Assembly: GCF_900113045.1 (NCBI RefSeq)
Contig: NZ_FONY01000003.1
Span: 62,001 to 126,000 of the forward strand
Origin: Thermoflexibacter ruber
Lineage (GTDB): Bacteria; Bacteroidota; Bacteroidia; Cytophagales; Thermoflexibacteraceae
Direction: 5' to 3'
Length of the DNA stretch: 64,000 nt
Under the pieces are notes generated by a model. The model made no database searches. It was not told where the DNA came from and worked only from the letters and a program-made list of their open reading frames with translations. The position numbers were made by a program, and so were the translations under genes. Below are positions 1 to 64,000 of this stretch, piece by piece (the stretch's first letter is position 1; each line of letters opens with the position of its first letter).

Positions 1-125
1 TAGCAATGAGCAATCATCGTAAAATATTGATTTTAAAATACTTAAATAATAGATTATTATATGCGTGTGCGTTTAGAGCCTATATTGGAGGCTTTGGCTA
101 TGGTCAAGGAATGCCAAGAATGAGA

Positions 126-260
126 TTAACAGCAACAACAACAACAAATGTTGTAAAAAGCTATTGGTGCGATGTAAGCAGTGGTTCTAACAAGAAAATG
201 ATAGGATTTTGAAGAATCCGAACTTAGAAGTGAACTAAGATTTTGAAACAGTGTTTTCAT
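126..260 (-). CDS. Polycysteine leader peptide ORF (44 aa) behind a SAM-I riboswitch
   Basis: Reading the minus strand from the ATG at 260 gives 44 codons that end with Asn-Ile followed by six consecutive Cys codons and then TAA (126-128). The ORF begins only 9 nt after the closing stem of the SAM-I riboswitch, so it is the first thing translated on that transcript. The middle reads ...RTTAYIAPIAFYNI; no enzyme family fits. Riboswitches of this class control methionine, cysteine or SAM genes, and polycysteine upstream ORFs are known from mycobacteria as cysteine-responsive attenuators. I infer an analogous leader here. A short hairpin (AGCCT/AGGCT arms) follows the stop, without a clear U tract. 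The regulated gene lies left of the window. Confidence 0.6.
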   Translation of the reverse strand: MKTLFQNLSSLLSSDSSKSYHFLVRTTAYIAPIAFYNICCCCCC

Positions 261-269
261 TTTTAATGA

Positions 270-381
270 GTTTATATTATCCAAAAATTGGACAGGATTT
301 GGCACCGTTCTATTTGAGTAGATGAATCAGAGGTTGCCAGAAGGTCTTAGAGCCTGTTCTCTCGCTTCGTTCTTTATAAAC
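270..381 (-). promoter_or_regulatory. SAM-I (S-box) riboswitch
   Basis: On the minus strand the segment starts GTTTATA and ends TATAAAC, which closes a P1 stem. Between them are the S-box core elements in the right order: GAGAACAGGCTCT, then CTTCTGGCAACC, then GGTGCCAAATCCTG, then a small TCC/GGA P4 hairpin. These match the conserved GGCAACC and GGTGCtAAwTCCTG blocks of SAM-I aptamers. It lies between a good promoter and the polycysteine ORF. Expected role: turning off a methionine/SAM-related gene to the left when SAM is abundant. Confidence 0.88.
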
Positions 382-405
382 CATTCAGTAATTGAATAGA
401 TGATG

Positions 406-437
406 CAAAGATAAATACAAGTTTTGAAATTTTGCAA
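406..437 (-). promoter_or_regulatory. Bacteroidota-type promoter of the riboswitch transcript
   Basis: On the minus strand TTG (437-435), 21 nt, then TATCTTTG (413-406) is an exact fit to TTG-N~20-TAnnTTTG. Transcription would start near 399, just before the riboswitch. Confidence 0.75.
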
Positions 438-476
438 GAAAAAATTAAAAAAATTTCAAAATCTATGCTTTTGATT

Positions 477-1841
477 TTATTTTTTCAAAAATTTGATTTC
501 TACGCGGTTATTATTCATCTCATCATTATTATCTTGTAGAGGTCTGAGGTTTCCATATCCTACAGAAGATAACTGATAGCCTTTTGCCCCTTTGCTCATT
601 AAATATTGCTTGATTGATTCTGCACGTCTTTGGGTAAGTGTCTTGCTTGCGTTGGCATGAATAGTGTTATCGGTATGCACCCCAATTTCTATTTGTAATT
701 TAGGATTATTTTTTAATATCGTTCCCAGCTCATCTAATTCTTCTAAGTTGATTTTATCTAATTCGTTGCTATTATTGCCAAATTTGACGGTTTGGAGTAG
801 ATAGGGCTGCCCTACGAGCAAATTGGCGTATTTTTCAGGAAGTAAGAGAGTTTGAGTTGTATTGGTTGTTTTCTCCATAACTTCTTTTTCTTTGGTAGGC
901 TCGGAATTTTTCTTTTTTCCAAAAGTATAATTGAGCATAATTTCATGAGTGCCGTTGGAGGCTATGCCTATATTCTGATTAGCAATTTCATAGGCATAGC
1001 TTGCTCTAATGTTTTCACTTACTTTGAACCCCATGCTCAAAGCATATCCATAGCTATTGCGATAACCTACTGACAACCATGCTTTTTCCTTCCATTCTGT
1101 AAGCAGGCTTATGTCTATCTGTCCAGGGAAAGTATTAGCAAAACGATAGAGCAAAATAGGCTCAAAAGTGAAATCGCCTTTTTTAGGTTTGATTTTATAA
1201 GAGGCACTCAAAATGCTATGATTCCCATAACGCAAGAAAGCATTGTTTAGGTCAAATTTTTTGCTTGCGCCGCGTGCAAAAAGATGGTGTACAGCCAAGC
1301 CTAATTGCAAGTTGTTGTATGTGTATAAGACGCTAAAATTTCCATCAGGTTGGAACTGGTCGTCGTTGCTGTATAACTTAGGGTCTATGAGGTCTTCGAG
1401 CATCACTCTGTCCCAATTAATGCTACTATACATTACTCCTAAGGATAATCCAAAAGAAAGTTTTTGCTTAGCACTGAGGTTGACAAGGTAAGCATAGCTT
1501 GCCAAAGCACTTGTTTGGGCAATGAGGTTGAGGTTTTCTCTTTTGAGGGTTGCTCCTAAGCCCATTTTTTGGGCGGGTAAGGTATGCTGGTAGGTCAAGA
1601 GGAATGTTTCTGGTGCCCCTTGCAATCCTGCCCATTGGTTGCGATAGATGAGATGTAATTGATTTGCCTCTTGCACCGCAATTTGTGAAGGATTGAATAG
1701 GAAACGATTGAGATAATAATGCGTCATCAAAGGTGCTTGCTGGGCATAAGTTTGTTTAGGAGGGATAAATAACCCTACGCAGATAGAGAGAGCAGAATAA
1801 AACAGAAGAATATTCAAAAAATGGTATTGACGTGTTTTCAT
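477..1841 (-). CDS. PorP/SprF-family outer-membrane protein with C-terminal OmpA domain
   Basis: The 454-aa product has a hydrophobic signal peptide (about residues 1-33, ending near TYAQQ). A PorP/SprF-type beta-barrel follows (about 35-310), with the family's typical start (PLMTHYYLNRFLFNPS) and the RNQWAGLQGAPET segment. The last 110 residues are an OmpA-like peptidoglycan-binding domain (FGNNSNELDKINLEELDEL...HTDN...LTQRRAESIKQYL...GYGNLRP...NNRVEI). PorP/SprF proteins belong to the type IX secretion/gliding set of Bacteroidota; the OmpA tail would anchor the barrel to peptidoglycan. No other T9SS gene is nearby. The start at 1841 is supported by the signal peptide. Confidence 0.85.
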   Translation of the reverse strand: MKTRQYHFLNILLFYSALSICVGLFIPPKQTYAQQAPLMTHYYLNRFLFNPSQIAVQEANQLHLIYRNQWAGLQGAPETFLLTYQHTLPAQKMGLGATLKRENLNLIAQTSALASYAYLVNLSAKQKLSFGLSLGVMYSSINWDRVMLEDLIDPKLYSNDDQFQPDGNFSVLYTYNNLQLGLAVHHLFARGASKKFDLNNAFLRYGNHSILSASYKIKPKKGDFTFEPILLYRFANTFPGQIDISLLTEWKEKAWLSVGYRNSYGYALSMGFKVSENIRASYAYEIANQNIGIASNGTHEIMLNYTFGKKKNSEPTKEKEVMEKTTNTTQTLLLPEKYANLLVGQPYLLQTVKFGNNSNELDKINLEELDELGTILKNNPKLQIEIGVHTDNTIHANASKTLTQRRAESIKQYLMSKGAKGYQLSSVGYGNLRPLQDNNDEMNNNRVEIKFLKK

Positions 1842-2195
1842 ATTTTTTCAAGAAAAGTATAGGTATGCTAATTGAACAATAAACCTATCTCAAATTTGAA
1901 TAGTCTGGGTTATATTTGAACGATAATAAGTAATATTTAAACGAAAATACTGAAATCTTATTATAACACCGCAATTTCTTTGCCTTTTTTACATTCTTAT
2001 TTGTGCTTGACTTAGAAATTCAAGCCTATTTTGGGCAAAAATATTTTACAAATCCAGTAAAAAATGACAAAAGTCATCATGCTTTGCGTGTAAAAATCAT
2101 TTTTTTTCTATGCCAAAATATCCAATTTTGTAGCAAGTAAATTTTGTTATAAATACTCTTTAAGCTAAACTAACAAAAGCTAAACGGTTGATACT
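1842..2195. other. Divergent intergenic region
   Basis: This is 354 bp of AT-rich DNA between divergent genes. I see a minus-strand TAnnTTTG match (2036-2043, complement) with a TTG 24 nt upstream, slightly too far, and a small inverted repeat ATGACaaaaGTCAT (2064-2077). No coding capacity is evident. Confidence 0.5.
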
Positions 2196-2417
2196 ATGGT
2201 AAAAGAACAAATCAAAACCACGATTGAGCAAATTAGGCAGGAGGAACTTCAAAGGTACAGCAAATCATTGAAAGCACACGAAAGTATAGTCGTAGAGCAA
2301 GTAACACAAGGCTTTATAGAAAAGTTGATGCAAAAATTGGAGGCACATCTTTTTCAAAACGAAGCAAACGACAAATTAGAAGCATTGGCGATGCTATTTT
2401 CTATTCCTCAACGCTAA
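2196..2417 (+). CDS. Small helical protein resembling the glutamyl-tRNA reductase dimerization domain
   Basis: The 73-aa product is entirely helical by composition. Its pattern (IEQIRQEELQRYSKSL, then a stretch ending VTQGFIEKLMQKLEAHLF, then DKLEALAMLFSIPQR) follows the C-terminal dimerization domain of glutamyl-tRNA reductase, which reads roughly IRQEELERxLKxL...xxxLTxxLVNKLLHxP...xxLExLRxLFGL. The catalytic and NADP-binding domains are absent, and the upstream 350 bp show no remnant of them. It ends 13 bp before the convergent end of ruvB. Either it is a free-standing domain derived from HemA or an unrelated coiled coil with a similar pattern. No function is assigned. Confidence 0.6.
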   Translation: MVKEQIKTTIEQIRQEELQRYSKSLKAHESIVVEQVTQGFIEKLMQKLEAHLFQNEANDKLEALAMLFSIPQR

Positions 2418-2430
2418 ACAAAGTGATATG

Positions 2431-3459
2431 TTACTGAAAAAGTGTTCCGCCGAAAGCAGGGGGAATGATATTGAGATGCCTATAAGCCATTTCAGTAGCT
2501 TCTCTACCTCTGGAAGTTCTTTTCAAGTAGCCCTCTTGGATAAGAAAAGGCTCATATACCTCCTCGATGGTTTCCGCTTCCTCGCCGCAAGCGGTAGCAA
2601 TGGTAGAAATACCTACAGGACCTCCATTAAATTTTTCAATGATAGTTTGCAAAATCCTGTTATCCATTTCGTCCAAACCATTTTCATCAACATCTAAGGC
2701 GTTCAAAGCCATTTGAGCGATAGGCAGGGTAATAGTGCCATCTCCTTTGACTTGGGCAAAATCGCGAGTGCGTCTAAGGAGGTTGTTGGCGATGCGGGGG
2801 GTGCCACGACTTCGGCGTGCTATCTCGTAAGCGGCTACGTCCTCAATAGGGGTATCGAGGATTTTGGCGGAGCGTTTGACAATATGGGTAAGTAGCTCAG
2901 CATTGTAATATTCCAAGCGGGCATTGATACCAAATCTGGCTCGCAAAGGAGAAGTAAGCAAACCCGCTCTTGTCGTTGCTCCAATCAATGTAAAAGGATT
3001 CAAACCTATCTGAATAGAGCGGGCATTAGGACCTGAGTCGAGCATGATGTCTATGCGATAGTCTTCCATAGCTGAGTAGAGATACTCCTCGACTACGGGA
3101 TTCAAGCGGTGAATCTCGTCAATAAAAAGCACATCAAATTTTTCTAAGTTAGTCAATAGCCCTGCCAAATCGCTTGGCTTTTCCAAAACTGGTCCTGAGG
3201 TGATTTTAAGATTGGCTTTGAGTTCATTGGCAACGATGTGCGAAAGTGTAGTTTTGCCTAAGCCTGGGGGACCGTGCAATAGCACATGGTCAAGGGCTTC
3301 ACCGCGTTTGCGTGCCGCACCGACAAAGACTTTCAGATTTTCTACAATTTTGCTTTGCCCTGTGAAGTCATCAAAGCTCAAAGGACGCAGAGCGCGGTCT
3401 ATCTCTTTGTCTTCTGTATCTTGGCTTTCTTTATCTCCTTTCAAATAATCTTTTCGCAT
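2431..3459 (-). CDS. ruvB: Holliday junction branch-migration helicase RuvB
   Basis: RuvB is the AAA+ motor of the RuvAB complex and drives Holliday junction migration during recombinational repair. The 342-aa product has the usual length. It shows the family start [11 protein letters not shown], Walker [10 protein letters not shown], Walker B LFIDEIHR, sensor 1 LIGATTRAG followed by PLRARFG, and the arginine-rich winged-helix C-terminus ([28 protein letters not shown]). ruvA and ruvC are not adjacent. It is the downstream partner of the FMN-reductase gene, 12 bp apart, and the two may be cotranscribed. Confidence 0.98.
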
Positions 3460-3471
3460 CGTTATTCTTTC

Positions 3472-4050
3472 TTAAAATCTGAATTTGCGTGCTATCTCCA
3501 AAGAATAATTGACAAACTGTTCCAATGTTTTATCGTAAATAGCATTACCCAATGAGTTTCCGTTTTCATCTACATTCTTGCTTGTTTCATGAGATTCGTA
3601 GATTTTTGGAGAAACAAAAGCATGTTGATAGGTAAAACTAATGATTTTATTGAGCAAAGTAGTTATTTGCAGTGCAGGCATTCTGCCCCCTCTGCCAGAG
3701 GAAACCCCGCAAAGTGCAAAAACTTTATTGTTAAACAGATAAGCAAAGTCTTCATTCCCAAGCTGATGTATGGCATTGATGAGTTGAGGGCTGGTGTTCC
3801 AATTATACTCAGGAATAGTAAAAAATACTAAATCTCCCTCTGCCCAAGTTTGTATGAGTTTTTTTTGAAACTCAGTGAGATGATTTTTATCTATACTCCC
3901 TTGCCCTACCAAAGGCAAATCATAACCTTCAAAATCACAAAAACCAATAGACTGATAGTTTTGATGCTCTAATATTTGTTTTATTCTCTTGGCTACTCTA
4001 AGTGAACTGCTTGATTTTCTTGGAGAAGTAGAGATTATGCTAATTCTCAT
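3472..4050 (-). CDS. NAD(P)H-dependent FMN reductase family protein
   Basis: The 192-aa product has a flavodoxin-like fold of the NADPH-dependent FMN reductase family. The N-terminal phosphate-binding loop (ISTSPRKSSSSLRVA) and the second flavin loop (FFTIPEYNWNTSPQLINAI, equivalent to the P-E-Y-N motif) are both present. A third conserved loop is seen at CGVSSGRGGRMPAL. Such proteins reduce FMN, quinones or azo compounds in the cytoplasm; the substrate cannot be told from sequence. The gene lies 12 bp upstream of ruvB on the same strand. Confidence 0.88.
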   Translation of the reverse strand: MRISIISTSPRKSSSSLRVAKRIKQILEHQNYQSIGFCDFEGYDLPLVGQGSIDKNHLTEFQKKLIQTWAEGDLVFFTIPEYNWNTSPQLINAIHQLGNEDFAYLFNNKVFALCGVSSGRGGRMPALQITTLLNKIISFTYQHAFVSPKIYESHETSKNVDENGNSLGNAIYDKTLEQFVNYSLEIARKFRF

Positions 4051-4127
4051 TTTGTTGAAGTTTTGAAATACGATGCAAGTTAGATATTTTTTTAAATATA
4101 TTTTAAATTTTTATTAATTTTTCAAAT

Positions 4128-5207
4128 TTACGCTAAACTTGTTTGCTTCCACTCATCTAACTTTTTGTCCATGACCTTGAACCACAGCGGAGGCACCAAA
4201 GCAAGCAGAATCATAGAAGGATAGCCCGCAGGAAGTTGGGGACTTTCTTCTACGTGTTTGAGGACTTGGTAGCGTTTATGAGCAAAGGCATGGTGGTCAG
4301 AGTGCCTTTGTAGCTGAAAAAGGAAAAAGTTGCTAATCAACTGATTAGCATTCCAAGAGTGCAAAGTGTTCACTTTTTCGTACTTATTTGGGGCGATTTC
4401 TTTTCTAACAATTCCATAGTGTTCTATGTAGTTTACCGCTTCTAACAAAGAAAATCCTAAAATGCTTTGTATAAAAAAGAAAATAGGTATATCCCACAAA
4501 ATAACTCCTTTGGGTAGGCTAAAAACAGCAGTCAAGACAGCGCAAAGCAAAATGGGCAACAAGGTAAACCAAATCATGTCATTTTGAAGGCTAAACTTAG
4601 ATAGACCTTTTCTACTCATTCTCTCAAACTCTAACCTCCAAGCACTCAGGTAACTATCTCTGACGGTTCTCACCCAAAAAGCATAGAAATTTTCCCCTCT
4701 TCGGCTGGTGGCTGGGTCTTTGGGTGTACCTACGTGAACGTGATGCCCGCGATTATGCTCTATGTAAAAGTGCATGTAGCAAGTAGTCATGAGTAAGACT
4801 TTGGCATAAAATCGCTCTAACTTGGATTTTTTGTGTCCCAATTCGTGGGCTACTGTAATGCCTATGCCCCCTGTTACCAAAGGAAAACCCAAAATAAAGC
4901 CTATGTATTCCAAAGAAGTCATATTTTGCTGAGCAATGACATAACAACCCCACGCCAAAAAAGCCAACTGCACATAGACCCAAACATACAAAATAAAACG
5001 ATAGTAAAACTCCTCAGCTACTTGGGAAACTACTCTATCTTCTACATTTTCAGCATCTTTCCCCACTATTTGGTCTATAATGGGGATAAGCACAAAGACA
5101 AAGACCACAGTGCTAAAATTCCAAGCACCGCCTAAGTAATATCCTGCTATCACCAAAGCAGGGATAATGAAGGCACTGAAAAAGCCTATTTTTTTGTAAA
5201 CAGACAT
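4128..5207 (-). CDS. AlkB-type membrane di-iron alkane 1-monooxygenase
   Basis: The 359-aa integral membrane protein has about six hydrophobic segments and all the histidine boxes of AlkB-type hydroxylases. These are HELGHK (121-126), EHNRGHH (150-156), NYIEHYG (259-265) and LQRHSDHHA (299-307). Known members insert oxygen at the terminal carbon of alkanes or fatty chains using rubredoxin as electron donor. No rubredoxin or rubredoxin reductase gene is adjacent, so the redox partner must be elsewhere. In Bacteroidota these proteins may act on fatty-acyl chains or hydrocarbons; the substrate is not visible. It stands alone, 77 bp upstream of the FMN reductase start. Confidence 0.92.
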   Translation of the reverse strand: MSVYKKIGFFSAFIIPALVIAGYYLGGAWNFSTVVFVFVLIPIIDQIVGKDAENVEDRVVSQVAEEFYYRFILYVWVYVQLAFLAWGCYVIAQQNMTSLEYIGFILGFPLVTGGIGITVAHELGHKKSKLERFYAKVLLMTTCYMHFYIEHNRGHHVHVGTPKDPATSRRGENFYAFWVRTVRDSYLSAWRLEFERMSRKGLSKFSLQNDMIWFTLLPILLCAVLTAVFSLPKGVILWDIPIFFFIQSILGFSLLEAVNYIEHYGIVRKEIAPNKYEKVNTLHSWNANQLISNFFLFQLQRHSDHHAFAHKRYQVLKHVEESPQLPAGYPSMILLALVPPLWFKVMDKKLDEWKQTSLA

Positions 5208-5260
5208 ATATGGTTAAGGTTGTTAATCTTTAGCAGCAACTGATTTTAAAAAAATCTCAT

Positions 5261-6931
5261 TTACTTGCCCTTAGAATCTTTCAAACTTACTGTCAAATTA
5301 AAAACTAATTCTTTAGCAGTACTGTCTATATCAACGCAGAAATAGCCTTTTCGTTCAAATTGGAAAGAATCGCCTACTTTGGCATTGCTCAAATTAGATT
5401 CTAACTTGCAGTTTTTCAATACTTTTAGAGAGTCAGGATTAAGTGCTTGTGTGTAATCCTCTACTTCCGAAAGGTCTGCTACGGTAAAAAGTCTATCGTA
5501 AAGCCTTACTTCTGCCTCTATGCTGTCTTTTTCACCTACCCAGTGAATAGTTGCCTTGATTTTAGGATTGCCTCCTGCTTGGTATTCTGGTTCGGGAATA
5601 GCTTGGCAGTGCAACTCCTCGATTGCCCCTTCGGCATTTTTCACTATTTTTTCTAAACGAATCATGGTAGAAGCATGTTTTAAACGCACAGGCTGAGCGG
5701 GGCTTAGTCGGAAGAAATTTTTATCAGGATTTTCTAAAAAGTCCTCCCTTTCTATGTAAATCACTTTGCTCATTTTTACCTTGCGAGTGCCGCTATTTTC
5801 TTGCTCAGGATTAATCACCGCCTCAAATTCTCTTACTTCGTTTTCCTCAAAATTGGTCAATACCACTTTCAAAGGCTCTAAGACTGCCATAGCGCGTGGA
5901 GCATTTTTGTTCAAATCCTCTCTGATGCTAAACTCTAACAAAGCTACATCTATGATGCCGTCCCTTTTGGCTACGCCTATTCTCTCAGCAAAATCTCTGA
6001 TAGCGGCAGGCGTGTAACCTCTACGTCTTAGCCCTGAAATAGTGGGCATTCGAGGGTCGTCCCAGCCTTTGACGTGCTTATTTTGCACCAATTCAAGGAG
6101 TTTTCTCTTGCTCATTAGCGTATAAGTCAAGTTTAAGCGAGCAAACTCGATTTGTTGTGGGTGGTGAATTTCTACTTGCTCTATCAGCCAATCGTACAAA
6201 GGTCGGTGTACTTCAAACTCCAAGGTACAGATAGAGTGTGTAATTCCCTCAATAGAATCGCTGTAACCATGTGCAAAGTCGTAGGTAGGGTAAATACACC
6301 ATTTGTCGCCTGTGCGGTGATGATGGGCATGGCGAATACGGTACAAAATAGGGTCTCTAAGGTGCATATTGGGCGAAGCCATGTCTATTTTGGCACGTAA
6401 AACCTTTTCTCCGTCTTTGAACTCCCCGTTTTTCATGCGGGTAAGCAAGTCCAAATTTTCCTCTATACTTCTATTTCTATAGGGGCTTTCTATGCCTGCT
6501 TTGGTTGGTGTACCTCTGTTAGCACTAATTTCTTCTGGGGTAAGGTCGCAAACGTAAGCCTTACCTTTTTTGACCAATTGCACGGCATATTGGTAAATTT
6601 GGTCAAAGTAATCTGAAGCATAAAACTTGTTGTCCCACTGAAAGCCAAGCCAGCGCACATCTGCCTCTATAGACTCTACATATTCCGTGTCTTCGGTAAT
6701 AGGGTTGGTATCATCAAAACGCAAGTTGCACTTTCCGTTGTATTTCTGAGCCAAACCAAAGTTCAAACAGATAGACTTGGCATGACCGATGTGCAAGTAG
6801 CCGTTGGGTTCGGGAGGGAAGCGAGTATGCACTCGTCCATTATTTTTTCCTGCTTTGAGGTCGTTCTCGATGATATGCTCAATAAAATTGAGAGATTTTT
6901 CAATGCTTGGTTTTTCTTCTGCTTTGTTCAT
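5261..6931 (-). CDS. glnS: Glutaminyl-tRNA synthetase
   Basis: This class I aminoacyl-tRNA synthetase charges tRNA-Gln. The 556-aa length is normal. The HIGH signature appears as [15 protein letters not shown] (residues about 41-55) and the KMSKS-like loop as LMSKRK. The C-terminal anticodon-binding beta barrels are present (ending in the [10 protein letters not shown] segment). Presence of glnS indicates direct charging of tRNA-Gln. The gene has no close upstream partner; 269 bp separate it from the LacI gene end. Confidence 0.97.
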
Positions 6932-7031
6932 AAGTGCGTATCTATTCGTCTTAATTTTCTTTGTTTCCGATGAGTTGATTTTTATTTGTATTCAGTAAGT
7001 TAGTCTAATAACTTTTTTATAGAATAATTTT

Positions 7032-7085
7032 GGGACACAGATTTTACAGATTTTCACTGTTGAATTACTCAAAAATCTGTGTTCC
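7032..7085. repeat. Palindromic intergenic repeat (ATCTGTGTtCC type)
   Basis: The arms GGGACACAGATTTT (7032-7045) and AAAATCTGTGTTCC (7072-7085) are inverted, with one G-T mismatch and a 26-nt loop. The same ATCTGTGT/GGAACAC vocabulary recurs in the palindrome at 52401-52493, suggesting a dispersed family. It sits between glnS and the LacI gene. Confidence 0.6.
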
Positions 7086-7200
7086 ATAAATAGTAAGCAA
7101 CAATTTGGACAAATCAACAATCTATTTTTGTAAACTAACTACAAATATACACCTAATTTTTGATTTGCTTGTGATGTAATTAAAATGTACCCTTCAAAAA

Positions 7201-8241
7201 TTATGAATGACTGAGTGCTTTCAAGCGGATTTTCTTGGTAGAGTTACGTTCTATGAGTTCAGTTTTTAAGACGATTCGCTCTGGTTTAGCAGTTTTGTTT
7301 TTAATTTGGTAAATAAGCTGGCGAGTAGCGACCTTGCCCATTTCAAAGGAGGGCTGTGCCATAGTGCTGATAGAAGGTTCTATGATGTCTGATACGGCAT
7401 CATTGGTGAAGCCCATGAGCGAAATCTGTTCAGGCATTTTAAGTCCATGCTTACGAATAGCAATATGCGCCCCGATGGCTACGGGGTCTGTTACGGCAAA
7501 AATAGCATCTGGTTTTTGGGGAAGGGTCAGCAGTTTTTCTGCCAGCAACATTCCTTCGCGTTGGTCTAAATGCGAGTACACGATTAGTTCTTCGTTAATA
7601 GGCATATCATGGGCTTTGAGCGCGTCTAAATAACCTTCTTTACGCTTCTTGCATATCTCCAAGTTTTGAGGTCCTGCGATGTGGGCTATTCGCCTACACC
7701 CCGAGAGAATCAAATGTTCGGTAGCTTGGAAAGAGCCTTCATAATCATCTACAATTACTTTACTCGTATTCAAGTCTTCACAAACCCTATCAAAAAATAC
7801 CAAAGGAATTTTTCTTTGCAAAGCCCACTCAAAATGCTCATATTTTTGAGTTTGGTTAGAGATAGATACCAAAATACCATCTACGCGGCTCGAGATAAGC
7901 GTTTGCATATTGATAATTTCTTTTTCATAAGTTTCATTGGATTGGCAAATCAATACCTTATACCCCTCAGCGTAAGCTACTTCCTCCACGCCAGCGATGA
8001 CAGAAGCAAAAAAAGTATGTATGATTTCAGGAACAATGATACCAATGGTGTTGGTTCGCTTGTTTCGAAGGCTTGAGGCAATCGAGTTGGGGTGATACTG
8101 CATTTGCTTTGCCAATTCTGCTACGGCTTTTTTCGTTTCATCGCTAATATCAGGGTGATTCCTCAAAGCGCGAGAAACCGTAGAAGTGGAGATATTGAGT
8201 GCTTTGGCAATATCCTTAATCGTAATTTGCTCATTTTTCAT
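7201..8241 (-). CDS. LacI-family transcriptional regulator
   Basis: The 346-aa product has an N-terminal LacI helix-turn-helix (residues about 7-33: TIKDIAKALNISTSTVSRAL) and hinge (YHPNSIASSLRNKRTNTIGIIVP). A periplasmic-binding-protein-like effector domain follows (ending in the TELIERNSTK segment). It represses or activates sugar or nucleoside genes in response to a small ligand. The upstream same-strand gene is an MFS transporter of the nucleoside/sugar type, so that transporter or genes elsewhere are plausible targets. A hairpin terminator in the 60-bp gap means the two genes are probably not simply cotranscribed. Confidence 0.93.
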   Translation of the reverse strand: MKNEQITIKDIAKALNISTSTVSRALRNHPDISDETKKAVAELAKQMQYHPNSIASSLRNKRTNTIGIIVPEIIHTFFASVIAGVEEVAYAEGYKVLICQSNETYEKEIINMQTLISSRVDGILVSISNQTQKYEHFEWALQRKIPLVFFDRVCEDLNTSKVIVDDYEGSFQATEHLILSGCRRIAHIAGPQNLEICKKRKEGYLDALKAHDMPINEELIVYSHLDQREGMLLAEKLLTLPQKPDAIFAVTDPVAIGAHIAIRKHGLKMPEQISLMGFTNDAVSDIIEPSISTMAQPSFEMGKVATRQLIYQIKNKTAKPERIVLKTELIERNSTKKIRLKALSHS

Positions 8242-8261
8242 AGTAAAACAATCTTTATTCT

Positions 8262-8289
8262 AAAAAAAGCCCACCGTAGAAACGGTGGG
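8262..8289 (-). terminator. Intrinsic terminator after the MFS transporter gene
   Basis: On the minus strand CCCACCGT-ttct-ACGGTGGG is followed by CTTTTTTT, a perfect 8-bp stem with a T tract. It lies 12 bp after the transporter stop codon. Confidence 0.85.
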
Positions 8290-8301
8290 AAGTGTTCATA
8301 A

Positions 8302-9516
8302 TTAACTCGCTGGTGCCGTTACCTCTGATTTTTCTTCTCTGAACACAAAAGTAAACAATATTAGTACGCCTAATGCTAAAATAGCAGGTACTATCCATAT
8401 TTGTTGCCAAAGATGTGGAATAGCAGCATCAGCTACTGTATTTTGTTTGACAATTTCCCCAGATACATAAGAGCCAATCAGCATACCTATCCCATAAGTT
8501 GCTAAAGTAATCATGCCCTGAGCGGCACTTTTGAGATGGGCAGGGGCTTTGTTGTCCACGTAGATTTGACCTGTAACAAAAAAGAAGTCGTAACAAATGC
8601 CATGCAAAATAATACCCAAATAGAACATCCAAATTCCTGTATCTATATTGCCAAAGGCAAAAAGTAAATATCGCAGTGTCCACGCCGCCATACCAAACAT
8701 AATCATTTTCTTTACGCCTAACCTAATGAAGAAGAAGGGCATCACCAACATAAAGAAAAACTCAGAAGCCTGCCCCATAGTCATCTTGCCTGCTGCATTT
8801 TCCATACCTACTTCGTTGAGAAACAGGTTAGTAAAATTGTAGTAAAAAGAAAGGGGAATACAAATAAGGATAGAAGCAATCACCACTACGGCGAAAGAGG
8901 TTTGCTTCATTAGTGCTAAGGCTTCTAAGCCAAGAACATCAGAAACTGTAACCTTTTCTCCTTTTTTCTTTGGAGGAGTATGAGGTAGCGTAAAAGCATA
9001 TATGCCCATGAAAAAAGACATTCCCGAGGTGATAAGCATTTGAGTAACAGAAGCCTCCACTTTTAAGAAGCCAAGTACTAAACCAGCCACAATCCAACCT
9101 ACTGTACCAAAAACTCTTACATTGGGAAATTCTTGGCTGGGGTCTTTCATTTGGTGAAAACATACCGCATTGGTTAGGGCTAAGGTAGGCATATAGCAAA
9201 GCGTATAGGCAAAAATGAGTGGATAGAAACTTTCAAAGGAGGATACTGTAGAGATGAGATACATCAAGATACCTCCTATGATGTGTAATATACCCAGTAC
9301 TCTCTCAGCGGCAAAGAATCTATCTGCTACCATGCCTACAAAAAAAGGAGAAATAATCGCTGAGATAGACAAGGCACCATAGGCAGAGCCTACCTGCAAG
9401 CCATCAAATTTGAGCGTTTGGGTAAGGTAAGTCCCCATAGTTACATACCAAGACCCCCAAACGAAGTACTCTACAAACATCATGAAAGACAGTTGAGAAC
9501 GTATTTTTAAATTCAT
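8302..9516 (-). CDS. MFS transporter, nucleoside:H+ symporter (NupG/XapB-like)
   Basis: The protein is about 404 aa with some twelve hydrophobic segments. The start MNLKIRSQLSFMMFVEYFVWGSWYVTMGTYL is typical of the nucleoside:proton symporter branch of the major facilitator superfamily found in Bacteroidota. A longer reading from 9552 adds 12 residues without family support, so I place the start at the ATG at 9514-9516. Expected role: uptake of nucleosides or related sugars across the inner membrane. A strong terminator follows, then a LacI regulator gene that may control it. Confidence 0.85.
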   Translation of the reverse strand: MNLKIRSQLSFMMFVEYFVWGSWYVTMGTYLTQTLKFDGLQVGSAYGALSISAIISPFFVGMVADRFFAAERVLGILHIIGGILMYLISTVSSFESFYPLIFAYTLCYMPTLALTNAVCFHQMKDPSQEFPNVRVFGTVGWIVAGLVLGFLKVEASVTQMLITSGMSFFMGIYAFTLPHTPPKKKGEKVTVSDVLGLEALALMKQTSFAVVVIASILICIPLSFYYNFTNLFLNEVGMENAAGKMTMGQASEFFFMLVMPFFFIRLGVKKMIMFGMAAWTLRYLLFAFGNIDTGIWMFYLGIILHGICYDFFFVTGQIYVDNKAPAHLKSAAQGMITLATYGIGMLIGSYVSGEIVKQNTVADAAIPHLWQQIWIVPAILALGVLILFTFVFREEKSEVTAPAS

Positions 9517-9632
9517 ATTTACTAAAAGGTTTAAGTATAAATAATTAGACAAGAGTTTCCATACTTATAGCGTGGGCTTAAAGATAAGAGTTTTGATAAA
9601 TAAAAACAGCAAAATATAAATAAGAAAATTTC

Positions 9633-10313
9633 CTACCTCAATCTCTTTAATGCCTCTCTCTTGCTTAGATTAGAAAGCATGCGTTCATTGGCTTCTACAA
9701 AATCAATCACTGCTTGCGGATTAGTTTTGGCATATTCTCTTAAAGCCCACCCAATTCCCTTGCGAATAAAAAAATCAGGGTTCTCGGCATTGGTTAAACA
9801 ATAGTGGAATAGGCGGATAGGGTCTGTTTTTTGTTTGTAAGAGAGTTGATGCAATATAGCGATACGTTTGAGCCAGATATTGTCATCTTTGCTGAGAATA
9901 TCCATAGCTGCTTGTAAATCAGGATATTTTAAAATAATTTTTCCAATAATTTTTGAGGCTAAATAATCAATGCTATCCCACCAAGCATGCTGAACTGCTA
10001 AATTGGTGAGAAAAGGCAAGGCAGAAGGCGTAAGGTGATTGACAAATTTGCTCAGCAAATCAAGAGCAAAATAATGGTATTCTCGTTCTTGTTTTTGCCA
10101 CATGGCGGTAGCTACTTCTTTCAAAAAATTTTCATTGACTTCCTTTTTAATCAAAAGAAAAAGAGGTTTATTGATTTTATCTCTTTCTGGACGGTTTATG
10201 CCCAAATAAGGAAAAAGATTTTTCATGTAGGCAGACATTGCTTTTGCCTTTTGAGGATTGCGTTCTTGTTCGTAACAGCTAACTAATTCTCTAACAAACT
10301 CTTGTGAAGTCAT
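9633..10313 (-). CDS. DNA alkylation repair protein (AlkD-like HEAT repeat)
   Basis: The 226-aa all-helical protein belongs to the AlkD-like DNA alkylation repair family. Family patterns are visible: AYMKNLFPYLGINRPERDKI near the N-terminus, WWDSIDYLASKIIG in the middle, WLKRIAILHQLSYK, and FIRKGIGWALREYAKTNP near the end. AlkD glycosylases remove bulky N-alkyl purines using a HEAT-repeat cradle. I choose the ATG at 10311-10313 because the family starts at the MTSQEFVREL segment; the ORF can be read up to 10343, which would overlap the permease gene. It is last in a four-gene minus-strand run. Confidence 0.88.
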   Translation of the reverse strand: MTSQEFVRELVSCYEQERNPQKAKAMSAYMKNLFPYLGINRPERDKINKPLFLLIKKEVNENFLKEVATAMWQKQEREYHYFALDLLSKFVNHLTPSALPFLTNLAVQHAWWDSIDYLASKIIGKIILKYPDLQAAMDILSKDDNIWLKRIAILHQLSYKQKTDPIRLFHYCLTNAENPDFFIRKGIGWALREYAKTNPQAVIDFVEANERMLSNLSKREALKRLR

Positions 10314-10335
10314 AAAAATAGTATTTACTTTTGTA

Positions 10336-11571
10336 CTAATCAAACCTAATAGCTTTGATAGGGCTGATGTGAGAAATAATAGAAGTAGGTATCCAAAGCA
10401 CTAAGGAAATAATAAGGATAAGTAAAATATTTATTATCACGATATTAGATAAATCCCATGCAATAGGTACGGTAGCCATGTAATAGGTTTCTACGTCAAG
10501 AGGAATCAAATGGAAGCGGTATTGCAAGTAGCCAATAAGTATAGCTAAAAAATTACCTACTACCATTCCCCTTAGCACAATCCGTAAACCATGATAAAAG
10601 AAAATCCTCTTAATCAACATATCACCTGCTCCAAAGGCTTTCAATGAACCTATCATATTAGTACGTTCCATAATGAGAATGAGTAGTACAGACACTATAT
10701 TGAAACAAGCAACAAAGAAAATCACTGATAAAAAGATAATTACGTTGCGATGGAGCATATTAAACCACTCAAAAAAGTGTGCATAACGAGCCGTAACTGT
10801 ATCTAACCACATGTCAAAATCCATAATATCAAGCATCTTTTCTGTCATGCCATTATGTAATTGGTTGAAATCTTTTAAAAAGACCTCATAGCCCCCCGTG
10901 AGCGAGTCTGCCCAGTTGTTAAGAATCTGAATGAGTTTATTATCAGCTATGACTATCTGATTATCAAAATCTTCTATTCCTGTTTCATAGATTCCTTGAA
11001 TCTTCATTTTGCGAACTCTGGGAGGGTCTTGAATGAAATAGACAATAATAGTATCATTGATTTTTAATTCTAATTTATTAGCAAAAAACTTACTAATAAT
11101 CAAATCGTTAGAGTGAGTAGAGTCATTGAAGGAAATAAAGCCTCCTTCTACAATGTTTTTCTTAAACCTCAAAGAATCAAAATCTCGTCCTACTCCTTTT
11201 AGCAAACTGCCCATGACCTCTGTTTCGGTTTTGAGCAAGGCTGGTTTCTGGCTAAAAGACTGAATATGTAGCACTTCTGGCATAGCCAGAGCCTGCTTAA
11301 AAGTTTTACTCTCCAAAGAGAGAGGCTTACTTTCTAAGGATTCTTTGGCATCGTACTTAGTAATTTGTATATGAGCAGAAAAACTAAAAATTTTTTCTCT
11401 GATTTCTTGTTGGAAACCTTCAAAAATCATAAATGAAACTATCATGGTGGCTAAGCCGAGTGCAATACTGCCTATAGCAATATTGGTAATAATGGCAGAA
11501 AATGAACTACCATTGGCACTTTGGCTAATGCGTTCTGCGATAAAGTAGGCAATGGGAGTATTTTTTTTCAT
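10336..11571 (-). CDS. LolC/LolE-like ABC transporter permease (FtsX family)
   Basis: The 411-aa product has one N-terminal transmembrane segment (around 30-55), a large periplasmic MacB-PCD-like domain (about 55-265) and three C-terminal segments of the FtsX domain. This is the layout of LolC/LolE lipoprotein-releasing permeases. The family start (AYFIAERISQS..SFSAIITNIAIGSIALGLATMIVSFMIFEGF) is clear. It would work with a LolD-type ATPase, not encoded nearby, to release lipoproteins or another substrate from the inner membrane. It lies 14 bp downstream of argH and 22 bp upstream of the AlkD-like gene. Confidence 0.88.
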   Translation of the reverse strand: MKKNTPIAYFIAERISQSANGSSFSAIITNIAIGSIALGLATMIVSFMIFEGFQQEIREKIFSFSAHIQITKYDAKESLESKPLSLESKTFKQALAMPEVLHIQSFSQKPALLKTETEVMGSLLKGVGRDFDSLRFKKNIVEGGFISFNDSTHSNDLIISKFFANKLELKINDTIIVYFIQDPPRVRKMKIQGIYETGIEDFDNQIVIADNKLIQILNNWADSLTGGYEVFLKDFNQLHNGMTEKMLDIMDFDMWLDTVTARYAHFFEWFNMLHRNVIIFLSVIFFVACFNIVSVLLILIMERTNMIGSLKAFGAGDMLIKRIFFYHGLRIVLRGMVVGNFLAILIGYLQYRFHLIPLDVETYYMATVPIAWDLSNIVIINILLILIISLVLWIPTSIISHISPIKAIRFD

Positions 11572-11585
11572 GCTTTTTTTTAGGC

Positions 11586-12941
11586 TTATTTTACCAAATC
11601 ATACATCTTTTCTGCTTTCTCAAATTCAAAATCTTGCCATACTTTCTGCATTTTGGCTTGAATCTGCTCATTACAAAGATTGCCTATGCTTCCTTCGTGG
11701 GTATGCTTGACCATTTTTACAGGCTCGAATATACCATTTTCTATTTCTAAACCTATTTTCTTGTAGGCATCTCTAAAACTCATTCCTTTGAGGACTTCTT
11801 GATTAACCGCCTCCACACTGAAGATGTACTTGTATTTTTCATCTTCGACAATGTTTTCTCTTACGATTACATTCTCAAGCATATAGGAGGCGATTTGAAT
11901 ACAGTCTTTGATTTCTTGGAAAGCAGGAATGATGTTTTCTTTGATAAGTTGCAAATCACGATGATAACCAGAAGGCATATTGGCTAAAATCAGATGGATT
12001 TCATTGGGCAGTGCCACGAGGCGATTGCACTTAGCACGGATAAGCTCAAAAACATCAGGATTTTTTTTGTGAGGCATGATGCTTGAGCCTGTAGTAAGTT
12101 CTTTTGGAAAGGTAAGAAAATCAAAATTTTGGCTCATGTAAAGACAGACATCAGAAGCCAATTTGTTCAGTGTACTTGCTACGCTCCCTATGGCAAAAGC
12201 CACTACTTTTTCAGTTTTGCCTCTGGTCATTTGGGCATACACAGAGTTGTAGTTTAAGTCCTCAAAACCAAGTAGTTCTGTAGTCATTTTCCTATTCAAA
12301 GGAAATGAAGTGCCATAGCCTGCCGCTGAGCCGAGTGGATTCTGATTAGCAATTTTGTAAGCAGAGAGAACTACTAATAGGTCATCAGTAAGACTTTCTG
12401 CGTATGCTCCAAACCACATACCAAAGGAGGAGGGCATAGCTACTTGAAAATGCGTATAACCGACTAAAAGTATTTCTTTGTATGTTTCACTCAGAGAAAT
12501 AAGCAGGTCAAAAAATTGCTTAACCTCTATACAAAGTTCTTTTAATTCGTTTCTCAAATAGAGTTTCAAATCTACCAATACTTGGTCATTGCGAGAGCGA
12601 CCGCTATGAATCTTTTTACCGACTTCGCCCAATTTTTCGGTCAGGAGAAACTCTACTTGGGAGTGTACGTCCTCTATCCCTTCTTGGATTTGGAAAGTGC
12701 CGCTTTGAATATATTGGTAGATGAGTTTTAGTTCTTGTTGTAAAACTTGTAACTCATTGGCAGTCAATAAACCTATGCTTTCCAGCATCTGAATATGGGC
12801 TAAAGAGCCAAGCACGTCATATTTTGCTAAGAATAAATCTGTTTCTCTATCTTTCCCAACAGTAAACTGGCTTACTTTGTCGTTGATGTTATAGTTTTTC
12901 TGCCAAAGGCTTTTTGTTCTCGTAGGTTTTTCTAAACTCAT
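11586..12941 (-). CDS. argH: Argininosuccinate lyase
   Basis: ArgH splits argininosuccinate into arginine and fumarate, the last step of arginine synthesis. The 451-aa protein carries the fumarase/aspartase superfamily signature GSSIMPHKKNPD and the ArgH-typical HSGRSRNDQV and YTHFQVAMPSSFG segments. Other arg genes are absent; the neighbours are functionally unrelated. It is 17 bp downstream of the coiled-coil membrane protein gene and 14 bp upstream of the permease, so probably part of one operon. Confidence 0.97.
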   Translation of the reverse strand: MSLEKPTRTKSLWQKNYNINDKVSQFTVGKDRETDLFLAKYDVLGSLAHIQMLESIGLLTANELQVLQQELKLIYQYIQSGTFQIQEGIEDVHSQVEFLLTEKLGEVGKKIHSGRSRNDQVLVDLKLYLRNELKELCIEVKQFFDLLISLSETYKEILLVGYTHFQVAMPSSFGMWFGAYAESLTDDLLVVLSAYKIANQNPLGSAAGYGTSFPLNRKMTTELLGFEDLNYNSVYAQMTRGKTEKVVAFAIGSVASTLNKLASDVCLYMSQNFDFLTFPKELTTGSSIMPHKKNPDVFELIRAKCNRLVALPNEIHLILANMPSGYHRDLQLIKENIIPAFQEIKDCIQIASYMLENVIVRENIVEDEKYKYIFSVEAVNQEVLKGMSFRDAYKKIGLEIENGIFEPVKMVKHTHEGSIGNLCNEQIQAKMQKVWQDFEFEKAEKMYDLVK

Positions 12942-12958
12942 TTTATTTCAGTGCAAAT

Positions 12959-14356
12959 TTACTCGAATACTTTAGTAACTTTTAGGTTGTCAAAGGCAAC
13001 AATTTGCTTTCCACAAGACCTCAACCCAACATTGTTTACAGTGATTTCTATTTTTCCTCTTTCTATCAACTGTTCATTGAGGTAGTATTCGTATTCTTTA
13101 TTTTGATTTTTTAAGATAACCTTTTGATGTATGTTCGTTTTTCCGTCAGTTTTCTGAGTAGTACCTCCTCTCCAATTAGAAACGCTTTTGTTCGTGCCTT
13201 TTTCATAAGTAGCTACGCTTCCTTTGCCATCGGGAAGGAGATTAAAATTTACCGTATTTTTCGCATTGTCATTGATAGTAATGCCAAAACTTTTCATATC
13301 TCCTTCTTTCCAAGTGCAATCTACCTCTAAGATGTAGTTTACTCCTGATTTGGCTTCCATAGTAGGAGGCAAAGGAATATCTGAAAAGTAGCAATTTTCT
13401 CCGTCTTGGATATTCATAAGATATTGCCCATTTTCTATTTTATACTGTTTATCAAAATATTCTTTAAATTCCCAGTCGGGGTGTGGCTTTACAAAACGCT
13501 CCTGCATAAGTACATTGCCTGTCTGGTTATCAGTTACTTTGACAAAAGTAAAAGCAATTTTCTGCCTTCCACATACGCGCAGTGCTATTTCCTTAGGAGT
13601 AATACTTGCTGCGATTTTGCCTTCTTCCACAAAAATGTCATTCACAAAATACTGAAAACTTTTTCCTTTAACGATGACTTTTTGTAAGTTTTCTTTGTTG
13701 CTTATGGCAGTAGCTACTGGCTTGAATTTAAAATCTGCCCACTCTTTGTTTTTGTACTCTTGGTAACAAGCCTCTCCATTTGCTTGCATTGCAAAGTTGC
13801 CAAAACGAGTGTTGTCTTGTATGAGCAAAAAGCCGTAAGTATCTTTATTATTTCCTTCTTTCCAAATAGAACCTACTTCTACTGTATAGCTTTCAGGGAG
13901 GTTTACACTTGCATCGTCCCAATAACACCATTCGTTTCGGTTACACTCAAATACGTAGGTATTATTCTCATGAGTCCTTTTGTATATGTAGGGCTGACCT
14001 ATCAACCAACCATTCCTGTTGTCGTCAAAGGTTTCTAATAAAATGACCTGTGGTTCAGGTTTAGGACGGAAAAAAAAATAAAGCACAAGTAGTAAGGCGA
14101 CAGCACCGCCAATGCCCCATTTTAGAAGTTGGCGGCGTGATTGGTTTGCCTTTTGTTCTTTTAGTAGGAGTTCCTGCCTTACTTTTTGCTCTATCTCTTT
14201 GATTTGTTGAGCATTCAGAGAGGTAACTGCGTCTAAGGCTTGCAGAAGAGCCTCTTTGTCCTCTGCATTTTCCTTTTTTTGCTTCAGTTTCTCCTCCTCC
14301 TCAAAAACGCGTTTTTTTAGCTCCTCTAAGATTTTATCTTCTAATTTCTTGCTCAT
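12959..14356 (-). CDS. Coiled-coil membrane protein with two tandem beta-sandwich (LamG-like) repeats
   Basis: I do not recognise a named family. From the ATG at 14354-14356 the protein has a charged coiled coil (about 1-75), one transmembrane segment (LLKWGIGGAVALLLVLYFFF) and a large extracytoplasmic part. That part is an internal duplication. The halves share the WKEG motif (GSIWKEGNNKDTYGF and CTWKEGDMKSFGI), a middle QxNGEAxYQEY / PDGKGSVATYEKG stretch, and the ending RVCGRQKIAF / RSCGKQIVAF followed by VKVT / LKVT. This looks like concanavalin-like jelly rolls that could bind glycan. An alternative start at 14383 adds nine residues. Confidence 0.65.
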   Translation of the reverse strand: MSKKLEDKILEELKKRVFEEEEKLKQKKENAEDKEALLQALDAVTSLNAQQIKEIEQKVRQELLLKEQKANQSRRQLLKWGIGGAVALLLVLYFFFRPKPEPQVILLETFDDNRNGWLIGQPYIYKRTHENNTYVFECNRNEWCYWDDASVNLPESYTVEVGSIWKEGNNKDTYGFLLIQDNTRFGNFAMQANGEACYQEYKNKEWADFKFKPVATAISNKENLQKVIVKGKSFQYFVNDIFVEEGKIAASITPKEIALRVCGRQKIAFTFVKVTDNQTGNVLMQERFVKPHPDWEFKEYFDKQYKIENGQYLMNIQDGENCYFSDIPLPPTMEAKSGVNYILEVDCTWKEGDMKSFGITINDNAKNTVNFNLLPDGKGSVATYEKGTNKSVSNWRGGTTQKTDGKTNIHQKVILKNQNKEYEYYLNEQLIERGKIEITVNNVGLRSCGKQIVAFDNLKVTKVFE

Positions 14357-14476
14357 ATACATCAATTCTTTTTTATACTTCAAAAATAAATGATTTTGTA
14401 GTATTTATTTGCAATTAAAAAGATAAATGTAATGAATAAAAGCTAATTTATTCTTTTTGAGGAGCCGGGCTGATGC

Positions 14477-16501
14477 TTAATTTTCTTTCTCAAATATTAA
14501 TGCAATTTTATTGAAACTCGCTGCTGCATTAGTTATTTTATGGAAATCTTGTATTTTATCTTTGCTGTAGTCTATTTTTTTGTAAAATTCTTCTATTTCA
14601 ATGCGAATCAAGTTATTCCCTACTACATCATAGCGAGAAGTAAAAGCGGCAGTACGCTCTCCGTTTTCTTCTATGAAAGCCTCTTGGTTTAGCGAAGTGA
14701 TATTTTTTATCCAATAACCTTCTGGGATTTCCAAATAAATGATTTTATGCACTCCTTGCTGATAATCACGCTCTATGTGTAGGTGTCTTTCCTGTTCCTT
14801 GCTTATCTTCTCGTGCTTGTCCATTAAATCTCCTATTCTGAACAAGAAATTATTACCTGCATACTCTATTGGCGAGGAGGTAGTCAAATCTGCCTCGATT
14901 TTGAAATAATCTGTGTAAGGGTCATCTTGCTGGTGATTGACCTCTACATTAGCCACTTTAATATCGTTCCCAAAGCGGCGCAGTACATTTTCTATCACTT
15001 CTTTCTTCTGTGCCTCAGAAGAATTCTCGTAATGATAAAGCAGGTTTACAGCATAGTATCCTGAAAATGACCTTTTTAGATGTATATTTGTCGTGCTAAA
15101 ATTAGGAGCAAGTTTGACATTTAACTCTGTCAAATCATAGTTGCTTTGATACTCAGAGGCAGGTATTTCCTGTATCTTTGAGCTAAAAATATCAAATCCT
15201 TCGTAGCTGGGGCTGATAAACAATCCTTGATTGTGTGTGTAATGATAAGGCACTGTCCCATATTTGTATTCAGGGCTATGAGGGGCAAGAAAGTGCTGAG
15301 TATTAGGAAAATGAAAGAGATACTTGTCTAAATAGTTTAAAGTCTCGAAATCCCTATCAAACTTAGCATAAGTCCTATCTGTGGTCAAAACAACTTCATG
15401 CTCTACGTCAGCTAAAGTAAATAAAGCGGCAAATAGACGTACTATGCCAATTTCGCTACCATGCCTATTTCTCAATACATCTAAGGGGTTCTCTTCTTTG
15501 TTATGGCTATTTTCTGCCAGTCGGATATTTTGCTTGATATATTTCTCTATAGCTTTGATTTTTTCCTCTACTGAAGTAGCTGAGGCAGGAATAATTTTTT
15601 TAAGGAATTTTTCCATTCTCTGGCGGTCAGTCAGCGTCATTTTTTTATTAAAGCTATAAATATCCGAGTGGAAAAACTCTCCTAAGTAATCCCAAGTCAT
15701 CAAATGGGCTTTTTCTGTTTGCTCTTTGTCATATCCCCATTTGTAATCTACCCGCATCAAGTTCGCATGATAGTAAGAATACTGTTCTGGAACGAGAGAT
15801 TCTACTTTATTGACATATACGCCTAATACGTTTTTGTCTGCATATCTATCTATATCCATTTCCATTTGAGGGAAATTATTGTAACTTTTTGCCTCAAAAA
15901 CTAAATTTTTAGGGGTTACTATCTCAAAACTTACGTCTTTGGCAGTTACAGAGGTCTGGAAAATTTCTCTGCCAAAAAAGCGAGGGTGTTGCTTCAAGGT
16001 ATAGATATACTCTATCTCGCCTCCTACTTCTGCTCCTGAGATAGCAAAAATCTTGAATAGACCTGCATTATAGGGATTATCTAAGTCTTTGATTTGGTTC
16101 TTGTCCAACTCTACGATTCTTCCCGTCTTACTGATAAACCTTGCCTTAATCTCTATGATAGATAGAGCATTACGCATAGGAATATATACTTTATTGAACT
16201 CTTCTATTGCCGAGTGGCTATTGACCCTGATGATTTTATGGCGTGTATCGTACATGAACAGTCTGCCTGTCTTTAGGTCATAAGCGTATTCTATCAATCG
16301 CTTGTCTTTCAAGATAATAGCTGTTTCTTGGCTCTCTACCTCACTCAGATTCATAATAGTACGTTTCTGAATCCAATTGTAGCTTTGATGTACAAATTGG
16401 GTACTTCCTGAAAGAGGCTTGCGAGCAGGGATAGCATGCAGGTTAATAGCAAGTCCAAAGAAATAAATGGCAAAAGTAATTTTCCAAAAGGCTTTTTGCA
16501 T
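14477..16501 (-). CDS. DUF3857 protein with degenerate transglutaminase-like domain
   Basis: The 674-aa product has a signal peptide (about 1-23), a DUF3857 beta-sandwich (about 50-250) and a transglutaminase-like core (about 300-420). Where active relatives read RxGDC, this protein reads RHGSE (residues 346-350), so the catalytic Cys and the preceding Asp are missing. The following helix is still similar (IGIVRLFAALFTLADVEHEV). The domain is probably catalytically dead and may bind peptides or act as a scaffold. It lies just downstream of a same-strand paralogue that keeps the triad. Such proteins are exported and common in Bacteroidota; the role is unknown. Confidence 0.8.
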   Translation of the reverse strand: MQKAFWKITFAIYFFGLAINLHAIPARKPLSGSTQFVHQSYNWIQKRTIMNLSEVESQETAIILKDKRLIEYAYDLKTGRLFMYDTRHKIIRVNSHSAIEEFNKVYIPMRNALSIIEIKARFISKTGRIVELDKNQIKDLDNPYNAGLFKIFAISGAEVGGEIEYIYTLKQHPRFFGREIFQTSVTAKDVSFEIVTPKNLVFEAKSYNNFPQMEMDIDRYADKNVLGVYVNKVESLVPEQYSYYHANLMRVDYKWGYDKEQTEKAHLMTWDYLGEFFHSDIYSFNKKMTLTDRQRMEKFLKKIIPASATSVEEKIKAIEKYIKQNIRLAENSHNKEENPLDVLRNRHGSEIGIVRLFAALFTLADVEHEVVLTTDRTYAKFDRDFETLNYLDKYLFHFPNTQHFLAPHSPEYKYGTVPYHYTHNQGLFISPSYEGFDIFSSKIQEIPASEYQSNYDLTELNVKLAPNFSTTNIHLKRSFSGYYAVNLLYHYENSSEAQKKEVIENVLRRFGNDIKVANVEVNHQQDDPYTDYFKIEADLTTSSPIEYAGNNFLFRIGDLMDKHEKISKEQERHLHIERDYQQGVHKIIYLEIPEGYWIKNITSLNQEAFIEENGERTAAFTSRYDVVGNNLIRIEIEEFYKKIDYSKDKIQDFHKITNAAASFNKIALIFEKEN

Positions 16502-16596
16502 GAGTTCGTTTATTATTGTTCTAAAAATTTATAAAGGGGTTCTACTAATTTTTCCAACTACTATACGTATCAAAAATTAATAGAGTTGCTATTTTT

Positions 16597-18606
16597 TTAA
16601 TGGTTTACTATTTTAACACTATTTCTGTATGCTATATCTAAACTCTTTATCATCTCATTCCACAAATGAAAATCCTTGCTGGTGATAAAAAGTACATTGC
16701 AATACATCTTTTTAGTCATGATAAGCTGATTTTCCTTGACTGCATACTCGATAGAAAAGCCAAACTTTTCATTTTGGAAGCTACTGTTAGGCGGGATAAA
16801 TTCAATTTTACAGTCCTTAGGGACATTCACTACATAACAACGAACATCATTGAACTTATATTCGATTTCCCTATCAGTTTTTCTTTTCCCAATGTCTATC
16901 ATTTCATATTGCCACTTTCTATCCAAATGCAAATTCAAAAAAATCTCCTTACCTGCTATTTTTGTATGTTTTTCCACTAAAAAATCATAGGCAATGTCTA
17001 TTTGCTGGTCGTTTTCCTCTGCTAAGTAGTAGGTGATTTGACCTACTTCTGGGTGCAGGTAATCACACCCTAAGAGTCGGACAAGATTATTTTTTTGTTC
17101 TTCTTTCTTTTTCTCTAAAATGTCCAATCCTGCGTTTGATTTATAGTATCCTGTAAGCAACATTTTGCCTTTGGCTTTGATATTTTCACCAACTATATCT
17201 ACATAAGAGGTATCTATCAGTACATTCTCTTCGCTTTTTACCACAGGCACAGTAGCAATTTCGTAGTGTAGAGAGTCTATTCCTATCATAGCTTCTTTAC
17301 CTTGAATCATTGCTGTAGGCATGTTAAAAGGTAAATAACTATCAGTGGCATCTAAAAAGATATTTTCTCCGTCAATTTTTGCAGTGGCTATCATGTGATT
17401 GTCCACCATAGGGGTAGGGACATCATAGTAGGTATAGGGTAGCTTTCTTGTGCCTATCCAAGTCAAGTAGGCTGGGATATTTGCCATTTTTAACATAGTA
17501 ACGATAATACTTGACATGTCTTTGCAATCCCCATGCCTATTTTTGAATACTTCTGAGGCACTTTTGGGGATAAAACCACTCAAGCCATCTTCTATAGCTA
17601 TGTATTTGATATGATTTTGCACCCATTGGAAGATGGTTTTGGCTTTTTCTCTGTCTGTAGGTTTATCTTTGACCAAAGTATCTACTAAAACTTGCATCTC
17701 TGCCAAAACTTCCTTATTCACATCTTTGGTGAGCGAGTAATACCACTGATAGAGGCTATTAGCATTTGCCAATAAAGGTTTCTTTTTTATTTCTGTAATA
17801 TAAGCGATGATATGAGGCTCGTAGTAGCTTAAACTTGGGGCATCTTTTTCTATTTTATACTCTGCCAACTTATCTGCGCGCCAAGTATAAATGATTTGCT
17901 CTCCTACTTTTTTCTTTGTGAAATTTACATTTACTCCTTGCGTTCCATAAAGTTTATAAGCTATTTTGATGTCTTTATGCACTACAAGTACATATTCTGA
18001 TTTCTCCACAGGGACATAAGAATTGAGATAAAAAACACCTAAAAAACGCGGTTCTTTGATAACCTCTTTGTAGTTTAGCACTGTTAAAGCCCCCGGTGCA
18101 ACAGCAGGAAAAAGAAAAGTTTTTTCTTTGTAATCATCATAGAACCAGTTTTTTGAAACAATACTACTTGTTACGTAGTCTTTTTCTTGTACCTTGATTC
18201 TCTTGAGTTTGCTATTTTCATAGACTTGTGTATAAGCATTGATATTGAGTATCTGGTTAAATTTTGAAAAAGGCACAGACTCTGTGGCATACTGTTCGGA
18301 TTTATTTTTGAGATGCAACATCTCAAAACGATTCTCGGCGACAATACTTATGCTGTCATTCTTTTCAAATCCAATGTTTATCGTTTTTCTTTTTAGTGTA
18401 AAAATGGCTTTTGCATTTGGGTAGGTTTTTTGCATCTGGTTCAGGTAAGCATGATGCGAAACGTTTGGACTATTTATTGGTTTAGGCTGACCAGAGATAG
18501 GGTGGGTAATAGCCCACAAGCAAACTACTATAAGAAAAAATAGCATAGTCTGTTTGCCTTTTATGCTCTCAGAAAAAAGCCATATCAATAAGGGAGTCCT
18601 GTTCAT
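16597..18606 (-). CDS. DUF3857 / transglutaminase-like protein (catalytic triad present)
   Basis: The 669-aa exported protein has an N-terminal hydrophobic segment, a DUF3857 domain (about 60-260) and a transglutaminase-like domain. Candidate catalytic residues are Cys361 (in NRHGDCKDMSS), His404 (in VDNHMIATAK) and Asp419 (in IFLDATD). A C-terminal DUF3858-like sandwich follows. It is 95 bp upstream of a paralogue without the Cys, and the two form a tandem pair. Members are thought to be peptidase- or transglutaminase-like envelope proteins; no substrate is known. A start at residue 21 (MLFFLIVVCL) would give a more normal signal peptide. Confidence 0.82.
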   Translation of the reverse strand: MNRTPLLIWLFSESIKGKQTMLFFLIVVCLWAITHPISGQPKPINSPNVSHHAYLNQMQKTYPNAKAIFTLKRKTINIGFEKNDSISIVAENRFEMLHLKNKSEQYATESVPFSKFNQILNINAYTQVYENSKLKRIKVQEKDYVTSSIVSKNWFYDDYKEKTFLFPAVAPGALTVLNYKEVIKEPRFLGVFYLNSYVPVEKSEYVLVVHKDIKIAYKLYGTQGVNVNFTKKKVGEQIIYTWRADKLAEYKIEKDAPSLSYYEPHIIAYITEIKKKPLLANANSLYQWYYSLTKDVNKEVLAEMQVLVDTLVKDKPTDREKAKTIFQWVQNHIKYIAIEDGLSGFIPKSASEVFKNRHGDCKDMSSIIVTMLKMANIPAYLTWIGTRKLPYTYYDVPTPMVDNHMIATAKIDGENIFLDATDSYLPFNMPTAMIQGKEAMIGIDSLHYEIATVPVVKSEENVLIDTSYVDIVGENIKAKGKMLLTGYYKSNAGLDILEKKKEEQKNNLVRLLGCDYLHPEVGQITYYLAEENDQQIDIAYDFLVEKHTKIAGKEIFLNLHLDRKWQYEMIDIGKRKTDREIEYKFNDVRCYVVNVPKDCKIEFIPPNSSFQNEKFGFSIEYAVKENQLIMTKKMYCNVLFITSKDFHLWNEMIKSLDIAYRNSVKIVNH

Positions 18607-19038
18607 TTTTTGCTGTTAATAATTTTTCAATAACACTTATCAGGGATAAAGCCTTATAAATACGAGGCTTATTGAGGATTGATAAGCAAATTCAGTACAA
18701 ATCTCTATTTTAAATTTGTATAAAAACACTACTTTTTTTACAAAATAGAATAAATCTTAAAAACGTTATAAATACTGCAAAATGAAAATTTTATTTCCTA
18801 TTTCAAATGAATAACACCATAGTAATATCTTGGATTTATACAAAATTAGCCGAGTACATTTCGCATTAAAATCATAATTTAGGATTATTACTATATTGTT
18901 TATGACTTTTCCAATAGTTGTTTCATCACTTTTTGTTTCAAGTTCTAATTTTTAAAAAGTATTGTATATTTTTCCAAAAATACCATTTTTTATTTAAAAT
19001 ACATAAAAACTTACATTTTTACTTTGCTTTTCCGAATG
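18607..19038. other. AT-rich intergenic stretch
   Basis: This 432-bp gap between two minus-strand genes shows no ORF with family resemblance, no convincing hairpin with T tract and no complete promoter match. It presumably holds the promoter of the DUF3857 gene. Confidence 0.4.
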
Positions 19039-20067
19039 TTAAATCTCATTGTAAAACTCTAAACCTTCTTTGATGTCGTCTATAGTAATAGGAATATCAT
19101 AGTTTGCCTTGCCTATTTCTGCGAGTAGGCTTGCCATAATAATACCTTTTTCATTTTTTTTGTCTTGAAAAGCATTTTTAATAATTGCTTCAAAATGACA
19201 AACTTCTATTTTAATTTTCCCAAAAGTTTTGATGATATAATTTTGTATTTCTGCTAACTCGGTACTTTGGATAAAGCCTTTTTTTACCGCTAACCATGCT
19301 TCTGCTATCATACCTATCGCAATAGCCTCGCCGTGCAAGAGTTTGTCTGTCAGTGGATTAGTTAGGTAAAACCCTTCTACTGCATGACCTATGGTATGTC
19401 CAAAGTTGAGAATCTTTCTTAGTCCTTTTTCTTTGGGGTCTTGCCTAACGACTTTTTCTTTGATGGAGATAGAGTGCGGAACAGTCTTATCCCAATTTTG
19501 ACTATGTATATCTTTGCTTATCAAATCTTTCCATGCTTGCTTATCTGCAATGAGGCAGTGCTTAATGACCTCAGCAAAGCCTGAACGCAACTCTCTAAAC
19601 GAAAGCGTTTGCAGAAATACAGTATCTATAAGCACTTTGGCGGGTTCTTGGAAAACGCCAATGTGATTTTTAAAAGCCCCAAAATCAATCCCTAATTTCC
19701 CGCCTACGCTTGCATCTACTTGGGAAAGCAAAGTAGTTGGGATTTGGATAAAGTCAATGCCGCGTTTGTAGGTTGCGGCGCAGAATCCCCCCATGTCCCC
19801 AATTACACCCCCGCCCAAATTGATAAGTAGTGCCTTGCGGTCAAACTCAGCATCTGTGAGTTTTTGCCAAATTTGTGTGCAGGTATTTAAGTTTTTTTGT
19901 TCTTCACCGCTCTGAATTTCAATAAGTTGGTGCTTAGGTAGTAGGTCTTTGAGCAAAGGGTAGCAGTGGGTTTTTGTATTTTCATCTACTAAGACGGCAA
20001 TTTGTGCATAAGATTGGATAAGTTCAGGAAGCGAATCTTTAATAGGTTGTATCAATATGTTTTGCAT
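19039..20067 (-). CDS. aroB: 3-Dehydroquinate synthase
   Basis: AroB converts DAHP to 3-dehydroquinate in the shikimate pathway using NAD+ and a divalent metal. Typical segments are visible: GGGVIGDMGGFCAATYKRGIDFIQIPTTLLSQVDASVGGK, KHCLIADK, the metal-site stretch LNFGHTIGHAVE, and LLHGEAIAIGM. The length (342 aa from the ATG at 20065-20067) is normal. A TTG three codons upstream could also serve, but ATG is preferred. No other aro gene is nearby. It is divergent from the efflux adaptor gene. Confidence 0.96.
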   Translation of the reverse strand: MQNILIQPIKDSLPELIQSYAQIAVLVDENTKTHCYPLLKDLLPKHQLIEIQSGEEQKNLNTCTQIWQKLTDAEFDRKALLINLGGGVIGDMGGFCAATYKRGIDFIQIPTTLLSQVDASVGGKLGIDFGAFKNHIGVFQEPAKVLIDTVFLQTLSFRELRSGFAEVIKHCLIADKQAWKDLISKDIHSQNWDKTVPHSISIKEKVVRQDPKEKGLRKILNFGHTIGHAVEGFYLTNPLTDKLLHGEAIAIGMIAEAWLAVKKGFIQSTELAEIQNYIIKTFGKIKIEVCHFEAIIKNAFQDKKNEKGIIMASLLAEIGKANYDIPITIDDIKEGLEFYNEI

Positions 20068-20299
20068 TTTGGTCAAAAGTAGCTTTATTGGGTAAATAAT
20101 TTCGGTTTTGGGCTATTGGTTTTTAATAAAATAAGCCCACTTTTAAACATTAAAGATACGATTATGGTTCTGCTTAAATAAACAAAATTGAATTTTTTTT
20201 ATTTTTACAATCAATATGATGTTAAATTTAAAATTTTTGCAAGAAAAAATTGTATTTTTAAAATATTGCTGATGGGGATTTTTAATCCTATTCAGAAAA

Positions 20300-20330
20300 T
20301 TGAAAAGTACAAAGTCATTACTTATCTTTG
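20300..20330 (+). promoter_or_regulatory. Bacteroidota-type promoter for the efflux adaptor gene
   Basis: TTG (20300-20302), 20 nt, TATCTTTG (20323-20330) fits TTG-N~20-TAnnTTTG exactly. It is 84 bp upstream of the adaptor start codon. Confidence 0.7.
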
Positions 20331-20414
20331 TCCAATTTTTTATGAAAACTTGCATATCAGCCAAACTTTACTTTTTCTTTCACATTTTTATCATGCTCAT
20401 TCATTAATAAGTAA

Positions 20415-21500
20415 ATGAAAAAAAATATACGTGTTCTTTCTATCATTATCATAGCACTCGTGTTGCTTTCTATTTTTGCTTACCAAGCAGGTTGGTTTGG
20501 GGCTACTGAGTCCGAAATAACTTTGCAGCCAGCAAGTAATGCGCCTAAAAATGCTCCGCCGCAGCCTATCAAGGCATACATAGTAAAGGAAGAGGTATTG
20601 GAGGACAAAATTACCGCCGTTGGCTCTGTGGCTTCTAATGAGGAAGTTTCGCTTGCTTGTGAAACCTCAGGAAAAATTACTAAAATTTTCTTTGAAGAAG
20701 GTTCTACCGTTACCAAAGGACAGTTATTACTTACACTAAACGATGCAGAATTGCAAGCACAACTCAAAAGAGGCATCATTCAAAAAGAGTTTTTGGAAAA
20801 GAGAAAGGCAAGAAATGAAAAATTGAGAGAGAGAGATGGCATTAGCGAAGAGGAATTTGAGCTTTTGAACGCAGAACTAAATAGGCAAATAGCTGAAAAT
20901 GAAGCTATCAAATCACGAATTGAGCAAACTAAATTGGTCGCTCCTTTCAGTGGGCGCATAGGCTTGCGCTATGTAAGCGAAGGTAGCTACATCAATCCAA
21001 ATACTAAAGTAGCTGATTTGATAGATATTAGCACTGTAAAGCTGAATTTTGCTGTGCCTGAAAAATACATGGGAACGATTAAGAAAGGAACGAAGGTAAA
21101 GTTTACTGTAGCGGGAAATGAGAAAAAAGAATACGAGGGAACGGTTTATGCGATTGAGCCTAAGATAGACGCCTCTACCCGTACTATCCAAGTGCGTGCT
21201 ATTTCCAACAATAGAGATAGTGAGATTTATCCCGGAGCTTTTGCCAATATTAGCATCGTACTCAACAAAATAGAAAAAGCCCACTTGATTCCTACTGCTG
21301 CTTTGATTCCAGAAATGAATCAGATGAAAGTATTTGTGGTCAGAGGTGGCAAGGCAGAAAGTGTGAACGTAATTACGGGAACACGTACAGAAAATAAGAT
21401 TCAGATATTAGACGGCTTGGCATTGGGCGATACCGTAATTACCTCTGGAATTTTGCAGATTCGGGCAGGCTCAGGGGTGAAGGTCGCAGAGATAGAGTAA
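20415..21500 (+). CDS. HlyD/MFP periplasmic adaptor subunit of an efflux pump
   Basis: The 361-aa product has an N-terminal membrane anchor (about 5-27). A biotinyl-lipoyl barrel-sandwich half follows (VGSVASNEEVSLACETSGKITKIFFEEGSTVTKGQLLLTL), then a helical hairpin (about 115-165), the second lipoyl half (KLVAPFSGRIGLRYVSEGSYI), a beta-barrel domain and a membrane-proximal domain. This is the RND-type adaptor layout. RND adaptors are normally followed by the pump gene; here the next gene is a DNA methyltransferase, so the adaptor is orphaned locally. The pump may have been displaced or lie elsewhere. Confidence 0.93.
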   Translation: MKKNIRVLSIIIIALVLLSIFAYQAGWFGATESEITLQPASNAPKNAPPQPIKAYIVKEEVLEDKITAVGSVASNEEVSLACETSGKITKIFFEEGSTVTKGQLLLTLNDAELQAQLKRGIIQKEFLEKRKARNEKLRERDGISEEEFELLNAELNRQIAENEAIKSRIEQTKLVAPFSGRIGLRYVSEGSYINPNTKVADLIDISTVKLNFAVPEKYMGTIKKGTKVKFTVAGNEKKEYEGTVYAIEPKIDASTRTIQVRAISNNRDSEIYPGAFANISIVLNKIEKAHLIPTAALIPEMNQMKVFVVRGGKAESVNVITGTRTENKIQILDGLALGDTVITSGILQIRAGSGVKVAEIE

Positions 21501-21689
21501 GGTTTATCATGTTAGATATTTGATGTTATACTCAAACAAAAGTGGTTTTGAAATTTTTTTCTCAAAAGTTCTTTTCTCAGCAGAAGAAAGGGATGGAGGT
21601 TGAGAAAAATCATTTTATTTTGCGTGTAGTGGTAATTTTAAGGACAACACCTGAAAAAATAAGACGTTACTGTAAAATAGACAAGGTAA

Positions 21690-23414
21690 GTGGCAATCAA
21701 CAAACTCATTTTAGGGGACTGTTTAGAAGTCTTGAAAACGATAGATAGCGAAACCATAGACCTCATTTACATAGACCCACCCTTCTTCTCTAACCGAACT
21801 TACGAGGTGATTTGGGGCGACAAGGGTGAAATTCGCAGTTTTGAGGACAGATTTAGCGGCGGCATAGACCATTACATCGCTTGGCTCAAAGATAGAGTAC
21901 AAGAAATGCACCGCACTTTGAAGCCCACAGGAAGTATTTTTGTGCATTGTGATTGGCACGCCAACGCCGAAATTAAGGTTTTTATCCTCAATAAAATATT
22001 TGGCGAAAAGAATTTTAGAGGTGAAATTGTTTGGCAACGAACAAATGCCCATAATGATGCAAAGAAAAAAATTGCGGTGCTAAAAGATTGTATTTGGTAT
22101 TATTCCAAATCAGAAACTTTTATCTACAACCCCATTTATGCGGCTTACAAAGGTGACTATTTAGAAAGTTCATATCGTTATCAAGATGAAAAAGGAATTT
22201 ACAAGTCAGATGATATGACGGGTGCAGGTATCAATCCTAATGATTTAGAATGGCGAGGTTATCACCCCAAAAACGTTGGGCGTAGTTGGTCTATCAACAA
22301 GGAAGCAGTGATAAAGTTAGTAGGTGAAGAAAAAGCCAAAACAATGAATAGTGCCGAGAAACTTGATTTATTGTATGCTAATGGACTGATAGAAATTACC
22401 AAAAACGGTACGCCAAGATTTAAAAGGTATTTAGATAAAAGCAAAGGGGTTTTATTGGGTGATATTTGGACAGATATAAATAATTTGCAAGCCCAATCAA
22501 AAGAGAAAATAGGCTACCCAACCCAAAAACCCGAAGCCTTGCTTGAAAGGATTATCAAAATGGCAAGTAGCGAAGGCAATACAGTTTTAGACTGTTTTTT
22601 AGGTGGTGGCACAACCGCAGTAGTTGCAGACCGACTGAACCGAAAGTGGATAGGCATAGACCAAAGTGTGCAGGCTATCAAAGTAACCGAATTGCGGTTG
22701 AACAAACAACAAGGTTTGTTTTCAAAGCCTTTTACGGTGCAACTTCATAAATACGATTACGATACCTTGCGTTACAAAGACGCCTTTGAGTTTGAAAATT
22801 GGATAGTAGTTCAGTTTGGCGGATTTGCCAACTCAAAACAGCGAGGCGATTTAGGGCTTGATGGCAGAACGAGAGAAAACCAACCCATACAAGTTAAACG
22901 TAGTGAAAATATGGGGCGAAATGTAATTGACAATTTTCACTCGGCAGTCATGCGTTACGACAAGGCATTGTACGAAAAAAACAAAGCTGAGCAGAAACCT
23001 GTGGGTTTTATCATTGCGTTTTCGTTTGGCAAAGGTGCAGTGCAGGAAGTTGCGAGATTGAAAAACGAAGAAAACGTAATCATCAAGTTGGTAACGGTGG
23101 AGGAAATAGTGCCGATTGCCAAAAAACCAACTTTGCAAGTGGAAATTAAGGACTTGGGAACAAGTAAAAATTTGCGAGAAATTGAGTTTTTAGCGACAGG
23201 ACAAAGCGAAGCAGGAATTGAATTTTACGCTTGGGACTTTGCCTACAATGAACAACAATTTTTGCCGACAGTTTTGCTTGACAAAGAGGGCAAACAGACT
23301 TACAAGTTCAAAGCAGGGGAACACCAAATTGCGGTGAAAGTGGTTGATAACGAAGGACTTGAAAGTTTGGAGGTAGTGAAACTAAAAATAAATAGAGTGG
23401 TAGAGAGAAACTAA
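21690..23414 (+). CDS. DNA methyltransferase fused to a nuclease-like domain and a PKD-like domain
   Basis: The 574-aa product starts at GTG; an in-frame TAA directly upstream (21687-21689) rules out a longer reading. Residues 1-340 are an N6-adenine/N4-cytosine methyltransferase of the beta type: DPPF (29-32) precedes the AdoMet motif VLDCFLGGGTT (299-309). Residues about 365-475 resemble a PD-(D/E)xK nuclease, with Asp387 or Asp391 in GDLGLDG and Gln-Val-Lys at 401-403 (PIQVKRS), after the FxNWIVVQFGG start. Residues about 495-571 look like a PKD/Ig-fold sandwich (EFYAWDF...HQIAVKVVDNEGLESLEVVKLKI), unusual for a cytoplasmic DNA enzyme. No separate restriction or specificity gene is adjacent. 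It may be a single-chain restriction-modification enzyme, possibly acquired. Confidence 0.85.
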   Translation: MAINKLILGDCLEVLKTIDSETIDLIYIDPPFFSNRTYEVIWGDKGEIRSFEDRFSGGIDHYIAWLKDRVQEMHRTLKPTGSIFVHCDWHANAEIKVFILNKIFGEKNFRGEIVWQRTNAHNDAKKKIAVLKDCIWYYSKSETFIYNPIYAAYKGDYLESSYRYQDEKGIYKSDDMTGAGINPNDLEWRGYHPKNVGRSWSINKEAVIKLVGEEKAKTMNSAEKLDLLYANGLIEITKNGTPRFKRYLDKSKGVLLGDIWTDINNLQAQSKEKIGYPTQKPEALLERIIKMASSEGNTVLDCFLGGGTTAVVADRLNRKWIGIDQSVQAIKVTELRLNKQQGLFSKPFTVQLHKYDYDTLRYKDAFEFENWIVVQFGGFANSKQRGDLGLDGRTRENQPIQVKRSENMGRNVIDNFHSAVMRYDKALYEKNKAEQKPVGFIIAFSFGKGAVQEVARLKNEENVIIKLVTVEEIVPIAKKPTLQVEIKDLGTSKNLREIEFLATGQSEAGIEFYAWDFAYNEQQFLPTVLLDKEGKQTYKFKAGEHQIAVKVVDNEGLESLEVVKLKINRVVERN

Positions 23415-23506
23415 AAAACTTTGCTATCTTTGGAAACGAAAGAGCGAAAACGAGCAAACGTAATGCCTTTTCTGTTAGCCATCTTATTTAATTCCTTTAT
23501 TTTATT

Positions 23507-24595
23507 ATGCTAATGAAAATCTTAATTGGATTGGGTATCTTATTGGGAGTAATAGTGTTGATAGCCGCTGTTGGAATGTATTACCTTTCACCTAATGAGG
23601 AAAAAGTATTAGATTTTATCAAAAATAATCCCTCCAAAACTTCTATACTCCTTGTGAGGAATGATACAGTGCTTGCTAAGCATAATGCTGATAAGGTAAT
23701 GCCTTTGGCAAGTACAGTAAAAATCATCATAGCCATAGAGTATGCCGCCCAAGCCGCAAGTGGGCAAATCAATCCTGATGAAAAGGTAAGTTTAGAAGAA
23801 TTAGATAAGTTCTATGTGCCTAATACCGATGGTGAGGCACATCCCTCTTGGTTAAAATCAGTGAAAGAGAAAGTTCAAAATAACCATATCAGTATCCGAG
23901 AGATTGCAAAGGGAATGATAGCCTATAGTTCTAATGCCAATACAGAGTGGTTATCAGAAAAATTGGGTTTGGATAGGATAAATCAAAGAATAGACAGCTT
24001 AGAATTAAAAAATCATACACCGATTTATTACATTGTTTCTTCTTTGTTTGTAGGTAAAGAAGCCTTCCCAATGCTCAAGGGGAAGGCATTGGAAGAAAAA
24101 TTAAAAGCACTCACGCCTGAGCAATACATTGGTTTCACAAGGGAAATTCATCAGAAACTTTTTACGGATACTACTTACAAACGGGAAGTAGGGGATATGA
24201 GCATGGAGATTCAAAAAGTATGGTCTGATAACCTACCAAGTGCTACTGTAACTGATTATATAAGTATTCTAAAGAAAATCAATAGCCGTACTTACTTTGA
24301 TGCTAATACACAAGCCTATTTGGACGAAGTCATGGAATTTTTGTTAGAAAATCCTGCTAACAAATCATGGCTTGAGCATGCAGGCATGAAAGGAGGCTCT
24401 ACTGCTTTTGTGCTTACCAAAGCCCTTTACGCCACAGACAAAAAAGGGAACAAGACAGAATTAGCCTATTTTATCAATGACTTATCTATCTTAGAGTCAA
24501 TTCGGATTCGCTTGAGTATGAATGAATTTGAGTTAAAAGTATTGACTAATGAAAACTTCAGAAAGAAGATAGCAAGTAGCTTAATGATGCCTTAG
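23507..24595 (+). CDS. Serine hydrolase of the class A beta-lactamase/PBP fold
   Basis: The 362-aa protein has an N-terminal membrane segment (about 4-27) and an extracytoplasmic beta-lactamase-fold domain. Motifs are Ser69-T-V-Lys72 (PLASTVK), SNAN (142-145, in the place of SDN) and KGG (295-297) followed by STAF. The class A Glu166-loop motif is not evident, so it is more likely a peptidase/esterase-like serine hydrolase than a resistance enzyme. The start could be the first or third codon Met. It is convergent with hisC. A TAnnTTTG box (23425-23432) lies upstream without a matching TTG. Confidence 0.85.
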   Translation: MLMKILIGLGILLGVIVLIAAVGMYYLSPNEEKVLDFIKNNPSKTSILLVRNDTVLAKHNADKVMPLASTVKIIIAIEYAAQAASGQINPDEKVSLEELDKFYVPNTDGEAHPSWLKSVKEKVQNNHISIREIAKGMIAYSSNANTEWLSEKLGLDRINQRIDSLELKNHTPIYYIVSSLFVGKEAFPMLKGKALEEKLKALTPEQYIGFTREIHQKLFTDTTYKREVGDMSMEIQKVWSDNLPSATVTDYISILKKINSRTYFDANTQAYLDEVMEFLLENPANKSWLEHAGMKGGSTAFVLTKALYATDKKGNKTELAYFINDLSILESIRIRLSMNEFELKVLTNENFRKKIASSLMMP

Positions 24596-24633
24596 TCCAT
24601 GACCTTGTTGTTCTTCTTTTCGCCCTCTATCTA

Positions 24634-25686
24634 CTACCCTTCGTATTGTCGTAACTGTTCTAAGAGTTTAGCATTTTCTTCTGCTGTACCTACGGTAATC
24701 CGCAAACTGTCCTCACAAAGAACAACCTTGGAGCGGTCTCTGACGATGATTTTTTGCGCTACCAAGTAATCATAAATTCCCTTAGCGTTGGTGGTTTTTA
24801 CCAAGACGAAGTTGGCATCAGAAGGATAGACACGGACAATGCAAGGTGTTTTTACTAAATTTGCTACTAATTTTTCTCTTTCTGCCAAAATAGTTTTTAC
24901 CATTGTGTCTTTTCTTTCTACATGGTCAAGAGCCTGTAAAGCAAGCTGTTGGGTAGCCTCATTGATATTGTAAGGAGGTTTGATTTTATTCAAAATCTGA
25001 ATAATCTCCTCAGAGGCAAAAGCCATGCCCAGCCTAAGTGCCGCCAGCCCCCATGCCTTAGAAAAAGTTTGCAAAACTACCAAATTAGGAAAGTCGCTTA
25101 GTTCTTCTATCCAAGAACCGTCTTTGGCGAAGTCAATGTATGCCTCATCTACTATGACTAAACCTCCAAAATTGCTCAATAGCAAGCGAATATGTACTTT
25201 TTTTAGGCTATTTGCTGTAGGGTTGTTGGGGGAGCAGACAAAAATAAGTTTAGTATTTCTATCTATTGCCTTCAATACAGCATCTATATCTATTTGAAAG
25301 TCAGGCGTAAGATTCACTTTCTTAGCTGTTACTAAGTTTAAATCTGCACTGACCTCGTACATTCCGTAGGTAGGAGGCATAAGGATTACGTTGTCTTGTT
25401 TAGGCTCGCAAAAAGCCCTGAAAAGCAAATCAATAGGCTCATCGCTTCCGTTTCCCAAGAAAATTTGGGCAGGTGAGCAGTTTTTGATAACTGCCAATTT
25501 TTCCTTGACTTTTCGTTGATAAGGGTCAGGATAGCGATTGAAACTTTCATTTTCCAATGCAGACCCTAAGGGGTTTTCATTGGCATCTAAAAAGATTCCT
25601 TCTGCTCCAGTATATTCATCTCTGGCTGAGGAGTAAGGTTTTAAAGTCAAAATGTGTGGTCTAACAAGGGTTTGTATGCTGAACAT
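24634..25686 (-). CDS. hisC: Histidinol-phosphate aminotransferase
   Basis: The 350-aa fold-type I PLP aminotransferase shows the HisC N-terminus (IFLDANENPLGSA), FLGNGSDEPIDLLFRAF, CSPNNPTAN, VVDEAYIDF, and the PLP lysine in TFSKAWGLAALRLG. In histidine synthesis it converts imidazole-acetol phosphate to histidinol phosphate; some relatives act on aromatic amino acids. No other his gene is nearby, so an aromatic role or a scattered his pathway are both possible. Confidence 0.93.
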   Translation of the reverse strand: MFSIQTLVRPHILTLKPYSSARDEYTGAEGIFLDANENPLGSALENESFNRYPDPYQRKVKEKLAVIKNCSPAQIFLGNGSDEPIDLLFRAFCEPKQDNVILMPPTYGMYEVSADLNLVTAKKVNLTPDFQIDIDAVLKAIDRNTKLIFVCSPNNPTANSLKKVHIRLLLSNFGGLVIVDEAYIDFAKDGSWIEELSDFPNLVVLQTFSKAWGLAALRLGMAFASEEIIQILNKIKPPYNINEATQQLALQALDHVERKDTMVKTILAEREKLVANLVKTPCIVRVYPSDANFVLVKTTNAKGIYDYLVAQKIIVRDRSKVVLCEDSLRITVGTAEENAKLLEQLRQYEG

Positions 25687-25983
25687 GACTTGTTTAGGCT
25701 ATTTTTTTCATATTAAAGGTGCTAAATAGCACAAACTTTTTATGAAAATCAAATACTTGCTCTAAAACTGCAAAATGCCAATGAGAAGAAAATTAGGACT
25801 ATTGCAATGACTATTATTGACTTCAATGGCTAATTAGTGTCTTTGAAACAACAAATTCTTAATTTTTACGTATTTATAATAACAAGATTGTTATTTAACC
25901 TTAAACTTTATTAGCTGACAAATTTGTTATTATGCGAGAATATACTCTATCTATTTGATAATCTAATTTTACCTTACCAAACA

Positions 25984-26691
25984 ATGACTCTTAAGAGAAA
26001 AAATGCGATTATTCGCAAAGTAAAAGACATTACAATTAGTACAACGCTTACTTTGGCTCTATTGGGAAGTTCAGCCTTTTTACAAAGTTGCGAAGAAGAT
26101 GAGCATGAAGTTGTTTTTACTAAGAGCGTGCAAACATACATACAAGAAGTAGAACCTAACAAGTTTCAGATTGTGCATGAGGAAGTTGGCGAAGAGAACC
26201 AAGAGTCAAAAGCGTATATTAGTTATATGAATGGTACGACAAAAGTACTGACTATAGAAGAAGCACGCCAACTATTAGAGCAAGAACAACCAGATACTTT
26301 AGCACACCTGCTTAACCAGACAGTAGTGGACTCGAGTACTACTTCTTCTTTTAATAATACCTATCTTGACGGCAACCGCACGTATCGAGTTAATGGAAAT
26401 AGTAATGCCGAAGCGAGTGATTTGCAGACAAGAAATTACAGCAATGGAGAAACACAATACTATTATCATGGAGGCTCAAACCTAAGCACCTTGCTCTATT
26501 ACAGTGCCATAGGGAATATGTTAGGCAGACAGCACAGCTATCATGCCCCAGCCCATTTTTATCATTCGTCTGAGTCTTATCGTAGGTCTTTTGATAACCA
26601 CAGGACTGTGCGTAGTTCTATGACTACACGCCCTCGTAGCACGAGCAGTGGCTTTTTCAGTGGCTCCCGTTCTCGCTCATTTAGTAGTTAA
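25984..26691 (+). CDS. Putative lipoprotein with Ser/Tyr/His-rich C-terminus (UPF0441/YgiB-like layout)
   Basis: From the ATG at 25984 the product is 235 aa. A basic start and hydrophobic segment lead to a lipobox-like LQSC followed by an acidic stretch (EEDEHE). The middle is hydrophilic with coiled-coil character (IEEARQLLEQEQ). The end is low complexity, rich in Ser, Arg, Tyr and His (SGFFSGSRSRSFSS). The layout recalls the YgiB/UPF0441 lipoproteins, but the similarity is weak. Upstream in-frame codons to 25924 give no sensible signal peptide. The gene ends 2 bp from the convergent purK stop. Confidence 0.6.
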   Translation: MTLKRKNAIIRKVKDITISTTLTLALLGSSAFLQSCEEDEHEVVFTKSVQTYIQEVEPNKFQIVHEEVGEENQESKAYISYMNGTTKVLTIEEARQLLEQEQPDTLAHLLNQTVVDSSTTSSFNNTYLDGNRTYRVNGNSNAEASDLQTRNYSNGETQYYYHGGSNLSTLLYYSAIGNMLGRQHSYHAPAHFYHSSESYRRSFDNHRTVRSSMTTRPRSTSSGFFSGSRSRSFSS

Positions 26692-26693
26692 GA

Positions 26694-27839
26694 TTATGAG
26701 TATTCATCACTTACTACCTTTAAGTGATGTTTGACAAAATCTACTTTGCTATGTAGTCCTTCAGTAGTTTGGTCTAAAAGCGTTACATGCCCCATCTTTC
26801 TGAAAGGCTTGGTAACTGCCTTGCCGTAAAGATGTACGTATGCTCCCTCTAAGGCAAGCACTTTTTCTAAGTTTTCATATTGGGCTATTCCTGAAAATCC
26901 CGCCGCCCCGAGCAAATTGACCATAGCAGCAGGCATAATTGCATGGGTAGAGCCAAGAGGAAGATTCAAAATAGCCCGTAGATGTTGCTCATACTGAGAT
27001 ACATAGTTAGCCTCAATAGTATGATGACCGCTATTGTGCGGGCGGGGGGCTACTTCATTGACCAGTACTTGTTGGTCTTTGGTCAAAAACATTTCTACAG
27101 CTAAAAGCCCTACAAAATCCCATTTTTCTACTATCAAAGTAGCTATCCTATTTGCCTCCTGTTCCACTTCTTTAGAAATATTGGCAGGGGCAAATAAGTA
27201 CTCTACCAAATTATATACAGGATTGAAAACTAACTCTACTACGGGAAAGGTTTTTACTTCTCCATTTTCATTTCTGGCGACTATAACCGATATTTCTTTT
27301 TCAAAATCAATCAGTTTTTCTATCAAACTTGGAGCATCAAAACCTTTTGAAATATCATTTTCATTGAGAATTTTTTGCACACCTCTGCCGTCATATCCTT
27401 CTTTGCCCAGTTTCTGAACAGCAGGGAGAAAATCTTTGTATTTGGCTAAGTCTTCCCGATTTTCAATGAGTACGAACTCAGCCGTAGGAATACTATTTTT
27501 CTGGAAAAACTGTTTTTGTAGTCTTTTATCTTGAATTTCTCTAACAATGCTGGGTTTAGGAAAAACTCTGACTCCCTCTTTTACTAAGGCTTCCATTGCC
27601 TCTGTATTGACGTTCTCAATTTCTATGGTCAATACCTCTACCTCTTTGCCAAACTCATAAACAGTTTGATAATCAGTGAGTTTTCCTTGTATAAAATCAT
27701 TAGTTAGCACTTTGCAAGGGGCGTTGGCATCTGGGTCTAAAACTTTGCAAAGTACGTTGAGGTCTGCGGCAGCTTGGATTAGCATTTTACCCAACTGCCC
27801 ACCTCCTAAAATTCCTAAGCGTGTTTGTTTATAAGACAT
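26694..27839 (-). CDS. purK: N5-carboxyaminoimidazole ribonucleotide synthase
   Basis: PurK carboxylates aminoimidazole ribonucleotide with ATP and bicarbonate in purine synthesis. The 381-aa ATP-grasp protein begins with the typical LGILGGGQLGKMLIQAA. It contains VQKLGKEGYDGRGVQ, VNEVAPRPHNSGHHTIEA and the C-terminal HLYGKAVTKPFRKMGHVTLL. Its partner purE is not adjacent. The amino-acid permease gene lies 24 bp upstream on the same strand. Confidence 0.97.
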   Translation of the reverse strand: MSYKQTRLGILGGGQLGKMLIQAAADLNVLCKVLDPDANAPCKVLTNDFIQGKLTDYQTVYEFGKEVEVLTIEIENVNTEAMEALVKEGVRVFPKPSIVREIQDKRLQKQFFQKNSIPTAEFVLIENREDLAKYKDFLPAVQKLGKEGYDGRGVQKILNENDISKGFDAPSLIEKLIDFEKEISVIVARNENGEVKTFPVVELVFNPVYNLVEYLFAPANISKEVEQEANRIATLIVEKWDFVGLLAVEMFLTKDQQVLVNEVAPRPHNSGHHTIEANYVSQYEQHLRAILNLPLGSTHAIMPAAMVNLLGAAGFSGIAQYENLEKVLALEGAYVHLYGKAVTKPFRKMGHVTLLDQTTEGLHSKVDFVKHHLKVVSDEYS

Positions 27840-27863
27840 GGTTTTTATTTTTCTTGTCTGTGT

Positions 27864-29318
27864 TTATTCATTAGTTTTTACATATATCTTTCTCCAAAAG
27901 TAAATGCACGAAGCTATGCTCATTACGATTAGCCAAGCATAGGTAGAGTGAAAATACCAATGACTGACTGTGGCACTCGTATCTTTCCAAACATGAATTA
28001 TTAAAAAAATGGACAAAAAAACAATCCCTGTTACAGATAGCATATTTCTCCAAACTTTTGGAATGAGGCGGTTCATTTTCTCAGCAATGGCGAGGTTTCG
28101 CTTGGGGAGTATGTACCAAGTGAAGCACATGAGCAAGAAATTGACTAACATACTTGTTACCATGATGTCGACCCCTAAGAAAAAATCTCCTGCCCAATGA
28201 CTGCCCAACACACCTGCGGTAGCCACTAAGCCGCTCACAAACAAGGAATTGTCTGGGATATGTGTATGGGGGTTGATGTAGGCAAGTTTTTTAGGAAAAA
28301 TTCCGTCCTCTGCCCATGCAAAGAGCAGTCTGGACACAGCAAGTAACATAGCGGGTAAGTCATTCAAAAGGGCTACCGTAGCACCTACCAAGATGACCGC
28401 TCCCCAAGTGGGAGAGAGCAACAGGCTAAACAAACCCGCCACTGAAATATCTTTGTCTGCCGCCTCTTGGGCAATGAACTGCCAAGGTATGGCATGATAT
28501 ACTGCTGCCGTAAATACAAAATAAAAACTACTCACTACTAAAAAAGCCAAAATAATGGCTCTGGGTAAGAGTTTTTCAGGATTTTGGGCTTCGCCACCCG
28601 CTTGGGCTATGGAGTCAAAACCGATGAAACTGGCAAATAAAACTGCGGAGGCAGAAAAAAATATACCTAAACTGAAAACAGGATTTGTTGGGTTGATGAG
28701 GTTTTTTTCTTGTTTTGTCGATAAAATATGTGCAAAATCATTGTGATTGAAGTTGAACCCTACTACAATCACAATAGCACCCAGTCCAAACATAAGCATC
28801 ATCAATGGAATCACAGTGCGTTCGTAAAATCTCAGTCCTTTTCTATTAATCCATATAAAAAACCATAATATACCCAATGCCAGACCTACCCTTAGCCAGC
28901 CTATTTCCAAGTAAGACGCAAGTTCCTGCCATCCTAAAACGTAGGCTATATCTCTAAAAAAAGGAATGATAAGATAGCAAATAACCCCTATAACAATAGA
29001 TAACCCAAACCACTGAGAAAAACTTGCGATAAAGCCCAAATATGGACTTAATCCTCTACTTGCAAAAATATAACCCCCCCCCGGCACGGGCATAGTAGCA
29101 GACAGACTTGCATAGGCGAAAGCGGCAAGCAAGGCAGGAATAGCCGCAAAAATAAAGGCAGGCAATACCCATGTACCTATGCCTATGACATTTCGCTGAA
29201 TCATTACAGGTACTACATAAATAGATGCTCCCAGCATAGAGCATATTCCCGTAGCAGTTAGCCCTAACAAACCCAACTGACGTGAGAGAGTAATACTTGG
29301 CTTTGCCTTATTGCTCAT
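27864..29318 (-). CDS. APC-superfamily amino acid permease
   Basis: The 484-aa protein has about twelve to thirteen hydrophobic segments. APC-family features are the unwound TM1 segment (GLTATGICSMLGASIYVVP), the TM2 region with PVPGGGYIFASRGL, and the TM6 region FIGFDSIAQAGGEAQNPEKLLPRAI. It imports or exchanges an amino acid or amine; specificity is not visible. Its start overlaps the stop of the upstream membrane protein gene by 4 nt (ATGA), indicating translational coupling. Confidence 0.9.
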   Translation of the reverse strand: MSNKAKPSITLSRQLGLLGLTATGICSMLGASIYVVPVMIQRNVIGIGTWVLPAFIFAAIPALLAAFAYASLSATMPVPGGGYIFASRGLSPYLGFIASFSQWFGLSIVIGVICYLIIPFFRDIAYVLGWQELASYLEIGWLRVGLALGILWFFIWINRKGLRFYERTVIPLMMLMFGLGAIVIVVGFNFNHNDFAHILSTKQEKNLINPTNPVFSLGIFFSASAVLFASFIGFDSIAQAGGEAQNPEKLLPRAIILAFLVVSSFYFVFTAAVYHAIPWQFIAQEAADKDISVAGLFSLLLSPTWGAVILVGATVALLNDLPAMLLAVSRLLFAWAEDGIFPKKLAYINPHTHIPDNSLFVSGLVATAGVLGSHWAGDFFLGVDIMVTSMLVNFLLMCFTWYILPKRNLAIAEKMNRLIPKVWRNMLSVTGIVFLSIFLIIHVWKDTSATVSHWYFHSTYAWLIVMSIASCIYFWRKIYVKTNE

Positions 29319-30727
29319 ATCTTGCGAGCTTCTTTCTTTAAAAAGTAAAATTTCCCTTGTTTTGTGTAAGATTTTTGCAATATAGAGATTTTAGAAAAAA
29401 GTTTTTCTGCAAACCCTACTTCATCTATAATAATTTCTGGTAAGTCTTTTTCTAAGTTTTCATAAGTAGCTATCATACTTGCATAAGTATCCAAATAGGC
29501 AAAATGTGCTTGCGAAAGTTCCCAATCTAAGTAGGGAGTTGCAAGTTGGTTGTCGTGATAATAGGATAAGTTTTCGCCTAAGACCAATATTTTTTGCTGG
29601 CTAATATCAAATTCTTTAGGCTTGCTGACGTATAGATTTTCATAATTGATGTAATTTTGAAGCCTGCCCAACGGATACCCACTCGCATAACCATTGAAGC
29701 CTATCAATACTATGAAAGCTAAAAATAAAATTTCCTTCAATAGCTTTTTTCTGTATAGCAAAAAAAAGTAAGTAACAAAAAGGCTAAAGACAGGAGTGAG
29801 CAGAATAAGCTGATAAGTGCCAAAGTTAGGAGCAGAAACATTGCTGAGGAGTGCAACTGCTAACCAAATGAGCATAAGCAACTGTGTATTGCTTTGAAAG
29901 TTGATGAAAGAAGTTTCATTAAAAATTCTTAGCAAGGATATAATTAAAAAAAAGGAAGGCAAAAGCATCACGGCAATAATAGTTTTCCAAGATAGATAAG
30001 AAACCCAATTAAAGTCAAAAATATTGGACAAGAAGTTTTGGAAAAAGAAATGTAGCTTGCCTATCCAAAAATAATAAATGAAAAAAAAGCTGAATATGAA
30101 ACTGATACCGTAAATAAAAAGCAAATATTGGCGAGTAGAGGCTGTACGAAAAAGGGCAAAACCAATAGCAATAAAGATGATGAAAACAAAATTGGGCAGG
30201 TAAAGCAGTATAGCTATGCCTAAATAAATCCCTGTTTTGAAAATTTCATTATCAAAAGCCTCTTCATTGAGAGATAAAATATTTCTAAATACTAATAATA
30301 AAAAAGTCAGGGACATCAGAGAAGGCGAAAGTATGAGCATATCAAAAGTGCTACACGCAAAAAGAACATAAAACAAAGCAGGAAGATAGCTTTTTTCATT
30401 ATAAACATTTTTGCGAATCAGTACCCAATTAAAAAAAGCAGACTGTATAAATATTACTAACATCGCTAAGATGCGATAGGGCAATATGGAATTACCTAAA
30501 AAATAATACAAGCCCCTATAAATCAGAGCAGATAGGGGGGCTGTTTTGTCCCAAACCTCTACGTACATAGTAGCCCCCTGCCCCAGTTTCTCTCCTAAAA
30601 TTAGCCAATTCAGTTCGGGAAGGAGCAGTGGCGGTACTTGGAAAAAGAAAACAGCGCGTATCAAAACTAAAATTACCAATATACCAACTAATCTAAAAGG
30701 GTCATTGATTCTAAAAAAGCTAAGCAT
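29315..30727 (-). CDS. GT-C-like multispanning membrane protein
   Basis: The 470-aa protein has about ten hydrophobic segments and a soluble C-terminal tail of about 100 residues. The first extracytoplasmic loop has MYVEVWDKTAPLSALIYRGLYYFLG, resembling the acidic loop of GT-C glycosyltransferases (family 39-like, which read MYxDVWDxKPPL). This would fit transfer of a lipid-linked sugar in the envelope, but the assignment is by pattern only. It overlaps rbfA by 8 bp upstream and the permease by 4 bp downstream, so it is inside an operon. Confidence 0.65.
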   Translation of the reverse strand: MLSFFRINDPFRLVGILVILVLIRAVFFFQVPPLLLPELNWLILGEKLGQGATMYVEVWDKTAPLSALIYRGLYYFLGNSILPYRILAMLVIFIQSAFFNWVLIRKNVYNEKSYLPALFYVLFACSTFDMLILSPSLMSLTFLLLVFRNILSLNEEAFDNEIFKTGIYLGIAILLYLPNFVFIIFIAIGFALFRTASTRQYLLFIYGISFIFSFFFIYYFWIGKLHFFFQNFLSNIFDFNWVSYLSWKTIIAVMLLPSFFLIISLLRIFNETSFINFQSNTQLLMLIWLAVALLSNVSAPNFGTYQLILLTPVFSLFVTYFFLLYRKKLLKEILFLAFIVLIGFNGYASGYPLGRLQNYINYENLYVSKPKEFDISQQKILVLGENLSYYHDNQLATPYLDWELSQAHFAYLDTYASMIATYENLEKDLPEIIIDEVGFAEKLFSKISILQKSYTKQGKFYFLKKEARKI

Positions 30728-31106
30728 AGTTCTCCTCCTCGTCCTCTGTTGCAGGTGGAATATTTAAAGAATCTATCAGATTATTAATCTTTTCTGCCTC
30801 GTCGTAAGTATCATCTAAGAAAAATACAATATCTGGAATTATTCGTACTTCTTTTCTGATTTTTTCTCCCAAGAGTTTTTTTATCATAAATTTATCTTTC
30901 TGCAACTTTTCCAATTTTTCTTGGCTCTTTTCTTTTGGGAAAAAACTTAGATATACTTTTACTAAGGATAAATCAACACTTGCTCGGACTATAGTAACAG
31001 TAAGTAAACTGCCTTCCGCATACTCCTTAGCTTCTTTCTGAAAAATACTACTTAATTCCTTCTGAATCAAGCGAGAAAATTTTTTTTGTCTTGTGGTTTC
31101 TTCCAT
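30720..31106 (-). CDS. rbfA: Ribosome-binding factor A
   Basis: RbfA is a KH-like cold-shock protein needed for 16S rRNA 5'-end maturation and 30S assembly. The 128-aa product is of normal length. It shows the family segments RQKKFSRLIQKELSSIFQKE, LTVTIVRASVDLSLVKVYLSFFP and the C-terminal IPDIVFFLDDTYDEAEKINNLID. It overlaps the GT-C-like gene by 8 bp. It is not beside infB or truB as in many phyla. Confidence 0.94.
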   Translation of the reverse strand: MEETTRQKKFSRLIQKELSSIFQKEAKEYAEGSLLTVTIVRASVDLSLVKVYLSFFPKEKSQEKLEKLQKDKFMIKKLLGEKIRKEVRIIPDIVFFLDDTYDEAEKINNLIDSLNIPPATEDEEENYA

Positions 31107-31211
31107 GAAACAGCAATTATAATGAACTTATTTATCAGGCAAAGGTAGGTAAAATTTTCGGAATTAAAGACATACATCAAATATAAAACAAGATTGTTTG
31201 CAGAGCTTTTG

Positions 31212-32753
31212 CTACTTCTTTACAAAGAGGTAATAGTTCTCAGTGGTAATTTTTTCATAACCCGCACTTATTAAAAATTCAAAATCCTCGGTAGTATAAT
31301 TCCTAATTTTCAATAAGATAATAGCACCAAATTCTTGATTTTGAATAGCTTGGTATCTATTTAGATTTTGATAGTGTACTCTTTCATAAAACTCAGGGTG
31401 CGACTCACGTATCGTTCTCAGTTTTTTAAATTGGGTGCTTTGGGAATAATAGTTAAATACATGGCTGGCATCTGCCAAAATAGGTAGGGGAGTTTGCTGA
31501 GCAAGTTGGATAATTTGCCAGATTTCTTTCTTCTCGGCTTGATGCTTGGCACGAATTTGCTCAAATGGGATAGTAACAAATCCATAGATAGTTTCTGCTA
31601 AGATACAGAGTACTAAGATAAGTTTGACCACAAAACTATCAGATAAGCTTTTGATAATCAAAAGAGAGGCAAGTAAAATCAAAAGAAATGCAGGCATTAG
31701 ATAGGTATGATAAAGAGCAAAAGGCAACATAAAAAGTAAGTAGGCAAACCCGCAGAATAGCAAAAGTAACATTGGGTTCTCGACTCGATGATAATTTTTG
31801 ACTAAGGCAAATAAAGAAGTCAAAATCAAGATAGTCAATGAAATATGACCCAAGAAGAAATCTTTGATGACTGAAAGTAACCTAACCGACTGATACTCCT
31901 CGTTGCTGGCAAAGAAAATTCTGTAAGTATAATATGCCCAAGATTTTAGGCTTCCCCCTGTGTAAAAAAAACTTGGATTGAGCAAGAAAACCCATAGCAA
32001 AGTAAAGCATAATATTTTTGCTATTGCTTGGGGCTGGTTGCGGAAAGATAAAAAATAAAAAATACTTGTAAAAAATATAATAACAATGTAGGTTTCTAAC
32101 ATCAGTATCATCAATGCAATAGAAAAACTCAGTGATAGCTGAGTGGATAGCTTTTGCTCATCAGATTTAAAATTTTGTAGCTGAAGAAAGAAGAATAGAC
32201 AGCTCAGAGAAAAAAAAGAGTGAAAATTAGCCGTTTGGAAAGTGGAGGCAAAGATAGGGGAAATAAACAAAATAGAAAGCCCTATGAAAAAGTAGAAAAT
32301 AGGGTAGGGGAGGGGAGAGGATTTGAGGTAAAAGTAAAATAAAAGTGCGAATAGACTTAAAAGCAAGCAGTTACTTAGCACTATCCAATTTTCTGCACTT
32401 ATCTGCTTGCATAAAATCCAGACATATACGGGCAATACAGGGTGGAAATGTCTAAGCAGAAAAACATCTTCTTGCTCATCAGGCATTTCTTGTATTACTT
32501 TTTGAAGCAAAACGGTGTCGCTGACAAGTTTAGCATAACTATATCGGAGGAATTGTGAGAGGGTGGCACTGTTAGTTTCTAAGGCATTTCCTACGATACC
32601 TCGCTGAATGGCTTGTTGGTAATGTACCTCGTCCCAAGAAAGTACCCTATCTTTTTGACTATCAAATATCAAATAAAAAAAGACCACTGCACTGATACAA
32701 AGAACAATGCTAATTAAATTAAAAAAAATCTGATTTAAGGAGAGCCTTTTCAT
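31212..32753 (-). CDS. GT-C-like multispanning membrane protein
   Basis: The 513-aa protein has around ten to twelve hydrophobic segments and a soluble C-terminal stretch. Near the N-terminus it has [17 protein letters not shown], an acidic Asp-Glu loop as in family 39/GT-C glycosyltransferases, then [17 protein letters not shown]. It is a plausible membrane glycosyltransferase, unassigned as to substrate. Its ATG overlaps the stop of the small DUF2256 gene (ATGA), so translation is coupled. It is separate in sequence from the GT-C-like protein at 29315-30727. Confidence 0.62.
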
Positions 32754-32899
32754 GAGGCTTTGGATTTATTTTGTCTGCACTTATCGCTACAATATTTTAC
32801 CTCGTCCCAGACCTTTTCCCATTTTTTTCTCCATTGGAACGGGCGGTGGCACACGGGGCAGATTTTTTCAGGTAAATCTGATTTTTTACGCATTTTCAT
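32750..32899 (-). CDS. DUF2256 small zinc-binding protein (49 aa)
   Basis: The minus strand encodes 49 residues starting [17 protein letters not shown], continuing with [19 protein letters not shown] and ending in SDKCRQNK. This is the DUF2256 pattern: two CxxC-like pairs (CPVC and CSDKC) that should bind zinc around an invariant FxWRKKWxxxWDEVxYC core. The function is unknown; members are widespread and often lie beside photolyase or unrelated genes. The stop overlaps the ATG of the downstream GT-C-like gene by 4 nt. A start two codons later is possible. Confidence 0.9.
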
Positions 32900-33064
32900 T
32901 GTCGAGGAAATTATTTGGACTACTTATCAACAATTTAAGAGCCTATTTTGCAAAAATAGGAGTGTAATTATTTAGTTAAAATTTGTTAATGAAATGTTTA
33001 TCTATCAAAATATGCAAAGGCTTTATTATTTTTAGAGTAAAAATAAATTTTCAAGTAAATAAAA

Positions 33065-34300
33065 GTGATACTTCGCAATAGCATATATGCCATTTTAACA
33101 CTTTTTTTAAGTGTGCTTGTTTTTGCTTATCTGAGCCTGAATAGACCAGATAAATACATAGATGAAATCATGTTTGCCCTGCTTTTGGCTTGCTTGTTTG
33201 TGTTATACATGGTGGTATATTTCTTACTATTGCGTCCGTTGGGGAGGCTGGCAAGACAAAGTTCAAAAATTGCCAAAGGAGATTTGAACCAGCCTATCAT
33301 ACAGACAGCTTTTGGAGAAATAGATGAAATTGCTAAATCCATCAACTTGATAACGAGTAATATAAAACAAGCAACTGAATTTATCAAGAAAATAGAAAAA
33401 GGCAATATAGACATCAGTACGCAAACTTTGCAAGGCAACGATAGCTTGTCAAGAGCCTTAGTCAATATGAGCTGGCAAATCCAAAAAATAGCGGAGGAAG
33501 AGCAACAACGCAACTGGGCTACTGAGGGCATGGCACAGTTTGTTTATATTTTGCGTTCTAATAACGATGATATACAGGCACTTTGCGATAACATCATTAC
33601 TAACTTAGTCAAATATTTAAAAGTTCAGCAGGGAGGTCTATTTGTGGTCAATGATACTACTTTGCCTATAGAAAAACGTTACTTAGAATTATATGCCTGC
33701 TATGCCTATGACGAAAAAAAGTACATGCACAAACGCATAGAAATAGGTGAAGGCTTGATAGGGCAAACCTATATACAGAACGAAACCTTGCAACTAAATG
33801 ATATTCCCGCAGACTATACTAAGGTCATATCGGGCTTAGGAGAAGCCAGCCCAAAACACTTGCTTATCGTACCTATGCGGGTCAATCAGGAAGTTTTTGG
33901 CTTGTTAGAGCTTGCCTCCTTCAATCCTTTCCCTAGCTATCAAATCCAATTTATAGAAAAGTTAGGGGAAAATATAGCTGCGACTATTTCCAACGTAAAA
34001 GCCAATGAGAAAACTAAGCAACTGCTCGAGGAAGCACAACTCCTTGCTGAGCAGTTAAGGGCGCAAGAAGAAGAAATGCGTCAGAATGTAGAAGAGTTAC
34101 AGTCCACCCAAGAAGAAATGGCTCGCAAGCAACAAGAATTGGAAGCTACCAACAAAAAAATGGAATCAAATGAGATAGTCCTCAAAAAAGCCTTAGACAA
34201 AGGAAAAAATAAAGAGCAGGAATTTATACAAAAGCTCAAAGATAAAGAAGAGGAAATAAATCAGTTAAAACAAGAATTAGCAAGTGTTAAAAAAACTTAA
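33065..34300 (+). CDS. HAMP-GAF sensory protein without an output domain
   Basis: The 411-aa product (GTG start) has two transmembrane segments (about 4-24 and 34-56). A HAMP linker follows (RPLGRLARQSSKIAKGDLNQPI...FGEIDEIAKSINLI), then a GAF domain (about 160-320; IGEGLIGQTYIQNETLQLNDIP, LLIVPMRVNQEVFGLLELAS) and a long coiled coil (about 320-411; EEEMRQNVEELQSTQEEM). In related Bacteroidota proteins the coiled coil leads into a PAS or kinase domain; here the protein simply ends. It may act through protein-protein contacts or be a truncated sensor. The short spacing to coaX (65 bp) suggests linkage. Confidence 0.82.
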   Translation: MILRNSIYAILTLFLSVLVFAYLSLNRPDKYIDEIMFALLLACLFVLYMVVYFLLLRPLGRLARQSSKIAKGDLNQPIIQTAFGEIDEIAKSINLITSNIKQATEFIKKIEKGNIDISTQTLQGNDSLSRALVNMSWQIQKIAEEEQQRNWATEGMAQFVYILRSNNDDIQALCDNIITNLVKYLKVQQGGLFVVNDTTLPIEKRYLELYACYAYDEKKYMHKRIEIGEGLIGQTYIQNETLQLNDIPADYTKVISGLGEASPKHLLIVPMRVNQEVFGLLELASFNPFPSYQIQFIEKLGENIAATISNVKANEKTKQLLEEAQLLAEQLRAQEEEMRQNVEELQSTQEEMARKQQELEATNKKMESNEIVLKKALDKGKNKEQEFIQKLKDKEEEINQLKQELASVKKT

Positions 34301-34365
34301 CCCACTCTAAGTTTTTATGAAAATTGACCAACTTTGTGGCTTTGATAAAATAAAAAAGATTTTTA

Positions 34366-35139
34366 ATGCCTATGAACTTGGCAATAGATGTGGGAAATAC
34401 CTCTGCCAAAGCCGCTTTATTTGATAAAGAAAGATTGACAAGAAGGATAGAAGATTTAGACGAGTCATCGCTAAAAGTAATACTATCACAAGAGAGAATT
34501 GAAAATATGATTGTTTCCTCTGTCAATACTTATTCAGAAAAATTGCTTAGTTCTTGTGTCCCACCTCTTGCTTCTCAGCATATTCCTATTTTCAAACTCA
34601 ATTATCAACTTCCCTTGCCTATCAAGATTTTGTACCAAACTCCAGAAACCTTGGGCATGGATAGAGTAGCGGCCGTAGTAGGTGCAACGCTTGTATGCTC
34701 AAATACGAATAGTTTAGTAATAGATGCAGGTACTTGTATCACTTTTGATTTCATAGATGCAAGTAAAAACTATCATGGAGGAGCTATTACGCTTGGGGTA
34801 GCGATGAGGTTCAAGGCTTTGCATGAGTTTACAGCTAAACTTCCCTTGTTTTCAAAAGCGAGCTTTGATGCAACTGCTTCTTTTATAGGCAAAAGCACAG
34901 AGTCTTCCATAACAAATGGAGTGGTTTATGGGGTAGCCCATGAAATCAAAGGAATGATAGAAAAATATATCTCAACGTTTGGCAATATGAATGTAATCCT
35001 CTGCGGGGGCGATGCTCCTTTTTTACATGAAAATCTTAAAGAAAAATTAGCAGATATTTCTACTAATGTAGTGATAGAGAAAGACCTGTTGTTTTTAGGT
35101 TTAAATCAAATTTTACTATATAATCTAAATCGAAATTAA
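34366..35139 (+). CDS. coaX: Type III pantothenate kinase
   Basis: CoaX phosphorylates pantothenate, the first step of CoA synthesis. The 257-aa ASKHA-fold protein shows LAIDVGNTSAKAALF (phosphate 1 motif), ETLGMDRVAAVVGA, VIDAGTCITFDF (phosphate 2) and GGAITLGVAMR, all type III hallmarks. The start may be the third codon (ATG at 34372). An outer-membrane protein gene follows after 59 bp, an order common in Bacteroidota. Confidence 0.95.
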   Translation: MPMNLAIDVGNTSAKAALFDKERLTRRIEDLDESSLKVILSQERIENMIVSSVNTYSEKLLSSCVPPLASQHIPIFKLNYQLPLPIKILYQTPETLGMDRVAAVVGATLVCSNTNSLVIDAGTCITFDFIDASKNYHGGAITLGVAMRFKALHEFTAKLPLFSKASFDATASFIGKSTESSITNGVVYGVAHEIKGMIEKYISTFGNMNVILCGGDAPFLHENLKEKLADISTNVVIEKDLLFLGLNQILLYNLNRN

Positions 35140-35198
35140 ATACCGTATTGCGTTCAATTAAAATATTGTATTCATCAATGTCTGAAAATACATCAAAT

Positions 35199-36455
35199 AT
35201 GTTCAAAATTCTCCCTATCTTCATTTTTATCAGCTTTTTATCGCTTACGCTATCAGCACAAAATGGCAATGCCCCATATTCTCGCTTGGGCATAGGTCAG
35301 TTAGCAGAGTCTGGCTCTTTGTACAATATTGGCATGGGAGGGTTGGGTGTAAGCAATGGCAGTCAAGCCTATATCAATCTGATTAACCCTGCCTTGCTAA
35401 CGCGTAATACGCTTACTGCCTACGAAGCCGCCGCCAATGCAGAGTATAAAATTATCTCCTCCAATAATGCTTCAGAAAGAAATAGTACAGGAAACTTGTC
35501 ATATTTAGCCTTTGCTTTTCCTCTGACACGCCATTGGACATTAGGAGTAGGTTTAAAGCCCTTCAGCAATGTGAATTACATAGATAGATTCGAGCAGAAA
35601 ATACCCCAAAGACCTTCTTTCATAGAATACTCTTACGAAGGAACAGGTGGAGTAAATCAGGCATTTATTTCAAGTGGTTTTTTATTGACCAAAGGGCTAT
35701 CCGTAGGGATACAAGCCAACTACAACTTTGGTGCTATCAATACAGCTTCTATTTCCAGAATTATAGACAATCAACTTAGCTATGCTGTTGCTCTTTATGA
35801 GCAAACTAATTTTGGAGATTTGAGCTACAAAACAGGTATTGCTTACAGAGTGCGAGTAGGGAAGGAAACTTCGCTCAACTTTGGGGCAGTCTATGATTTA
35901 GAAGCAAACTTGGCAGTAAAAAAGTTTCGCTCCGCCCAGCGCAGAGATGCCTCTGGACAAATTTTCTCTTCGGATACCATTTCCCGCGACCTCAGAGGGA
36001 GTGTGCTTCTTCCTGCCAAATATGGATTTGGAATCAGCCTCCAACGTCCTTTCAAATACACAGTAGGCATAGACCTTACGTTCCAAGACTGGAGCAGCTT
36101 CACAGGTTTGATACTCAGAGATACCTTACAAAGCTCTCAAAAAATTACTGTGGGGGGCGAAATTACCCCTAACATCGCCTCTATTGGTAGTTACTTGGCG
36201 CGTATTACTTACAGAGCAGGAGTAACGCACACTATACTACCTTATTTGCTCAATGGAAATTCGCTCAACGAAACCAGCATTAGCTTAGGTTTTTCTCTTC
36301 CAGTAAATAGGGGACTATCAAGCATCAACATGGCATTTATAGGAGGACAGAGAGGGGTAGCTGGAGAAAATACGCTCAAAGAAACTTTTTTTAGGGTACA
36401 TTTGGGCTTAACGGTAAACGACCAGTCGTGGTTCTATCGTAGGAAAATCAGATAG
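35199..36455 (+). CDS. Outer-membrane beta-barrel protein (conserved downstream of coaX)
   Basis: From the ATG at 35199 the product is 418 aa with a clean signal peptide (MFKILPIFIFISFLSLTLSAQ). A long, aromatic-rich, alternating pattern typical of a FadL/OmpP1-like barrel follows (APYSRLGIGQL; GNLSYLAFAFPLTRHWTLGVGLKPFSNVNYI). Upstream in-frame TTG/ATG codons give no better signal. It ends with strand-like VHLGLTVNDQSWFYRRKIR. No transport substrate is known. It lies 59 bp after coaX and is probably cotranscribed. Confidence 0.8.
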   Translation: MFKILPIFIFISFLSLTLSAQNGNAPYSRLGIGQLAESGSLYNIGMGGLGVSNGSQAYINLINPALLTRNTLTAYEAAANAEYKIISSNNASERNSTGNLSYLAFAFPLTRHWTLGVGLKPFSNVNYIDRFEQKIPQRPSFIEYSYEGTGGVNQAFISSGFLLTKGLSVGIQANYNFGAINTASISRIIDNQLSYAVALYEQTNFGDLSYKTGIAYRVRVGKETSLNFGAVYDLEANLAVKKFRSAQRRDASGQIFSSDTISRDLRGSVLLPAKYGFGISLQRPFKYTVGIDLTFQDWSSFTGLILRDTLQSSQKITVGGEITPNIASIGSYLARITYRAGVTHTILPYLLNGNSLNETSISLGFSLPVNRGLSSINMAFIGGQRGVAGENTLKETFFRVHLGLTVNDQSWFYRRKIR

Positions 36456-36742
36456 TAAAATACCTCATTAACAAAAGGTTAAGTTAAAAAATGCAAATAA
36501 TTCAATTTTTGGCTTACATAATGCAATATTGTTAATTAAGAAATGCGTAAATTAGCTTATTAATTCAAATAAACGATAATAGCGAAAATCATCAACCTGA
36601 CTTATGGACAACCCTACAAGTGTTAAGATAAATCTTGTAAGTTTTTAAATAATTTACTTAACTTGCGATTTTATTTTAGCTTATACTTTGAATCGTAACT
36701 ATTATTCTTATTCCTTTATTTATTCATTAAAAACAGTAAACT

Positions 36743-38128
36743 ATGATGAAAAGGTTATTAGTCATTACACTTTTATTAGTCGGGGCTGTCAGTTTATCAT
36801 CAGCACAACCTTCTAATTGCAATCCTGCACCGACAAACTGCGAAAGCGGCTGGTGTTGGGGAGAAGACCCAGGTAAGGCAAAGGAAACCTATACGCTATT
36901 TGCAGATGCCGTTAAACTTAAAGAATACGACCGTGCTTTAGAAGGCTATGAGTGGTTAGAGAAAAACATCCCTTGCCTAAATGAGGCATTGTATATCAAC
37001 GCACTGAAAATGTTTGAAGGATTAGCTGATGCAGCAAAAGATGCTAATTCCAAAGTTGCTTATCAAAATAAAGTCATTGCGCTCTATGATAAACGCATGA
37101 GTATTTATGGAGAAAAATTAGATGTTATGGAGCGTAAGGCACTGCTATATTATCCCTATGAATTAGATGGGAAAACCAATGTAGATGCAGGTACAGTGGA
37201 CAAACTGTATGATTTTTACAATAAGTTCATGGAAAAAGCAGGAGCTAATATCAAATATCCACGCATCATAGTTTACTACACCGACCTCATGTGTAAGAAA
37301 AAAACTATCTCTAAAACTTTGAATGATGAGGTAATATTAGATAAGTACGGCAAAATCACCCAGATGGTAGATGATAAGATTAAAGAAGGAGTCAAAAAAG
37401 AGGTGTGGGAAGAAATCAAAACGGCGGTAGATGGTTTAGTAGAATTGACCGTGCCTATGGGTTGCGACTATATCACCAAACAGCTTTATCCTAAGTTGAA
37501 GGAAAACCCCAATGATATTGACATGGCAAAGAAGATAGTTGCCTTTATCCTAAGAATCAAAGAAGATGAAGACAAAAAGACATGTTTCAAAGGAGAAGTA
37601 TTCACTAAAGCTGTAGAAACTATCTATAAAGTAGAAAAGAATGCAAATACTGCAAGGCTATTAGCAGAGCGTGCATGGGCAAATGATGAAGAAGAAACAT
37701 TCTTGAAATACATTAATGAAGCTATAGAACTTGAAACCGACCCAGGTAAAAAAGCAGATGATTTGCTCAGACTTGCCAAATTGGCAAATAAGCAAGGTAA
37801 ACTCAGCGAAGCCCGTAGCTTGGCATTGAAAGCCGCCACTACAGAAGCTTCCAAAGCCGCAGAAGCCTACTCTTTTATTGGAGATTTATACATGAGCAGC
37901 TACAAGCAATGCAGCTCTGGTGATGCGGTACAGTCGCGTGCTGTTTTCCTCATAGCGTATGATATGTATGAGAAAGCAAGAGATTCTAAAGGCATGGCAA
38001 ATGCAAAAGCTCAGTTCCCTACTGTAACAGATGGCTTTACTTTGGGCAAAAAAGAAGGAGACGTACTAAGCGTTGGGTGCTGGATTGGTGGCACTACCAC
38101 CCTACGCATGAGAAAATCAGGGCAATAA
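36743..38128 (+). CDS. Secreted TPR-like repeat protein
   Basis: The 461-aa product has a signal peptide (cleavage near SSAQP), then a helical repeat protein with TPR character. Examples are AKETYTLFADAVKLKEYDRALEGYEWLEKNIP and ARSLALKAATTEASKAAEAYSFIGDLYMSS. Cys residues near the mature N-terminus (SNCNPAPTNCESGWCW) could form disulfides. The C-terminus (VGCWIGGTTTLRMRKSG) is conserved-looking. Related proteins occur beside coaX/outer-membrane clusters in Bacteroidota. The role is unknown, possibly envelope assembly. Confidence 0.72.
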   Translation: MMKRLLVITLLLVGAVSLSSAQPSNCNPAPTNCESGWCWGEDPGKAKETYTLFADAVKLKEYDRALEGYEWLEKNIPCLNEALYINALKMFEGLADAAKDANSKVAYQNKVIALYDKRMSIYGEKLDVMERKALLYYPYELDGKTNVDAGTVDKLYDFYNKFMEKAGANIKYPRIIVYYTDLMCKKKTISKTLNDEVILDKYGKITQMVDDKIKEGVKKEVWEEIKTAVDGLVELTVPMGCDYITKQLYPKLKENPNDIDMAKKIVAFILRIKEDEDKKTCFKGEVFTKAVETIYKVEKNANTARLLAERAWANDEEETFLKYINEAIELETDPGKKADDLLRLAKLANKQGKLSEARSLALKAATTEASKAAEAYSFIGDLYMSSYKQCSSGDAVQSRAVFLIAYDMYEKARDSKGMANAKAQFPTVTDGFTLGKKEGDVLSVGCWIGGTTTLRMRKSGQ

Positions 38129-38144
38129 TTGTACGATAAGATAC

Positions 38145-38184
38145 AAAAAAAAGGTTTTGAGTAAACTACTCAAAGCCTTTTTTT
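38145..38184 (+). terminator. Intrinsic terminator after the TPR-like gene
   Basis: AAAGGttTTGAGTA-aac-TACTCAAaGCCTTT forms a stem with one bulge region and is followed by TTTTTTT. It starts 16 bp after the stop codon. Confidence 0.8.
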
Positions 38185-38300
38185 ATATCTTTGTAAAAAA
38201 TTATTTTCATCAGGTTTCAGGCTTCCGAAAAAGTTTGAAACCTTTGATTTTTAACAAAATCAAACCATAGCAAACCGCTTCAAACAAGAAGTTTAAAGAC

Positions 38301-39833
38301 ATGATAACTGAAAAAATCCTCATCCTCGACTTTGGTTCTCAATTTACCCAACTTATTGCTCGCCGTGTGCGAGAACTGAATGTATATTGTGAAATCCACC
38401 CATACAATCATTATCCCCAACCCGATGGCACTGTCAAAGGGGTAATCTTATCAGGTAGCCCAAGCTCAGTAAGGGAGGAGAACGCTCCTGCGGTCAATCT
38501 GGAGGATTTTCGTAAAAAACTTCCTCTTTTAGGGGTTTGCTATGGGGCGCAGTTATTAGCACAAAAAAGTGGGGGCGAGGTACTTCCTTCTGACACAAGA
38601 GAGTACGGTAGAGCAAACTTAAAACTTATCAAGAAAGATAGTCTTTTACTCACAGGGCTTTCTCAAGCCTCCCAAGTCTGGATGTCGCACAGTGATACAA
38701 TTATGCGTATTCCTGCTGATTTTGAACTAATTGCAAGTACTGAATCAGTCCAAGTTGCCGCATTTCAAATAGCAGGAGAGCAGACCTACGGGATTCAGTT
38801 CCACCCCGAAGTTACCCACTCTTTAGAAGGCAAGCAATTATTAGAAAACTTCGTAGTCAAAATTTGCCAATGCAAGCAAGACTGGAACTCTGCTAACTTT
38901 ATAGAAAGTACGGTGCAGGAACTCAAAGAAAAATTAGGACAAGATAAAGTAGTTTTAGGCTTGTCAGGAGGCGTAGATTCTTCTGTTGCCGCTTTATTAC
39001 TACATAGAGCCATAGGAAAAAATTTGCATTGTATCTTTGTAGATAATGGCTTGCTTAGAAAAAATGAGTTTGAGGACGTATTGCACTCATACCAAGATTT
39101 AGGCTTAAACGTCAAAGGAGTAGATGCTAAATTACAGTTTTACAACGCACTAAGCGGACTTTCTGACCCAGAGGTAAAACGTAAAGCTATTGGACGCACT
39201 TTTATTGAAGTATTTGACCATGAAGCCCACCAAATACAAGATGTCAAATGGTTAGGTCAAGGTACAATTTATCCTGATGTAATAGAATCTGTATCGGTCA
39301 AAGGACCCTCAGCCACCATAAAATCGCACCATAACGTTGGTGGGCTGCCTGACTTTATGAAACTCTCAGTAGTAGAACCTTTGAGGTCGCTATTCAAAGA
39401 TGAAGTGCGTAGGGTAGGGGGGGAGTTAGGTTTACCCCCGCACATTCTCAATCGTCACCCTTTCCCAGGACCCGGTTTGGCAATTAGAATTTTAGGGGAA
39501 ATTACTCCTGAGAAAATTCGTTTGCTCCAAGAGGCAGATTATATTTACATTCAAAACCTCAAAGAAACAGGCTGGTACGGAAAAATTTGGCAGGCAGGGG
39601 TAATTTTATTAGATTCTCGTTCAGTAGGCGTGATGGGAGATGAGCGTACCTATGAGCATGTGGTAGCATTGAGAGCGGTTCACAGTACAGATGGCATGAC
39701 GGCAGATTGGGTACATTTACCCTATGAAATTTTGGCTAAAATCTCCAATGAAATTATTAATAAAGTAAAGGGAATCAACAGAGTAGTCTATGACATTAGC
39801 TCTAAACCACCCGCTACAATAGAATGGGAATAA
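38301..39833 (+). CDS. guaA: GMP synthase (glutamine-hydrolysing)
   Basis: GuaA aminates XMP to GMP. The 510-aa protein has the class I amidotransferase domain (about 1-195) with the nucleophilic Cys in [12 protein letters not shown] and the His-x-Glu triad part in QFHPEVTHS. The ATP-PPase domain shows [15 protein letters not shown], and the dimerization domain holds [16 protein letters not shown] and ends [18 protein letters not shown] box (38186-38193) upstream could be the -7 element, but I see no TTG at the right spacing. Confidence 0.98.
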
Positions 39834-39905
39834 ATAATCTGTATTTTACGAAAATGATACACACGAAATTTACTGCTTGCAGAAGTAGATGAACCTCCTT
39901 TGTAG

Positions 39906-40091
39906 TACCCATGGACGCATCATTACTTCAGAAGAAAGACAAATAGGCACGTACATTATGTAATTACGGAATACGGTATCGCTTACCTATACGGGAAAAG
40001 TTTGAAGCAGAGGGCAAAAGCACTCATAGCCATTGCCCACCCTCAGCACAGGGAAACCTTAGAAAAAGCAATACATGAAAAATTTGGTTAG
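39906..40091 (+). pseudogene. C-terminal remnant of an acetyl-CoA hydrolase/4-hydroxybutyrate CoA-transferase
   Basis: An open stretch of 61 codons lacks a start and ends with TAG (40089-40091). Its last 45 residues read HVHYVITEYGIAYLYGKSL, then QRAKALIAIAHPQHRETLE and KAIHEKFG. That is the conserved C-terminus of the acetyl-CoA hydrolase/CoA-transferase family (HYVVTEYGIAxLxGKSLxxRAxALIxIAHPxxRE). The stretch upstream reads as scrambled family sequence, and the rest of the roughly 430-codon gene is absent. It is a decayed gene fragment between guaA and the helical-protein gene. Confidence 0.82.
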
Positions 40092-40115
40092 TTAAGCAAA
40101 TTGCTTTGCCATTGC

Positions 40116-41558
40116 TTAATCACCGCAAAGCAATTTTACCAATTTATCATCTATTTTGATGTACTTAGTAGGCGAGAATAACCTTCTGTCCACGTCTGAG
40201 ATTTTGTCAGCTACATTCCTAATTTTTTCTGCTTTTTCTTTTTTGGCTTCGCTGGTAGCTATTTTCATAATTTTCAAAAAACTAATGATGTGGCTACAAT
40301 CTTCCTTGCCCAAAATGCGGATTTGCCTTTGAATACTATTGATTAACTGATTAAACAAATCCATTTCTTTCATCAAGCAGTACTGTAGTGCTAAAATGGA
40401 CTTAATCTCAATAGTGGCATAGGGGTATCTTTTTAGGCTGAGGTCGTTCAGTAGGTCGTTGAGCCATTTAGCTGCTTCTGAGTATTTATCTGCATAGTAA
40501 CAACAGATAGCCCGATACACTACATAATTGATATACAAAGCAATATTATCATCATCATATTCAAAATTTTCAAATAGGGCTTCGTTTTCCTCGTAGAGTT
40601 GTCCTTGCAGATTCATTCTCAGCGTTCTTTCCAATTTGGTAGAAAGGAACTGGGCTGGATAGGTAAATAAGTTGTAGTTGGAAAGTAAAATAGCTGAGGA
40701 CTCGTTAACATCTTCGTAGAATTTTTCTGCTTTTTTATATACTTTGTAGTGATTGTAGTATTCTAATTTGAGGTATTCAAATACGAGTTTGAGGTGATAA
40801 TAGATAGAATCTGCCTTATACGAATCAAAAGTATGACTTACCTCCTCCAATATATCCTCGATAGGCTCTAAGTTGTCGGTGGGCTTGTCCTCCTCTACAT
40901 ACAGTCTATGAAAAACACTCATACAACTTTGATATACTTTTAACCTATGCGATTGATACAAATTGGCTACATTAGTCATCTCATTGTTGAGTAAAATCAG
41001 TCCCAGTTTATCTGTTTCATCTCCCGAAAGGGCAAAAAATCCGAATTTTTTAAAATACTCTGCCAGCATATCCTCTGCTTTGTCCACCGCCAGCATGTAC
41101 GCAATATGTCGGTTATATAACTGAGAATAGTGAAAATAGTCAGCAGAGTTGATATGTAATTTTTTTAGGTTTTTATAGACAATGGTGAGTTCGTTAGATA
41201 GGTCATAGTCCAAGAGTTCACGCTCTAATTTTTTCAGTGTAGCTATCGCAATGGCTTGTTTTTTAGTAAAGATAATTTCTGTGATATTAGCTACTTTTTT
41301 CAAAAGTTCTGTTCTCGGGCTTTCCATTTGATTGAGCAGATATTCCTCAATTTTTTGGTTTAAGCGGGAACGCAGCGTATAATAGGCATTCGTATTTACA
41401 TCTAAGTCCTCCATGATTTTGCTATCAGAGAGTTGCTTTTCTCTCATGTATTTGAGTAAAAGTGCTGACTTTTCTGCATTACTCTCTACCAAAGAGTTAT
41501 AGATTGCCTCATAGTCATTTGTAGATAATTGCTTAATGATGTTCTTTAATTTAGCCAT
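40116..41558 (-). CDS. Conserved helical protein, TPR-like (unknown function)
   Basis: From the ATG at 41556-41558 the product is 480 aa, cytoplasmic, strongly helical and rich in Tyr, Leu and Glu. It starts MAKLKNIIKQLSTNDYEAIY and includes MREKQLSDSKIM, NAYYTLRSRLNQKIEEYLL and LYNRHIAYMLAVDKAEDML. Paired-helix spacing suggests a TPR-type solenoid. I recall similar conserved proteins in Bacteroidota without assigned function. The ORF can be read 78 codons further upstream, but that part is AT-rich and unlike protein. No partner gene is evident. Confidence 0.68.
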   Translation of the reverse strand: MAKLKNIIKQLSTNDYEAIYNSLVESNAEKSALLLKYMREKQLSDSKIMEDLDVNTNAYYTLRSRLNQKIEEYLLNQMESPRTELLKKVANITEIIFTKKQAIAIATLKKLERELLDYDLSNELTIVYKNLKKLHINSADYFHYSQLYNRHIAYMLAVDKAEDMLAEYFKKFGFFALSGDETDKLGLILLNNEMTNVANLYQSHRLKVYQSCMSVFHRLYVEEDKPTDNLEPIEDILEEVSHTFDSYKADSIYYHLKLVFEYLKLEYYNHYKVYKKAEKFYEDVNESSAILLSNYNLFTYPAQFLSTKLERTLRMNLQGQLYEENEALFENFEYDDDNIALYINYVVYRAICCYYADKYSEAAKWLNDLLNDLSLKRYPYATIEIKSILALQYCLMKEMDLFNQLINSIQRQIRILGKEDCSHIISFLKIMKIATSEAKKEKAEKIRNVADKISDVDRRLFSPTKYIKIDDKLVKLLCGD

Positions 41559-42077
41559 TGTATTTGGAGTGTTTCTACAGTTTAATAAAATTTTTATGCG
41601 TCTTGTAAGTCTTATTGCAAATTTTCTAAAAAATTGTTCTAATTTACTAATTAAAAAATAATATCCAAATATTTTTGTATATAGATGTTCCAGATTTTGA
41701 GATTTTCTTACTTTCCAATGAAACAATATTTTTTGTATGCAGGAATACCTATAAAAATAAATAAGCCCACAAAAATACACGTAATATTCCATAAATTGTA
41801 TTAGAGTAGGGCAAGATTATTTACTTGAAATAGTACCTATATTTTTTTATTACATGCAAGTAAAAGCAAAGAATATTGAAAATATGATTGTAAGATTTTT
41901 AATAAAATATCAACATAAGAGATAAATAGGCGGGAATAATTCATAAGGTTTAGCTTTTCTCACTGAACAGTGATTTATCTTGTTAGAATTAATTTTTTTA
42001 AGCAATTTATAATCAATAAGTTACTATTTTATAAATGTTAAAACATAAAATTCTTTAAAAAAAATCAAAGGAAGGTC
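41559..42077. other. AT-rich intergenic stretch
   Basis: About 520 bp before the tRNA promoter. I see no gene, hairpin with T tract, or repeat here beyond the promoter region of the divergent helical-protein gene. Confidence 0.4.
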
Positions 42078-42108
42078 TTGCATGATATTTATAAAACATC
42101 TATCTTTG
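42078..42108 (+). promoter_or_regulatory. Promoter of tRNA-Asn
   Basis: TTG (42078-42080), 20 nt, TATCTTTG (42101-42108) matches the Bacteroidota consensus exactly. It lies 16 bp before the mature tRNA 5' end. Confidence 0.8.
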
Positions 42109-42124
42109 CACCACAATTTTTCAC

Positions 42125-42198
42125 TCCTCCTTAGCTCAGCTGGTTAGAGCACATGACTGTTAATCATGGGGTCCTAGGTTCAAGCCCTAGAGGGGGAG
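42125..42198 (+). tRNA. tRNA-Asn (anticodon GUU)
   Basis: A full cloverleaf is readable. The acceptor stem TCCTCCT pairs with AGGGGGA, the D arm has GCTC/GAGC, the anticodon stem CATGA/TCATG encloses CTGTTAA (anticodon GTT), and the T arm CTAGG/CCTAG holds TTCAAGC. The discriminator is G and CCA is not encoded. It is a single-gene transcript with its own promoter and terminator. Confidence 0.97.
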
Positions 42199-42217
42199 CA
42201 GAATCAATCTTATTGAG

Positions 42218-42252
42218 GGGCTTATAAATGAATCCATTTATAAGCCCTTTTT
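42218..42252 (+). terminator. Intrinsic terminator of tRNA-Asn
   Basis: GGGCTTATAAATG-aatc-CATTTATAAGCCC is a perfect 13-bp stem followed by TTTTTC, 20 bp after the tRNA. Confidence 0.92.
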
Positions 42253-42403
42253 CTTTCTCCTATATAAAAATGCCTTTATTGGTCAGTAGTTCAATTCTTA
42301 TCTTTGGTTTGCATCAAAACTTTAGGTGCATTTGAAGTTGAAAATTAGTATCTTTGTATAAGTCATTAAACTTGTAGAAATACTAATTCCTTACACTAAA
42401 CAG

Positions 42404-43279
42404 ATGAATTATTTAAAAACTCAATCCTTAGTCATTTTCTTTTTCCTATTTTCTCTGCCTTCCCAAGCGCAACTACTTTGGAAAATTACAGGGAAAAATA
42501 TAGAAAAGCCATCGTACTTGTATGGCACTATGCACACAAGTAACGCTAAAGCCTTTGTATTGAAGGATTTGCTGATAGAAAAAATAAGTACTTGCGATGC
42601 CTATGCAGGAGAAATGATTTTTGAGCCAGCCATGATGCTTGCTATTCTGCCCCAACTTTTCATGGAAAAAGATACTACCTTGCAAACCTTGCTTAATGAT
42701 GATGAGTACCAAGTAGTGAAAAAAGTTTTAGATGAAAAACTTGGTATGATGTCCTCTTTTGCGGAACGTATTAAGCCTATGTTTACCAGTATGCTTTTGC
42801 AAGAAGGTAGCTTAGAGGAATTGCAAACTGCCTCTCAAAGTCAATACAAAGCCTTAGATCTTTTTTTGCAGGAGGAAGCAGGCAAGCGAAATTTAGAATT
42901 GGTAGGTTTGGAAACCTTAGAGGAGCAGATGGGAGTTATTAATAGTGTACCCTTGCCAAAGCAAGCTAAAATGCTTTATCAAGAAGTTACCAAAAACAAG
43001 CAAGAAGGCAAAGATGATAGTATGGAAAAAATGCTTAATTGGTACGCCGAACAGAAATTAGATAGTCTGTATGAGTATGCTTCTAAGGAGTTTGCCTCAG
43101 AACCAGCTTTGAGTTATCAAATCCTTACTAAACGCAACTTGAACATGGCTGACCGCATAGAGAAGTTAATAAACAAGAAAAGTGTTTTTATTGCGATAGG
43201 AGCGGCTCACCTTCCTGATAAGCAAGGTGTAATAGCACTATTGAGAAAAAAGAAATTCAAAGTAGAGCCTATAAAATAA
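42404..43279 (+). CDS. TraB/GumN family protein
   Basis: The 291-aa exported protein has a signal peptide (about 1-22, ending in PSQAQ). The TraB/GumN hallmarks are the N-terminal WKITGKNIEKPSYLYGTMHTS and the C-terminal SVFIAIGAAHLPDKQGVIALLRKK. These Glu/His motifs are shared with Tiki-type metalloproteases, so an extracytoplasmic protease role is possible but unproven. A TATCTTTG box (42349-42356) upstream lacks a well-spaced TTG. It stands alone. Confidence 0.9.
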   Translation: MNYLKTQSLVIFFFLFSLPSQAQLLWKITGKNIEKPSYLYGTMHTSNAKAFVLKDLLIEKISTCDAYAGEMIFEPAMMLAILPQLFMEKDTTLQTLLNDDEYQVVKKVLDEKLGMMSSFAERIKPMFTSMLLQEGSLEELQTASQSQYKALDLFLQEEAGKRNLELVGLETLEEQMGVINSVPLPKQAKMLYQEVTKNKQEGKDDSMEKMLNWYAEQKLDSLYEYASKEFASEPALSYQILTKRNLNMADRIEKLINKKSVFIAIGAAHLPDKQGVIALLRKKKFKVEPIK

Positions 43280-43498
43280 GAATATTGAATAAAGAGAGCA
43301 GCAAAAGCCGCTAATTTTTTCTTAAAGTCAATATTTTGTTTAACTTTACTTCGGTTTTACTGTCAATTTTGTTATCAATATTGTGTTACATCTCAGCTAC
43401 ATACAAACAAAATAACCTTTTGCTTTGTTTAGTTTGCATATCAACCCATTACAATATTTTCTAATCACCTTTTTTCTGTAACTACAAAAATATCCATT

Positions 43499-43954
43499 AT
43501 GCCAACTTACAAACTTACTGTGAACAAGAAAAAGTATGAGGTCAATGCTGATGCAGACACACCTATACTTTGGGTACTGAGAGACCACCTAAATTTGGTA
43601 GGCACAAAGTACGGTTGTGGTATTGCCCAATGCGGTGCTTGCACTATTCACTTAGACGGCAAAGCTACACGCTCTTGCGTATTGCCTGTTTCCTCTATAG
43701 GTAACAAAGCAATTACTACCATTGAGGGACTTTCTGAAGACGGAACTCACCCCTTGCAAGAGGCGTGGGCTACGCATGATGTCCCCCAATGCGGTTACTG
43801 CCAAGCGGGTCAAATTATGACTGCGGCGGCACTTTTGGCAAGCAACCCAAAGCCTACGGAAGAGGAAATCGTTACTGCTATGCAGGGAAATATTTGTCGT
43901 TGTGCGACTTATAACCACATCAAAGATGCTATTCTCACCGCCTCAAGAAAATAA
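43499..43954 (+). CDS. [2Fe-2S] subunit of a molybdenum hydroxylase (IorA-like)
   Basis: The 151-aa protein carries a plant-type [2Fe-2S] motif (CGIAQCGACTIHLDGKATRSC) and the second four-Cys cluster motif (CGYCQAGQ...GNICRC). This is the standard layout of the small subunit of xanthine-oxidase-family enzymes such as isoquinoline 1-oxidoreductase. It passes electrons from the molybdenum site to an acceptor. The large subunit gene follows after 11 bp, so the two form an operon. No FAD subunit is present. Confidence 0.94.
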   Translation: MPTYKLTVNKKKYEVNADADTPILWVLRDHLNLVGTKYGCGIAQCGACTIHLDGKATRSCVLPVSSIGNKAITTIEGLSEDGTHPLQEAWATHDVPQCGYCQAGQIMTAAALLASNPKPTEEEIVTAMQGNICRCATYNHIKDAILTASRK

Positions 43955-43965
43955 GATAAAGAGCC

Positions 43966-46101
43966 ATGAATACAACTACTTATAATCGCCGTTCCTTCTT
44001 CAAGGTATCTGCTGTGGCAGGAGGAGGAATTTTGTTTGGTTTTAATATGCTGACTGCTCAAAAAACTGAAGCAGGCGTAGCAGAAGTTTTGGCTGATGCC
44101 AACCAAATTAATGGTTACATTCAGATAGACAGCAAAGGAATAGTAACTATCATGTCTGCCAATCCTGAAGTAGGGCAAAACGTAAAAACTTCTATGCCTA
44201 TGATAGTGGCAGAAGAACTCGATGTGGCGTGGAAAAATGTGATAGTGAAGCAAGCTCCTTTGGATACTAAAAACTTTGTAAGACAGGTAGCTGGGGGGAG
44301 CCAGTCTTTGCGTTTCAGTTGGAAAGCCCTACGCACTGCGGGTGCAACAGCAAGGCAAATGCTCATCAATGCTGCCGCTCAAAAATGGGGCATAAGTCCA
44401 AGTGAATGTACTACTAATGAAGGTGTTATTAGGAATAGCAAAGGGCAGACTGTTACCTATGGAGAGATTGCGGCTGAGGCAGTAAAAATGGAAGTTCCCA
44501 AAGATGTGCCTTTAAAAAATCCTAAAGATTTCAAAATCATTGGGAAAAATACTACCAATGTCGATATCAAAGCTATTACGACAGGAAAGCCCTTGTTCGG
44601 TTTGGACTATAAGCGCGAGGGAATGTTGTATGCTGTAGCCTTGCGGCCTCCTGCTTTCGGTCAAACTTTAGCCTCTTTTGATGACAAGGAAACCCGCAAA
44701 GTAAATGGAGTAAAAGATGTCATCAAGTTTGGAAATAAAATAGCAGTCTTAGCTACTTCTACTTGGGCGGCTATCAAAGGACAAAAAGCACTCAAAGCGA
44801 CTTGGACAGGAGATACCAAAGCAGAAAGCACTGAGGAACACGACAAGAAAATGTTGGCTTTCTTAGATACTCCTTCCTCTGCCCCTAAAAGAAACGACGG
44901 AGATGTAAAAACTGCTTTTGCCAATGCAGATAAAGTATTGGAAAGAACTTTTCACGGTCCTTTTATGCCTCATAACAGTATGGAGCCTATGAACTTCTTT
45001 GCTAATGTAACCGCAGACAAAGCAGAGTTAGTCGGACCTACCCAAAGACCAGAGGAAACCCGCAAGCAAGTTGCTACTCTATTGGGCATGAAAGAAGACC
45101 AAGTAAGTGTAGAGATGACTCGCATCGGGGGAGGGTTTGGAAGAAGACTGATGTGGGATTTTGCTTTGGAAGCAGCAGAAATTTCCAAGTTAGCCAAGAA
45201 GCCTGTGCAATTGGTCTTTACCAGAGAAGATGACATGACGGCAGGCTTGTACCGACCTGCTACCAAATACAAGTTTAGGGTAGCCATCAAAGACAAGAAA
45301 GTTACGGCTTATCACCTCACAGGTACAGGCATCAATGGACAAAATTTTGTCAGAGAAACTTTCTTCCCCGCAGGAGCTTTTGAGAACTTACTCATGGAAT
45401 CGCACAATGTAGAAAGCAAGATTACTACTGCTCCTTGGCGCGCACCTATCACTAACTTTTTAGCCTTTGCTGAGCAAGCCTTTTTTGACGAAGTAGCGCG
45501 AGAAATTGGGGCAGACCCCGTGCAGTTCCGCCTTGACCTTTTCGAGCAAGCAAGGGTAAATGCCCAAAAAGGAATGAAGTTTGACTATGATGTGGACAAA
45601 TCCATTGGCGTAATCAAATTAGCGGCAGAAAAGTCTAATTGGGGGAAAGCAGAAAAAGGAGTTTATCAAGGATTTAGTGCGTATTATTCTCACAATACCT
45701 ATGTAGCAGAAGTGGCTGAGGTCGTTATGCAAAACAACCAGCCAGTTATCAAGCGCATTGTTTGTGCCATAGATTGTGGAATTGTGGTAAACCCTGTGGC
45801 GGCGATAAACCAATCTGAAGGAGGCGTGATAGACGGCATAGGTCATGCCATGTTTGGAGATTTTTCCTTTGTTGATGGCAAGCCTCAAGCCAATAACTTC
45901 AACAAATTCAGATTGATACGTATGAGTGAAGTTCCAAAGGTCGAGATTCACTTTGTGCCAAGCCTGAACGACCCCACAGGATTGGGCGAGCCAACTTTGC
46001 CTCCTGTGGGTGCAGCTATCGCCAATGCAATTTTTGCGGCAACAGGAAAGCGTTTGTATAGCTTCCCCTTTGCAAAGGAATTAGGTATGCAAGGAAGTTA
46101 A
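43966..46101 (+). CDS. Molybdopterin-binding subunit of a molybdenum hydroxylase (IorB-like)
   Basis: The 711-aa protein starts with a Tat-type signal (NRRSFFKVSAVAGGGILFGF), so the complex is folded before export to the periplasm. Family segments include GYIQIDSKGIVTIMSANPEVGQNVKTSMPMIVAEELD, HNSMEPMNFFANV, MTRIGGGFGRRL and VAEVVMQNNQPVIKRIVCAIDCGIVVNP. It would hydroxylate an N-heterocycle or oxidise an aldehyde; the substrate is unknown. No cytochrome c or FAD subunit gene is adjacent, nor a XdhC/CoxI-type maturation factor. Confidence 0.94.
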   Translation: MNTTTYNRRSFFKVSAVAGGGILFGFNMLTAQKTEAGVAEVLADANQINGYIQIDSKGIVTIMSANPEVGQNVKTSMPMIVAEELDVAWKNVIVKQAPLDTKNFVRQVAGGSQSLRFSWKALRTAGATARQMLINAAAQKWGISPSECTTNEGVIRNSKGQTVTYGEIAAEAVKMEVPKDVPLKNPKDFKIIGKNTTNVDIKAITTGKPLFGLDYKREGMLYAVALRPPAFGQTLASFDDKETRKVNGVKDVIKFGNKIAVLATSTWAAIKGQKALKATWTGDTKAESTEEHDKKMLAFLDTPSSAPKRNDGDVKTAFANADKVLERTFHGPFMPHNSMEPMNFFANVTADKAELVGPTQRPEETRKQVATLLGMKEDQVSVEMTRIGGGFGRRLMWDFALEAAEISKLAKKPVQLVFTREDDMTAGLYRPATKYKFRVAIKDKKVTAYHLTGTGINGQNFVRETFFPAGAFENLLMESHNVESKITTAPWRAPITNFLAFAEQAFFDEVAREIGADPVQFRLDLFEQARVNAQKGMKFDYDVDKSIGVIKLAAEKSNWGKAEKGVYQGFSAYYSHNTYVAEVAEVVMQNNQPVIKRIVCAIDCGIVVNPVAAINQSEGGVIDGIGHAMFGDFSFVDGKPQANNFNKFRLIRMSEVPKVEIHFVPSLNDPTGLGEPTLPPVGAAIANAIFAATGKRLYSFPFAKELGMQGS

Positions 46102-46121
46102 TCATTCCACTATCCAATAAT

Positions 46122-46165
46122 TAAGCCCTAAAAAATTTTGAAATTTTTAGGGCTTATTTTGTATA
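46122..46165. terminator. Bidirectional terminator between the hydroxylase and sigma-54 regulator genes
   Basis: AAGCCCTAAAAA-attttgaa-TTTTTAGGGCTT is an inverted repeat in a 73-bp convergent gap. T-rich sequence follows on the plus strand (ATTTTGT). Confidence 0.8.
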
Positions 46166-46174
46166 ATGTCAAAC

Positions 46175-47494
46175 TTAGTCCTCTAAGCCATACTGCCTAA
46201 TTTTTCTATAAAGCGTTCTCTCTGAAATGCCCAAGTCTTGAGCTGCGTATTTACGCTTGTTGTTATTCTTTTTTAAAGCCTTGATAATCATTTCTTTTTC
46301 TTGTTTTTCCAAAGAAAAATTATCTTCTTCCATGATGCTATGAGTAATGTCCTCTACTTTGGCATATTCAAAATCGTCGTTTTCCTCTTCCTTTGCATTG
46401 GCTATGGGATTGAGCAATAAAGAGGTCGGTGGAGTAGTGTTGTTTGCTACATTACTTAGGGGGACGCCTGAGTGCGAAGTGCTATGAGCAGATGCGAAAA
46501 TGTCTTCTTCTGTATTGTTAAAAAGATGCTTGTTTTGCTGAATGATTGTTTTTCCCGAACTTTCACCCTGAAGTATGGTGAGTACTAATTTTTTTAACTC
46601 TGCAATGTCTTTTTTTACATCAAATAAAGCCTTGAACAAAATGCTTTCTCGCTCTGTAAAACCTTCTTCTCTGCTATCTCCAAGAGGTACAGGTAAGGTA
46701 GTCATTTGATTTTGAGGGAGATACTTCATCAAAGTTTCGGCAGTAATTTCTTTATTTTCTACTTCTAAGACGGAAATCTGGCTTACTATATTTTTTAACT
46801 GTCGAATATTGCCGGGGAAGCGAAACCTGAGCAATAATTTTTTTGCCTCCTCGTCTAAATTGATAGGTTTTACAAAATTCTTTTCTGCAAAATCAGCCGC
46901 AAACTTCCTAAACAAAAGTAAAATATCATTTCCTCTTTCTCGCAAAGGAGGAATGTAGATAGGGACTGTATTCAAGCGAAAGTACAAATCTTGACGGAAT
47001 TTGCCTCTTTCTACAGCTTTCATTAAGTCCACATTGGTAGCGGCTACTACTCTTACATTGGTTTTCTGTACTTTAGAAGAACCTACCCTAATAAATTCCC
47101 CATTTTCTAATACACGTAAAAGTCTTGCTTGCGTGCCTAAGGGCATTTCGCCGATTTCATCTAAGAAAATAGTCCCTCCGTTGGTTTCCTCAAAATAACC
47201 TTTGCGGGCTTCGGTTGCTCCTGTAAACGAGCCTTTTTCATGCCCAAAAAGTTCTGAATCTATTGTGCCTTCGGGAATAGCCCCACAATTAATTGCAATA
47301 AAGTTGTTGTGCTTACGAGGGCTGAGTTGGTGGATAATTTTAGAGAAAGATTCTTTTCCTGTACCGCTTTCGCCTGTAATGAGTACAGTCATATCTGTAG
47401 CCGCCACCTGCACCGCTACTTGGATAGCGTGATTGAGGGCAGAGGAGTTGCCGATGATACCAAATCGTGATTTTATACTCTGAATATCAGTCAT
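46175..47494 (-). CDS. Sigma-54-dependent transcriptional activator without receiver domain
   Basis: The 439-aa protein starts directly with the AAA+ domain (FGIIGNSSALNHAI), with Walker A GESGTGKE (41-48). The sigma-54 contact loop reads GSFTGA (88-93), a Ser variant of GAFTGA, and Walker B is GGTIFLDEIGEMP. A low-complexity linker follows (about 255-385), then a Fis-type helix-turn-helix (NNNKRKYAAQDLGISERTLYRKIRQYGL). There is no N-terminal receiver or GAF domain, as in PspF, so it may be controlled by a partner protein. Its targets are not evident; the neighbouring hydroxylase operon is convergent. Confidence 0.93.
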   Translation of the reverse strand: MTDIQSIKSRFGIIGNSSALNHAIQVAVQVAATDMTVLITGESGTGKESFSKIIHQLSPRKHNNFIAINCGAIPEGTIDSELFGHEKGSFTGATEARKGYFEETNGGTIFLDEIGEMPLGTQARLLRVLENGEFIRVGSSKVQKTNVRVVAATNVDLMKAVERGKFRQDLYFRLNTVPIYIPPLRERGNDILLLFRKFAADFAEKNFVKPINLDEEAKKLLLRFRFPGNIRQLKNIVSQISVLEVENKEITAETLMKYLPQNQMTTLPVPLGDSREEGFTERESILFKALFDVKKDIAELKKLVLTILQGESSGKTIIQQNKHLFNNTEEDIFASAHSTSHSGVPLSNVANNTTPPTSLLLNPIANAKEEENDDFEYAKVEDITHSIMEEDNFSLEKQEKEMIIKALKKNNNKRKYAAQDLGISERTLYRKIRQYGLED

Positions 47495-47641
47495 TTACTT
47501 TATAATTTAATTTATCTTTGGCGATAATTTTGTACTATATTTAAGAGAACAATCTGTCGGGAAGTGCAGTATAAGATAGTACAAATCAAAGACAAAAAAG
47601 GTTTACGCTTTGTAAAATATGCCAAATTTAGCACAAAAAAC

Positions 47642-48817
47642 CTACTTAATCAAAGGATAGCTAAAAGAAGATTGTAATTTGATTCGCTTTCCTGTACTTT
47701 GGGACGTTCTTGCCGCTTCTATTACCTCCAAGACGTGTAAAGCATGTTCTACGGTAATCAAAGGTTCTTGGGCGGTAGCCAAACTTTCTGAAATAACCGA
47801 AGCTCCCTGTTCCCATACGTAGTTGCCTGCCTCAGGAACAAATCGTACCGTTTTTTCATTTTCCCATGTAGCCATATCTACCCCCGCAGGTGCCCAGTCG
47901 TAGCCTATAAGGTGCATATTCCCATGCGTGCCGTAAATCGTAATTGAAGGTTTTTCTTGCCCTTTGCCTTCATGTCCATAAGGGTCAAAGTAATTAAAGC
48001 CACACTGTACATGAGATAAAACACCATTATCATGCTCCATAATGACCATAGCATTGTCCTCCGCCTCTACTTTGACTTCTCCTTTGTTATCTGTTTTTCG
48101 CAAAGGTGTAACGATACTGGTCATGGCAATAACTGACTTGGCAGGACCTAAAAGCCCTGTCAAAGTAGCTAAATTGTACACGCCTAAATCGGGTAGGCTT
48201 CCGCCTCCTTTTTCGTAAAAAAAGGCAGACCAAGTAGGTCCCAAATGTCCATAATGAGCATGAGCGGCAGACACTTTCCCCAATTTTCCGTCTTGAATCG
48301 CCTTTGCCATGAAAGCAAATTGAGGGCTGTTCACTACGGCAGGGGCGCCCCAAATTCTTACCTTCTTTTTCTTTGCTAATTCTACTAATTCTTTGCCTTC
48401 TTTGTAGGTGTTTGCTAAAGGTTTCTCGCTCCAAATATGACGACCGGCAAGCAAGGCTTGTTTGTTGAGCCTACCATGCTCTTGCATATCAGTAAGATTG
48501 ACCAATAAATCGAAAGGCACTCCTGCTAACTGTTGGTCTATATGGGTATAGTATTTGGCAATCTTATACTTTTCTGCTTGGTTTTTGGCTCGCTCAGGCA
48601 CAATATCACAACAACTCACTATTTCTACATAAGGGCATTTGGATAAGTGAGGTAGGTACATATTGGAAACGCTGCCACAACCTATTACTCCTACCTTTAC
48701 TTTCTTGTCTGGCAAAGTATGAGCCTTTCCTACTAAGGGAGATAGTACCGCAATAGCTCCCAGCATACCGCACTGTACTAAAAAGTCTTTTCTTGTTAAT
48801 AATTTTTCCATTTTCAT
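47642..48817 (-). CDS. Gfo/Idh/MocA family oxidoreductase
   Basis: The 391-aa protein has the NAD(P)-binding start VKVGVIGCGSVSNMYLPHL and the conserved EKP (HIWSEKPLANTYKEG) of the family. The C-terminal substrate domain is also clear (KGGGSLPDLGVYNLATLTGLLG). An N-terminal hydrophobic segment preceded by TRKDFL resembles a Tat signal but has only one Arg, so export is uncertain. Members oxidise or reduce sugars and sugar derivatives. No sugar operon surrounds it. Confidence 0.9.
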   Translation of the reverse strand: MKMEKLLTRKDFLVQCGMLGAIAVLSPLVGKAHTLPDKKVKVGVIGCGSVSNMYLPHLSKCPYVEIVSCCDIVPERAKNQAEKYKIAKYYTHIDQQLAGVPFDLLVNLTDMQEHGRLNKQALLAGRHIWSEKPLANTYKEGKELVELAKKKKVRIWGAPAVVNSPQFAFMAKAIQDGKLGKVSAAHAHYGHLGPTWSAFFYEKGGGSLPDLGVYNLATLTGLLGPAKSVIAMTSIVTPLRKTDNKGEVKVEAEDNAMVIMEHDNGVLSHVQCGFNYFDPYGHEGKGQEKPSITIYGTHGNMHLIGYDWAPAGVDMATWENEKTVRFVPEAGNYVWEQGASVISESLATAQEPLITVEHALHVLEVIEAARTSQSTGKRIKLQSSFSYPLIK

Positions 48818-48996
48818 TTTTATTTAAAAAGCTGTATTTCAAGAGTATAGATAATTAGATAATTTTCTGTCTGCTCAGAGGCTTGTGAGTTATTGTAAAT
48901 TCCTTCTTGGGGTTAGGGCAGACTTGCTCAGTCAAACGCTCTCTTTTTAATATCACTTGAGCAATATTACCAAAAAAATAGGACATAGGAAACTTC

Positions 48997-51492
48997 TTAA
49001 CCTGCCAATTTTTCTAATTGCAAGGTCATTTTTTTTACTCTGTCCTCCAAAGATTCAGAGCTAAGTTTTTCACGAAGTCTATCTACCAAAATAGGAAAGG
49101 CAAAAGGAGTAGGTTGTAAAGTTTTTTTCAAGACGATTTCCTGATGATTAGTTTTTTCCAAAGCTGTTTGCAAGCGTTTTAAATCTAACTGCAAGTTAAT
49201 GCTTTCTACGTAGGCTTGATGAATGAGCAGATTATCGTTATCATATTTCCTGAATACATCAAAAAGTAAACTCGTGGAGGCTTGTAGGTGCTTTTTAGAA
49301 ATGTACTTGTTAGGGTAGCCCTGAAAAATAAGCCCTGAGATTGCCGCAATGTCCCTGAACTTGCGTTTTGCCATTTCGGTTTCGTTCAGGCTATTAGAAA
49401 GGTCTTCAAGGAGATGCTCTGCGCTAAAAAGGTCAGTAGCTAAGGCTTTTTGTATAGGAATCTCTTGGTCGGAGAGCAACTCAAAGCCGTAGTCATTCAT
49501 GGCAAAGCTAAAAGTAATTTTTTGTAACTTACTGATTCTAAATGCGATTAGTGATGCCAATACTTCGTGAACAGCTCTGCCCTCAAAAGTATAGAAAAAT
49601 AGATGATGTCCTTCTTGGGTTTGTAGCTGCTCGATTAATAACTGCTTTTTTGTAGGAATGATAGACCATGTTTTTTGAAGTATTAAAATGGGGGCTATGG
49701 CTTGGAGTTCAATACTGTTTTCTTGACTTGCTAACTGACCATTGGTGGCAAGGTAGATTTCTAACTGTTCCCTTAGTAAGTCCGATAATTCACTGGACAA
49801 AGGTAGCCTTCCTCCTGCCCAGCGCGGCAATATGCCAGATTTCTTGTTGGTTTTTCTAACCAAAGCGTTCATTTCTTTCATCATTACAAACTCCAAATTG
49901 CGCCCTGCAAACCAAAAAACATCTCCCTCATTGAGCCGAGCAATGAAAGACTCTTCTACCGAACCTATGTGAGAACCATTCAAGTATTTGACTTTAATGA
50001 CGGGGTCGCTGACAATAGTGCCTATGGACAAGCGGTGTTGGTAGGCAACTTTACGTTTCTTGACTTGGTAAAAATTTCCTTGCCTTTCTACCTTTTTGTA
50101 ATCATCGTATTGGGCAAGCCCGTTGCCTCCCGTAGTGATAAACTCCAATGCCCATAGCCATTCTTCCTTGCTGAGCATTTGATAACAGTGTGTTGTTATA
50201 ATCTCATCGTAAAGCTGCTCGGCATCAAAGCCATCTGAAACTGCCAAAGTCAAAAGATACTGCACCAATACATCAAAACAAAGCAACAAAGGTTCTCTTT
50301 TTTCTATCAGTTGTCTTTTTACAGCGGTTTTAAGAGCGGCGGCTTCCAATAGCTCTAAGGCGTGAGTAGGTAAAAAATAAATCTTGCTAATGGCATCGGG
50401 TCTATGCCCGCTTCTACCTGCTCTTTGGAGAAAGCGCGCCACTCCCTTGGGGCTACCTACTTGGATTACTGTGTCCACAGGGCGAAAATCAACACCTAAG
50501 TCCAGACTTGAAGTACAAACGACTACTTTTAGTTTCTCCTCGTGCAAGGCATTTTCCACCCAAGTCCGAATCTCATTGTCCAAAGAGCCATGGTGCATAG
50601 CGATTTGCCCTGCTAACTCAGGCGCATAATCCAATAATTTTTGATACCAAATTTCCGTTTGCGACCTTGTATTGGTAAAAAGTAAGGTAGTTTTACTTTG
50701 CTCTATGATAGGTAAGATTTTGTAAATCAGGTTTGTACCCAAATGCCCTGCCCAAGGGAAGCGTTCTATGGTATCAGGTAAAATCGAAGATATATCTATT
50801 TTCTTTTGGATATTTGCTCTGATAATGGTAGTATCCTTATCTATTGAGTTTGAGAAAAGAGGAAAAGTCAAGACTTTTTTTGCCTCTTCTAAGTTCCCAA
50901 TGGTAGCCGAGATACCCCAGATTTTTAGTGCAGACTGGATAGCTACGAGGCGGGAAATTGCTAACTCCATTTGTACGCCGCGCTTAGTACTCATCAGTTC
51001 GTGCCACTCATCTACTATGACGGCTTTTAGGTTTTTAAATAAGTCTGCATAGCCTTTTCCTGAGAATAGAATATGCAAACTCTCAGGCGTAGTAAGCAGA
51101 CATTCAGGCATTTGCTTTTTTTGTTTTTGGCGTTCTGTACTTTCCGTATCTCCTGTACGCAATCCCACTCTCCAGCCTAACGCCAAGTCATCGACTGCGA
51201 TCTGCATAGCTTTTTGCAAGTCTTTGGACAAGGCTCGTAGAGGAGTAATCCAAAGTATTTGCAGTCCTCTGCCTTGCTTATTTTCTTTCTCATTTTTTAA
51301 AGTATTTAGCCATGCTTCTGCCAAGCAAGGTAGCCAGAGAGCATAAGTTTTCCCGCTTCCCGTAGGAGCATTGAGCAAGCCGCTTTTCCCTGACAAATAA
51401 GCAGTTGCACACTCTTCTTGAAAAGGTTTCATTTGCCAACTTTTACTTGCAAACCAAGCATGAATGTAGGCAAGTCCTTCGTTCAGCTTCAT
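48997..51492 (-). CDS. Ligase-associated DNA damage response DEXH box helicase (Lhr-like)
   Basis: The 831-aa SF2 helicase has Walker A NAPTGSGKTYALW, DEWHEL (DEXH), SATIGN (motif III), LLFTNTRSQTEIWYQ, and VCTSSLDLGVDFRPVD with QRAGRSGHRP (motif VI). An Lhr-type winged-helix and associated C-terminal domain follow. In many bacteria this family sits with an ATP-dependent DNA ligase, an exonuclease and a metallophosphoesterase (ligase-associated set). None of these is adjacent here; the neighbour is a NUDIX hydrolase 35 bp upstream. Its expected role is repair-related 3'-5' DNA unwinding. Confidence 0.92.
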   Translation of the reverse strand: MKLNEGLAYIHAWFASKSWQMKPFQEECATAYLSGKSGLLNAPTGSGKTYALWLPCLAEAWLNTLKNEKENKQGRGLQILWITPLRALSKDLQKAMQIAVDDLALGWRVGLRTGDTESTERQKQKKQMPECLLTTPESLHILFSGKGYADLFKNLKAVIVDEWHELMSTKRGVQMELAISRLVAIQSALKIWGISATIGNLEEAKKVLTFPLFSNSIDKDTTIIRANIQKKIDISSILPDTIERFPWAGHLGTNLIYKILPIIEQSKTTLLFTNTRSQTEIWYQKLLDYAPELAGQIAMHHGSLDNEIRTWVENALHEEKLKVVVCTSSLDLGVDFRPVDTVIQVGSPKGVARFLQRAGRSGHRPDAISKIYFLPTHALELLEAAALKTAVKRQLIEKREPLLLCFDVLVQYLLTLAVSDGFDAEQLYDEIITTHCYQMLSKEEWLWALEFITTGGNGLAQYDDYKKVERQGNFYQVKKRKVAYQHRLSIGTIVSDPVIKVKYLNGSHIGSVEESFIARLNEGDVFWFAGRNLEFVMMKEMNALVRKTNKKSGILPRWAGGRLPLSSELSDLLREQLEIYLATNGQLASQENSIELQAIAPILILQKTWSIIPTKKQLLIEQLQTQEGHHLFFYTFEGRAVHEVLASLIAFRISKLQKITFSFAMNDYGFELLSDQEIPIQKALATDLFSAEHLLEDLSNSLNETEMAKRKFRDIAAISGLIFQGYPNKYISKKHLQASTSLLFDVFRKYDNDNLLIHQAYVESINLQLDLKRLQTALEKTNHQEIVLKKTLQPTPFAFPILVDRLREKLSSESLEDRVKKMTLQLEKLAG

Positions 51493-51527
51493 AGAGAAAG
51501 CAAATGTTTTGATGGCAAATATAGCGA

Positions 51528-51983
51528 TTAGATAATAGATTTGATGTTTAAGTTTTTGATTTCCTCTATACTGCTTACTTGGTTGAGGAAATGCACCTTA
51601 TTCATCGTAGGAATCGCTGCCAGTTCTTCAAAACTAAACCAACGTACCTCTGCCAAATAAGGCTCATTTTGAGGATAGTAGGCTTCTTTGATTTCTCCTC
51701 TGACAATTTTTACCTCAAAGAAAAACTCAATCGCATGAAGTGGGTCTTGGATAAACTGCTGAACGAAGAGTAAATTACCTACTTCTACCTCTAAGGTTGT
51801 TTCTTCTAAAAACTCTCTTTTCAAGGCTTCTTGTAGGGTTTCGCCATACTCCACCCTTCCCCCTGGCGGAATCCACAAATAAGGAACATGAGGAAGGCTA
51901 ATTTGTTTGACAAGTAATATTTTATTTTGATGAAAGCACACGCCGCATACTCTTACGCGCACTTTGGGTTGGTGATTCTCCAT
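51528..51983 (-). CDS. NUDIX hydrolase
   Basis: The 151-aa protein has a complete Nudix box: GGRVEYGETLQEALKREFLEE (Gx5Ex7REUxEE), after PYLWIPP. It hydrolyses a nucleoside diphosphate linked to another moiety, substrate unknown; oxidised nucleotides are a common target. It is 35 bp upstream of the helicase gene on the same strand, and a shared DNA-maintenance role would be an inference only. Confidence 0.93.
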   Translation of the reverse strand: MENHQPKVRVRVCGVCFHQNKILLVKQISLPHVPYLWIPPGGRVEYGETLQEALKREFLEETTLEVEVGNLLFVQQFIQDPLHAIEFFFEVKIVRGEIKEAYYPQNEPYLAEVRWFSFEELAAIPTMNKVHFLNQVSSIEEIKNLNIKSII

Positions 51984-52081
51984 TGGAAAGGTATAAATGA
52001 AATATAAGTAAATACAGACAAATACATTTGAGTTACTACAAAAATATTACTCTTTTGGGGTAATTTATCAGTAAGTATCCA

Positions 52082-52208
52082 ACGCCGAAGGTGTGCTATA
52101 TTTGTAGAAAATAATGAATAAAACCGCGTAGCGGTGGCATATTTCACGCCTACGGCCTTGCTGAATGTTGGGCTTACTCTTTTCTACAAAGATGACAGCC
52201 CTACGGAC
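52082..52208. repeat. Intergenic palindromic repeat, CTACAAA...CCTACGG type (copy A)
   Basis: The right arm holds TTTTCTACAAAgATgaCA followed by CCCTACGG. It pairs imperfectly with the left arm around 52084-52112, whose complement reads TTTTCTACAAAtATagCA followed by CCTTCGG. Inner GC-rich hairpins (CCGCgtaGCGG; GCCtacGGC) sit in the loop. The copy at 58080-58230 has the same end sequence. It is a dispersed non-coding repeat in the 668-bp gap between the NUDIX and GT2 genes. Confidence 0.65.
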
Positions 52209-52400
52209 TTAAAGTTAGATATAGTATTGTTCATTGGAAAAAGTGTCAGAGAACCAAAGTCCCTTTCTTAGCAAGAGAAAGGAATTGAAAAATCATTTTA
52301 TTTTGAGTATAATTACTTATGGTGATGATTCCAATTGTATGATGGTATTTTATCTACTGTTATCAATTTGATGAGAAAAGTGTTTTTTTGAATAAAAACC

Positions 52401-52493
52401 TGTGTTTATCAGCCCAATCCGTATTATCGGTGTTCTATTTTGGAACACTGATGACACAGATTGTACCGATGAGAACGGATTTTTTTAAACACA
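52401..52493. repeat. Intergenic palindromic repeat, ATCTGTGT/CCGAT type
   Basis: A 93-bp nested palindrome: TGTGTTTA (52401-52408) with TAAACACA (52486-52493), AATCCGTATTATCGGT (52416-52431) with ACCGATgagaACGGATT (52465-52481), and GTGTTC with GAACAC at the centre. It shares the GACACAGATT/GGAACAC motifs with the hairpin at 7032-7085. Confidence 0.7.
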
Positions 52494-52651
52494 TAAAATT
52501 ATCATACATTTGAAAACACCACCTTATCTATAAGTGACAAAAGTACTTGAAATAATACATATTAAGGGAGAGTATGTAAAGTTTTTTTACTAAAATTTTT
52601 AAAACAGGTGAATTATATGTAGCTTGCGATGCTTTTTAGAGGTACAAGTGA

Positions 52652-53404
52652 ATGATTCAGTTAAGTGTAGTGATTATCACTAAAAATGAGGAACGCAACA
52701 TAGCGAGATGTTTGGACTCGGTCAAAGAAGTGGCAGATGAAATAATAGTAGTGGATTCTTTTTCAACAGATAAGACCGAACAAATTTGTAGAGAAAAAGG
52801 GGCAGTTTTCATACAAAATCCTTTTATCGGACACATCGAGCAGAAAAGATTTGCCACCGAACAGGCTCGTTCCCAATATGTTCTTTCTCTCGATGCTGAC
52901 GAGGTTTTGGACGAGATACTGAAAAAAGAAGTCTTGACTATCAAGAAAAATTGGCAGTATGATGGCTACACTTGCAATAGAATGACTAACTATTGCGGGA
53001 CTTGGATTAGGCATGGCGACTGGTATCCCGATGTACAGCTCAGGCTGTGGGATAAAACCAAAGGAAAATGGGGCGGTACTAACCCTCACGACCGTTTCAT
53101 GATGCACCCAAATACCAAAGTCAAACACCTCAAAGGCAATATCTTACATTACAGCTATTACACCATAGAAGGGCATATCCAACAAATGAATTTCTTTACC
53201 AGTATTCTTTCCAAAGAGTATGTAAAAAAAGGTAAAAAAGCCTCTTGGGTTAAAATTTTACTCAGTCCCTTATTTACTTTTTTGAGAGGATACATATTCC
53301 GATTGGGTTTCTTAGACGGCTATCATGGCTTGGTAATTAATCTGATTTCTGCCCATGCTACTTTTATCAAATACATTAAAGTCAAAGAGTTAGAACATCG
53401 TTAA
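52652..53404 (+). CDS. Family 2 glycosyltransferase (WaaE/LgtF-like)
   Basis: The 250-aa GT-A protein starts QLSVVIITKNEERNIARCLDSV, has VDSFSTDKTEQIC and the metal-binding LSLDADEVLDE (in place of DxD), then GTWIRHGDWYPDVQLRLWDK and a C-terminal membrane-associated region. This is the WaaE/LgtF-type branch, which adds a hexose to lipopolysaccharide core. The fused GT4-deacetylase follows after 17 bp, so both probably act on one surface glycan. Confidence 0.92.
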   Translation: MIQLSVVIITKNEERNIARCLDSVKEVADEIIVVDSFSTDKTEQICREKGAVFIQNPFIGHIEQKRFATEQARSQYVLSLDADEVLDEILKKEVLTIKKNWQYDGYTCNRMTNYCGTWIRHGDWYPDVQLRLWDKTKGKWGGTNPHDRFMMHPNTKVKHLKGNILHYSYYTIEGHIQQMNFFTSILSKEYVKKGKKASWVKILLSPLFTFLRGYIFRLGFLDGYHGLVINLISAHATFIKYIKVKELEHR

Positions 53405-53421
53405 TCAATATACAACTACTA

Positions 53422-55323
53422 ATGCGTATCCTTCATACTTTCTCTGCTGATATTTTGGCAGGCTCGGTCTTTTATGCTATTTCCTTAGCAGAGAAGCATA
53501 CCGCCGAAGGTCATCAAGTCTTTTTGCTTTCAGATAGAGATGACCTACCCACTTCTGTACCACAATTTGCCTTGCCTATTGGGAATCGCAACCATTTTCA
53601 GCGATTTAAAAATATCCAGTTTATCAAAAAAATTATCAAAGAAAAAGATATTCAAGTAGTGCATGCTCATTCCAGAGCGGCAAGTTGGGTGAGTTATTTC
53701 GCTGTCTTAGGCACAAAAATTCCCCTGATTTCGACTATCCATGGCAGGCAACATATCCACGCCTCCGTCAAACTCTTTGATATTTATGGAGATAGACTGA
53801 TAGCTATTTGTGAAAACTTACGTACTCACCTTATTAATGAAATAAAAATAAAGCCTGAAAAAATTTCCTTGCTAGCAAATGGTTTTGACTTGGATAATTT
53901 GGAAGCCTTCACGCAAGCCTATCAAATGCCTACTACGCCTTTCGAGGAGAGCGAACATAAGCCTCGCAAAGCAAAAGTAATTTCTTGGATAGGCAGACTC
54001 AACGGTGGGAAAGGTGAGATAGCCACTGAACTTTTACACCAAGTATTTCCGAAACTTTTAGAAAAATGTAATCTTCTAAATATTAATCTAATAGGAGGGA
54101 AACTTCATGAATTGCCTCTGCAAGGACAAAAGCAATTTCACCTCTTGAATGAAAAATTTGGCAATAGGGTGCGAGAAGTAGGCTTTATTAGCGATGTGCC
54201 TGCTTGGGTAAAAGGTTCTGATTTAGTCATAGGAGCGGGCAGAGTAGCGATTGAGGCATTGTATTTGCAGACCCCTTTGCTTGCTTTGGGAGAGGCTACT
54301 TGTCATGGCATCGTAGAGGAAAGTAATTTGCAGGAATGTTTAGCTTCTAACTTTGGTGATATTCTCCCCACCAAGCAAGCCCACAAGCACGACTACGATT
54401 GGATTTTCTCCGAACTCAGCACCTTTTTATATCCTCAAAACTACGAATCACGAACATCAAATATCAAACATCAAACATCGAACAACCAACATCTCATCAA
54501 AGACTGCTACGACATTAGAAAAATAGCTACTAATGTATTGGAAATTTATAAATCTGAAATAGCCAGAAAAGCACACCCTCGCTTTATCCCTATTTTGATG
54601 TACCATAAAATTCCCGACCAGCCCATAGCTTCGCCAAATAAAATTTTTGTAACGAAAAAGAATTTTGAAAAACATCTTCATTTTTTTAAGCTAAGAGGTT
54701 TAAAACCAATTACTTTTAAGGATTACAGAGATTTTAGAGAGGGCAAAATAGCGGCTACTGTTTTTCCTAAAAAACCTATTATCCTCACTTTTGACGACGG
54801 CTATGCGGATAACTACACCAACCTGTTGCCGCTCATGGAAAGGTACGGATACAAGGGAGTTTTATATTTGTTAGGAGATTTTGATGTCCGCTACAATTTT
54901 TGGGATGCAGACCAAGGCGACCACAAGGACGAAATCATGAGCAAAGAGCAAAAGCAAACTTTTGTAGCAAAGGGCTGGGAAATAGGCTCGCATACGCTTA
55001 CCCATAGGCATTTGTCGCAACTTTGTGAGGTAGAGGTTTTTAATGAAATATCCCAAGCCAAAGCAAATTTGGAAAAAGAGTTACAAACAGAAATCATATC
55101 TTTTGCGTATCCTTATGGAGATTTGAGTGAAATGGTAAAGACCCAAGTCAGAAAATCAGGGCATTTGTTTGGCATTGCTACGGACTCAGGAGGTATGCAC
55201 ATCGAAGACGACCTTTTCCAAATCTTCCGAGTCAATATGTTCCCAGAGGAAAGTATTTTCCAACTGTATAAGAAAACATCATCTTGGTACAGAAGCTATT
55301 ACAAGAAGAAAAGAGGGAGGTGA
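53422..55323 (+). CDS. Fused GT4 glycosyltransferase and NodB-type polysaccharide deacetylase
   Basis: The 633-aa protein joins two enzymes. Residues 1-335 are a GT-B/family 4 glycosyltransferase (RILHTFSADILAGSVFYAISLAEKH; VVHAHSRAASWVSYF; VISWIGRLNGGKG; VIGAGRVAIEAL). Residues about 385-600 are a NodB domain with ILMYHKI, LTFDDGYADNY (catalytic Asp and metal Asp), SHTLTHRHLS (metal His pair) and FAYPYGD. The linker (about 340-362) is encoded by an AACATCAAA-type repeat that also occurs in intergenic DNA, which suggests how the two were joined. The last codons (WYRSYYKKKRGR) are duplicated 930 bp downstream. Role: addition and deacetylation of a surface sugar. Confidence 0.9.
   Translation: MRILHTFSADILAGSVFYAISLAEKHTAEGHQVFLLSDRDDLPTSVPQFALPIGNRNHFQRFKNIQFIKKIIKEKDIQVVHAHSRAASWVSYFAVLGTKIPLISTIHGRQHIHASVKLFDIYGDRLIAICENLRTHLINEIKIKPEKISLLANGFDLDNLEAFTQAYQMPTTPFEESEHKPRKAKVISWIGRLNGGKGEIATELLHQVFPKLLEKCNLLNINLIGGKLHELPLQGQKQFHLLNEKFGNRVREVGFISDVPAWVKGSDLVIGAGRVAIEALYLQTPLLALGEATCHGIVEESNLQECLASNFGDILPTKQAHKHDYDWIFSELSTFLYPQNYESRTSNIKHQTSNNQHLIKDCYDIRKIATNVLEIYKSEIARKAHPRFIPILMYHKIPDQPIASPNKIFVTKKNFEKHLHFFKLRGLKPITFKDYRDFREGKIAATVFPKKPIILTFDDGYADNYTNLLPLMERYGYKGVLYLLGDFDVRYNFWDADQGDHKDEIMSKEQKQTFVAKGWEIGSHTLTHRHLSQLCEVEVFNEISQAKANLEKELQTEIISFAYPYGDLSEMVKTQVRKSGHLFGIATDSGGMHIEDDLFQIFRVNMFPEESIFQLYKKTSSWYRSYYKKKRGR
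54451..54493 (+). repeat. AACATCAAA-type short repeat inside coding sequence
   Basis: The stretch repeats AACATCAAA/ATATC units about five times and encodes the linker of the GT4-deacetylase fusion. AACATCAAATATC (54453-54465) recurs exactly in complement at 21515-21527, and AAACATCAAATC in complement at 51538-51549. Both of those are intergenic. Confidence 0.65.
55284..55321 (+). repeat. 38-bp direct repeat, left copy (3' end of the fusion gene)
   Basis: Begins TTGGTACAGAAGCTATTACA and ends AAAAGAGGGAGGT; it encodes WYRSYYKKKRGR and runs into the TGA stop. The right copy at 56214-56251 differs at one base. Confidence 0.95.
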
Positions 55324-55375
55324 AATTGATTTAAATATATTTTATAAGTTTCTCTGATGCTAATATGGATTCATG

Positions 55376-55401
55376 CCTGATAGGCTTACAAAATTATCAG
55401 G
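55376..55401 (+). terminator. Hairpin after the fusion gene, possible terminator
   Basis: CCTGATA-ggcttacaaaat-TATCAGG, followed by TGTAAAATGTTTTT. The stem is short and the T run is offset, so termination is uncertain. Confidence 0.4.
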
Positions 55402-55461
55402 TGTAAAATGTTTTTAATGCTTTTTTGCTATTTTTGTCTAAAATAAGTGGTAAAAAATACT

Positions 55462-55809
55462 ATGGATACAGCCACAAGAGAATACCTACTTGCCAAAAAA
55501 GAAAAAGTAAGTAAACAATTTAAAAAGGTTATGCAAGAACTGTATGGGGAAAGATTGGCAAAAGTCATCTTATATGGCTCTTATGCCCGTGGCGACTTCC
55601 ATGAAGAGTCGGACATAGACTTTTTGGTGGTGTTGAATGATGAATCAATAAATACATTTAGAGAAGTAAAGTTTGTAAATGAGCAAATTAACAAAATAGT
55701 CTTAGAATGGAGTATGGCTATCTCTTTTGTTCCTATGAATATAAAAAGATTTGAAAAAGCTAAAACACCATTATTGCATTTTATCAGGAAAGAAGGTAAA
55801 ATTTTATGA
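55462..55809 (+). CDS. MNT-type nucleotidyltransferase (antitoxin-like)
   Basis: The 115-aa protein (ATG at 55462; a GTG at 55447 is less likely) is a minimal nucleotidyltransferase. ILYGSYARGDFHEESDIDFLVVL gives the GS-x10-DxD catalytic motif with both Asp residues intact. In MNT-HEPN systems the MNT protein neutralises its HEPN partner, in studied cases by AMPylation. Its TGA overlaps the ATG of the HEPN gene by 4 nt, the usual coupling. The partner is interrupted here by a stop codon, so the MNT protein may be a leftover. Confidence 0.9.
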   Translation: MDTATREYLLAKKEKVSKQFKKVMQELYGERLAKVILYGSYARGDFHEESDIDFLVVLNDESINTFREVKFVNEQINKIVLEWSMAISFVPMNIKRFEKAKTPLLHFIRKEGKIL

Positions 55810-56195
55810 AAGGAGAGGTAGCAAAAATTATGGCTCGTGCAGAAGATTTTTTAGTAGATGCGCAAGAAAACTATAAGATTGAGTGATATTTAGCAGTAGT
55901 AAATCGTGCTTATTATGCTATTTTTACCTCTGTTCAGGCATTACTTTTTCATGTTGATATTTTTCCAAAAACACATCAAGGTACGATGATTAAATTTAAT
56001 GAGTTATTCATAAAAACTAACTTAATAGATTATCAGTACAGTCTTATTATCAATGAAGTATTTGAGGCAAGGCAGAACGCAGATTATGATTTTGAAGCAC
56101 ATATCTCTCCTAAAGAAGCAAAAGAACTGTTAGTAAAAGCGGAATTATTCCTAACAATGACCAAACAATATTTTGAAAATCAAAAAGAGTATTAG
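55806..56195 (+). pseudogene. HEPN-domain gene interrupted by an in-frame TGA
   Basis: From ATG 55806 the frame reads 26 codons (MKGEVAKIMARAEDFLVDAQ...), then TGA at 55884-55886. It then continues without further stops to TAG at 56193-56195. The joined reading is a typical HEPN domain: a helix before the stop, then YLAVVNRAYYAIFTSVQALL, PKTHQGTMIKFNELFIKTNLI and LFEAR-like VFEARQNADY. The stop stands just before the conserved NRAYYA helix, so a full toxin cannot be made without readthrough; ATG 55986 could start only a fragment. A sequencing error is possible. Confidence 0.85.
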
Positions 56196-56213
56196 ATTGC
56201 TATTTTCTTATTT

Positions 56214-56251
56214 TTGGTACAGAAGCTATTACAAGAGGAAAAGAGGGAGGT
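56214..56251 (+). repeat. 38-bp direct repeat, right copy
   Basis: Same as the left copy at 55284-55321 except one A-to-G change, which alters Lys to Arg in the equivalent reading. TAA follows instead of TGA. Confidence 0.95.
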
Positions 56252-56266
56252 AAGAGATATAAATAA

Positions 56267-56296
56267 ACCTTGCAAGATTTTTAATCCTTGCAAGGT
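56267..56296. terminator. Hairpin in the convergent gap before xylA
   Basis: ACCTTGCAAG-atttttaatc-CTTGCAAGGT is a perfect 10-bp stem. On the minus strand it is followed by TTATTTATAT, so it could end the xylA transcript. The CCTTGCAAGG word is a common repeat in this phylum. Confidence 0.55.
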
Positions 56297-56322
56297 GTAA
56301 AGCATTATTAGAAAATAAACAG

Positions 56323-57657
56323 CTATCTAATATATTGATTGATTATGTTTTCAAACAATTCTTGCTTGCCGCTAATTGGCTTAGGTTCGTTGGCAATCGC
56401 ATGGTTTCGCAAGTCTTCTAAGGTCAGTTTTCCTTCCTCGAACTCCTTGCCTTTGCCACTGTCAAAAGAGGCATAGCGTTCCTGTCTCAGCTTTCTATAA
56501 GGAGATTTTTCCAAAATATTATGAGCAATCAGCAAAGCTCTTGCAAAAGCGTCCATGCCTCCAATGTGTGCATAGAACAAATCTTCTAAATCTGTGGAGT
56601 TTCGGCGGGTCTTAGCATCAAAGTTAATACCTCCGTTTTTAAAGCCGCCTGCTTCCAAGATGATGAGCATTGCCTCTGTAAGTTCAAACAAGTTAGTAGG
56701 GAATTGGTCGGTATCCCAGCCGTTTTGCTCATCGCCTCGGTTGGCATCTATGCTATCTAACATTCCTGCATCTGCAGCAACTTGCAATTCGTGGGCAAAG
56801 GTATGGTTAGCCAAAGTAGCATGGTTGGTTTCCAAGTTGAGTTTGAAGTCCTTGTCCAATCCATATTCTTTCAAGAAACCAATCACCGTAGCGGCATCAT
56901 AGTCGTATTGGTGTTTGGTAGGTTCACAAGGTTTAGGCTCTACTAAAAATGTACCTGTGAAGCCATTTTTTCTGCCGTAGTCCCGTGCCATTTGCAAGAA
57001 GCGTCCCAAATGCTCTATTTCTCGCTTCATATTGGTATTGAGCAAAGACAAGTAGCCTTCTCTGCCTCCCCAAAATACATAACACGTCCCGCCTAATTCT
57101 ACGGTAATGTCAATCATGTTTTTCACTTGCGCTCCTGCATAGGCTAATACATTGAAATCAGGATTGGTCGCCGCACCATTCATGTAGCGGGGGTGTGAGA
57201 ATAAGTTAGCAGTTCCCCAAAGTAGTTTTACACCAGAGGCTTCTTGCTTTTCTTTGGCGTAATCTGTCATAATTCTCATTCTACGCTCCAATTCTAAGTA
57301 GCTTCCTCCTTCCTCTACCACATCTACATCGTGAAAGCAATAAAAAGGAATCCCCATTTTAGAAGCAAACTCAAAAGCGGCATCCATGCGGTCTTTGGCA
57401 AGTTCTACTGGGTCAGCCTTTACCGCCCACGGAAAGTTTTTTGTACCTACTCCAAAAGGGTCTGCTCCTGTGCCACAGAAAGAGTGCCAGTAGGCTACGG
57501 CAAAGCGCAAATGCTCTTTCATGGTTTTACCACCTACTACCTTGTTCTCGTCATAGTATTTGAATGCCAAAGGGTTGTCAGATTCTGCACCTTCATATTT
57601 CACTTTTTCTACGAAAGGGAAATAGACTTTATTTCCCAGAGTTACCTTGATAGCCAT
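56323..57657 (-). CDS. xylA: Xylose isomerase
   Basis: XylA converts D-xylose to D-xylulose with two divalent metal ions. The 444-aa class II enzyme starts in the family way ([46 protein letters not shown]). It has the catalytic His in YCFHDVDV (about 106-113), [22 protein letters not shown] and [19 protein letters not shown]. No xylulokinase or xylose transporter is adjacent; the next gene rightward is glycerol kinase on the other strand. Confidence 0.98.
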
Positions 57658-58079
57658 AAATTTAATATGTTAAGATTAAATAAATAATATTGTTAAAAAA
57701 TATTAAACAATCGTTTGCATTGACTTTCTTTTAAAAAGCACTAAAACAAAATGTAGTGCTTTTGCTTCAAAAGGCATCAAAAATGCCTTCTGAACATTTC
57801 TCTCCGTAAAAGTAAAAGAAAAAAAATAAGGTGCAAAATTTTATGTTTGAATTTCAAATTAGAAAAGAGGGTAAAGTAATTTTTTACTAAATTATTTAGA
57901 TATGCACCTGCATTGTTTTAGTTGAATGTGGACTATATTTCTCTAAAATTTTGTATTTTTGATAAAAATTACAATTCTATGCAAAAAGCAACTTTTAAAC
58001 AATGTAATTTAGACCTTTTTATTAAATTTATTGTGGGAGATTAAATAGTTTAACTTTTTTATGTGTTCTTTTAATTCTA

Positions 58080-58230
58080 TAGGAATGACCGCTTTGTAGT
58101 AAATCATAAGAAACAATTATCAAAGTCTCATGAGGGACATAACTAATGGATTATCAATTTTATGTGCCGTCCCTAATGGGACTTTGATAAACCTATTTGA
58201 TTACTATTCACTACAAAGCTGTCGTGCCTA
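58080..58230. repeat. 151-bp imperfect palindrome, CTACAAA...CCTACGG type (copy B)
   Basis: Outer arms TAGGAATGACCGCTTTGTAGT and ACTACAAAGCTGTCGTGCCTA pair at 18 of 21 positions. Further in, TATCAAAGTC pairs with GACTTTGATA, and GAGGGACATAA with TTATGTgccGTCCC. The end sequence resembles the right arm of copy A at 52082-52208. It lies in the 627-bp divergent gap between xylA and glpK; the rest of that gap is plain AT-rich DNA. Confidence 0.75.
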
Positions 58231-58284
58231 CGGCACTGAATAAAAAAAAACGTTTTAATTTGATTATGTACTTAAAAAGTAAAT

Positions 58285-59781
58285 ATGAAATACATTTTAA
58301 CTCTTGACCAAGGCACAACAAGTTGCAGGACTATCATTTACAATGACTTAGGAAAAACTATTGCTACCTCACAGTCAGAATATACGCAAATCTACCCCCA
58401 AGCAGGCTGGGTTGAGCATAATGCAGTAGAAATTTGGAATACCCAACTCCAAACTATCAAAGAGGCTGTCAGCCAAGCCAAGATTAGCTATACTGATATT
58501 GCAGCTATAGGCATTACTAACCAAAGAGAAACAACAGTAGTATGGGACAAAGACACAGGACAACCTCTTGGCAATGCAATAGTTTGGCAAGATAGACGCA
58601 CTGCGGACATTTGCGACCAGCTCAAAGCAGAAAAAGGCATGATAGACTACGTAAGGCAAAATACAGGTCTGGTCATTGATGCTTATTTCTCTGCTACTAA
58701 AATCAAATGGATACTCGACCATTACCCTAATGCTCACAAAAAAGCAGAAAAAGGAGAGCTACTATTTGGAACGATAGATACTTGGCTTATCTGGCAACTT
58801 ACTAAGGGCAAAGAACACGTCACTGACTACTCTAATGCCTCTCGTACCATGCTTTATAATATCGTAAAACTGGATTGGGACGGTAAAATGCTTGACGCAC
58901 TCAAAATACCTAAAAGTATGTTACCCAAAGTAAAACCCTCCGCAGGATTTTTTGGGAAAACAGATAAAAGTATTTTTGACGGAGTAGAAATACCGATTAC
59001 GGGGGTAGCAGGCGACCAACAAGCCGCACTTTTTGGGCAGGCTTGTTTCCAAGAAGGTATGGCAAAAAATACCTACGGCACAGGTTGTTTTATGCTGATG
59101 AACACTGGAAATCGCTTGTTCAACTCTCAATCAGGCTTAATCAGTACGATTGCATGGGGGATTGATGGGCAAATAGAATATGCCTTAGAAGGTAGTGTTT
59201 TCATTGCTGGCTCGGCAGTAAAATGGCTCAGAGATGGTTTAAAAATCATAGAACAAGCCCAAGACTCGGAGTATTTTGCAAAGAAAGTAAAATCTGCCGA
59301 GGGAGTATATGTAGTACCTGCCTTTGCTGGCTTAGGCACGCCCTATTGGGATATGTATGCACGTGGAGCGATTTTTGGACTGACTCAAGGTACGACCAAA
59401 AATCATCTTATCAGGGCGACTTTGGACTCTTTGGCTTATCAGACCAAAGATGTGCTAATGGCAATGCAAAAAGATACACATATTCAGTTGAAAGCCTTGC
59501 GTGTTGATGGCGGAGCTTCTGTCAATAACTTGCTTATGCAGTTCCAATCCGATATTTTAGGAACGGAAGTACAAAGACCTATGGACATAGAAAGCACGGC
59601 AAGAGGAGCAGCGTATTTGGCAGGAATAGGCGCAAAAATTTGGACAAAAGAACAAATTGCCGAACTTTGGGATATGGATAGGAGTTTTAAGCCTAAACTC
59701 AAACAACATGAAGTCGACAAAATCTACAAAGGCTGGCAGGAAGCAGTAAAACGTAGCATGGGGTGGACCAAAGAAGTGTGA
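58285..59781 (+). CDS. glpK: Glycerol kinase
   Basis: GlpK phosphorylates glycerol to glycerol-3-phosphate. The 498-aa FGGY-family protein has [70 protein letters not shown] and [21 protein letters not shown], the glycerol kinase rather than the xylulokinase set. No glpF or glpD is adjacent. tamL follows after 25 bp. Confidence 0.97.
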
Positions 59782-59806
59782 AATTACAAAACTTTTAATC
59801 CTTGTT

Positions 59807-62248
59807 TTGATATTGAAAGCATTTTTATATACCTGTATCACTTTATTCTTGTTCTCTTCCTGTTCAGGTATCAAATACTTGAAAGAAAGAGAATATTTTT
59901 TAGAAGCTCAAAGTATTAAGGGCAACAAAGCTGTTCCTACTGAGGAGTTAGAAACATTTTTTAGACAAAAGCCCAATCGTAAACTTCCTTTGCTTGGTGA
60001 GCCTTATGTCGTTGCCTATTATTGGGGTAAAAAGAAGTATGACAAAAAAGTAGAGGAGTGGAAAAAAGCGTTAGATAGCTTAGAAAAAGAGTATGCTCGC
60101 TTGACTACCCTCAAAGACTCCATAGAGATAGAGCGGGGAGAAATCAGAGATAGGACATTAGAAAAAAAACGAGTCAAAAAGGAAAAGCAAATCAATGAAT
60201 TAAAAGAAAGAATAGAAAAAGGAAACTGGCTGATGCGTTCTGTGGGAGATGCACCTACTTTTTTTGACAGTACGCTCATGGTCAAAACAGCCTCTCAAAT
60301 GCAACTTTTTCTCAAACAAAAAGGCTTTTTCAAAGCTAAAGTAAAGCCTTCTTTTGCCGTAAAAAATAAAAGAGCTACTATCACCTATCATGTTGAGGAA
60401 AATACACCTAAAACCATTGGTAGGTTTGTTTTAGAAAGCCAAGATACAAGCTTGTTATACTTAGTAAAGCAAGACTCGCTAAATATGCTAATCAAGCAAG
60501 GAATGAGATTTGACGAGGGCAAACTCAGCGATGAGCGCGACCGACTAAGTAGAATGTTGCAAAATAAGGGATATATGAGTTTTAGCAAACAGTTTATCTA
60601 TTTTGATGTAGATACGGTCAATGCTGGAATAGATTCTTTAGATATACGTATGGTCATCTTACCTAACGAACAGGACAGAGGGCATATCCAGTATAAAATT
60701 GCAGAAGTCAATATGATTACAGATGTAGGAGTAGAAAGCGAAGAGGGAAACAGGCGTAAGAATATTAGGTCGGAGCGAGAAAAAGAAGAATATAAAGGGA
60801 TTTATTATCTTGCCTACAAGCATAAGTATTCTAAAAAGTTACTAAACTCAAGAATTAGAATACGACCCCATCAGATTTATACTCGTACAGACATAGAAGA
60901 TACTCAGCGTGCCTTAGCAAGTTTAGATGTTTTCAAATTTGTAAATGTCAAACCCGACACAATCAACAATCAAGTCATTACTAATATATTTGCCAGCCCT
61001 GCTCCTATCAATGATGTGAGCATAGAAACAGGACTGAACATGGTACAAACCTTCCCAGGTCCTTTTATTGGTGTTACATTAAAGAATAGAAATACATTTA
61101 ATGCTTGCGAAACTTTGGAAATACGAGGTAGATTTTCCTTAGAGGCACAGGCAGGTGTAATAGGCACAGGGCGAGGATACGTCGGGCAGGAGGCAAGCAT
61201 CAATGCTACGCTCAATTTTCCTAAACTTTTATTTTTTGGAGAAAAATTTAATAATCGCGTAGGTGCATACCTCCCTCGTACTAAATTTTCCTTAGGTTAT
61301 ACAGATATTGACCGACCTGAGTACAGCCGCACTAATTTTAGAACTACACTCACTTATGATTGGACAAACAAGAAAAACTCTACTTTTTCTTTGAATCTTT
61401 TTGATATTACCGTAGTCAATACAGAAAGAGTAACCGATGCGTTTGTAAAATATATGCTAAACATTGCCTCTGGAGGCAATACTCTATTGAAAAGTTTTGA
61501 CCGTCTATTTATTTCTAATATTTCTTTTAATTATACTTATTCTCAAAACAATAACTTTTATCTCAGGGGGTTAGCTGAACTTGGAGGTACTACGCTGAAC
61601 CTACTGAATAAACAGTTTTTCAAAGAAGGTGAAATATTTGGACTGACAGCTTTTAGGTATGTCAAGTTTAATGCGGAACTTCGCCGTTACGTGCCTTTGC
61701 AAAGAAATAATGAGAGCAACTTGGTATTCCGCGCCAATGTAGGTGTAATTACTCCTTATGGAAAAATAGGGGGACAGCCCAATACTATTTTGCCTTATGA
61801 AAAATATTTTTTTACAGGAGGAACAAATAGCATCAGAGCATGGCGACCCAGACGTTTGGGACCGGGTAGTTTTGCTCAAATTAATGATAATGGTGAACTC
61901 TCAGATGCCATAGAGCAACCGGGCGAGCTACTACTGGAAATGAATATGGAATGGAGAAAAAAGTTATTTGGTTTTGTGCATGGGGCTTTCTTCGTAGATG
62001 CAGGCAATACGTGGATGATTACACAAAACTCACGGCAAGGTTCTCAATTCTTGTTACAAAATTTTTGGCGTGAGATTGCTGTCGGTACGGGACTTGGTTT
62101 GCGATTTGATTTTTCTTTAGTGATTATGCGCTTTGATTTTGGCATCAAAGTCTGGAATCCTGCCCTGCCCCTCAATCAAAGGTTTGTACTTACCCAATGG
62201 ACTCCCAAAGAAACTACCTTTAACTTAGGAATCGGGTATCCTTTTTAG
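59807..62248 (+). CDS. tamL: TamL-type lipidated BamA/TamA outer-membrane protein
   Basis: The 813-aa protein has a lipoprotein signal (LYTCITLFLFSSCSG; lipid Cys near residue 19), which only works from TTG codons at 59807 or 59813; no ATG fits. A coiled-coil insertion (about 70-140, rich in Lys and Glu) precedes POTRA-like repeats and an Omp85 barrel. The barrel has the conserved FFTGGTNSIRAWRPRRLGPG loop and ends LNLGIGYPF. Bacteroidota TamL is a lipidated TamA homologue that acts with TamB in outer-membrane biogenesis. No tamB follows here; the next gene is convergent. Confidence 0.85.
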   Translation: MILKAFLYTCITLFLFSSCSGIKYLKEREYFLEAQSIKGNKAVPTEELETFFRQKPNRKLPLLGEPYVVAYYWGKKKYDKKVEEWKKALDSLEKEYARLTTLKDSIEIERGEIRDRTLEKKRVKKEKQINELKERIEKGNWLMRSVGDAPTFFDSTLMVKTASQMQLFLKQKGFFKAKVKPSFAVKNKRATITYHVEENTPKTIGRFVLESQDTSLLYLVKQDSLNMLIKQGMRFDEGKLSDERDRLSRMLQNKGYMSFSKQFIYFDVDTVNAGIDSLDIRMVILPNEQDRGHIQYKIAEVNMITDVGVESEEGNRRKNIRSEREKEEYKGIYYLAYKHKYSKKLLNSRIRIRPHQIYTRTDIEDTQRALASLDVFKFVNVKPDTINNQVITNIFASPAPINDVSIETGLNMVQTFPGPFIGVTLKNRNTFNACETLEIRGRFSLEAQAGVIGTGRGYVGQEASINATLNFPKLLFFGEKFNNRVGAYLPRTKFSLGYTDIDRPEYSRTNFRTTLTYDWTNKKNSTFSLNLFDITVVNTERVTDAFVKYMLNIASGGNTLLKSFDRLFISNISFNYTYSQNNNFYLRGLAELGGTTLNLLNKQFFKEGEIFGLTAFRYVKFNAELRRYVPLQRNNESNLVFRANVGVITPYGKIGGQPNTILPYEKYFFTGGTNSIRAWRPRRLGPGSFAQINDNGELSDAIEQPGELLLEMNMEWRKKLFGFVHGAFFVDAGNTWMITQNSRQGSQFLLQNFWREIAVGTGLGLRFDFSLVIMRFDFGIKVWNPALPLNQRFVLTQWTPKETTFNLGIGYPF

Positions 62249-62268
62249 AGTGAGTTCCATTCATAGCA

Positions 62269-62308
62269 AAAAAGCCTATAAGGTCTGTTGCCTTATAGGT
62301 CTAAGTGC
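62269..62308. terminator. Bidirectional terminator between tamL and the S24 repressor gene
   Basis: CCTATAAGG-tctgttg-CCTTATAGG is a perfect 9-bp stem. On the minus strand it is followed by CTTTTTTG, and on the plus strand by a weaker T-rich stretch. Confidence 0.85.
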
Positions 62309-62315
62309 TTTTTAT

Positions 62316-63104
62316 CTAACTCTTCATTTCTATTCGGTCTAAACGAGCCTCCAAAGAAGTCAATTTGGACAAAATATCGCTACCACTTTCGTTTTCCAAC
62401 CATGAAGATAGTTTCCAAGTTACTTTCCAAATTTCCAAAATCTCATCATGTCGGAGATTAAAAGCAGGGTGTCTTTGGAAATTATCAGAAAGACAAGTAA
62501 TGTAATTAGGATTTTCTTTGTTAGCAATACGCTTGATTTGCAAGCCATTAGGCTCAGAAGCGATTACGCATATATCTCCATTTTTGAGATAATCCCACTC
62601 TGTTCTATCACAGCGATAGCAAAAAACATAGTCCCCATCATGCAAAGTAGGCATCATACTATCCCCACTTACTTGGAGGGCATAATATTGCTTACCACTG
62701 AGCAAAGAGGAAGGTAGCTGTACAGCATCTAACTGCTCAAAATACTCTTGTGATTGATAGCCACTCAAAAAATTAGCCGCTGCACGGCGGTTTATCAGAG
62801 GTATCGTTTTGTTGCCCGCTAAGTCTTGGGTAGTTACTATCCATCTTTCTTGTGGCGTTTTGTTGCTTTCGCTTTTGAGCATCTCTCCTCTGCCTGTAAG
62901 TAGCCAATCTACGTTTACATCAGGATAATAATTAGCAATTTTGTTAAGTACCTCAAACCCGGGTTTGCTTTGTTGTTTTCCTTTTGTATAATTATTGATA
63001 ACCGCAGGTTTTACGCCCAAAGAATCTGCGAATCTTTTTTCATTGCCATCTGCGAAATAGTCTATAATCGCAGTAAGCCTTTGACTAACAACATTTTGAT
63101 TCAT
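62316..63104 (-). CDS. XRE-S24 repressor (LexA/CI-like)
   Basis: The 262-aa protein has an N-terminal XRE-type helix-turn-helix (about 15-60; RFADSLGVKPAVINNYTKG) with the phage-repressor linker VNVDWLLTGRGEML. A C-terminal S24/LexA-like domain follows (about 120-225): the nucleophile is in LQVSGDSMMPTL, then GDYVFCYRCD and the Lys in GLQIKRIA. Such repressors may self-cleave after DNA damage. A short coiled coil ends the protein. It is divergent from a 74-aa gene across a region with spaced repeats. No prophage genes are seen. Confidence 0.9.
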   Translation of the reverse strand: MNQNVVSQRLTAIIDYFADGNEKRFADSLGVKPAVINNYTKGKQQSKPGFEVLNKIANYYPDVNVDWLLTGRGEMLKSESNKTPQERWIVTTQDLAGNKTIPLINRRAAANFLSGYQSQEYFEQLDAVQLPSSLLSGKQYYALQVSGDSMMPTLHDGDYVFCYRCDRTEWDYLKNGDICVIASEPNGLQIKRIANKENPNYITCLSDNFQRHPAFNLRHDEILEIWKVTWKLSSWLENESGSDILSKLTSLEARLDRIEMKS

Positions 63105-63184
63105 ATATCTTATCTTTTTTTATATTAAAAATGTTGAATTCCTATCTTTAAAGAAGTCAAAAATAAAAATTAATTTAATATGAA

Positions 63185-63262
63185 AATATTTATTGAATTA
63201 CGCTTGCTTTTATCAATTAATATTTATTAACTTTGTTACAGCAAAATAAATTAATATTTATT
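63185..63262. promoter_or_regulatory. Three direct repeats AATATTTATT at exact 34-bp spacing (putative operators)
   Basis: Copies lie at 63185-63194, 63219-63228 and 63253-63262. The second and third extend to AATTAATATTTATT. The spacing is 34 bp in both intervals, and the middle copy abuts the -7 box at 63228. The adjacent S24 repressor is the natural candidate binder; this is inference, and the region is very AT-rich. Confidence 0.5.
63204..63235 (+). promoter_or_regulatory. Promoter for the 74-aa gene
   Basis: TTG (63204-63206), 21 nt, TAACTTTG (63228-63235) fits the Bacteroidota consensus. It is 122 bp upstream of the ATG at 63358. Confidence 0.6.
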
Positions 63263-63357
63263 TATTTTCCAAATATAATTAGCAGAAATTTAAGAAATTA
63301 ACGAAAGTTTCTTTTTTAATTTTTAAAAATTTATCTTTTTATCAATATTTAATCTCT

Positions 63358-63582
63358 ATGGAAACTTTAAAAAATGATGTATTTTTCCAAAATTTTGTGG
63401 AAGAATTAGGAGATAAGCAGGTATTACTTATCAATAAAAATAAAAAAAATATTTTGGTGTGTTATGACTTGTTGGAAGGTATGCAGACAAAAAAGCATTT
63501 ACCGCAAAGTATAATAACTAAGGAGGTAAATGCTTTAACAGGAGAGTTTTATGCAAAAATAGAGCGTGAAAATATCCTTTAA
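63358..63582 (+). CDS. Small protein divergent from the S24 repressor (74 aa)
   Basis: The 74-aa product starts METLKNDVFFQNFVEELGDKQ and has LLINKNKKNILVCYDLLEG and QSIITKEVNALTGEFYAKIE. It is soluble, mixed alpha/beta in character, and of no family I recognise. It has a good promoter match overlapped by repeats, and its position opposite the repressor suggests that the repressor controls it. Its stop overlaps the end of the convergent pepA gene by 4 nt. Confidence 0.6.
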   Translation: METLKNDVFFQNFVEELGDKQVLLINKNKKNILVCYDLLEGMQTKKHLPQSIITKEVNALTGEFYAKIERENIL

Positions 63583-64000
63583 AACTGACTGAGGAAATTG
63601 GTTAAAAGGCGAACTCCGTAGCCTGTGGCACTTCTCGCTGAAGAATAGGGATTGTCTGTAAATGCTACGCCTGCAATATCCAAATGTACCCAAGCAGGGT
63701 GTTTATCTATAAATTTTTCTAAGAACTTAGCGGCGGTAACTGCTCCCGCAGGACGTCCTCCTAAATTTTTGACATCTGCCATGTCTGACTTTATCTGCTT
63801 GTCGTACTCTTCCCAAAGGGGCAATCTCCAAACTTTTTCTCCTGTCTGCTCTCCTATTTTGCTAAGTTGGATTGCCAATTCATCATTGTTGGTAAACATA
63901 CCCGCCGCATGATAACCTAAGGCAACCACACATGCCCCAGTCAAGGTCGCTAAGTCTATGATAACATCTGGCTCAAAGTTTTTCTTTATATAAGCCAATC
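63579..64000 (-). CDS. pepA: Leucyl aminopeptidase, C-terminal part (cut by the window edge)
   Basis: The visible 140 residues are the end of an M17 leucyl aminopeptidase. EPDVIIDLATLTGACVVALG, AAGMFTNNDELA, RLPLWEEYDKQIKSDMADVKNLGG, GAVTAAKFLEKFID, WVHLDIAGVAF and the ending ATGYGVRLLTNFL are all typical. The metal-binding NTDAEGRL motif and the N-terminal domain lie beyond the right edge. Role: two-metal aminopeptidase for peptide turnover. Confidence 0.95.
   Translation of the reverse strand, partial: LAYIKKNFEPDVIIDLATLTGACVVALGYHAAGMFTNNDELAIQLSKIGEQTGEKVWRLPLWEEYDKQIKSDMADVKNLGGRPAGAVTAAKFLEKFIDKHPAWVHLDIAGVAFTDNPYSSARSATGYGVRLLTNFLSQF

Follow-up and report, generated by a model that had tools for sequence, protein, structure and literature searches.

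The gene and its domains

In the window, the whole 64,000-nucleotide stretch of the Thermoflexibacter ruber genome analysed here, one gene encodes a protein in which a DNA methylase, a predicted PD-(D/E)xK nuclease and a PKD-like β sandwich succeed one another in a single chain (Table 1). A HlyD-family gene and a Beta-lactamase2-family gene occupy its two flanks. The motifs that the preliminary description had quoted for this reading frame are all in place, namely DPPF at residues 29-32, FLGGGT at 303-308, GDLGLDG...QVK at 386-403 and the C-terminal VVDNEGLESLEVVKLKI, and the order of domains it had proposed is borne out by profile searches, fold comparison and conserved residues. Both C-terminal domains are under purifying selection: between the window gene and the second copy in its own genome Ka/Ks is 0.06 for the nuclease and 0.066 for the PKD-like part, with synonymous sites near saturation in parts, and across the nuclease and PKD comparisons it lies between 0.056 and 0.112 where finite.

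Table 1. Features of the methylase-nuclease-PKD gene, in window coordinates.
Feature	Position	Residues	Strand	Basis
Single-chain methylase-nuclease-PKD gene	21690..23414	574 aa	+	GTG start; full-length relatives found
Methylase part 1, motif IV and following	21690..22013	1-108	+	PF01555; median pairwise identity 81% over residues 31-108
Motif IV, DPPF	21774..21785	29-32	+	DPPF in 29/31 complete nuclease+PKD rows
Target-recognition domain (TRD), variable, exchanged between copies	22026..22475	113-262	+	Identity profile, pairwise medians
Motif X, PTQKP	22518..22532	277-281	+	At least 90% conserved in alignments A1 and A3
Motif I, FLGGGT, S-adenosylmethionine binding	22596..22613	303-308	+	Follows motif IV and the recognition domain
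PD-(D/E)xK (Mrr/MspJI-like) nuclease, predicted	22722..23123	345-478	+	AF2 models; VIA-align to MspJI
Nuclease acidic residues (GDLGLDG)	22848..22862	D387, D391	+	Invariant 22/22 (A5), 36/39
Nuclease QxK	22890..22898	Q401-V-K403	+	Q401, K403 22/22 (A5); QVK 36/39
PKD-like β sandwich	23124..23402	479-571	+	Foldseek 6aem, 4l9d, 4tn9; VIA Z 9.8, 9.6, 9.2

Residues 1-345 are a β-class DNA methylase. The profile PF01555 matches residues 23-332 (E 1.1e-45), the PADLOC matches are Type II methylases (best E 6.6e-69), and motif IV, the variable domain at 113-262, PTQKP and FLGGGT follow one another in the β-class order set out for EcoP15I Mod (PMC4490356). Relatives of solved structure found by sequence include CcrM, MboIIA and M.RsrI, to which the fold search adds entries named M.BceJIV. 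When the full-length AlphaFold2 model (22-row alignment, mean pLDDT 81) was compared by VIA-align, M.BceJIV scored Z 26.8 (rmsd 2.9, 244 aligned) and CcrM Z 26.0, and the top full-length Foldseek match is EcoP15I Mod. DPPF is the catalytic motif of amino-methylases; among the 31 complete rows that carry nuclease and PKD (8 further rows, truncated at motif IV, were left out), the two lacking it read DLPP, and both are decayed relatives described below. Because of DPPF and the solved relatives, the product of the methylase is probably N6-methyladenine.

In the model of the C-terminal part (residues 340-574, mean pLDDT 87), the portion behind the methylase adopts a helix-strand pattern of the PD-(D/E)xK type and superposes on MspJI (4f0p_A) with a middling Z of 8.4 (rmsd 3.9, 110 aligned; model 11-138, corresponding to residues 350-477). 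The loop before D387 is poorly predicted, segment 383-385 having a pLDDT below 50 in the full-length model. The MspJI domain is listed as Mrr-cat with the signature (D/E)..(D/E/Q)XK (PMC3874153). At E<=10 the nuclease piece matched in Pfam only DAGAT, at 0.072, below the cut-off and taken as chance, and no Mrr family; among the Pfam and NCBIfam models listed none calls a nuclease here, nor does any among 25 of 66 PADLOC families. As there is no Pfam Mrr match and the MspJI score is middling, the assignment to the Mrr/MspJI type rests on the fold together with the conserved D387, D391, Q401 and K403. Conservation of these residues, which had been named as a check alongside the fold, was counted in alignment A5 (n=22) and in 39 nuclease+PKD rows deduplicated at 99% identity. 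The three of these 39 without QVK are L023, which lies beside a ResIII gene, and L082 and L086, in which the methylase motifs are lost too. A methylase with a dead nuclease was rejected for the nuclease+PKD clade, where 36/39 are intact. The refuting conditions named in the preliminary description, absence of either C-terminal fold or homologues without QxK, thus do not hold for this clade. Two relatives carry insertions in the loop between D391 and Q401 (L001:4992-6845, L006:4980-6758).

The PKD or immunoglobulin-like fold is best known from extracellular proteins, and the window enzyme puts it on a DNA enzyme. The oddity pointed out in the preliminary description is thus real; it is not unique, as the Mod-like relatives L026, L027, L030 and L033 end in similar sequence. 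Structure prediction, the check proposed for both C-terminal folds, gave in the model of residues 340-574 an Ig/PKD-like sandwich behind the nuclease. The seven best Foldseek matches are PKD domains, from Epp, PrtV, ColG and ColH (E 3.8e-5 to 3.3e-4), followed by a glycosidase at ranks 8-9 and by PKD again at rank 10, which extends the PKD range to E 4.5e-4. By VIA-align, PKD chains reach Z 8.4-9.8 (6aem_A Z 9.8, rmsd 2.2, 81 aligned); the top row is the carbohydrate-binding protein 2c26 (Z 10.3), and fibronectin-type modules come up to 9.3. Because 2c26 and the fibronectin-type modules score about equally, "PKD-like" is the safest wording. The window PKD piece had no match in Pfam at E<=10, the family profile matches the ColG PKD in the PDB weakly (E 0.056-0.078), and the decayed relative P0002 scores 25.5 bits with PKD_4 (E 1.4e-5; cut-off 27). 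Residues of the tail are conserved in the nuclease+PKD rows, e.g., W515 in 38/39, G543 in 39/39 and D553 in 37/39. Extra proline/glycine-rich stretches occur in the linker before the tail in L001 (4992-6845) and L003 (4481-6319).

The target-recognition domain

The recognition domain lies inside the methylase, judging from sequence variability, at the usual β-class site. Mean identity falls to 6-43% in bins over residues 106-270, compared with 59-91% elsewhere in the methylase (14 full rows), and the median pairwise identities are 81% for residues 31-108, 30% for 113-262, 80% for 272-340, 69% for 345-478 and 55% for 482-570. Exchange of this domain is directly visible between close copies. L007 and L003 come from one assembly; their identity is 95% in the segment labelled N, 31% in TRD, 99% in MT2 and 96% in NUC, whereas the TRD is 91% identical between L007 and L002; the phage contigs L043 and L044 give 94, 34, 90 and 94% for the same segments. 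The window gene and C102, the second copy of its own genome, share 90 and 80% in the methylase parts, 89% in the nuclease and 94% in the tail, as against 25% in the TRD. Since whole TRDs are swapped on near-identical backbones, the nuclease remains coupled to the methylase when the reading part is replaced, which is likewise the case in the MmeI family (PMC4081073).

These comparisons also bear on the second of the two functions that had been suggested for the tail, dimerization or target recognition. Target recognition is rejected: the tail is fairly constant (median 55%, against 30% for residues 113-262), and the window copy and C102 have nearly the same tail and quite different recognition domains.

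Copies consisting of the methylase only occur at L006:3967-5004 and L014:3517-4602. The one in L006 lies directly upstream of the full enzyme and overlaps it, with 100% identity over residues 31-108 and 30% in the recognition domain. The locus L010:4995-10605 has the enzyme twice, each copy with its own recognition domain, in an apparent V-type ATPase operon, with ATP synthase alpha/beta upstream and V_ATPase_I between both copies.

Genomic setting and spread

The gene had been described as solitary, and the family as a whole agrees with this. Among 176 automatic ORFs (32 of them methylase-related) at 26 family loci, whose flanks are short in many cases, no ORF unrelated to the methylase is common to two family loci, L043/L044 excepted, which are related phage contigs. 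The search thus found no partner gene: the cross-locus matches outside methylase-related ORFs were duplicate copies (L034/L046, L035/L056), the pair L043/L044, and three cases in which a family locus matched one outside the family (L005/L021, L004/L022, L011/L023). The neighbour common to L005 and L021 is UvrB, upstream in both, and is taken as coincidence. A Pfam scan of 20 neighbours in 12 loci revealed no restriction nuclease and no Res subunit; seven had no family, and several were housekeeping genes, including ScpA, UvrB, ETF, GyrA, YceG, V-ATPase subunits and riboflavin synthesis.

L043 and L044 adjoin phage head genes, L044 also a portal gene, and in L011 a phage-type integrase gene lies upstream, one ORF away. 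The spread across the order is patchy, with matches at E<=0.001 in 26 of 291 genomes (22 below 1e-80, two of the decayed form and two weak). In the phylum sample 10 of 395 genomes match, five of them strongly, and members also occur in records labelled Treponema and Alphaproteobacteria, where binning error is possible. In an empty-site comparison, the downstream neighbour of the window gene was absent from the other two genomes of the genus.

Near the full-length gene in both L001 and L004 there is a 322-aa chimera (L001:915-1883, L004:3872-4840), of which the first ~85 residues resemble the methylase family (53-54% identity, DPPF kept) and which closes with an MNT-type nucleotidyltransferase (Polbeta/NTP_transf_2). 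A search with the portion behind the methylase-like residues gave matches at E<=0.001 in 53 of 291 genomes of the order, chiefly to the nucleotidyltransferase, and a whole-length match was found only in G537 and G452, probably the genomes from which L004 and L001 themselves derive. L001 also carries a SMODS/DncV-like nucleotidyltransferase, a CBASS-type cyclase, near the relative (L001:2954-4183), which suggests that the surroundings of L001 are a defence island.

Proposed mode of action and evolutionary links

The window protein is quite probably a self-contained restriction-modification enzyme in which one internal TRD (residues 113-262) steers both the methylase (1-345) and the nuclease (345-478). 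It would methylate host sites and cut phage or plasmid DNA that enters the cell with these sites unmethylated, probably at a fixed distance from the site; a role in defence is likely. Exchange of the TRD would change both specificities at once, so that the gene could diversify and spread on its own. Because EcoP15I Mod divides recognition and methylation between two subunits (PMC4490356), the window enzyme is probably a homodimer by analogy, an arrangement that would bring two nuclease domains together. The PKD-like tail (479-571) would be structural and constant, most likely holding the nuclease in position through an oligomer or domain contact. We infer both activities, their shared specificity, dimeric action and the roles of tail and enzyme from a gene in which the domains, their conserved residues, the exchanged TRD, the solitary setting, purifying selection and relatives beside phage head genes are directly observed. 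Against the self-contained reading it can be held that a β-class enzyme at an asymmetric site may methylate one strand alone; daughter DNA would then be exposed to the nuclease, unless two sites are required for cleavage. If the self-contained reading is true, the family offers a small (~570 aa) single-gene restriction-modification scaffold with natural exchange of the TRD among near-identical backbones, which would make it attractive for engineering and for work on how specificity is encoded.

The single-chain layout is an unusual domain order within a known kind of enzyme, with BtgZI (Type IIC) as the nearest precedent. BtgZI likewise has the methylase first, followed in the same chain by a C-terminal PD-(D/E)xK variant with Q for E, but its methylase is α-class whereas that of the window enzyme is β-class, and the available text of PMC4081073, which names BtgZI as an exception within Type IIC, mentions no PKD tail for it. 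MmeI and Eco57I (Type IIG/IIC) also combine cutting and methylating in one chain and diversify their specificity through one recognition module, which in them is located at the C-terminus or in a separate subunit and not internally (PMC4081073); unlike the window enzyme, they have an N-terminal nuclease and a γ-class methylase (PMC3874165). With its C-terminal nuclease and β-class methylase, the window protein departs from Type IIG as defined in PMC3874165. It is most likely Type IIC in the broad usage of PMC4081073, where a single polypeptide combines methylase and endonuclease: the domains for both are present and their activities are predicted. Among the literature matches listed, most subscription journals and REBASE being outside their scope, there was no paper on a β-class methylase with nuclease and PKD tail.

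It is unlikely that the protein is an orphan methylase, regulatory or phage-protective, whose nuclease fold is a DNA-binding or structural appendage without restriction. Such a role would fit the open frames of L082 and L086, which have lost their catalytic motifs, and the fact that phages carry related genes annotated as methylase alone, but D387, D391 and QVK are kept in 36/39 rows and the nuclease evolves at a Ka/Ks of 0.06. The phage and plasmid relatives speak against it too. Fusions of methylase and nuclease without PKD are represented by L021, L022 and five phage or plasmid genes that were examined (Marinitoga phage MPV1, Streptomyces phage OzzyJ, and Rhizobium, Bradyrhizobium and Cellulosimicrobium plasmid genes). 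Like the window enzyme, the phage/plasmid fusions of PHROG 67 have in one gene a β-class methylase followed by a D..D..(Q/S)VK region, which is readable in all five; they differ in lacking the PKD tail and share about 28-34% identity with the window protein. The annotation of all five reads DNA methyltransferase or methylase, and for this reason their nuclease-like half has been overlooked. In the distant Cellulosimicrobium plasmid relative, a gene annotated as restriction endonuclease lies directly upstream, and therefore not every relative need be self-sufficient. The phage genes L091:2471-4105 and L088:2468-4024, annotated as DNA methylase or methyltransferase alone, carry a D..D..(S/Q)VK nuclease-like half.

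A Type III-like Mod subunit whose Res helicase partner has its gene in another part of the genome is very unlikely. EcoP15I Mod tops the full-length Foldseek list, Mod-like relatives adjoin ResIII genes, and the genome holds 17 matches to the ResIII family, a broad helicase family also present in 14/14 control genomes. The best of these, an 857-aa frame, lies on contig C19 close to a Mod-like frame of 682 aa (L039), and this pair is likely a separate Type III system of the same genome. Yet no Res gene was found beside the window gene or among the 20 scanned neighbours of its relatives, where the sole ResIII match is UvrB; no family neighbour ORF matches the Res genes of L023 and L026; and the nuclease, intact in the window protein, is decayed in the Res-neighboured relatives L023 and those of L026 type. 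Least likely of the readings considered is a modification-dependent, Type IV-like action, in which the nuclease would cut foreign-methylated DNA as MspJI does and the methylase would serve another purpose: MspJI is indeed the nuclease fold in the VIA-align list and shares the Mrr-cat PD-(D/E/Q)xK fold, but it has an N-terminal SRA-like 5-methylcytosine reader (PMC3874153) and no methylase, whereas Pfam and fold searches found no modified-base reader domain (SRA, wHTH) in the window chain.

A Res-like neighbour is common, by similarity, to six Mod-like loci (L023, L024, L026, L027, L030, L033), and its ResIII identity was found for both that were tested, L023 and L026. Like the window enzyme, L026, L027, L030, L033 and, more distantly, L023 combine a β-class methylase with a C-terminal sequence similar to the PKD-like tail; they differ in the adjoining Res-type gene and in a decayed nuclease-like segment, the QVK position being HVD in L026 and its kin (alignment read by eye) and WVN in L023. 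A profile comparison with the Mod-like C-termini (probability 87.7, E 3.4e-6, columns 93-232 only, from thin profiles with Neff 2.2 and 1.5) supports a putative relationship between these C-termini and the tail together with the final elements of the nuclease. For EcoP15I Mod itself no link of its C-terminal domain to the nuclease emerged, 4zcf_A being matched by VIA-align only to model residues 1-356, and no Mod chain was among the best 50 VIA-align rows listed for the C-terminal model. Because the Res-neighboured relatives have a PKD-like end behind a decayed nuclease segment, we raise as a tentative possibility that the family records a transition between restriction by one protein and restriction by two, in which the Mod C-terminal region would be partly a dead Mrr nuclease, kept with PKD as a docking platform after Res took over cutting, or, in reverse, an active nuclease would have made Res unnecessary. 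The window enzyme also points to a way, open to testing, in which Type II-like and Type III-like systems could be connected. On a methylase-core tree of 60 rows, unrooted and with bootstrap not settled, the nuclease+PKD label (31 rows, including L017, a fragment ending before the nuclease) needs 2 changes, compared with a shuffled mean of 20.1; as the root is not fixed, the tree does not give the direction of change.

The two decayed relatives sit on a branch of length 5.47 in this tree, so long that their placement is not trustworthy. L082:4829-6397 (minus strand, 522 aa from ATG) and L086 are open frames from two genomes of one genus and are 95% identical. In both, DPPF has become DLPP, FxGGGT NVKNGR and QVK IIR, while the PKD-like tail stays; they are possibly a co-opted dead enzyme, to judge from these replacements. 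In a sample of 295 genomes of the class, the decayed form as query retrieved at E<=1e-20 only the window gene, its second copy C102 and one further match, a partial one.
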